A stretch of DNA of 32,416 bases, taken from Gammaproteobacteria bacterium (GTDB taxonomy: Bacteria > Pseudomonadota > Gammaproteobacteria > SZUA-152). Below, piece by piece: positions 1 through 32,416 of the stretch; position 1 is the stretch's first letter; each line of letters opens with the position of its first letter. The stretch covers positions 1-32,416 of the forward strand of contig JAKISS010000034.1 of the NCBI GenBank assembly GCA_021648485.1, given 5' to 3'. Under the pieces are notes generated by a model. That model ran no database searches. It saw only the letters and a program-made list of their open reading frames with translations, and had not been told where the DNA came from. Position numbers and translations under genes: made by a program.

Positions 1-392
1 CCTCGCTTGTGGGCCGTGGCGCATTGATTCAGGTAAAAGATCTGGACGAAGCCGTAGCGATAACCAACCACATCGCGCCTGAACACCTTGAACTCTCTGT
101 GGCAGACCCCGAGGCCATGGCCAAAAATATCAAACACGCCGGGGCCATTTTTATGGGGCGTTATACCTCCGAAGCGCTGGGCGATTACTGCGCCGGGCCC
201 AACCATGTGCTGCCCACCTCACGTACTGCGCGCTATTCGTCACCGCTGGGTGTGTATGATTTCCAGAAACGCTCCAGCCTGATTATGTGTTCGACGGAGG
301 GTGCCTCGGAACTGGGCAAGGTGGCCTCGATCCTTGCGCGCGGAGAAGGGTTGGAAGCGCATGCGCGTTCGGCGGAATTTCGTATCAAATGA
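1..392 (+). CDS. hisD: Histidinol dehydrogenase, C-terminal part (5' end outside window)
   Basis: HisD makes histidine from histidinol in two NAD-dependent oxidations, the last steps of the pathway, in the cytoplasm. Only about the last 130 residues of a roughly 430-residue family are present; the frame is open at the left edge, so this is a window truncation and not a broken gene. Visible family landmarks are APEHLEL, whose Glu-His pair corresponds to the catalytic pair of the E. coli enzyme, and [14 protein letters not shown], which contains the zinc-binding Asp. A His near the C terminus, in [10 protein letters not shown], matches the last zinc ligand. It is the first of a run of his genes on the same strand. 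The next gene, hisC, starts 88 bp later, after a palindromic repeat. Identification is secure. Confidence 0.96.
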
Positions 393-466
393 TTTTTACC
401 GCAAAGGACGCGAAGAAAACAGGGTTTGCCTTCCTTGGCGTTTTTTTGTGCCCTTTACAGTGAAAC
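393..466. repeat. Imperfect palindromic repeat, copy 1 (hisD-hisC gap)
   Basis: The hisD-hisC gap is nearly filled by an imperfect inverted repeat. The left arm reads TTACCGCAAAGGACGCGAAG and the right arm, GTGCCCTTTACAGTGAAA, is close to its reverse complement. The same GCAAAGG / CTTTGCG vocabulary recurs near 6110-6190 and 11911-11970. Dispersed palindromes of this type (ACCGCAAAGGACGC... with its complement) are familiar in proteobacterial intergenic regions. Function is unknown; in RNA it would form a long hairpin between two his cistrons. Confidence 0.6.
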
Positions 467-480
467 AAAAGAATATGTTG

Positions 481-1551
481 ATGTCTGACAAGATTTCCCA
501 CTGGATTCGCCCGCAAATCCGCGCCCTGTCGGCCTATCATGTGCCGCCATCGGCGGACCTCATTAAACTGGATGCCATGGAAAACCCTTATCACTGGCCG
601 GAAACAATGGTGGAAGAATGGCTGGCCGTACTGCGCGGGGTCAGTCTTAACCGCTACCCTGATCCTTCGCCCGCAAGACTCAAAACCAGCCTGGGCAAGG
701 CTATGGGCGTTCCGGCAGGTCAGTCAGTGTTACTGGGCAATGGTTCCGATGAATTGATCCAGATGATCGCGCTCGCACTGGCACAGCCGGGCCGGGTGAT
801 TCTGACCCCGGAACCCGGTTTTGTGATGTACAAAATGATCGCCACCATGACCGGCATGGATTATGTGGGTGTGCCGCTGGCAGCGGATTTTTCACTGGAT
901 CTGGAGGCCATGCTTGCTGCTATCGAACAGTGTCAACCCGCCGTAGTATTTTTGGCATATCCCAACAACCCCACCGGTAATCTGTTTGACCGCTTAGCTA
1001 TTAACGCTGTGATCAAGGCCAGCCCTGGTCTTGTGGTGGTGGATGAGGCCTACCATGCTTTTGCCGATGACAGTTTCATGGACGAACTGGGCAAACACGA
1101 TAATCTGCTGGTCATGCGCACCGTATCCAAAATGGGTTTGGCCGGTTTAAGGCTGGGGTTGCTGGCGGGGCCGGATGAATGGCTGACAGAATTCGACAAA
1201 ACACGCTTGCCGTATAACATCAACGTGCTGACACAAGTAAGCGCAGAGTTTGCGCTGACTCACCGTGCCGTACTGGATCAGCAAACCCGACAAATCTGCA
1301 CGGATCGTGAAAAACTGATGACGGATTTACAGGCACTGGATGGCATTATGGCTTTTCCCAGTCGCGCCAATTTTATCCTGTTTCGTGTGCCGCAGGCCGC
1401 AGCGGTGTTTGCCGCATTGAAGGAACAGGGTGTGCTGATCAAAAATATGGGCGCAGAACAAGGCCCGCTGGCCCAATGCTTGCGGGTTACCGTGGGCACA
1501 GCAGAAGAAAATGGCGCTTTTTTACGAGCACTGGTTTCCGCAATCAAATAA
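481..1551 (+). CDS. hisC: Histidinol-phosphate aminotransferase
   Basis: HisC is a PLP-dependent class I/II aminotransferase that converts imidazole acetol phosphate and glutamate to histidinol phosphate. The product is 356 residues, a normal family length. Landmarks are LGNGSDELI (residues 85-93), the AYPNNPTGNLF loop (159-169), VVVDEAYHAF (185-194) and MRTVSKMGLAGLRLG (212-226), where Lys217 should form the Schiff base with PLP. The start at 481 was chosen because MSDKISHWIRPQIRAL is a typical HisC beginning. An in-frame ATG lies two codons upstream (475), and the frame is open further back through the palindromic repeat and into hisD, which is not credible as coding. No strong Shine-Dalgarno sequence is visible, so the start could be off by two codons. 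It lies between hisD and hisB. Confidence 0.95.
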   Translation: MSDKISHWIRPQIRALSAYHVPPSADLIKLDAMENPYHWPETMVEEWLAVLRGVSLNRYPDPSPARLKTSLGKAMGVPAGQSVLLGNGSDELIQMIALALAQPGRVILTPEPGFVMYKMIATMTGMDYVGVPLAADFSLDLEAMLAAIEQCQPAVVFLAYPNNPTGNLFDRLAINAVIKASPGLVVVDEAYHAFADDSFMDELGKHDNLLVMRTVSKMGLAGLRLGLLAGPDEWLTEFDKTRLPYNINVLTQVSAEFALTHRAVLDQQTRQICTDREKLMTDLQALDGIMAFPSRANFILFRVPQAAAVFAALKEQGVLIKNMGAEQGPLAQCLRVTVGTAEENGAFLRALVSAIK

Positions 1552-1679
1552 CATCATCCTGGCCTGCACCAGAAAGTAAGCGTGCGGGAAAGTAAGGTTC
1601 TGCTTCAATCAACCCGCGCAAGCCGTTATGCTATGCGGCTTAACGAACAAACAGCACCAGCGGTGCCGGAGAAAAACCC

Positions 1680-2273
1680 ATGGCTGATCGTAAAGCCACC
1701 CTAAAACGTGACACCCTGGAAACCCAGGTCAAAGTCAGTATTAATCTCGATGGCAAAGGCACCTGCACAGTGGACACCGGGGTGCCCTTCCTCGACCACA
1801 TGCTGGATCAGGTGGCACGCCACGGCATGATTGATCTGGACATCGCGGCCAAAGGTGACCTGCACATCGACGCGCATCACACGGTGGAAGATGTGGGCAT
1901 CACGCTGGGCCAGGCCTTTGCCGAAGCCGTGGGTGACAAAAAAGGTATTCGTCGATATGGCCATGCTTATGTGCCGCTCGATGAAGCATTGTCGCGCGTG
2001 GTGATCGATTTCTCCGGACGGCCTGGCCTGGAGCACCATGCTGATTACCCCCGTGCCCGTGTGGGTAACTTCGATGTGGATTTGCTGGTGGAATTCTTTC
2101 AGGGTTTCGTCAACCACGCCCAGGTCACCTTGCACGTCGATAATCTGCGTGGTAAAAATTCGCATCATATTGCGGAAACCATCTTCAAAGCCTTTGGCCG
2201 TGCCCTGCGCATGGCCGTGGAGGTTGATGCCCGCATGGGCGACATCCTGCCGTCCACCAAAGGCAAGCTGTAA
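1680..2273 (+). CDS. hisB: Imidazoleglycerol-phosphate dehydratase
   Basis: This enzyme dehydrates imidazole glycerol phosphate to imidazole acetol phosphate, using manganese. The 197-residue product is the monofunctional form; it lacks the histidinol-phosphatase half fused to it in E. coli. Metal-binding signatures are plain: [14 protein letters not shown] (about residues 35-48), [14 protein letters not shown] (61-74) and [18 protein letters not shown] near residue 158. The ATG at 1680 is preceded by CCGGAG (1666-1671) at good spacing. A 128-bp gap separates it from hisC; it contains two small stem-loops (1620-1641 and 1654-1666) but no clear terminator, so co-transcription is likely. The histidinol-phosphate phosphatase step must be supplied by a gene outside this window. 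Confidence 0.96.
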
Positions 2274-2288
2274 GAGCTGATTGTTATT

Positions 2289-2939
2289 ATGAATACTATT
2301 GCAGTAATCGACTACGGCATGGGCAATCTGCACTCGGTGGCCAAGGCGCTGGAGCATGTGCCGGGTGACCACCAGGTGCTGGTAACCTCTGATGTCGGGC
2401 AAATTCTGGCAGCTGACCGCGTGGTATTACCCGGTGTGGGTGCCATGCGCGATTGCATGAGTGAATTGAAGCGCTTGAAACTGGATACGGTCGTGAAACA
2501 GGTTGCCGACAGTGGCCGTCCGCTGCTGGGTGTGTGTGTCGGCATGCAAGCTATGCTGGAACATAGCGCAGAAAACGGTGGCGTCGAATGTTTAGGACTT
2601 TTTTCCGGAACCGTGGAGCCTTTTCCCACCGATCTGCGTGATCCCCTCAATGCTCAGCGGCTTAAAGTGCCACATATGGGCTGGAACCAAGTGGATCAGA
2701 CCATGCCTCACCCTATGTGGGAAAATATCCTGCCGGATACACGTTTCTACTTTGTACACAGCTATTATGCGCAACCGGCGGGGCCGGAGCCAGTGGCGGG
2801 TTCAGTGGTGTATGGTTTTCCGTTTGTTGCGGCTATCGCCAAAGAGAATATTTTTGCTGTGCAATTTCACCCGGAGAAAAGTGCGCAGGCAGGGTTGCGG
2901 TTATATGCTAACTTTGTGCAATGGAATGGACACCCTTGA
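2289..2939 (+). CDS. hisH: Imidazole glycerol phosphate synthase, glutamine amidotransferase subunit
   Basis: HisH is the class I glutaminase subunit that releases ammonia and channels it to HisF. The 216 residues show the amidotransferase triad: nucleophile Cys83 in [12 protein letters not shown] and the His194/Glu196 pair in [11 protein letters not shown]. The oxyanion-strand motif [11 protein letters not shown] (48-57) and the PHMGWN motif (128-133) of HisH are also present. It begins 15 bp after hisB, so the two are almost certainly co-transcribed. The Shine-Dalgarno sequence is weak (AAGAG about 14 bases upstream). The partner hisF lies two genes downstream, with hisA in between, a common order. 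Confidence 0.96.
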
Positions 2940-2979
2940 AGGGTATTTGTAGTTGCACAAACATTGATGGAAAGATGTT

Positions 2980-3069
2980 CCTTTTCTCAACGTTGGGAGA
3001 AGGCAGGGTTGATGGAGTTGGCACATAACGGCTTCCCCTCATCTCGACCCTCTCCCCCAAGGGAAAGGG
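2980..3069. repeat. Two hairpins in the hisH-hisA gap, the second REP-like
   Basis: The 179-bp gap between hisH and hisA holds two potential stem-loops. The first pairs CCTTTTCTC (2980-2988) with GGGAGAAGG (2995-3003) around AACGTT, all nine positions pairing if G-U is allowed. The second pairs CCCTCTCCC (3048-3056) with GGGAAAGGG (3061-3069) with one mismatch and a CCAA loop. The context of the second, CCCTCATCTCGACCCTCTCC, resembles the CCCTCACCC-type repetitive extragenic palindromes common in gammaproteobacteria. Neither is followed by a T-run, so they are not obvious terminators. Confidence 0.45.
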
Positions 3070-3118
3070 AGTAAGTGGATATTTGAAATTTTAGAAACCT
3101 GTCTAACGAGAACCAGTC

Positions 3119-3874
3119 ATGATTTTAATTCCCGCAATCGATCTTAAAGACGGCCAATGTGTACGTCTCAAACAGGGCCGCATGGAAGACGACACTGTAT
3201 TTTCTGATGATCCCGTGGCTATGGCAGGCCGCTGGGTGGAAGCCGGTGCGCGACGTTTACACTTGGTGGATTTGAACGGTGCTTTCGAAGGCAAGCCGAT
3301 GAATGCCAGTATTGTGCATGATATCGTCGAAGCTTTTCCTGATGTGCCGGTACAGATTGGCGGAGGTATTCGTGACGAAGACACGATTCAGACTTATCTG
3401 GATGCGGGTGTGCAATATGTCATTATTGGTACCAAAGCCGTGAACGCGCCGCATTTTGTGTCGGACATCTGTTTGAGTTTCCCTGGTCATATCATCATCG
3501 GGTTGGATGCCAAAGATGGCAAGGTGGCTATCGACGGCTGGTCCAAGCTGTCGCATCATGATGTGATTGACATGGCCAAACATTTTGAAGATGACGGTGT
3601 TGAAGCGATTATTTACACCGACATTTCGCGTGATGGCATGATGAACGGTGTCAATGTGGCATCCACGGTAAAACTGGCGCAAGCCATCAAGATTCCGGTG
3701 ATCGCCTCCGGTGGCATTACCAACCTCGACGATATCCGTGAACTCAGCAAGGTGGCTGATGAAGGTATTATGGGGGCCATAACCGGTCGTGCCATTTACG
3801 AAGGCACGCTGGATTTTGTGGAGGGTCAGAAATTGGCCGATGATCTGGCTAATGCTTCAGATAACGGCAAATAG
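3119..3874 (+). CDS. hisA: ProFAR isomerase (phosphoribosylformimino-AICAR-P isomerase)
   Basis: HisA is a (beta/alpha)8 barrel that opens the ribose of ProFAR by an Amadori rearrangement to give PRFAR, the substrate of HisF. The 251-residue product has the usual length. The two catalytic aspartates are Asp8 in [13 protein letters not shown] and Asp130 in [10 protein letters not shown]. Phosphate-binding loops appear as [11 protein letters not shown] (79-89) and ASGGITN plus the [11 protein letters not shown] segment near the C terminus. The ATG at 3119 follows the modest purine stretch AACGAGAACC. The gene is 8 bp upstream of hisF, its paralogous barrel and the next enzyme of the pathway. 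Confidence 0.97.
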
Positions 3875-3882
3875 GGGCTGAA

Positions 3883-4668
3883 ATGGGTCTTGCAAAACGC
3901 ATTATCCCTTGTCTCGACGTGGACAATGGCCGCGTGGTGAAGGGCGTGCAATTCGTGGATATTCGTGATGCCGGTGACCCGCTGGAAGTGGCCAAGCGCT
4001 ACGATGAGCAGGGCGCAGACGAAATCACCTTTCTGGATATTACTGCCAGCTCTGATAATCGGGAAACCATGGTGCATGTGGTGGAGGAAGTGGCAGGACA
4101 GGTGTTTATTCCATTAACAGTGGGTGGTGGCATTCGTACTGTGGAAGATATCCGGCGTATGCTAAATGCAGGCGCAGATAAAGTCGCTATCAATACCGCA
4201 GCGGTGTTTAATCCTGAGTTTGTGCGCGAAGCGGCAGACAAGTTTGGTTCGCAATGCATTGTGGTGGCCATTGACGCCAAGTGTGTTAGCGATGTTTCGC
4301 AAGGGAATGGTGAAAACAAACGCTGGGAGATTTTCACTCATGGTGGCCGCAAGCCCACGGGCATTGATGCTATTGAGTGGGCCAAAAAGATGGTGGATTA
4401 CGGTGCCGGTGAGATTTTGCTGACCAGTATGGATCGTGATGGCACTAAAGTCGGATTTGATCTGGAGCTGACACGCGCGGTCAGTGATGCGGTGACTGTG
4501 CCGGTGATCGCTTCCGGTGGGGTGGGTGAATTAAAACATCTTGCTGAAGGCGTGACCGAAGGCCGTGCCGATGCGGTATTGGCGGCGAGCATTTTTCACT
4601 TTGGTGAACACAGTATCGAAGAAGCCAAGCGTGCTATGGCTGCTGCCGGTGTAGAGGTGCGTTTGTGA
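3883..4668 (+). CDS. hisF: Imidazole glycerol phosphate synthase, cyclase subunit
   Basis: HisF combines PRFAR with ammonia from HisH to give imidazole glycerol phosphate and AICAR. The 261-residue barrel carries the catalytic Asp12 in [17 protein letters not shown] and Asp131 in VVAIDAKCV. Also visible are [12 protein letters not shown] (79-90), [15 protein letters not shown] and [10 protein letters not shown], the phosphate-binding end of the barrel. A good Shine-Dalgarno sequence (AGGGGCTGA) precedes the ATG at 3883. The stop overlaps the GTG start of hisI by four bases (GTGA at 4665-4668), indicating translational coupling. Confidence 0.97.
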
Positions 4669-5066
4669 GTTGGCTGGATGATATCAAATGGAATGCCGAT
4701 GGCCTGGTGCCTGCCATTGCGCAGGATGCACAAAGTGGCAAAGTATTAATGATGGCATGGATGAATCGTGAATCCTTACAACTGACGATAAACGAAAGCC
4801 GCGCTATTTACTGGTCACGCTCACGCCAGAAACTATGGCGCAAGGGTGAAGAGTCCGGCCATGTACAGAAACTGAAAGACTTGCGCCTTGACTGTGATGC
4901 AGACGTGCTGTTGTTATCGGTAGAGCAACTGGGAGGCATTGCCTGTCATACAGGACGCGAACGTTGTTTTTACCGGCAGTATCAGGATGGCCAGTGGGTT
5001 GAAACGGACGAAATTCTGAAAAACCCGGCGTCCTTTTATAAAAATGACGAAAAACAAGATGAGTGA
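4665..5066 (+). CDS. hisI: Phosphoribosyl-AMP cyclohydrolase
   Basis: HisI opens the purine ring of phosphoribosyl-AMP, the third step of the pathway. The 133-residue product is the stand-alone cyclohydrolase; the pyrophosphohydrolase is a separate gene (hisE) and not the fused HisIE of E. coli. Family signatures are [10 protein letters not shown] (29-38), [18 protein letters not shown] (49-66) and the metal site DCDAD (76-80). Cys77, Cys94 ([11 protein letters not shown]) and Cys101 are the expected zinc ligands. The start is GTG at 4665, inside the hisF stop; the reading frame and family N terminus (SWLDDIKWN) support it. The 3' end overlaps hisE. Confidence 0.96.
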
Positions 5067-5385
5067 TGTGTTGCAAGCACTGGCAAAGATACTGGAAGCA
5101 CGCAAAGGTGCTGCACCGGATAGCTCTTATGTGGCCAGCCTTTATGACAAGGGGCTCGATGCCATCCTGAAAAAAGTCGGTGAAGAGGCCACAGAAACAG
5201 TGATGGCCGCCAAGGATGGCGATACAGACAAGATTGTGTATGAAGTCGCAGATTTGTGGTTTCATACGTTGGTATTACTGGCCCAACAAGGACTGGGTCC
5301 GCAGCAGGTGCTGGACGAGCTTTCACGGCGTTTTGGTTTGTCTGGCCTGGATGAAAAAGCCGCCAGGGGAAATAAAAATGAGTGA
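5059..5385 (+). CDS. hisE: Phosphoribosyl-ATP pyrophosphohydrolase
   Basis: HisE removes pyrophosphate from phosphoribosyl-ATP in the second step of histidine synthesis. It belongs to the MazG-like all-alpha family. The 108-residue product shows [35 protein letters not shown] and [10 protein letters not shown], the Glu/Asp-rich metal-binding helices. I chose ATG 5059 because [17 protein letters not shown] is the usual HisE beginning. ATG 5044 in the same frame would add MTKNK and is equally open. Either start overlaps the hisI end (stop at 5064-5066), so the two cistrons are coupled. The pyrophosphate released here is a substrate for the Ppa encoded further downstream. Confidence 0.93.
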
Positions 5386-5716
5386 CTGCCTGTTTTGTAA
5401 GATTGTGGCGAAAGAAATTCCTTCCGATACAGTATATGAAGATGAACAAATTGTTGTGTTCAAGGATCTTTATCCGAAGGCTGATGTACACTTGTTGGTA
5501 GTGCCTCGCGCACATATTGCCAGTCTGGACGAAGTGGATGCTGCACATGATGAGCTGCTGGCGCATATGATGCGGCAATTGCCAATACTGGCGAAGGAGC
5601 ATGGGCTGGATGATGGTTTTCGGACAATTATCAACACCGGCCCGGGTGGCGGACAGGAAATTTTTCATTTACACATACATATTCTGGGTGGCGGGCGACT
5701 TCCCGGGTTTGGTTAA
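5378..5716 (+). CDS. HIT-family nucleotide-binding protein (HinT-like)
   Basis: Histidine-triad proteins hydrolyse or transfer nucleotidyl groups, typically acting as purine nucleoside phosphoramidases. The 112-residue product has the triad HLHIHILGG at residues 97-105 and the N-terminal SDCLFCKIV with Cys4 and Cys7, typical of the HinT/PKCI branch. The ATG at 5378 overlaps the hisE stop by eight bases and follows CAGGGGAA. The frame is open further upstream inside hisE, but that part reads as hisE out of frame. A HIT gene directly after hisE and before tatABC is a recurrent arrangement in beta- and some gammaproteobacteria. Its role in the operon is not established. Confidence 0.93.
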
Positions 5717-5784
5717 CATTCATTCTGGCGCATTGTCCAAATGCTTGAAAGATAAAGTGCCATCTGAGTAAAGCGGAGAAAAAA

Positions 5785-6018
5785 ATGGGTATCAGTATTT
5801 GGCAGTTGGTTATTATTCTGGTCATTGTGTTGTTGTTGTTTGGTGCTAAACGCCTGCGTAACGTGGGTGGTGATTTGGGTTCAGCGATCAAGGGTTTCAA
5901 GTCAGCAATGAGTGAAGAGGAGAAAAAAGCCGGCGAACCGACACAATTAAATCAGGATGCAGGTGATATCATCGACAGCGAAGTCACCCACAAAGAAAAA
6001 GAAAAGGACAAAGCCTGA
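5785..6018 (+). CDS. tatA: Sec-independent protein translocase subunit TatA
   Basis: TatA oligomerises to form the size-adaptable part of the twin-arginine export channel in the inner membrane. The 77-residue product has one N-terminal transmembrane segment ([16 protein letters not shown], about residues 5-20), the hinge [14 protein letters not shown] and an amphipathic helix (AIKGFKSAM). A short charged tail ending in a Lys/Glu/Asp-rich stretch follows. The start at 5785 follows GCGGAGAAA. It lies 68 bp after the HIT gene and 202 bp before tatB. That second gap is unusually long for a tat operon and contains two hairpins and a palindromic repeat. Confidence 0.96.
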
Positions 6019-6028
6019 TTTGAATAAT

Positions 6029-6062
6029 GAATGTCAAGTTGTAGACATTCGGGAAATTCCCG
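6029..6062. other. Two adjacent small inverted repeats after tatA
   Basis: GAATGTC (6029-6035) pairs with GACATTC (6044-6050) around an 8-nt loop. It is followed immediately by the 13-nt palindrome CGGGAAATTCCCG (6050-6062). No T-run follows, so a factor-independent terminator is not supported. They could affect tatA 3'-end stability or the relative levels of TatA and TatB, but that is inference. Confidence 0.4.
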
Positions 6063-6109
6063 GTGGTTTGCCATTTGTAACGAGTCCTTGATGGTATGAA
6101 TGCTTATGA

Positions 6110-6190
6110 CCTAACGCGAAGCCGCGACACCACAGAGAGCGCAACGTTTTTTTATTGTTTTTCTCTGCATCTTTGCGCCTCTGCGTTAGG
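6110..6190. repeat. Imperfect palindromic repeat, copy 2 (tatA-tatB gap)
   Basis: The ends CCTAACGC (6110-6117) and GCGTTAGG (6183-6190) are exact inverted repeats. Between them the arms stay partly complementary (left ...CACAGAGAGCGC, right TCTCTGCATCTTTGCGCC...). The CTCTGCG / CTTTGCG words are shared with the element near 11911-11970 and, more loosely, with the one at 393-466. It lies just upstream of tatB, whose frame is open through it by chance. Confidence 0.6.
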
Positions 6191-6220
6191 CTGTGGTTTT
6201 ATTTCACGGACAACGTCGTT

Positions 6221-6646
6221 ATGTTCGATATAGGTTTCATGGAAATGGCGCTGATTGGCGTGGTTGCCTTGGTGGTCATCGGCCCCGAGCGCCTGCCCGG
6301 TGTGGCGAAAACGGTGGGGCAATGGATCGGCAGCGCACGGCGTTTTATGAATTCAGTGCAAGCCGATATCAATCTGGAAGTAAGCAAGACTGATGAATTA
6401 AAGCGTTTGCTGGATGAGCAAATCAACATTCAGTCCGCACATGAAATCCTGGAACAAACCCCAGCCAAACCGGACAATCGCAAACCGGTACCACGAGCGA
6501 TTCCTTCACAGTCAGCCACCAGCGATCCCCAAGAAACATCGGCAGAGCAGAAGCCGGAACATCCAGTAAAAATGAGTGATGATGTGCCGCCTGCTGATAA
6601 TGACAGCGGTGTATCAGATCGTCCATCAAACAACAAACATGACTGA
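6221..6646 (+). CDS. tatB: Sec-independent protein translocase subunit TatB
   Basis: TatB forms the twin-arginine signal-peptide receptor with TatC. The 141-residue product starts MFDIGFMEMALIGVVALVVI, followed by GPERLPGVAKTVGQW, which is diagnostic of TatB. One transmembrane segment (about residues 5-22) is followed by an amphipathic helix to about residue 60. The C-terminal region is hydrophilic and rich in Pro, Ser, Glu and Asp. The start at 6221 is the family start; the frame extends 22 codons upstream, but that stretch is translated palindromic repeat. The stop (6644-6646) lies inside the first codons of tatC, so the two are translationally coupled. Confidence 0.95.
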   Translation: MFDIGFMEMALIGVVALVVIGPERLPGVAKTVGQWIGSARRFMNSVQADINLEVSKTDELKRLLDEQINIQSAHEILEQTPAKPDNRKPVPRAIPSQSATSDPQETSAEQKPEHPVKMSDDVPPADNDSGVSDRPSNNKHD

Positions 6647-7715
6647 TCCACAGTCAGCCCCTCCGCCCAACGAACAGCCGCTAGTGCAACACCTCGTGGA
6701 GTTGCGTGATCGTCTGATGCGTGTGGTATTCGTCATCATTGTATTGTTCCTCGGTCTGTTTGCCTTTGCCAATGACCTGTACACGTACCTTGCCGAACCA
6801 TTATTACGGCACATGACGGAAGGCACCAGCATGATCGCCACGCAGGTGGTATCACCTTTTTTGACCCCCTTTAAACTGGCATTGGTGATGTCGATCTTTA
6901 TTGCGGTGCCTTATATTCTTTATCAGGCATGGGGGTTTATGGCTCCGGGGCTGTATCAGCATGAAAAGAAACTGGTTTATCCCCTGTTATTGTCCAGCAC
7001 CCTGTTGTTTTATGCCGGCATGGCTTTTGCCTATTACGTTGTGTTTCCTCTGGTGTTTGGTTTTCTTACCGGCATTGCCCCGGAAGGCGTAGCGGTAACA
7101 CCGGATATTACCTATTATCTCGATTTTGCCATCAAAATGTTTTTTGCCTTTGGGTTGGCATTCGAGGTTCCTATAGCCACCATTCTGGTAGTTTGGAGCG
7201 GTATCAGCACTGCTGAAAAGCTGGCTGCCAAACGCCCTTATGTCATTGTCGGTGCCTTTGTGTTTGCCATGTTGCTGACGCCACCGGATGTCATTTCACA
7301 AACACTGTTAGCTATTCCCATGTGGATTTTGTTTGAACTGGGTTTGATTTTTTCACGTTTTTACGCCAAACCGGAAGAAGAGGAAAACAGTATCGCGGGA
7401 GACCGTGCGTCGAATACAGCTCCGACAGCGAAGGAAGCCGCAGCCACCGCAACCCCGACGCCAGCTACAGCAGGAAGCTATGCAGAACCTGCTGCCGACC
7501 CACTAAACCCATCGGAAGCCAGATTGGATGATACCGGTTATGGTGACAGTGCAAATTATGACGATGCCAATGACTCCGGTCATGGCGAATATGAGCCGCC
7601 AACCGAGGCTGAATTGGATGCTGAACTGGACCGGCTGGAGGAGGAAGACAATGCCGAAGCCGCTACGCCCGGGAAGCCGAAGGATGGGAAAAGCAAACCC
7701 GGAAATAATAAATAG
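6639..7715 (+). CDS. tatC: Sec-independent protein translocase subunit TatC with long acidic C-terminal tail
   Basis: TatC is the six-span membrane core that recognises twin-arginine signal peptides. The conserved N-terminal HLVELRDRLMR (residues 18-28), PFLTPFKLAL (73-82) and YQAWGFMAPGLYQHEKK (95-111, with the conserved Glu109) are present. Transmembrane segments fill the region up to about residue 240. The start at 6639 gives MTDPQSAPPP and overlaps tatB by eight bases. The product is 358 residues, whereas TatC is usually about 250. Residues 244-358 are an added low-complexity tail rich in Ala, Pro, Glu and Asp that ends in a short Lys-rich stretch. It should lie in the cytoplasm after the sixth span. 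The tail has no recognisable domain. Confidence 0.95.
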   Translation: MTDPQSAPPPNEQPLVQHLVELRDRLMRVVFVIIVLFLGLFAFANDLYTYLAEPLLRHMTEGTSMIATQVVSPFLTPFKLALVMSIFIAVPYILYQAWGFMAPGLYQHEKKLVYPLLLSSTLLFYAGMAFAYYVVFPLVFGFLTGIAPEGVAVTPDITYYLDFAIKMFFAFGLAFEVPIATILVVWSGISTAEKLAAKRPYVIVGAFVFAMLLTPPDVISQTLLAIPMWILFELGLIFSRFYAKPEEEENSIAGDRASNTAPTAKEAAATATPTPATAGSYAEPAADPLNPSEARLDDTGYGDSANYDDANDSGHGEYEPPTEAELDAELDRLEEEDNAEAATPGKPKDGKSKPGNNK

Positions 7716-7814
7716 AGGGTATGTACGTAGCGTTTTCCTGTTTGGCGCTTGATTTTTTCTCCTCATAGTAGCTGTCAGGTTAAGCATAAGTTTGTTTATT
7801 ATTGATAAGGTCAT

Positions 7815-7934
7815 GGTGGAACCGCTGCGCTTGTTCCACCCTACGATTTTGTCCTGTGTTGAATCGAGTAGAACAAAAAAATGATGGATGCCACCTTTGT
7901 CTGGGTAGGGTGGAACAAGTGCAGCGGTTCCACC
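7815..7934. mobile_element. 120-bp element with 29-nt terminal inverted repeats (MITE-like)
   Basis: The left end (7815-7843) begins GGTGGAACCGCTGCGC and finishes GTTCCACCCTA. The right end (7906-7934) is its reverse complement at 28 of 29 positions, by direct comparison. Each end is also a hairpin in itself, because GGTGGAAC pairs with GTTCCACC. The 62-bp core has no open frame of note. The size, long inverted ends and lack of a gene fit a non-autonomous miniature element. No clear target duplication is visible at the flanks, so mobility is inferred. A related single hairpin occurs at 22162-22184. Confidence 0.6.
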
Positions 7935-7990
7935 AAACGGGAAAAGGAGGTCTTCACCCTGAATTAATCAGTCCGGTGTTTTGGAGGAAA

Positions 7991-8262
7991 ATGATGGATA
8001 TTGGCGGGCCGGAAAAGGCTATCATTTTTTGCGGATTGAAAAATGTGGTAGTTAATATTCCTTCTTTCGGGGAGTAAAGAGGCTTTTTTATCAGTATTCG
8101 TTCGCGCCAAACTGGAAAAAAAGGGGCTCCCATCGGATCGTACGATATCTTGATTGCGGGCACCGCACTGGTTTATCAGGGGGGTGTTGATTACGAATAA
8201 CGTGAAAGCATTTTCAAGAACGCCAAAATTGAAAACCGAAAACGGGTATTCGGAAACATGGT
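7991..8262 (+). pseudogene. Frameshifted remnant of a VapC-type PIN-domain toxin gene
   Basis: Reading across frames recovers the C-terminal two thirds of a VapC ribonuclease. First comes a piece with GPEKAIIFCGLKNVVV and PSFGE (7991-8077). Then KEAFLSVFVRAKLEKKG follows in a second frame (about 8076-8126). Next is APIGSYDILIAGTALV (about 8127-8175), and last VLITNNVKAFSRTPKL in a third frame (from about 8184). These match the VapC pattern LEKKGxPIGxxDxLIAAxAL...LVTNNxxEFxRVxxL. The third acidic PIN residue is the Asp of GSYDIL. The frame changes fall at or near A7G4 (8116-8126) and G6 (8179-8184). The N-terminal part and any vapB antitoxin are missing. The gene looks dead, although sequencing errors at homopolymers cannot be excluded. 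Confidence 0.65.
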
Positions 8263-8548
8263 GTGTGCCGTTTGTCTTGCAGACAAAAATAACAACCTGG
8301 CATGGTGCTCGGGTATAATCAGTGCCACTTTTAACCTGACACATCAGTTAAACCGTAGCGAGAGCGACTAAGGTGCAGGAAATAAAGTATTTTTCAGGTT
8401 ATTTGGGACAAAAGCGTATCACCCATACGGTAAGTTCAACATGTTCTGAAAAACACTCTAGATTCCGTGTCTTAGGCATTCGCAGTCGGTTTAATTGATT
8501 GATTTAGGCTTAATCAACAGCAAAAAATGCAGAGCGAGGGGAACAATC
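8263..8548. other. Stretch without a recognisable gene upstream of yggX
   Basis: No credible open frame or RNA gene was found. A TATAAT box occurs at 8314-8319 without a convincing -35 hexamer 16-18 bp upstream. An AT-rich stretch with ATTGATTGATTTAGGCTTAATC lies just before the yggX ribosome binding site and could hold its promoter. With the two entries to its left, this accounts for the whole 833-bp gap between tatC and yggX. Confidence 0.4.
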
Positions 8549-8830
8549 ATGGCGAGAATGGTGCAGTGTGTGGTCACAAATCAGCAGAGTGAAGGGCTCG
8601 ATACCGTGCCGCACCCCGGTGAGCTGGGGCAACGCATTTTTGAAAATGTCTCGAAAGAGGGCTGGACTCAGTGGCTGGAGCGCTTGACCTTGATTATCAA
8701 TGAAAATGGTCTGTCCACCGCAGATCCGGCCAGTGTTGAAATTATCGAAAAACACATGCAAGGCTTTTTCTTTAACGAGGGTGAAATGGGCAGTCTGCCG
8801 GACGGATTTAAACCGCCAGGCGCGAAATAA
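8549..8830 (+). CDS. yggX: YggX-family Fe(II)-trafficking / oxidative damage protection protein
   Basis: YggX proteins help protect iron-sulfur clusters from oxidative damage and are thought to handle labile Fe(II). The 93-residue product aligns by eye with E. coli YggX along its length: an N-terminal strand with the conserved Cys7 (MARMVQCVVT), the motif HPGELGQRIFENVSKEGW, then INENGLS and the C-terminal GFFFNEGEMG. The ATG at 8549 follows a strong GAGGGGAAC. In many gammaproteobacteria yggX follows mutY; here the upstream neighbour is decayed DNA and the gene stands alone with its own terminator. Confidence 0.95.
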   Translation: MARMVQCVVTNQQSEGLDTVPHPGELGQRIFENVSKEGWTQWLERLTLIINENGLSTADPASVEIIEKHMQGFFFNEGEMGSLPDGFKPPGAK

Positions 8831-8849
8831 TAAACGTTTTCCGGTAGTA

Positions 8850-8876
8850 AAAAGCGCGCGCTCCAGCGCGTTTTTT
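8850..8876 (+). terminator. Factor-independent terminator after yggX
   Basis: A GC-rich stem CGCGC-TCCA-GCGCG, preceded by AAAAA and followed by TTTTTT (8871-8876), starts about 20 bp after the yggX stop. It has the classic form and should separate yggX from the next gene, which has its own AAGGAG. Confidence 0.8.
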
Positions 8877-8902
8877 ATGTCGAATCCGGTAAGGAGTTGG
8901 TG

Positions 8903-9790
8903 ATGTTTTTTAATGCTATTTTTCGCAAAGTGCTGTTGCCCGGTTCAGTGGTTACCGCGTTGTTGATCAATGGTTGTGAGCCTCCTCCGCAAAAAAATCA
9001 GCCATCCATGCAACTGTCCGCACAGCAAGCAGGTACTCCGAAAGCCAAAAGCGGGCTCAAGGCACCGCCCACCGAAACCCCTTATGCGCTGACGTATTTT
9101 GAACCGGCACCGGAAAACCCCGAATACGGCACGCTCATGGTCAATGATCATGCTTTTCTGGTGCCCGAAGGTGTTCCCCGTCCCTCCATACAGAGCGTGT
9201 ATCTTTTATCGCATTGGGAAATCAAGCCGGGCGAAAGCGTGCTCGACATAGGCACTGGCTCCGGTGTGCAGTCAATTTTTGCGGCTGAAATCAGTGACCA
9301 TATCGTCGCTACCGATATCTCTGCCAAGGCAGTGGAAACCGCCAGGATCAACGTTCAGCGCTTCGGTTTGCAGGATAAAATTGATGTACGTCCTCCGGGC
9401 GATCTGTTTGCCCCCATCAAAGCCAGTGAGCGCTTTGATGTCATTTTGTTTAACATTGACTATCCCTCCAACCAGTACACGCAATTTTGGTGGGAAATAC
9501 ATGAACGTTTTTTTGCGCAAGTTCGGCAGCACCTCAAAACCAACGGGAGGATTTATTACCAGATTGGCTACATTGACAACATCCCTCGCGTTAAAACGAT
9601 GGCTGATAAAAACGGCCTGCGTATTATGCGTCTGCGCATGGATGAACGACTGATCTTCCAGCGCGCACCTATTGTCTTTTTGTTGCAAAGTGAGGCTGAC
9701 GTCAGGGAACAGCTGCGTCGCGAAGAGATAGCCTATGAGCGCCAGATCGAAGTTGATAAACACGGTGGTGAACAAGTCAGCGCAGACTGA
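8903..9790 (+). CDS. Putative lipoprotein with a class I SAM-dependent methyltransferase fold
   Basis: The 295-residue product starts with a basic, hydrophobic segment (MFFNAIFRKVLLPGSVVTA) running into LLINGC, a plausible lipobox with Cys25. A Pro/Gln-rich linker follows to about residue 60. A methyltransferase-like domain follows: motif I VLDIGTGSGVQSIFAAE (113-129), the acidic ATDISAKAVETA segment (136-147) and FDVILFNIDYPSN (178-190). The last sits where HemK/PrmC-type enzymes have (N/D)PP(Y/F), here altered to NIDY. ATG 8903 was chosen because AAGGAG (8891-8896) is ideally spaced; a TTG at 8897 would overlap that site. Export of a SAM enzyme is odd because SAM is cytoplasmic. Either the N terminus is a membrane anchor facing inward, or the domain binds something else. 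Substrate unknown. Confidence 0.75.
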   Translation: MFFNAIFRKVLLPGSVVTALLINGCEPPPQKNQPSMQLSAQQAGTPKAKSGLKAPPTETPYALTYFEPAPENPEYGTLMVNDHAFLVPEGVPRPSIQSVYLLSHWEIKPGESVLDIGTGSGVQSIFAAEISDHIVATDISAKAVETARINVQRFGLQDKIDVRPPGDLFAPIKASERFDVILFNIDYPSNQYTQFWWEIHERFFAQVRQHLKTNGRIYYQIGYIDNIPRVKTMADKNGLRIMRLRMDERLIFQRAPIVFLLQSEADVREQLRREEIAYERQIEVDKHGGEQVSAD

Positions 9791-9824
9791 GCTATTCCCC
9801 CTGGGAGCCTTTCGGACTGCCAAC

Positions 9825-9837
9825 GCATAATTTATGC
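9825..9837. other. 13-bp palindrome upstream of deaD
   Basis: GCATAATTTATGC is a perfect palindrome about the central T. It lies in the 221-bp gap between the methyltransferase-like gene and deaD, about 175 bp before the deaD start. It could be an operator; nothing else in the gap is clearer, apart from a small stem GCGTA...TACGC at 9859-9879. Confidence 0.3.
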
Positions 9838-10011
9838 ACAAAAAGTGTGCGCGGCGAAGCGTAAGCCTGTACACTACGCGCCCTCTCCGGTTCCGCCCAG
9901 CAGTATCTGTGGGTAGAGACGCGACAGGCTTTCCCGCGAACTCCGGCTCTTACTTTTTTGATGAAAAGCGAGCTTTCCTCGCGTTCAATCATTCAAGTAC
10001 AGGCAAAACAT

Positions 10012-11859
10012 ATGACTACCGACACGGTAACCGCGTTCGATCAACTGGCACTGAGCAAACCCATTCTTAAGGCGCTGGACGAAGTGGGCTACGAAAGTCC
10101 CTCGCCCATTCAGGCAGAAACCATTCCCTTGCTGCTGGAAGGCAGGGACGTACTGGGCCAGGCACAAACCGGCACCGGTAAAACCGCTGCGTTTGCTCTG
10201 CCGCTACTTTCCAACCTCGATCTTAAACAAAAAAATCCGCAGGTACTGGTGCTGGCACCTACGCGCGAACTGGCTATTCAGGTGGCCGAAGCTTTTCAGA
10301 AATACGCCAAACACCTGAAAGGGTTTCACGTATTACCGGTTTATGGTGGTCAGGATTACCGTGGCCAGATTCGTGCCCTGCAACGTGGTGTACATGTGGT
10401 GGTTGGCACGCCGGGCCGGGTGATGGATCACATGCGTCGCGGCACGCTCAAACTGGATCAGCTAAGCGCTATGGTGCTGGACGAAGCCGACGAAATGCTG
10501 CGCATGGGTTTTGTTGACGATGTGGAATGGATACTGGAACAGACACCGGACGAGCGACAAATTGCTTTGTTTTCCGCCACTATGCCAGCACAAATCCGGC
10601 GCATTGCCACGCGCTATTTGCGCAACCCGGCACAAATTACCATTAAAACCAAAACGGCAACGGTTGACACTATTCGACAGCGCTTTTGGCCGGTGAGCGG
10701 TATGCACAAACTCGATGCATTGACGCGAATCTGCGAAGCCGAACCCTTCGATGCAATGATCGTCTTTGTGCGCACCAAAACGGCCACTGTGGAACTGGCT
10801 GAAAAACTGTCTGCCCGTGGTTATGCTGCTGCCGCTATCAACGGTGATATTCAGCAAAACTTGCGTGAACGCAGCATTAATAATCTGAAAAAAGGCAAAT
10901 TGGATATTCTGGTTGCCACCGATGTTGCTGCCCGTGGGCTGGACGTGGAGCGTATCAGCCACGTTGTCAATTACGACATCCCCTACGACACCGAAGCCTA
11001 TGTGCATCGCATCGGCCGTACTGGTCGTGCGGGTCGTCAGGGAGACGCCATCCTGTTTGTTGCTCCGCGTGAAAAACGCCTGTTGTATTCCATTGAGCAG
11101 GCCACCCGGAAAAAAATCGAACGCATGGAGTTGCCATCCACGGAAATCATCAACGACAAACGTATCGACAAATTCAAACAACGCATTACCGATACTTTGG
11201 CGACGGAAGAAATGGGCATTTTTTATCAGCTCATTGAACGATACCAGCAAGAGCACAACGTGCCCGCATTGGAAATTGCCGCTGCACTGGCGTATTTGCT
11301 GCAAGGTGACACACCGTTATTGCTACAAAACAAACCGCAACGTCAGTCCCGTGACAGTTGGGACAGAGATGATCGTCCTGCATCCAATAAGCGTGGAGAC
11401 AAACGCGGCAACAAACGTGATAGTAAACGCGAGAACAGCAGAGACAGTGGCGAAGCTAAAATTCGCCCGCGCAAAGAGCGTACACCGAAAAAAGAAATGC
11501 CCCCCGCTGAAGGTCTGGAACGTTTCCGTATTGAAGTTGGTCACAGCCACGACGTGCAACCGGGCAATATCGTTGGAGCCATTGCCAATGAAGCCGGGCT
11601 TGATGGCAAAAATATCGGCCACATCAAAATCCATGATGACTTCAGCTATGTGGATCTGCCCGAGGGCATGCCCAAAGAAGTCTTTCAGGATTTGATTAAA
11701 ACCCGGGTAGCGGGGCAAGCATTAAAAATTTCCCGGGTAGGCGCAGACGGCAAGCCTGTGGCAGTTGATAAAAAATCAGAAAAACGCAGCAAGCTAAAAG
11801 CCAAACCAAAAAGCAAAGACAAAAAAAGCCCCCGGAAAAAAAGTGCAACAAAGGACTAA
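10012..11859 (+). CDS. deaD: ATP-dependent DEAD-box RNA helicase DeaD/CsdA
   Basis: DeaD unwinds RNA duplexes during ribosome assembly and cold adaptation. The 615-residue product shows the full helicase core: Q motif through SPIQAETIPLL, Walker A AQTGTGKTAAF (51-61), PTRELAIQV, TPGRVMD, VLDEADEML (DEAD at 157-160), FSATMP, then IVFVRTKT, ATDVAARGLDV and HRIGRTGRAGRQG. The C-terminal part has the DeaD/DbpA RNA-binding domain (EVGHSHDVQPGNIVGAIANE onward). It ends in a Lys/Arg-rich tail, and an Arg/Asp/Lys-rich linker precedes the RNA-binding domain. I placed the start at ATG 10012 (MTTDTVTAFDQL) because it fits the family; the frame is open 18 codons further to a TTG at 9958. It converges with hemB. 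Confidence 0.95.
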   Translation: MTTDTVTAFDQLALSKPILKALDEVGYESPSPIQAETIPLLLEGRDVLGQAQTGTGKTAAFALPLLSNLDLKQKNPQVLVLAPTRELAIQVAEAFQKYAKHLKGFHVLPVYGGQDYRGQIRALQRGVHVVVGTPGRVMDHMRRGTLKLDQLSAMVLDEADEMLRMGFVDDVEWILEQTPDERQIALFSATMPAQIRRIATRYLRNPAQITIKTKTATVDTIRQRFWPVSGMHKLDALTRICEAEPFDAMIVFVRTKTATVELAEKLSARGYAAAAINGDIQQNLRERSINNLKKGKLDILVATDVAARGLDVERISHVVNYDIPYDTEAYVHRIGRTGRAGRQGDAILFVAPREKRLLYSIEQATRKKIERMELPSTEIINDKRIDKFKQRITDTLATEEMGIFYQLIERYQQEHNVPALEIAAALAYLLQGDTPLLLQNKPQRQSRDSWDRDDRPASNKRGDKRGNKRDSKRENSRDSGEAKIRPRKERTPKKEMPPAEGLERFRIEVGHSHDVQPGNIVGAIANEAGLDGKNIGHIKIHDDFSYVDLPEGMPKEVFQDLIKTRVAGQALKISRVGADGKPVAVDKKSEKRSKLKAKPKSKDKKSPRKKSATKD

Positions 11860-11910
11860 ATTTGTCGTTTAATGCAGACCAGCAGGGGCTGGATAACGAA
11901 AACCCGGTGC

Positions 11911-11970
11911 GGAGAGCGCAAAGGACAAAATGTATTTTTGCATTCTCTGCGTTTTCTCGCCTTTGCGTTA
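11911..11970. repeat. Imperfect palindromic repeat, copy 3 (deaD-hemB gap)
   Basis: GGAGAGCGCAAAGGACAAAATG is followed by CATTCTCTGCGTTTTCTCGC and CTTTGCGTTAAA, which fold back on the left arm imperfectly. The words GCGCAAAGGAC, CTCTGCG and CTTTGCG recur in the repeats at 393-466 and 6110-6190. Here it lies between convergent genes. Confidence 0.55.
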
Positions 11971-11980
11971 AACTTTATAG

Positions 11981-11999
11981 TCCGGCACGTTGTGCCGGA
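11981..11999. terminator. Hairpin between convergent deaD and hemB
   Basis: TCCGGCAC (11981-11988) and GTGCCGGA (11992-11999) form a perfect 8-bp stem with a GTT loop. Neither strand has a T-run right after it, so it is only a possible bidirectional terminator or mRNA 3'-end block for the converging deaD and hemB transcripts. Confidence 0.4.
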
Positions 12000-12020
12000 G
12001 CCCACTTGCAAAATCCAGGT

Positions 12021-13121
<1,101 letters not shown>

Positions 13122-13182
13122 TCAACAACAGGCGCTTTAGGCAATGCAGGAACAGTTGTCGAATAATACTTACCTGTTGCGA

Positions 13183-13222
13183 CTGAAAACAAAACGGGCA
13201 CACAAGAAACCTTGTGTGCCCG
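13183..13222 (-). terminator. Factor-independent terminator after adk
   Basis: CGGGCACACAAG (13195-13206) and CTTGTGTGCCCG (13211-13222) form a perfect 12-bp stem with a 4-nt loop. Read on the minus strand it is followed by TTTTGTTTTC. It lies about 80 bp after the adk stop and should end the adk/H1-like transcript before hemB. Confidence 0.88.
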
Positions 13223-13300
13223 ATTGTAATAGCGCCCCCTGCCGGAAACAAGCCAGGGAGCGTTTTGGGTGCTAAAGAACCATCAGCCGACTAACGACTT

Positions 13301-13620
13301 TTATTTGGCCTTTGCCTTTTTCTTCCTGGCCTTCTTTTTGGCTGTTTTTTTCTTAGCGACCTTTTTTTTGGCCGTTTTCTTTTTCCGGGTTCCTTTTTTC
13401 TTTGCCGTTTTCTTTTTTACAGCCTTTTTCTTGACTGATTTTTTCTTTCTACCCTTCTTTTTGACAACTTTTTTCTTTACAGCCTTTTTCTTGGCCGATT
13501 TTTTCTTTACAGCTTTTTTCTTAGCTGATTTTTTCCTCACGGCCTTTTTCTTAGCCGTGGTTTTCTTTTTAACGACCTTCTTTTTGGCCGCGCTCTTGCG
13601 AGCCTTCTTTTTCACCGCCA
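13301..13620. repeat. Degenerate 15/30-bp tandem coding repeats of the H1-like tail
   Basis: Read on the plus strand, about 320 bp consist of variants of a unit like TTTTTCTT(A/G)GC or TTTTCTTTACAGCC, giving KKK-Ala-x on the minus strand. The repetitive DNA makes expansion and contraction between strains likely. It also creates a long spurious Phe-rich frame on the opposite strand. Confidence 0.8.
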
Positions 13621-13621
13621 T
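13301..13621 (-). CDS. Nested in-frame histone H1-like lysine-rich protein
   Basis: Codon 278 of the adk frame is an ATG (13619-13621) with AAGGAGG exactly 8 bases upstream (13630-13636), the same signal and spacing as the adk start. Initiation here would yield a 106-residue protein starting MAVKKKARKSAAKKK. It contains 59 lysines by direct count, with the rest mainly Ala, Val, Thr, Ser, Arg and Gly in a KKKxx rhythm, and no acidic or aromatic residues. This composition is that of H1-like nucleoid proteins (Hc1/AlgP-type tails), which bind DNA non-specifically. Whether it is made alone, only as part of the Adk fusion, or both cannot be decided from sequence. The identical ribosome site argues for separate synthesis. 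Confidence 0.65.
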   Translation of the reverse strand: MAVKKKARKSAAKKKVVKKKTTAKKKAVRKKSAKKKAVKKKSAKKKAVKKKVVKKKGRKKKSVKKKAVKKKTAKKKGTRKKKTAKKKVAKKKTAKKKARKKKAKAK

Positions 13622-14452
13622 GGTTGTTGCCTCCTTAATGGCATCGCTGCTTGATTGTAATGGTGGTACTTCTGGGTTTGTTTCGGTTATGTCCAAAAGT
13701 TCTTTAGCTTTTTGCTCTAATTTAGTTGTTTTTTCAAAAGTTTCTACCTTTGGAGGTGAGTCGTTGAGTGTTTTTTTAAGTCTCGCTATTTCCAGGTTGC
13801 TTAATGTTGACTGCTCTATCGCTTTGCATAAACGGATGAAGATTCTATTGATATCATCGCTTCCATCTATGACCGTCAATTTCCCCTGTATCTGATAATG
13901 TCTGACCATGGGCTCGGTTTGTGTTTCAAATACACGCAAACGGTTGCTGATGGTGTCTTCATTATCGTCTGCACGATGGTGCAGTGTGCCACCGCATAAA
14001 TCACAGTGATCGTCTATTTTGGGAGGAGATGTATAAATGTTGTACATCTGTCCACAGGGTCTACAGGTACGTCGTCCCGTGATACGTTGTATCAGCAGGT
14101 CAAAATCCACGTTAATCAGGATGGCGGATTGTAACGGACGACCCATGCGATTCAAAATAGTATCGAGCGCGGCTGCCTGAGGTAAGTTTCGTGGGAACCC
14201 GTCAAGAATGAAGCCTTTTTGTGTATCTTTATCGTTTAATCGCTCTTCCATCATTCCCAGTACGATTGAATCCGATACCAGCTGGCCTGCATCCATTGCG
14301 GCTTTGGCCTGTAATCCAAGCGGTGTTTGTGCAGCGACGGCAGCACGTAGCAGATCACCCGTGGAAATTTGCGGAATCCCATATTTGGCAGCTAATTTTT
14401 TTGCTTGTGTGCCCTTTCCGGACCCTGGTGCGCCGATCAGTACGATCCTCAA
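13301..14452 (-). CDS. adk: Adenylate kinase with histone H1-like C-terminal extension
   Basis: Adenylate kinase interconverts ATP + AMP and 2 ADP. Residues 1 to about 215 form a complete enzyme: P-loop IGAPGSGKGTQ (6-16), STGDLLR (30-36), FILDGFPRNLPQA (81-93) and a LID domain with Cys130, Cys133, Cys150 and Cys153, the zinc-binding form. The frame continues through a linker (about 215-277) into 106 residues of KKK-plus-two-residue repeats (278-383), resembling bacterial histone H1-like proteins. The start is TTG at 14452, 8 bases after AAGGAGG (14461-14467). Normal Adk is about 215-220 residues. A second AAGGAGG with ATG lies at the beginning of the tail (see nested gene). A strong terminator follows. 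pfp is divergent. Confidence 0.93.
   Translation of the reverse strand: MRIVLIGAPGSGKGTQAKKLAAKYGIPQISTGDLLRAAVAAQTPLGLQAKAAMDAGQLVSDSIVLGMMEERLNDKDTQKGFILDGFPRNLPQAAALDTILNRMGRPLQSAILINVDFDLLIQRITGRRTCRPCGQMYNIYTSPPKIDDHCDLCGGTLHHRADDNEDTISNRLRVFETQTEPMVRHYQIQGKLTVIDGSDDINRIFIRLCKAIEQSTLSNLEIARLKKTLNDSPPKVETFEKTTKLEQKAKELLDITETNPEVPPLQSSSDAIKEATTMAVKKKARKSAAKKKVVKKKTTAKKKAVRKKSAKKKAVKKKSAKKKAVKKKVVKKKGRKKKSVKKKAVKKKTAKKKGTRKKKTAKKKVAKKKTAKKKARKKKAKAK
13630..13636 (-). promoter_or_regulatory. Internal Shine-Dalgarno sequence within adk
   Basis: On the minus strand the sequence AAGGAGG lies 8 bases before an in-frame ATG (13621) in the middle of the adk frame. A full anti-Shine-Dalgarno match at optimal spacing inside a coding region is uncommon and is the main evidence for the nested H1-like protein. 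Confidence 0.75.
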
Positions 14453-14905
14453 CTCGGCAGCCTCCTTTCATTATGTAAGCTGGCTGTGTTCGTTAATAGT
14501 TACTTCAATGCACGTTTATGTACAGACGGCATGTTAAGTAAAATTACAGCAAACCATCTTTCGCCACTCATTACCAAAATGCGACAGAATACGAACAGCA
14601 ATAGTACATTCATTCACGTTCGCGCTAAACCTACTCTTAAGCTATTGGGTAAGTCAATAGTTTGTGCAATGAATTTTATTGTTAATGGGGCATGTTATCG
14701 GTGTATTTTTCAAGGTAAGCAATGCTGATGGGTCTTCGTCAGCGTGCTATGCACAGGCTATGAAAATGAGAGATGATGATTTTGATACTGTATTTGTAGC
14801 CTGAAAACAAATGTAGCGGGTATGCTGGATTTTCTTCATGCCAATATTCGGGTCGTTATTGTGCGTGTTGATGAGAGGGTTAATGCACTTTGGGAGATAA
14901 ATGAC
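14453..14905. other. 453-bp divergent intergenic region, adk to pfp
   Basis: The region holds the adk ribosome site (AAGGAGG on the minus strand, 14461-14467) and the pfp ribosome site (GGGAGA, 14891-14896). It is AT-richer than its surroundings, and no credible gene was found in it. It must contain the divergent promoters of adk and pfp, but I could not pick consensus -35/-10 pairs with confidence. The pfp frame is open upstream to 14822, but that part does not match the family. Confidence 0.5.
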
Positions 14906-16171
14906 ATGACAAAGAAAAATGCCTTTTATGCGCAATCAGGTGGTGTGACAGCGGTAATTAACGCAAGCGCGTGTGGTGTGATTGAAACCGCACGTAGCTA
15001 TAAAGACAAAATGGGTAAGATTTATGCCGGTCGTAATGGCATCATTGGCGCTTTGACTGAAGACCTGATCGACACCAGCAAGGACTCCGCGCGTGCTATT
15101 GCCGCACTTCGCTACACACCATCCGGTGCGTTTGGTTCCTGTCGATACAAGCTTAAGAGCCTGGATGATAATCGTGCTGAATATGAACGTCTGATTGACG
15201 TATTTGCTGCGCATAATATTGGTTATTTTTTTTACAATGGGGGTGGTGATTCTGCTGATACCTGTTTAAAGGTTTCACAAATCTCCAAATCGCTGGGTTA
15301 TCCCATTCAGGCGATTCATATACCCAAGACCGTCGATAATGATCTGCCTATCACTGATAACTGTCCCGGCTTTGGTTCGGTAGCCAAATATGTGGCTGTT
15401 TCCATTCGTGAGGCTGCTTTTGATGTGGCTTCCATGGCTAAAACCTCAACCAAAATATTTGTGATGGAGGTGATGGGGCGTCATGCTGGCTGGATTGCCG
15501 CTGCCGGTGGCCTTGCTGCAGAAAATGTCGGTGATGCACCGCAGATCATTTTGTTCCCTGAAGTGGCCTTTAATGAACGTAAGTTCATGGCACGGGTAAA
15601 ACAGGTGGTGGATGATTGTGGCTACTGTGCCATTGTTGTTTCCGAGGGTGCGCGTTATAAAAATGGTACCTTCCTCGCCGAGTCTGGTGCGCGTGATGTC
15701 TTTGGTCATAGCCAATTGGGTGGCGTTGCCCCGATGGTGGCGCAGATGATTCAGGCCAGGCATGGTTACAAATATCACTGGGCTGTTGCCGACTACCTGC
15801 AACGTGCAGCGCGACATATTGCGTCCAAAACCGATGTCGAACAGGCTTATGCGGTTGGCAAAGCTGCCGTCGAGATGGCTCTGAAGGGTAAAAATGCAGT
15901 GATGCCGGCCATAAAGCGTATTTCCAGCAAACCGTACAAATGGACAATCAGTGAAGCCAGGCTGACGCGGGTGGCTAACGTAGAGAAGATGATGCCACGT
16001 AACTACATCAGCAAAGACGGCTTCCATATTACCCCGCGCTGTCGTCATTATTTACAGCCCCTGATTCAGGGGGAGGATTACCCGCCCTTCAAAAATGGTT
16101 TGCCCCAGTATGTGACATTGAAAAATGTTGCGGTGAAAAAGAAGCTGGATAAACCCTTTAAGGTTAAGTAA
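14906..16171 (+). CDS. pfp: 6-phosphofructokinase, pyrophosphate-dependent type
   Basis: This PfkA-superfamily enzyme phosphorylates fructose 6-phosphate reversibly with pyrophosphate. The 421-residue product has the N-terminal AQSGGVTAVINA (9-20), NGGGDSADT (111-119), PKTVDNDLP (140-148) and MEVMGRHAGW (187-196) with substrate-binding Met-Gly-Arg. Two residues separate PPi from ATP enzymes: Asp115 in GGGDS replaces the second Gly of GGDGS, and Lys141 in PKTVDND replaces the Gly of PGTIDND. Both are of the PPi type here. ATG 14906 (MTKKNAFYAQSGG) follows GGGAGATAA and fits the family. It is divergent from adk and about 1.5 kb from ppa, which would compete for pyrophosphate. Such enzymes are common in methanotrophs and chemolithoautotrophs. 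Confidence 0.93.
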   Translation: MTKKNAFYAQSGGVTAVINASACGVIETARSYKDKMGKIYAGRNGIIGALTEDLIDTSKDSARAIAALRYTPSGAFGSCRYKLKSLDDNRAEYERLIDVFAAHNIGYFFYNGGGDSADTCLKVSQISKSLGYPIQAIHIPKTVDNDLPITDNCPGFGSVAKYVAVSIREAAFDVASMAKTSTKIFVMEVMGRHAGWIAAAGGLAAENVGDAPQIILFPEVAFNERKFMARVKQVVDDCGYCAIVVSEGARYKNGTFLAESGARDVFGHSQLGGVAPMVAQMIQARHGYKYHWAVADYLQRAARHIASKTDVEQAYAVGKAAVEMALKGKNAVMPAIKRISSKPYKWTISEARLTRVANVEKMMPRNYISKDGFHITPRCRHYLQPLIQGEDYPPFKNGLPQYVTLKNVAVKKKLDKPFKVK

Positions 16172-16607
16172 TTTGGATATGTTGCGGAGTCGGGTTCGCG
16201 CAATAAGCCTTCCCGTTGTTCAAAAGGTTGATGATGGCGGTGGTGAATGTGGCAAGTTTTAAATCAATAGAGACAGGTAGAAACGTATATTCGCCAGCCT
16301 GAAGAGCAGGCGTTGCTTTATCTGATTTTTGTAGTATGTGACTTGTTGGTGTTGGTAACATGTTGGCAGAGAGCACCCGCTAAAGTATAAAGAAAGGAGG
16401 CGGCACAGTCATTTTGACTGCCTGGCCAACAGTACGGCCTTATTCATTGAAGATGTACTCTAAAGTTTCAGTTGTTTTTCCCGACAACCTGAAGTGGGCA
16501 TGTGTTTTTGTAGCAATGAAAACAGACAGTGCTTGTTTTACATATGTCAGGTATCGTAACGGGTATCTCTTGAATATATGAGATTTTACATGACGGGGTT
16601 TCAATTA
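16172..16607. other. 436-bp region without a convincing gene, pfp to Sel1 gene
   Basis: A small stem, CAGTC (16406-16410) and GACTG (16416-16420), follows an isolated AAAGGAGG (16393-16400). A 52-codon frame from a TTG at 16414 could be read after it, but the spacing is long and the product resembles nothing I know. No terminator with a T-run is visible after pfp. Confidence 0.4.
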
Positions 16608-17366
16608 ATGATGAAAAAGATATTGTTGGGCGTATCGATATTTTTGCTCCCATTTTTCGTCATGGCAGACGATGATTTGACCGACGATGTTTTCGAAGAG
16701 GTCAAGCATGAGGAATCCCCACGAGCCGAGTACACGCTGGGATTGATGTATCTGCAAGGCCAGGGGGTTGACGAAAATAAGAAGCTGGGATTATTTTGGT
16801 TGAAAAAATCCGCAGATCAGGATTATTACCTGGCTTTGCATCGCCTGGGTAAAATTTATTTGAATGATGATGCGGCAGAGACTGACCCTGAGGTTGCTGT
16901 TGAATACATTACCAAGGCTGCTCAAAAAGGATATGCGCCTTCCCAGTATTTATTGGGGACGTTGTATCAAACCGGTGAGTCGGGGCTTGCTGAAAATCAG
17001 GAAACGGCGCTGAAGTGGTTTAATCTGGCTGCGGGCCAGGGCCATAAAATGGCCAGGCAGATTTTGTCCGAGCTTTCCAGTGAGGATGAAAGTAACCGTC
17101 CCTCGGATGCGCAGGCTGCCTTTGATACGGGGTTTAATTTTCTCAAAGGCAGAGGGGTTGATCGCGATTACAAGCAGGCAGCAGAATGGTTTAGTAAAGC
17201 GGCTGAGCTGGGTCATGCCGAAGCGCAATACAATCTGGGCGAATTGTATAACAAGGGGCGAGGAGTTAAGAAAAATAAAAAAACAGCACAAAAGTGGTAC
17301 AAAGCTGCCGCTGAGCAGGGGCACATCAAAGCAACATACCGTGCGCGTAACTGTGCCTTTTGTTAG
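16608..17366 (+). CDS. Secreted Sel1-repeat (TPR-like) protein
   Basis: The product (252 residues from the chosen start) has a clear signal peptide, KKILLGVSIFLLPFFVMA, with likely cleavage before DDD. It is then made of Sel1-like repeats, e.g. AEYTLGLMYLQGQGVDEN, PSQYLLGTLYQTGESGLA and AEAQYNLGELYNKGRGVKKN, each followed by an AxxWxxxAAxxG helix. About five to six repeats are visible. Sel1 proteins are protein-interaction scaffolds, often periplasmic; the partner is unknown. In-frame ATG codons exist at 16578, 16590, 16608 and 16611; the last two put the signal peptide at the N terminus. The C terminus ends with two cysteines (RNCAFC), which could form a disulfide in the periplasm. It is flanked by pfp and ppa, without a visible functional link. 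Confidence 0.85.
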   Translation: MMKKILLGVSIFLLPFFVMADDDLTDDVFEEVKHEESPRAEYTLGLMYLQGQGVDENKKLGLFWLKKSADQDYYLALHRLGKIYLNDDAAETDPEVAVEYITKAAQKGYAPSQYLLGTLYQTGESGLAENQETALKWFNLAAGQGHKMARQILSELSSEDESNRPSDAQAAFDTGFNFLKGRGVDRDYKQAAEWFSKAAELGHAEAQYNLGELYNKGRGVKKNKKTAQKWYKAAAEQGHIKATYRARNCAFC

Positions 17367-17460
17367 TGCGAAATTAATCAGTTTATTGATTTCATCGAAT
17401 AGAGCGAAAGTGGTTACATCCCTCAGGAATACCCTGGTTTCTCGTCTATCTTAATTACGG

Positions 17461-17466
17461 TATAAT
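17461..17466 (+). promoter_or_regulatory. Candidate -10 box for ppa
   Basis: TATAAT is a perfect sigma-70 -10 hexamer about 178 bp before the ppa start. No good -35 hexamer stands 16-18 bp upstream, so the assignment is tentative. If used, the ppa leader is about 170 nt and includes the hairpins at 17488-17541. Confidence 0.4.
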
Positions 17467-17487
17467 CATGCCATAACACGCAATACG

Positions 17488-17541
17488 CGGAGCGGTTGAT
17501 TGTGCGTCCGTTTTTTTGAGGGGCCGACATGTCGGCCCCTC
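17488..17541 (+). promoter_or_regulatory. Leader hairpins with T7 run and 24-bp perfect palindrome upstream of ppa
   Basis: CGGAGC (17488-17493) can pair with GC(G)TCCG (17504-17510), with one bulged base, and is followed by TTTTTTT (17511-17517), like a weak terminator. Directly after it is a perfect 24-bp palindrome (17518-17541) whose half is GAGGGGCCGACA. The first part may end the Sel1-gene transcript or act as an attenuator in the ppa leader. The palindrome is a strong RNA hairpin or a dyad protein site. Confidence 0.45.
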
Positions 17542-17643
17542 GTGCGTTCCTTCCAGGTGTAGTGCAACGCTGTTACCGGGGCAGGGTAACCGTCAGGCAG
17601 CTTTGACTAATGATTTTATAGTAACTACTAAGGAGCAAAAACA

Positions 17644-18192
17644 ATGAATCTTGAACGAGTCAACTCAGGTGCAGGTGTCCCTGATGACATCAACGTCATT
17701 ATTGAGATCCCCTCACACAGTGATCCGGTAAAATATGAAGTGGATAAAGAAACGGGAGCCATGTTTGTGGATCGTTTCATGAATACCGCGATGTATTATC
17801 CCTGTAACTATGGTTACATCCCGAACACCTTGTCCGAAGATGGTGACGCAACCGACGTGCTCGTGGTGACACCAACGCCACTGATCAGTGGTTCGGTGAT
17901 TCGTTGTCGCCCCATTGGTATGCTGCAAATGACCGATGAATCCGGGGTTGATGCGAAAATTCTTGCGGTGCCTGTAGACAAGCTTGCCGTGCAATACCGT
18001 AGTGTAAAAACGCTGGATGATATGCCTCCACTGTTGTTGGAGCAGATTGCCCATTTCTTCGAGCACTACAAAGATCTTGAAAGTGGCAAGTGGGTGAAAA
18101 TCGATGACTGGGTGGGTCTGGATGAAGCTAAAGCGGAAATCATGGCCTCGGTAGAACGCTACAACGCGGCACCGGAAAAACCGGCTTTCTGA
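17644..18192 (+). CDS. ppa: Inorganic pyrophosphatase, family I
   Basis: Ppa hydrolyses cytoplasmic pyrophosphate to phosphate and so drives biosynthetic reactions forward. The 182-residue product shows [13 protein letters not shown] (51-63) and the metal signature [10 protein letters not shown] (65-74) with Asp66, Asp68 and Asp71. [15 protein letters not shown] (96-110) contains the further catalytic aspartates. These positions match E. coli Ppa almost residue for residue. A strong AAGGAG lies 8 bases before ATG 17644. A soluble Ppa together with a PPi-dependent phosphofructokinase means the cell must balance pyrophosphate use; membrane pyrophosphatase was not seen in this window. Confidence 0.97.
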
Positions 18193-18281
18193 GCGTGAGA
18201 AAACGTCTATAGAAGATCAACGGCATTGCTTTCGACAGCCACGACAATCGATATTTGCGGGCGACAATGTCATAATCGCGT

Positions 18282-18306
18282 GCATTGGCAACGGTGTTGC
18301 CAATGC
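18282..18306. other. Perfect 11-bp inverted repeat after ppa
   Basis: GCATTGGCAAC (18282-18292) and GTTGCCAATGC (18296-18306) pair perfectly around GGT. No T-run follows. It lies 90 bp after ppa and about 100 bp before the regulator relic. It may be a 3'-end hairpin of ppa or an old operator of the relic gene. Confidence 0.5.
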
Positions 18307-18402
18307 TGCACGACCACTTGCACGACTTAGGTATTAATTTACGCGCACGCAACATACTGGTATTTTCAGGTACATCCGTTCCCGCTTTTTCAGGAGCTTA
18401 TT

Positions 18403-20195
18403 GTGTCAATCAAACCCGCCAAGCTGACTTTGCCGGGGCTTGCAAGGGTTTTTCCGCGTACTCGCCTGTTCAAAAAACTTGATGACCTTCGTCAGTTTCC
18501 TGTTGTGTGGATTGCGGCACCGGGCGGTGCGGGTAAGACGACTCTGGTGGTCTGCTATCTGCGGGCAAAAAATATCACTCCTCTCTGGTATCAGGTTGAT
18601 CAGGGAGACAGTGACATTGCCTCCTTTTTTATTACCTGGGTGAAGGGCTTAAACAACTGAGCCGGTCACGTAAACGGGCACTGCCGCTGTTAACACCCGA
18701 TAATCAATTTGGCCTGCCGGTTTTTTCCCGCAATTTCTTCAGAAAGCTGTTTGAAAAATGAAAGCACTTGGCGTTCTGGTGCTGGATAATTTCGAATGGG
18801 TTAATGATGATGCGGCGTTTAATCAAATCCTGCGACAGGGGCTGGAAGAAATACCACCAGGCTGTCAGGTCATTGTCACCGGTCGGGCATCGTCTCCGGC
18901 GCAATACGCCGGGATGCTTGCCAAAGAACAACGGGTAAAAATTGGCTGGGAAGAATTGCAGCTGACGGAAAAGGAAAGCGCTGGTGTGATCAGCCAGTTG
19001 CATGCAGCGGATGTCTGTTCCGATGAAATGGCTGATTTATTACACAAGACTGCACAGGGCTGGGTTTCCGGTCTGGTGCTGTTGAATCAGTTTTGCTTAT
19101 CAAATGAACCCACTGACCTGAGTCAGGGGGTTCCGGGTAAAACAGATGATGGTTGCGCGCAACAGGCTTTTTTTGATTATTTTACCCATGAGATATTCAG
19201 TCGCCTGCCGACATCATAACAAAATGTCTGGACGACATACTGGCGAGGCAATATCAAAGTGATGTTTGAGCCGCTGGTTGACAAAGCATATTTTGAAAAA
19301 TCCTATTATTTGTTTAAAGTCGAAAATGATGCGCGTGGCACTTATTTAAGCTGGTTAGGTGTCATGGACAGTCTGTTTTATGCTCATGACTCCTGTGCAG
19401 GCGTGCCGAAGTGGATTGATGAGCTGGACGTTGTCAGAAAGAAGCATGCGTGCTACCCAAGCCTGGAAATTAAGGGAAGAGTGACGTTTACGGCCTTTAT
19501 TATACAGCTGATGGGGTGTCCTCAACGTGACATCGTTTGATGTCTGGCGACAAAAAGCCGAGTGTATGCAGCGTTTTATCCCCGATGCCTTTATTCGCTG
19601 TCTGACGGGTTCGCAACTGGCGATGTATTACATGTTTTATGGTCAGATAACAAAGCTCAAGGTGTTGGAAGAATCATTGATCGGCTCGGCAGGGTCCGAC
19701 TAAGGTTATGCCCATTGCACGTATTCTGGCGTATTGGGTGGAGATCAACAGAGGCTGGATATCCGGTGAGACCGTTGAAACAGAGTCGGTGATCAATGCT
19801 GCCCTGAAAGTTAGTGAAGACAGTGGCGTGTATGTCACGCAATTATGGTTGTTATCAGCCACTGTGATGCATTATCTTGCTCGGCAAAACATTTCTGCCG
19901 CAGAAAAGTTTCTTGACCAGCTTCAGCCGTTTGTTCACCAGACCCACCGTGGCGAACAAATTTATTATCACTATCTGGCGGGTTGGCTGGCTTATGAGCA
20001 CAGTCGCTCCGCGTGTCAAAACATTGTTGAATTGCACACCCCTATCTTGAACTGATAAGCCACTGTGTCTACAGCTTTGTGCTGATTGAAATGGCACGCT
20101 TCGATGAAGCCAGACAACAGATTAAGAAAAACAGACGGCTGGCAGCAGACCTGAAAAGTGACAGCATGGGGTGTTTTATCTGGGCATGCTGGAAG
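18403..20195 (+). pseudogene. Decayed MalT/LuxR-type STAND transcription regulator
   Basis: A GTG at 18403 with AGGAG six bases upstream opens a frame with TLPGLARVFPRTRLF and Walker A IAAPGGAGKTTLV, typical of MalT-like STAND ATPases. It stops at 18660. Homology-like continuity then passes to other frames: KQLSRSRKRALPLLTPDN (from about 18646), VLVLDNFEWVNDD and EIPPGCQVIVTGRASS (18758-19219), and YLSWLGVMDSLFYAHD (19259-19540). It continues with CLTGSQLAMYYMFYG (about 19565-19701), the TPR-like SGVYVTQLWLLSATVMHYLA (19708-20055) and LIEMARFDEARQQIKKN (about 20080-20195). At least six frame breaks occur, and the C-terminal LuxR DNA-binding domain is missing. The gene is clearly non-functional. 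Confidence 0.82.
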
Positions 20196-20430
20196 CATAG
20201 ATGGTTTGCAAGCAACAACAGCCGGAACGCTTTCCGGTGCAAGCCTGCAAGGGGTCGTACGCGACAGTGGCGGAGCGGTTGTTGCCAGTGGTACAGGAAA
20301 CAGCCTGACAGCCAAACTTTACAGTGTTTGCAACGTGGCGACCTACAGCGTCGAATTAACAGTAACAGACAGTGACGGTGAACCAGGCTCGGATATGCTT
20401 AATATCTTTGATGTTCATTTGCTGTGTTGA
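20196..20430 (+). pseudogene. Fragment resembling a PKD/Ig-like extracellular domain
   Basis: One frame across 20158-20430 changes character at about 20196. The first codons are MalT-relic DNA read in another frame. The remainder reads SIDGLQATTAGTLSGASLQG, then AVVASGTGNSLTAKLYS and ATYSVELTVTDSDGEPGSD. The last resembles the YTVTLTVTDSDG strand pair of PKD or related Ig-like repeats in surface proteins. No start codon or signal peptide belongs to it. It is probably the 3' end of a lost gene joined by deletion to the regulator relic. Confidence 0.5.
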
Positions 20431-20458
20431 ATACGACGGTGGTGCGTTAACCGCTAAC

Positions 20459-20500
20459 AGGCTGCTGAAAAGCGTTGCTTTTCGGCAGCCTTTCTTTTTC
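20459..20500 (+). terminator. Strong factor-independent terminator
   Basis: AGGCTGCTGAAAAGC (20459-20473) pairs with GCTTTTCGGCAGCCT (20477-20491) over 15 bp with one G-U, loop GTT, followed by TTCTTTTTC. It closes the relic region and isolates lptE from upstream transcription. Confidence 0.85.
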
Positions 20501-20591
20501 GGTTTCTGTTTTTCAGGGAATACCGAAAAATTATCGCCCCGGCATTTTTGTCACCCTCCCCTCTGTGGCCCGAACCACGTACAATCCACAG

Positions 20592-21107
20592 ATGCGTTAT
20601 TTACTGGCACTCATCCTCTTGATATCACTCACTGCTTGCGGTTTTCACCTGCGTGGTTCAGTGCAGTTGCCCCCGGAGCTGACTGAAATGGCCTTGCAGG
20701 ACGCAAGTCCGGCGACGGATATCCTGCCAGAGCTGCGGCGTGCGTTGAAAAATGAAAATATCCGCCTTAGCGAGACTGCGCCGCTGGTATTGCAACTAAA
20801 GTCAGAGCGATACGGCAAGCGGGTGTTATCAGTGGATTCATCCGGTCGCGCACAGGAATATGGTCTGAGCTATACGGTACGTTTTTTGTTAAAAAGAGAG
20901 GCCATGCAGGGTGAAAACGATGCGGTGTGGTTGACGGAGCAGGCAGTAACTGAGTCCCGCGATTTGCGTTTTGATGCCAATGCCGTGCTGGGTACCGCCA
21001 GTGAAGAGGCATTACTAAAAACAGAAATGCGCCGCGATGCTGTATTACAGATTCTGCGTCGTCTACAGAAAGCCAAAAGGCAGACACCAGTGCCGGAGCT
21101 AAAATGA
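20592..21107 (+). CDS. lptE: LPS-assembly lipoprotein LptE
   Basis: LptE plugs the LptD barrel and helps insert lipopolysaccharide into the outer leaflet of the outer membrane. The 171-residue product has a lipoprotein signal peptide (MRYLLALILLISLTAC) with lipobox LTAC and mature Cys16, then GFHLRGSVQLP, the LptE/RlpB hallmark. The ATG at 20592 gives this signal peptide; the frame is open upstream into the terminator region. No good Shine-Dalgarno sequence is visible. It overlaps holA by four bases (ATGA). In many gammaproteobacteria leuS lies directly upstream; here decayed DNA takes that place. Confidence 0.95.
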   Translation: MRYLLALILLISLTACGFHLRGSVQLPPELTEMALQDASPATDILPELRRALKNENIRLSETAPLVLQLKSERYGKRVLSVDSSGRAQEYGLSYTVRFLLKREAMQGENDAVWLTEQAVTESRDLRFDANAVLGTASEEALLKTEMRRDAVLQILRRLQKAKRQTPVPELK

Positions 21108-22123
21108 AAATTTTCCCGGATAAACTTGAAGCACAGTTAAAAAACACTCTGCTGCCTATTTATTTTTTCAGTGGTGATGAACCGTTGCAACTGAACGAAG
21201 CTGCCGATGCGGTGCGTCGCCATGCCCGCGAGCAGGGTTTTTCCGAGCGGGAAGTCATGCATGTTGAAAAAGGTTTTGACTGGAACGAACTGCTGATGGC
21301 CAGCAATGCCCTGTCGCTGTTCGCTGAAAAGCGGGTGATTGATTTGCGTCTGCCCTCGGGTAAACCGGGCAAGGACGGTGGTGCGGCACTGGTGGAATAT
21401 GCGGAGCGCCCGCCGGAGGATACAGTGTTGCTGATCAGTAGTGGCAAGGTGGACAAACGCTCGCAATCAGCGAAATGGTACAAAGCCCTGGACAAGGTGG
21501 GGGCGACATTACAGGTGTGGCCAGTGGAAGCAGCGGAGCTGCCGCGCTGGCTGGATCAGCGCCTGCGTTCCCGTGGTTTGCAACCGGAGCGAGATGCGGT
21601 GCGTATTATCGCCGAACGGATGGAAGGTAATTTGTTGGCGGCAGCACAGGAAGTGGACAAACTGGTGTTGCTTAACGGTACGGGGCCGCTGTCTGCCGGA
21701 CAGGTGGAAGTGGCGGTGGCCGACAGTGCCCGTTTTGACGTTTTCGGGTTGGTGGATGCCGCTCTGATGGGGGATACGCCACGATTGACACGCATGCTGG
21801 ATGGCTTGCGTGGTGAAGGTGTGGAGCCCATATTGGTGCTGTGGGCATTGACCCGCGAGCTGCGCAACCTTGCCGATATGGCTGCTCAAATTGAGAGTGG
21901 CAAAGGCATGGATGGTGTGCTGGCCCGTGTCTGGGGCAAGCGTAAAGGGCCGGTGAAGGTTGGGCTGCAACGCCATAATCGCGTACGCTGGCAACAGATG
22001 TTGCGTCGTGCTGCACGACTGGATCGTGTAATAAAAGGGGCAGCATCGGGCAATGCCTGGGATGAGTTGTTACAATTAACGTTGCTAATGGCCGGGGTGC
22101 GGTTGTTTCGGGCGGTCGGTTGA
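21104..22123 (+). CDS. holA: DNA polymerase III subunit delta
   Basis: HolA is the clamp-loader subunit that opens the beta sliding clamp at primed sites. The 339-residue product shows the family pattern: N-terminal LPIYFFSGDEPLQLNEAADA (17-36), SLFAEKRVIDLRLPSGKPG, ERMEGNLLAAAQEVDKLVLL and the C-terminal LWALTRELRNLADM helix bundle. The start overlaps the lptE stop (ATGA, 21104-21107), so translation is probably coupled. Length and order (lptE-holA-proA/nadD) are normal for gammaproteobacteria. Confidence 0.96.
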   Translation: MKIFPDKLEAQLKNTLLPIYFFSGDEPLQLNEAADAVRRHAREQGFSEREVMHVEKGFDWNELLMASNALSLFAEKRVIDLRLPSGKPGKDGGAALVEYAERPPEDTVLLISSGKVDKRSQSAKWYKALDKVGATLQVWPVEAAELPRWLDQRLRSRGLQPERDAVRIIAERMEGNLLAAAQEVDKLVLLNGTGPLSAGQVEVAVADSARFDVFGLVDAALMGDTPRLTRMLDGLRGEGVEPILVLWALTRELRNLADMAAQIESGKGMDGVLARVWGKRKGPVKVGLQRHNRVRWQQMLRRAARLDRVIKGAASGNAWDELLQLTLLMAGVRLFRAVG

Positions 22124-22161
22124 TTGAACAAACTCGCAGCGTGGTTTGATGAGGTGTAATT

Positions 22162-22184
22162 GGTGGGCGGTGCCCACCCTACGG
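22162..22184. repeat. Solo GGTGGGC...GCCCACCCTACGGG hairpin before proA
   Basis: GGTGGGC (22162-22168) pairs with GCCCACC (22172-22178) around GGT, followed by CTACGG. The pattern GGTGG...CCACCCTACG matches that of the ends of the 120-bp element at 7815-7934. It lies 18-40 bp upstream of the proA start. Confidence 0.5.
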
Positions 22185-22201
22185 GTATGAGAATTGAAAT
22201 G

Positions 22202-23458
22202 ATGGATATTAAGCAATACATGACCGGGGCGGGTGAAAAGGCCCGCCATGCTTCGCGTGCCATGGCGCGTGCTGACACTGGGGCAAAGAATACCGCGTTG
22301 CTGCATATTGCCGATGCGATTATGGCTGCGCAGACGGTGCTCATTGCTGAAAATGCCCGGGATCTGGAACAGGGTAAACAGGACGGGCTCGATGCTGCGC
22401 TGCTGGATCGGCTGGAACTCAATGCCGAACGCATTGCAGGTATGGCGGAGGGTTTGCGCCAGATTGCTGCATTGCCGGATCCCGTGGGTGAAATCAGCGA
22501 TCTCAATTATCGCCCGTCCGGGATTCAGGTGGGCAAGATGCGCGTGCCATTGGGTGTTATCGGTATCATTTACGAGTCGCGCCCGAATGTCACAGCGGAT
22601 GCGGCGGCATTGTGTCTGAAATCCGGTAATGCTGCGATTTTGCGCGGCGGCTCTGAGGCCAGACATTCCAATCAGGCTATTGCCACAGTGATTCATGCCG
22701 GGCTGGAAAAGGCTGGATTACCACAGGATGCCGTGCAGGTGATTACCACCACGGATCGTGCGGCGGTGGGTGAGTTGATTACCATGCCACAGTTCGTGGA
22801 TGTTATTGTGCCGCGTGGTGGCAAGGGGCTTATAGAACGCATCAGTGCCGAAGCCAGAGTGCCTGTGATCAAACATTTACACGGTGTATGTCATGTCTAC
22901 ATCGATGGCGAAGCCGATCTCGACAAAGCCGTGGCGATTGCCTTTGATGCCAAATGTCATCGTTATGGCGTGTGTAATGCGATGGAAACGTTGCTGGTGG
23001 ATGTATCGGTGGCTGCTGCCGTGCTGCCGCGTCTGGCCACCGAATATGCGAAGGAAAATGTTGAACTGCGCGGTTGCGCACGTACACGGGATATTTTATC
23101 CGGTATCAATGCCGCGAGCGATGAAGACTGGGACGAGGAATATCTTGCACCGGTTTTATCGATTCGTGTGGTGGATGGTCTGGATAGCGCTATCTCTCAC
23201 ATACACCAGCACAGTTCCGGGCATACCGAATCCATCGTCTCTGAAAATTACACCCGCGCGCGGCGTTTTCTTGCTGAAGTGGATTCTTCATCGGTGATGG
23301 TTAATGCTTCCACACGTTTTGCCGATGGGTTTGAATATGGGCTGGGTGCTGAAATTGGCATTAGCACCGACAAAATTCATGTACGCGGGCCGGTGGGACT
23401 CGAAGGGCTCACGTCGCAAAAATATATTGTGTTGGGCGACGGACACACCAGAGGTTAA
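22202..23458 (+). CDS. proA: Gamma-glutamyl phosphate reductase
   Basis: ProA reduces gamma-glutamyl phosphate to glutamate 5-semialdehyde with NADPH, the second step of proline synthesis. The 418-residue product shows [20 protein letters not shown] (121-140), [13 protein letters not shown] and the catalytic Cys258 in [16 protein letters not shown]. It ends with [20 protein letters not shown]. Several in-frame ATG codons exist (22187, 22199, 22202). I used 22202 ([20 protein letters not shown]) as the family start; translation from further upstream would run through the repeat hairpin. The ribosome binding site is weak. Confidence 0.96.
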
Positions 23459-23519
23459 CCGAATCAGAATGTGTCATCTTGAAATTTAGCGATCCTTCTT
23501 CCGCAACCCGGTACCGTTC

Positions 23520-24239
23520 ATGATCGGTATCTTCGGTGGTACCTTTGATCCTGTGCATTTCGGCCACCTGCGTCCAGCGCTGGACGTGAAGCAGGCGTTG
23601 GGACTGGATGAAATGCGTATGATTCCCGCCTTCCAGCCACCGCACCGGGCACAACCTGTGGCCAACCCCGGGCAACGTTTGACCATGCTGCGCGCTGCGG
23701 TGGGTGACGAACCGGATTTACGGATAGACAATCGTGAAATGCTGCGCGAGGGGGAGTCCTTTATGGTGGACACCCTGGTTTCGCTGCGCGCTGAGTCTGG
23801 CGATAAACCCTTGTGCCTGGTACTGGGGGCAGATGCCTTTTTGACGTTAGACGAGTGGCATCGTTGGCAGGAAATTCCAGAACTGGCGCACATTGTGGTG
23901 ACCCATCGTCCCGGCTGGCAGCTGGACATGAATGCGGCAAGCCAGACATTACGGGCATTGTGGCGTGACCGACAGGTAACCGACAGTGCCGAACTTGCCA
24001 CCAGTCCGGCAGGCAGGATCATTTTGCAGGCGGTGACATCGCTGGAAATTTCTGCAACGCAGATTCGTGCTCTGGTAGCAGCGGGTAAGAGTCCGCGTTA
24101 TTTATTACCCGATACAGTGTGGAATCTGATTCGCATGCACAGCCTGTATGGGTTTGCGGCGACAAAAAATCCGGCAGAAACAAAGGTAAAAGCCAAACCT
24201 GGCAAAAACAGAAACAGAACTCTCAGGATAAACAAATGA
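23520..24239 (+). CDS. nadD: Nicotinate-nucleotide adenylyltransferase with basic C-terminal tail
   Basis: NadD adenylates nicotinate mononucleotide to deamido-NAD, releasing pyrophosphate. The 239-residue product has [15 protein letters not shown] (6-20) with the (H/T)xGH-type nucleotidyltransferase motif, [26 protein letters not shown] and the C-terminal [20 protein letters not shown]. The enzyme normally ends near residue 212; about 25 further residues are Lys/Arg/Asn/Pro-rich ([11 protein letters not shown]). The ATG at 23520 ([11 protein letters not shown]) is the family start, without an obvious ribosome site. It overlaps rsfS by four bases, the usual nadD-rsfS pairing. Confidence 0.95.
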
Positions 24240-24589
24240 AGGTAGATGAATTAACGCAACTCGCTTTTGATGCACTGGATGATTTGAAGGCGGTGGATGT
24301 GCGGGTGCTGGATGTGCGTGAGAAAACCAATGTCACGGACGTGATGGTGATTGCCACCGGCACATCGGCCCGGCATGTGAAATCGTTGGCAGACAATGTG
24401 GTCGTCAAAGCCAAACAGAGCGGTGAAACGCCCATAGGCATAGAAGGCGAAGAAACCGGTGAATGGGTGTTGGTGGATTTGGGCGACGTCGTCGTACATG
24501 TTTTGCAGGCGGAAATCCGTGATTTTTATCAGTTGGAAAAGTTATGGGATACGGAACCTGTGAGCCAATCCGAGTCATCTAACGGCTAA
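24236..24589 (+). CDS. rsfS: Ribosomal silencing factor RsfS
   Basis: RsfS binds ribosomal protein L14 on the large subunit and blocks joining of the subunits when nutrients are short. The 117-residue product has the family core: [22 protein letters not shown] in two parts ([26 protein letters not shown]), then [20 protein letters not shown] and FYQLEKLW. The ATG at 24236 overlaps the nadD stop (ATGA). Upstream in-frame codons belong to nadD. Genes nadD, rsfS and rlmH form a conserved trio. Confidence 0.96.
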
Positions 24590-24614
24590 TAGCTGTTTTA
24601 TGATTATCTGACTC

Positions 24615-25082
24615 ATGCGTATTGTGCTGATTGCTGTTGGTCATAAAATGCCTTCCTGGGTAGAGCAGGGTTATCAGGAATACGCACGAAGATTACCGGC
24701 GGATTGCACGTTACAGTTAGTGGAAATTCCCGCAGGCAAACGGGGTAAAGGTGCAGACATTGCCCGTATTACCCGGCAGGAAGGTGAAAAAATGTTGTCC
24801 GCAGTGCCCAGAGGTGCGCACATTGTTACCCTGGAAGTCACTGGTCGGGCCTGGAGTACCGAAAATTTATCGAAAGAGCTGGATAGCTGGCTGCATGATG
24901 GCCGTGATGTGGCATTGTTAGTGGGTGGCCCTGAAGGCCTGGCGAAAGAATGTGTCGCACAGGCCGGGCAGCGCTGGTCGCTTTCCAATCTCACTTTGCC
25001 ACATCCGCTGGTGCGGGTTGTGGTGGCCGAGCAGCTCTATCGGGCCTGGAGCATTTTGCAGAACCATCCTTATCATCGCTAA
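24615..25082 (+). CDS. rlmH: 23S rRNA pseudouridine-1915 N3-methyltransferase
   Basis: RlmH is a SPOUT-class enzyme that methylates pseudouridine 1915 in helix 69 of 23S rRNA, acting on assembled 70S ribosomes. The 155-residue product has the N-terminal [20 protein letters not shown], the SAM knot LLVGGPEGL and the C-terminal [20 protein letters not shown] followed by [14 protein letters not shown], nearly invariant in the family. It starts 25 bp after rsfS. Confidence 0.97.
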
Positions 25083-25146
25083 AAAACGTGGGTAATTTGT
25101 GATGCATTATATCCAACCACCTGCCGGGTAATATAAATAACGACTC

Positions 25147-25767
25147 ATGCGCCTGCCCGATTTATATCTTGCTTCTGCTTCCCCTCGTCGTCGTGAATTG
25201 CTGACACAAATTGGTTTAAGGGTTGATGTTGTTTCACAATCAGTGAAGGAGCACCTGCTCGACAATGAATCCCCTGAAAATCATGTACGACGGTTAGCCC
25301 TGCAAAAGGCACAGGCAGGATTGCGGGTGCCTGATACATATCGGCAATGTCCTGTGTTGGGAGCGGATACAGTTGTCGTGGTGGATGATTGCATTTTGGG
25401 TAAACCCGCAAGCGAAGCGGCGGCACTGGCGATGCTGAAGCAGCTGTCAGGGCGTACACATCAGGTTTTGTCAGCCGTAGCCGTGGTGGGGAAGGACAAT
25501 CTCGGGCAAGATAGGGTGGAGACATGCCTCAGTCAGAGCCGGGTACGTTTTCGGCGCATTGATGAAGCGGAATGTCTGGCTTACTGGCACACGGGTGAAC
25601 CGGCAGACAAGGCGGGTGCCTATGGCATTCAGGGTTTGGGTGCGGTATTTATTGAGCATCTTGAAGGCAGTTATTCGGGGGTGATGGGATTACCGCTATT
25701 TGAAACCAGCGAACTCTTGTACCGGTTTGGCATCAAAGTGTTACGCAAAAATGACAAGGATCAATAA
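25147..25767 (+). CDS. maf: Maf-family nucleoside triphosphate pyrophosphatase
   Basis: Maf proteins hydrolyse non-canonical or excess NTPs (dTTP/UTP type in the YhdE branch) to NMP and pyrophosphate. The 206-residue product shows [13 protein letters not shown] (7-19), [18 protein letters not shown] with the catalytic Asp, the [12 protein letters not shown] strand and [20 protein letters not shown] followed by [11 protein letters not shown]. These are all family landmarks. The ATG is at 25147 ([16 protein letters not shown]). It lies between rlmH and rng, as in many gammaproteobacteria where maf (yhdE) and rng are neighbours. Confidence 0.96.
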
Positions 25768-25775
25768 ACAACACC

Positions 25776-27263
25776 ATGAATGAAGAAATTCTGATTAATG
25801 TGACCCCCCGCGAAACCCGGGTGGCGATGGTGGAAAACGGCGTGCTACAGGAGCTGTTTATTGAGCGCACCAGCCGTCGCGGTCTGGTTGGCAACATTTA
25901 TCGCGGCAAAGTGGTGCGGGTATTGCCGGGTATGCAGGCGGCCTTTATTGATATTGGTCGTGAACGCACGGCATTTTTGCATGCCTCTGACATTATTGAT
26001 CGCACAAAAAATGCTAATGGTTCGGGTAACAGTAATACGGAAAATGGCAAATCCACCGATAATATTGTTGATCTTTTGCATCAGGGTCAGGAATTGCTGG
26101 TGCAGGTGGTGAAAGACCCTCTGGGCAGCAAAGGCGCACGATTGACAACACATCTTTCTGTTGCTGCGCGTTTTCTGGTGTACATGCCGGGCGAAGATCA
26201 TATCGGTGTTTCGCAAAAAATTGAAGATGAAGCCGAACGACAACGTCTGCGTGATTTGCTAGTGACCCTGTCTGAAGAACTGGGCACGGGAGGTTACATT
26301 GTGCGAACCGTGGCTGATGGTGTCAGTGAACAGGAATTGCGCGCCGATGTGGCGTTTTTGCATAAGCTGTGGGAAGAAATTCAGGAGCGTGAGAAAACCT
26401 GTGATTCGGGTATGTTGGTACACGGTGATTTATCTCTGGTCATGCGCACCATGCGCGACCAGGTGGATATTGATATTGAGAAAGTGCGTATCGACTCGCG
26501 TGAAAACTATGAGCGGGCGAAAAAGTTTGCCAGTAAATTTATCCCGGCCATGGCAGATCGTATTGAATACTATCCGGGTGAGCGCCCTATTTTTGATCTT
26601 TACGGGATTGAAGATGAAATACAGAAAGCCTTAAGTCGTAAAGTGCAATTAAAGTCAGGTGGATATCTTATTGTGGATCAAACTGAAGCGTTGACCACTA
26701 TTGATGTGAATACCGGTGCTTTTGTAGGCCACCGCAATCTCGAAGAGACCATTTTTAAAACCAACCTGGAAGCGACACTGGCCATTGCCCGGCAACTGCG
26801 GCTACGCAACCTGGGGGGTATTATCATCCTTGATTTTATTGATATGACCGATGCCAGCCACCGTGAGCAGGTGATGCGGGCGCTGGAAAAAAATCTGGAG
26901 CGAGATAAAGCCAAGAGCCATATCTGTGAAGTGTCCGGCCTGGGACTGGTGGAAATGACGCGCAAGCGGACACGCGAAAGTCTTGAGCATGTGTTGTGCG
27001 AGCCCTGCCCCTGTTGTGAGGGTCGAGGTTCGGTACGTACGGCAGAAACCGTATGCTACGAAGTGTTTCGTGAATTGATTCGCGAATCACGCCAGTATGA
27101 AACTGAACAATTTTTGGTGTTGGCCTCACAAGAGGTCGTCGATTTAATGTTAGATGAAGAGTCAGCAGGTGTGGCGGAGCTAGAAGAATTTATTGGTCGG
27201 CCAATTCGTTTTCAGGTGGAAAGTCTCTACACCCAGGAACAGTTTGATGTGGTGTTAATGTGA
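25776..27263 (+). CDS. rng: Ribonuclease G
   Basis: RNase G is an RNase E-family endonuclease that matures the 5' end of 16S rRNA and cuts some mRNAs. The 495-residue product has an S1 RNA-binding domain (about 38-128: GNIYRGKVVRVLPGMQAAFI...), the 5'-sensor/RNase H-like region and catalytic Asp310 (ALTTIDVNTGAFVG) and Asp353 (IIILDFIDM). The zinc-link CEPCPCCEGRG follows near residue 410. There is no long C-terminal scaffold, so this is RNase G and not RNase E. The start follows the maf stop by 8 bp. Confidence 0.96.
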   Translation: MNEEILINVTPRETRVAMVENGVLQELFIERTSRRGLVGNIYRGKVVRVLPGMQAAFIDIGRERTAFLHASDIIDRTKNANGSGNSNTENGKSTDNIVDLLHQGQELLVQVVKDPLGSKGARLTTHLSVAARFLVYMPGEDHIGVSQKIEDEAERQRLRDLLVTLSEELGTGGYIVRTVADGVSEQELRADVAFLHKLWEEIQEREKTCDSGMLVHGDLSLVMRTMRDQVDIDIEKVRIDSRENYERAKKFASKFIPAMADRIEYYPGERPIFDLYGIEDEIQKALSRKVQLKSGGYLIVDQTEALTTIDVNTGAFVGHRNLEETIFKTNLEATLAIARQLRLRNLGGIIILDFIDMTDASHREQVMRALEKNLERDKAKSHICEVSGLGLVEMTRKRTRESLEHVLCEPCPCCEGRGSVRTAETVCYEVFRELIRESRQYETEQFLVLASQEVVDLMLDEESAGVAELEEFIGRPIRFQVESLYTQEQFDVVLM

Positions 27264-27309
27264 TTTCTCTCCGCCACTATTTGCACATTCGTGTTATGGC
27301 CTGAACGTT

Positions 27310-30300
27310 TTGGCAAACACTTTGGCAAATAAGGGACGTGTGGTTTATCGATTCGTTTGGGTGAGTGCCTGGTATGCGTTTGCTGCTGTTGTGGTGCTGG
27401 TGGCGACGTTGTTTGCTGTTGCCCGTCTTTTGTTACCTTATGCGGATCAATACAGTGTTGAAATAGGCGAGCGTCTCAGCAGTTATCTTGAGCAGCCCGT
27501 GTCGGTGGGTGCCCTGGACGCAGAATGGGATGGCTGGGGGCCGTCACTGGTATTGCGTGATGCCGCGCTGCTGGATGCCATGGGTGAACACCCGGTATTG
27601 CCGCTGGAAAAAATCCGTCTGGGTTTTGACTTGCTTGATTCGGTGCGTCAGTGGCAGCCGGTATTTTCTCACATCACATTGGTGGGGGTTGACCTGGTGT
27701 TGACGCGCAGCAAGCTGGGTGAATTTTCCGTGGAGGGGGTATCTACCGGAAATAGTGAGATGGGGCAAAAACCGGAAGATACCAAACGGATGATGGCGTG
27801 GTTGTTTTCCCAGGGGCAGCTCGGTTTGGAAAACAGCAACATTACTTGGCGTGATGAAATGGGCGCAGGCCGGGAACTGTATTTTTCCGCAGTGAATATT
27901 CGTTTGCGTAATGATGATGACCGGCACCAATTGGACGCATCGCTTGATTTGCCACGCAAATTTGGCAAATCGCTGGTGTTGCGGGTCGATATGCATGGTA
28001 ATCCTTTGCAGACGGAGGGACGACGCACACAGCTGTATCTGGCCGGTGAACATGTGCATTTGACAGAATTGTTTGAGGCGCAGTCGCTGGCAGGCGTGGG
28101 GGTTACCACAAAAAGTGCCAGTTTTCAGGTATGGGCAGGATGGAAAGATGGACAGCTTCAAGAGATAAAAGGCGATGCTGATGCAGGCGGGGTGGCATTG
28201 ATACCCTCAGAATCTGCACCGAACCAAAAGACATTGTTGCTTGACCGGGTTGCTGCTGATTTTGATTGGCGAAAAATGGAGAAGGGCTGGCAGTTTGAAG
28301 CCAATGAGTTGCTGCTCGCGAGGCAGTCCCGTCAATGGCAACCATCGCGTGTTTCATTGAGGTTTACGGAAACAGCAGAAGCTGGCGCAGCACTGAATGC
28401 TTACGCCAGTTTTTTACAACTGGAAGATGTTGCTCACTTGTTATCACTCTTTTCCGTCGGTGGCGAAGCGGTGCAGAAACCGCTGTTCGCAATCAGGCCG
28501 CGTGGCGAAATTCGTGATGCCGACATTGTTTGGCAGGCTGGTGATACCCCCCGTTATCAAGCTTATGCACGGCTACAAAATACCTCAGTTAATGCCTGGA
28601 AAGCCGTTCCTGAAGCGCAAAAAATTGAGGGTGAATTATGGCTGGATTCTGAAGGGGGACAGGTTGCATTACAGCATGCGGCGCTGACACTGGATTTTCC
28701 TGATTTGTTTCGTTGGCCGCTCACAGTGAATGAATTGCGTGGCAATGTTGCGTGGCAGCAGGACGGGCAAAACTGGCGAGTTATCGGTCGCGGGTTGGAA
28801 GCCGGCAATGAAGACATTACCGCTTCCGCGACCCTGGATATCGTGCAGGATTCTGCAAAAAAATCACCTTTTATGTTTCTATTGGTTAATGCCCGTGATG
28901 GTGATGGCAGTCAAGTGGCACGATATTTACCGACAGGTATTATGTCCCCGAATGCGGTTGACTGGCTGGATGAGGCCATTGTGGGCGCGCATATTGTCTC
29001 GGGTGGCGTACTTTTTCATGGCCGACTGAATGAATTCCCTTTTGATCAAGGGAATGGGCGGTTTGAAGTGAGTTTCAGCACAAAAAATGCCAGCCTGAAT
29101 TACGCGGAAAACTGGCCGCCGATTACGGATATTACGGCAAACGTACGCTTCCTGGGGCGGGCCATGCTGGTTGAGGCACAAAAAGGCAAAATATTTTCCA
29201 ATGATATTCAGCGAACTAAAGTCAGCATTGCCGATATGACGGTAACGCCAATGCTGTTGAACATCGAAGGTGAAGTGCAAGGAAAAACCCAGGAAAAGCT
29301 GGACTATCTGGTAGCCAGCCCACCGCTTTATACCGCCTTTGCACAACATCTGGAAGGCATGACCGCCAAAGGTAACAGTTTACTGAACTTGAATGTGTTA
29401 TTACCCATTGGTGGTGAAGAACCCGCACAGGTAAATGGCGGGTTGACGATGAAAGAAAACACCCTGTCGATTCCACCGCTGGGTCAGATGTTAAGCGATA
29501 TCAATGGCCGGTTGGAGTTTTCCCAGGCAGGTTTACGTGCCAAAAATATACAAGCTGAATTATTCGGGCAGGCGACACAAATAAATATCACAACGGACGA
29601 AACCAGGCTTAATCCTAAAGTCCGCATTCGTGCGCAAGGCATGTTTGATGCACCGGATTTAGCCGCGCGTTATTTGCCCCCCGTCAAAGAATTATTGGCA
29701 GGAAAAGGAAACTGGAATATTTCTTTTGATATTCCGCTTGGCGGAGACGGTTCTGATACCACAAGTGTCGCTGTTTTACAGGCACGTACCAATCTCAAAG
29801 GTGTCGAAGCACGCTTGCCACCGCCTTTTGACAAAACGGCAGAAGAGGCGGGCAGTCTGGAATTGCGCTTGGATTTTCCACCGAAAAAACGGCCTGTACT
29901 GCGTGTTAACTATGAAGGCTTTGTGGATGGTATTTTTGCGTTAGGTGATATGGCATCCGACGCAGCCCTGTCGGACACTGTTATTACTGAAAACAGTTTT
30001 CGGGGTGAAGTGCGTCTCAATGGTGGTGCTGCCGAAATGCCCTCAGCCCCCGGATTACGCTTGACCGGTTGGTTGGATACTGTGTCACTGGATGACTGGC
30101 GTAATTTGCAGCTGACTACAACGACTCATGATACCCGTCCGTCATTGTTCAATTCTGCGGATATTGCTGTACGCAAGCTGGAACTCTATGGTCAACAATT
30201 ACAGAATGTGCGATTCAAACTGGCATCGGTGAAAGAAGGCTTGCAGGCAGACATCGACAGCGAAGAATTAAAGGGCCGTATTCTGTTGCCACACAAGATG

Positions 30301-31224
30301 CAGGACAACCCCATCCGTGCAGAGCTGGACTATTGTTATCTCACTGAAATAAGCGAAGGCGGTGGCGTAACGGAGCCGAGAGGTCTTCCTGAGCTGGATT
30401 TTCATATTGCTGATTTTCGGTATAAAAATCGTAAGTTTGGTTCGTTGCGTTTGGAAACCGCCCGTGTGGCCGACGGTGTGCGCATCGAACAACTGGTATT
30501 GAAACCGCGTTCCACCACGATTACGGCTCGTGGCGGCTGGTATGTTCGCGGTAAACAACAGTATTCCAATGTGCAAATGCATGTTGAGAGTCGCAATATT
30601 GGACACACGCTCAAAGCACTGGACTATGTAGGCGGCATCAACAAGGGCAAAGGAAGTGTGGATCTCGAACTGAAATGGCCCGGTTCTTTTGCCGATGTGG
30701 ATGCCAGTGAGATTCAAGGCAGGATGAGCCTGTCACTCAAAGAGGGTTATCTGCTGGATGTTGACCCTGGAGCGGGCCGTATGTTTGGCATGCTCAGTAT
30801 CCAGACGTTGCCCAGGCGCTTACTGCTGGATTTTTCCGATGTGTTTAGAAAAGGGTTTGGTTTTGACCGCATCAGAGGCAGTTTCACCATCGAAGATGGT
30901 GACGCTTATACAAATAATTTGTACATGGAAGGCCCGGCTGCCCGTGTCGAAATTGCCGGACGTACCGGCCTGGCAGACCAGGATTATGATCAATTAGTGA
31001 CGGTTACCCCCCATGTGGCAGACAGCCTGCCCTTGCTGGGTGTTTTGGCAGCAACCCCGCAGGTAGGGGCCGCCATTCTGGCATTCCAAAAACTGTTTCA
31101 GCCACAAATTGATGATGCGACTAAAAACCAGTACACCATTACTGGTAGCTGGAATGATCCAGTGATCAAAAAGCTCAAATCCTCCGGAGAAGCCGTCGAT
31201 AGTGCTGATGAAGATGAACCCTAA
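27310..31224 (+). CDS. yhdP: YhdP family AsmA-like phospholipid transport protein
   Basis: YhdP is a large bridge-like protein of the AsmA family that helps move phospholipids to the outer membrane. The 1304-residue product has one N-terminal membrane anchor (about residues 13-45, FVWVSAWYAFAAVVVLVATL...). A very long periplasmic region of repeated beta segments (DUF3971/AsmA-like) follows. The conserved C-terminal block contains KEGYLLDVDPGAGRMFGMLS and LVTVTPHVADSLPLLGVLA, followed by a short acidic end. Length matches E. coli YhdP (about 1270). The start is uncertain: TTG codons at 27310 and 27322 and a GTG at 27340 are in frame, with no ATG before the membrane segment. It follows rng by 46 bp, the usual neighbour. 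Confidence 0.93.
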   Translation: MANTLANKGRVVYRFVWVSAWYAFAAVVVLVATLFAVARLLLPYADQYSVEIGERLSSYLEQPVSVGALDAEWDGWGPSLVLRDAALLDAMGEHPVLPLEKIRLGFDLLDSVRQWQPVFSHITLVGVDLVLTRSKLGEFSVEGVSTGNSEMGQKPEDTKRMMAWLFSQGQLGLENSNITWRDEMGAGRELYFSAVNIRLRNDDDRHQLDASLDLPRKFGKSLVLRVDMHGNPLQTEGRRTQLYLAGEHVHLTELFEAQSLAGVGVTTKSASFQVWAGWKDGQLQEIKGDADAGGVALIPSESAPNQKTLLLDRVAADFDWRKMEKGWQFEANELLLARQSRQWQPSRVSLRFTETAEAGAALNAYASFLQLEDVAHLLSLFSVGGEAVQKPLFAIRPRGEIRDADIVWQAGDTPRYQAYARLQNTSVNAWKAVPEAQKIEGELWLDSEGGQVALQHAALTLDFPDLFRWPLTVNELRGNVAWQQDGQNWRVIGRGLEAGNEDITASATLDIVQDSAKKSPFMFLLVNARDGDGSQVARYLPTGIMSPNAVDWLDEAIVGAHIVSGGVLFHGRLNEFPFDQGNGRFEVSFSTKNASLNYAENWPPITDITANVRFLGRAMLVEAQKGKIFSNDIQRTKVSIADMTVTPMLLNIEGEVQGKTQEKLDYLVASPPLYTAFAQHLEGMTAKGNSLLNLNVLLPIGGEEPAQVNGGLTMKENTLSIPPLGQMLSDINGRLEFSQAGLRAKNIQAELFGQATQINITTDETRLNPKVRIRAQGMFDAPDLAARYLPPVKELLAGKGNWNISFDIPLGGDGSDTTSVAVLQARTNLKGVEARLPPPFDKTAEEAGSLELRLDFPPKKRPVLRVNYEGFVDGIFALGDMASDAALSDTVITENSFRGEVRLNGGAAEMPSAPGLRLTGWLDTVSLDDWRNLQLTTTTHDTRPSLFNSADIAVRKLELYGQQLQNVRFKLASVKEGLQADIDSEELKGRILLPHKMQDNPIRAELDYCYLTEISEGGGVTEPRGLPELDFHIADFRYKNRKFGSLRLETARVADGVRIEQLVLKPRSTTITARGGWYVRGKQQYSNVQMHVESRNIGHTLKALDYVGGINKGKGSVDLELKWPGSFADVDASEIQGRMSLSLKEGYLLDVDPGAGRMFGMLSIQTLPRRLLLDFSDVFRKGFGFDRIRGSFTIEDGDAYTNNLYMEGPAARVEIAGRTGLADQDYDQLVTVTPHVADSLPLLGVLAATPQVGAAILAFQKLFQPQIDDATKNQYTITGSWNDPVIKKLKSSGEAVDSADEDEP

Positions 31225-31332
31225 GCCCGACAGGCGTCTGGTCAGTGAATGGATAATCTGTTGGGGAATCCGTTGTAGTGTTATGATTTCCCGAAAAATA
31301 ATGCAAACAAGAAAGTAATAGCAAGGAACCAC

Positions 31333-32151
31333 ATGGCAAAAATCGCAGCAGTGCAAATGGCCTCCGGGCCCAATGTGAATGCAAACCTTATTGAAGCCGA
31401 GCGTTTGATCACCATGGCAGCTGGAGCCGGTGCCGAACTTATCGTATTGCCCGAGAATTTCGCCATTATGGGTATGACGGAAACCGATAAAGTGGATGTG
31501 CGTGAAACCGATGGTCAGGGCCCCATACAGGATTTTCTCGCCGAACAGGCTAAAAAACACGGACTATGGCTCGTAGGAGGCACCACTCCCCTGGCTACGG
31601 ACAACCCCAACAAAGTGCGCAGTGCCTGCTTGTTATATAACGACCAGGGGCAGCGTGTTGTCCGTTACGACAAGGTGCATTTATTCGATGTGTGTTTACC
31701 GGACAACGATGAAAACTATGTGGAATCAGAAACGATAGAACATGGCGAACGTGTCATTGTTGCCGACACCCCGTTTGGTCGTTTGGGGCTGGGAGTCTGT
31801 TACGATTTGCGGTTCCCCGGTATTTTTCGTCGTATGCTGGACGAAGGCGTGGAAATCATTGCCTTGCCATCGGCCTTTACTGCGATTACCGGCAAAGCGC
31901 ATTGGGAAGTATTGGTGCGTGCCCGGGCGATAGAAAATTTATGTTATGTGATTGCCGCCGCACAGGGTGGCTATCATGTGAATGGGCGGGAAACCTACGG
32001 TGACAGCATGATCGTTGACCCCTGGGGTGCTGTGATGGACCGTCTTCCCAGTGGTTCCGGGTTTGTGATCGCGGAGACGGACTTGGCACATCAGCAATCA
32101 GTGCGGCGGAATTTCCCGGTGCTGGAACACCGGAAATTCAGTATCCGATGA
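31333..32151 (+). CDS. Carbon-nitrogen hydrolase (nitrilase superfamily, Nit1/deaminated glutathione amidase-like)
   Basis: The 272-residue product has the nitrilase catalytic triad: Glu41 in IVLPENFA, Lys114 in RYDKVHLFDV and Cys156 in LGVCYDLRFPG. The KVHLFDV and RNFPVLEHRK signatures place it with Nit1-type enzymes, which repair deaminated glutathione, rather than with true nitrilases; the substrate is inferred. The ATG at 31333 follows AAGGAACC. In many gammaproteobacteria this gene sits between yhdP and tldD; here an IS end begins 54 bp after its stop, so tldD, if present, is beyond the element or elsewhere. Confidence 0.93.
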   Translation: MAKIAAVQMASGPNVNANLIEAERLITMAAGAGAELIVLPENFAIMGMTETDKVDVRETDGQGPIQDFLAEQAKKHGLWLVGGTTPLATDNPNKVRSACLLYNDQGQRVVRYDKVHLFDVCLPDNDENYVESETIEHGERVIVADTPFGRLGLGVCYDLRFPGIFRRMLDEGVEIIALPSAFTAITGKAHWEVLVRARAIENLCYVIAAAQGGYHVNGRETYGDSMIVDPWGAVMDRLPSGSGFVIAETDLAHQQSVRRNFPVLEHRKFSIR

Positions 32152-32215
32152 ATTGGCTGAGCAGGGTCAGCACGAAGGATTGTGTGCAGAGCATAACATT
32201 TAAATGGTGGCATTG

Positions 32216-32416
32216 TTAAATTAGTATATTATCTGGCTCACCGTTTCGCTTAGCCATGCGCAGCATCACTGAATACCTAAGCATTGTTTATACCTAAGCA
32301 TTGTTTCGCTCTTGCTGTAGCACTTTGACTTCCTTCTGAGCCTTGCTGGAAAATGCCGGAAAAGGCTGTTGTATCCCTCGGCGGTAAATGTCTCAGCTTT
32401 AGACTGTATATACCCG
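32216..32416 (-). pseudogene. IS1-family-like transposase, C-terminal part, frameshifted
   Basis: Read on the minus strand from the window edge, the frame gives SKAETFTAEGYNSLFRHF, then ARLRRKSKCYSKSETMLRY, a pattern of IS1-family InsB-type transposases. It then meets a perfect 17-bp tandem duplication (32273-32289 and 32290-32306) and stops at 32266-32268. Removing one copy restores SVMLRMAKRNGEPDNILI and a stop at 32216-32218. The copy is therefore inactive by a simple duplication. The N-terminal part is outside the window. Confidence 0.65.
32273..32306. repeat. 17-bp perfect tandem duplication
   Basis: ATACCTAAGCATTGTTT occurs twice head to tail (32273-32289, 32290-32306). Because 17 is not a multiple of three, it shifts the frame of the transposase in which it lies. 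Confidence 0.95.

Follow-up and report, generated by a model that had tools for sequence, protein, structure and literature searches.

In the excerpted parts of the papers cited here, N-terminal proteoforms of a single gene are described for cyanobacterial CcmM, in which the short form is structural and the long form serves as an anchor, and a study in Salmonella reports that the Shine-Dalgarno (SD) context of alternative starts is stronger than that of annotated ones (PMC11005335). Among the rpn genes-within-genes, RpnS is the C-terminal product of the RpnL gene made from an internal start, and the mutant that abolishes RpnS changes K240, E241, and M244 (PMC10327210). Lysine-rich extensions are also on record. 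The C-terminal repeats of Pseudomonas AlgP and PhaF are Lys rich, H1-like, and predicted to be disordered, and AlgP is called DNA-binding and localizes to granules (PMC9239181). Actinobacterial topoisomerase I carries Lys-rich C-terminal repeats resembling H1 that keep the enzyme on DNA (PMC7398561). For adenylate kinase (Adk), no paper on Lys-rich tails was found among the best matches in the open-licence PMC literature, and a look through open PMC literature for the PRK13808 Adk gave nothing on the subject, judged by title.

We analyzed a stretch of 32,416 nucleotides from a Gammaproteobacteria bacterium (contig JAKISS010000034.1), referred to below as the window, in which an adk gene reads on into a Lys-rich extension. 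The original prediction that a single frame leads from adk into this tail proved right in frame and coordinates, as did its report of an AAGGAGG 8 nucleotides upstream of an in-frame ATG at the junction. The features of the locus are as follows.

13301..14452, minus strand: full open reading frame (ORF) of 383 amino acids comprising Adk, linker, and Lys-rich tail, with a TTG start and the stop codon TAA at 13301-13303
14461..14467, minus strand: Shine-Dalgarno sequence of adk, AAGGAGG, 8 nucleotides before the TTG at 14450-14452
13811..14452, minus strand: adenylate kinase domain, residues 1-214, with P-loop and four-Cys lid (by profile matches and alignments)
13622..13810, minus strand: linker, residues 215-277, leader-like and A/T-rich at wobble positions
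13630..13636, minus strand: internal Shine-Dalgarno sequence AAGGAGG, coded by Lys273, Glu274, and the first base of codon 275
13619..13621, minus strand: internal ATG (codon 278), with Ala as the next codon; ATG in 19/19 family members
13301..13621, minus strand: predicted free polycation of 106 amino acids, 59 of them Lys, with a net charge of +64 (by composition)
13195..13222, minus strand: terminator-like hairpin of 12 base pairs with a T-rich stretch downstream, after the adk stop and before hemB

By profile and alignment, the window protein includes a complete adenylate kinase: over residues 1-214 it matches the equivalog NF001380 across the whole domain with 284.3 bits, above the cut-off of 251, and scores 183.3 bits against Pfam ADK (cut-off 26.8); Pfam ADK_lid is matched as well. 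Invariant positions among 20 aligned Adks include G7-Q16, R36, R88, R123, R127, R160, R171, C130, C150, and C153, and C133 is also present in the window protein, completing the lid set of four cysteines. The solved Adk structure 5g3y aligns over window residues 1-212. A second, tailless Adk (G000:C9, 45% identity) is encoded in the window's genome, which is 86% complete, and a second Adk is listed in 23 of the 24 genomes of the window's family, with G003 as the sole exception.

The adk gene is followed by hemB (Pfam ALAD), and a gene of the PFK family lies divergently upstream. Terminator-like sites in the region number 4 compared to 2.4 expected, and the stem at 13195-13222 is the longest by far. 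Between 13050 and 14800, 3 promoter-like sites were found against 2.4 expected, none of them within the linker; those on the coding strand lie one in the adk part and one in the tail. An internal promoter was therefore rejected, and the lack of a coding-strand promoter in the linker together with the strong terminator after the stop suggests that one mRNA may serve both products. An RNA element was likewise rejected: no Rfam match was found in 12000-16500, and the RNAalifold consensus for 10 of the 19 family sequences had 7 pairs with a covariation term of -0.11. The opposite-strand ORF at 13269-13895 does not have the appearance of a gene, being a Phe-rich mirror of AAA codons. Elsewhere in the window, a row of short plus-strand ORFs in differing frames (18403-20055) reads by eye like a broken LuxR/MalT-type ATP-binding regulator, its first piece having no Pfam match at 0.001, and a plus-strand gene at 9958-11859 encodes a DEAD-box helicase with DeaD dimerization and DbpA domains and a short Lys-rich stretch at its end.

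From codon 278 on, 59 of the 106 tail residues are Lys (55.7%, compared to the 56% first reported). Residues 278-383 further contain 5 Arg and no acidic residue, giving the net charge of +64, which predicts binding to polyanions. The description of the tail as H1-like holds by composition but not by profile membership, as the window tail matches no Pfam family at E 0.1. Four relatives' tails score 11.8, 21.8, 29.7, and 24.1 bits against HC2 (PF07382), all below the cut-off of 40, and the window tail is not an HC2 member.

Adk matches were found in 55 of the 57 genomes of a first search, the window's own included, and in 338 of 369 genomes class-wide (E 1e-30). We took the 134 loci most like the window protein, 80 of them being part of the class-wide list, and set aside 7 that had no recognized P-loop, which left 127, a set chosen by likeness and not at random. 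A tail was called where an ORF of at least 260 residues has 12 Lys/Arg in some 40. Of these 127 loci, 89 have a Lys/Arg-rich tail; 19 of the 89 belong to the window's family and 70 do not. Sampling of the window's order covered its family only (24 genomes, including the window's), and 19 of these genomes have the long Adk. The five genomes without a full copy are 80 to 84% complete in four cases and 93% in one, and in G001 a fragment of 77 residues lies at the end of a contig. The tree of 128 Adk domains places the 19 family Adks in a single clade (support 99/96), which is nested in a larger, mostly tailed set where tailless Adks are scattered; its deep forks are poorly resolved, and the bootstrap had not settled. 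NF010381-type Adks score above the cut-off in 3 of 200 genomes of the phylum, and all three proteins have Lys/Ala-rich tails. This distribution marks the Lys-rich tail as an old and common feature of this Adk. Since tails are this common among relatives, neither a recent stop loss nor a sequencing error accounts for the long frame. The suggestion that loss of the adk stop codon merged two genes is not borne out as a recent event, tailed Adks being widespread in the class, and an error hiding an adk stop is excluded by the same open junction in 19 assemblies (the contig of L018 ends inside the tail).

The internal SD is what sets the family apart. The claim that it equals the site used by adk itself stands for the window's genome, in which core and spacing are the same, but not for the family: AAGGAGG is found at the adk start in 0 of the 18 other members, 10 of which have GGGAGG at that position. 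The internal site is therefore better conserved than adk's own SD. Within the window alone the motif does not go beyond chance, as AAGGAGG-N4-11-ATG occurs once compared to 0.40 expected and at least once in 30 of 100 shuffles; the excess over chance rests on place and conservation. In each of the 19 long family Adks, the in-frame ATG is preceded, always at the same distance, by AAGGAGG, AAGGAG, or AAGGA. The SD-ATG pair is kept in all of the family's long Adks and confined to this family. Outside the family, 0 of the 69 ORFs of at least 300 residues, which are all such ORFs in our set, have AAGGAGG-ATG in frame. Across the 127 loci, none of the 566 in-frame ATGs within the Adk domain is preceded by AAGGAG, and beyond residue 213 outside the family 2 of 71 are (codon 343 of L151 and codon 327 of L168). 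These two sites lie mid-tail and belong to both of the tailed Adks read from family f113, in which an internal start has perhaps arisen a second time, independently. Family f128 (L134, L147, L180) resembles the window's family in its Lys-[Glu/Gly]...Met layout but has a weaker SD. Many outside tails contain weaker SD-like words, mostly before GTG or TTG, and these were treated as noise. In 9/9 members of the window's genus, the internal start is ATG and the adk start is TTG, and the free form may thus be the more abundant of the two. Directly after the internal Met, 12 of the 19 family members have Ala and 7 have Thr. Ala or Thr after Met is common at true N-termini.

The K-E-x-x-x-M junction is present in 19/19 long family Adks, with residues 273, 274, and 278 invariant, and its codons are more uniform than the protein requires. 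Lys273 is AAG in 19/19 and Glu274 is GAG in 17/19, compared to GAA in 18/19 each for E251 and E257 of the same linker. The plain Fisher test for this codon contrast (p 1.9e-10) is inflated by kinship, and we therefore give tree-aware and per-lineage figures. The two members with GAA at Glu274 (L015 and L019) both belong to genus g3, in which 4 of 6 have GAG, and in these two AAGGA is left. By Fitch counts, the AAG column has 0 changes and the GAG column 1, and 44 conserved two-fold columns of the Adk domain have a mean of 3.59 changes, with a minimum of 1 and never 0. In the tail, 1 of 29 columns has 0 changes (K311, AAG 18/18), so that zero change is possible without an SD, and the Glu251 and Glu257 columns have 1 change each. 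Two-fold codon identity for the same residue among six lineage representatives is 0.37 to 0.59, which is near saturation. With one representative for each of the six lineages, the product of codon frequencies is 3.4e-7, a figure that treats the lineages as independent and represents g3 by a member with GAG.

The whole linker seems held at its wobble positions, towards A except at the SD. Pooled GC3 is 0.57 in adk, 0.31 in the linker, and 0.58 in the tail, and a drop of more than 0.15 is found in 18 of 19 family members (residues 213-255) compared to 2 of the 69 other long Adks (residues 213-270). The internal start region is predicted to be more open than 30 control positions (0.58 versus a mean of 0.44) and lies above at least 60% of its own controls in 19/19, part of the predicted open structure being due to A/T-richness. 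Taken together, the wobble constraint, the GC3 dip, the predicted openness, and the Ala/Thr preference resemble, on sequence grounds, a real leader and start within a coding frame. The gene contains a strong SD followed by an in-frame start codon, and both are conserved beyond the protein sequence, as expected of an in-frame N-terminal proteoform pair.

We consider it likely that the internal start yields a free H1-like polycation besides the Adk-polycation fusion, and that the tails of both share a nucleic-acid-type target. The comparative part of the original prediction of two products from one frame fares well, being backed by the SD-ATG in 19/19, the constraint at wobble positions, and the leader-like linker; the free product itself remains a predicted one. 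Initiation at the TTG (14452) would give the full Adk with linker and polycation tail, and initiation at the internal ATG (13621), behind an A-rich leader with a strong SD, would give the tail alone as a small H1-like polycation. Both tails would bind the same polyanion, most likely nucleic acid in the form of the nucleoid, RNA, or ribosomes. The free tail could then act as bulk binder or scaffold and the long form bring Adk activity to the same place, a model of scaffold and recruited enzyme that we took from the long and short forms of CcmM. A more elaborate version is speculative: the one frame, with the ratio of products set by the internal start, might let the tail scaffold a nucleic acid condensate into which the long form plants Adk, so that a local balance of ATP, ADP, and AMP is built in.

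The explanation that survives best besides this one concerns origin, and it agrees with two products on present function, so that the probabilities given to the two overlap. An ancestral family adk may have lost its stop and run into a separate small H1-like gene downstream, making the linker a former intergenic leader and the internal start an old start that was kept because the free protein was still needed. An older fusion that founded the family's linker is possible, and we give it tentative credence. It would account for the intergenic-like GC3 of the linker in 18/19 and for the complete start of SD, ATG, and Ala/Thr, and most of the 36 outside tails inspected pass from Adk into Pro/Ala/Lys-rich sequence with no such leader. 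Several outside tails (L134, L138, L146) nevertheless have spacers of some 30 to 60 residues too, and an inherited tail is simpler given that tailed Adks surround the family in the tree. Nor did a look for relatives with a stop between the parts turn up a pair of separate genes at the locus among the relatives read. L030, which has a Lys-rich ORF after adk and before a frame reading like PBP1b (by eye), was rejected as an unfused relative, as its adk groups with the second, short Adk (on long branches in the tree). Behind the tailless Adks L181 and L184 (family f77) lies a HemB-like frame (by eye), the same neighbor as in the window.

Alternatively, the tail could be a polycationic anchor of Adk and nothing else, with the SD-like site delaying ribosomes at the edge of the domain and giving Adk time to fold before the Lys-rich tail is made. 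The SD-like site does lie at the border of linker and tail in 19/19, and the 70 tailed loci outside the family indicate that a tail is possible without a free form. A pause would not need an ATG at fixed spacing in 19/19, Ala or Thr after it, or an open A-rich leader, and elsewhere long Adks lack AAGGAGG-ATG (0/69), 2 having AAGGAG-ATG in mid-tail; we regard this explanation as improbable. A conserved protein motif, such as a protease cleavage site for release of the tail, would fit the invariance of residues 273, 274, and 278 in 19/19 within a linker that is mostly variable, but it would leave unexplained why codon choice is restricted more than the amino acids require (AAG and GAG at the junction versus GAA at the nearby invariant Glu residues), and we give it very little weight.

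Lys-rich proteins elsewhere in the family bear on what the tail might bind. The family genomes hold 14 further Lys-rich tail matches, of which we inspected 9 and Pfam-scanned 8; the list is biased, since its members were found through likeness to the tail. Five of the 9 are NusB (2), topoisomerase I, DksA, and ribosomal protein S2, and for the other 4 a link to nucleic acid is not evident (two are HC2/AP2-like, one is a DUF2934 protein, and one matches no family). In these five (L124, L126, L127, L128, L131), the Lys-rich tail is C-terminal on NusB, topoisomerase I, and S2 and N-terminal on DksA, and the addition of polycations to transcription and translation proteins is perhaps a habit of this lineage. 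Genus g3 encodes a separate HC2-type protein (L123:853-1695, minus strand) that scores 43.9 bits against the cut-off of 40 and has a weak AP2-like domain after its Lys-rich part, which L125, also of g3, resembles by eye. The Lys-rich matches point to nucleic acid rather than polyphosphate, as far as such likeness can tell. A role for the tail in holding Adk at polyphosphate granules, where AMP would be recycled with polyphosphate, is very unlikely, because PPK1 was found in none of the 12 genomes that represent the window's genus (six of them 93 to 99% complete). The idea follows AlgP, a Lys-rich H1-like protein that associates with such granules in the excerpted part of PMC9239181. PPK1 is present in 8 of 12 genomes of the family's other genera, and PPK2 is patchy, being found in 5 of the 12 from the window's genus and in 14 of 24 overall.

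The nucleotide-level signature in this family points to a separately made tail and so offers a handle on why a soluble enzyme carries a polycation. Should cells produce the tail on its own, and should it bind nucleic acid, a single gene would serve both adenylate balance and the organization of the nucleoid (or of RNA). Candidate internal starts of this kind are also detectable by wobble conservation and a leader-like GC3 dip, without ribosome profiling.

Compared to the described systems, the locus shares features with each and matches none. CcmM is alike in that one gene gives N-terminal proteoforms with different roles, which for Adk are predicted. The CcmM tail consists of folded Rubisco-binding modules, whereas the tail here is a low-complexity polycation on a metabolic enzyme. 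As far as the excerpted account of the rpn genes goes, their SD is likewise coded by Lys-Glu shortly before Met, but those genes form a toxin-antitoxin pair, have an internal promoter as well, and encode proteins unrelated to Adk. AlgP and PhaF differ in their KPAA-type repeats, which are not on an enzyme, and an internal start is not mentioned in the excerpts describing them. Topoisomerase I resembles the tailed Adk in having a Lys-rich C-terminal extension on an enzyme, according to the excerpts on it, but that enzyme already acts on DNA, unlike Adk. The NF010381 (PRK13808) Adks share the Lys/Ala-rich tail on Adk but belong to another Adk lineage, against whose profile the window protein scores 175.2 bits compared to a cut-off of 426. 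Internal in-frame starts and Lys-rich H1-like tails are thus each already known, and their combination on adenylate kinase was absent from the best matches in the open PMC literature.
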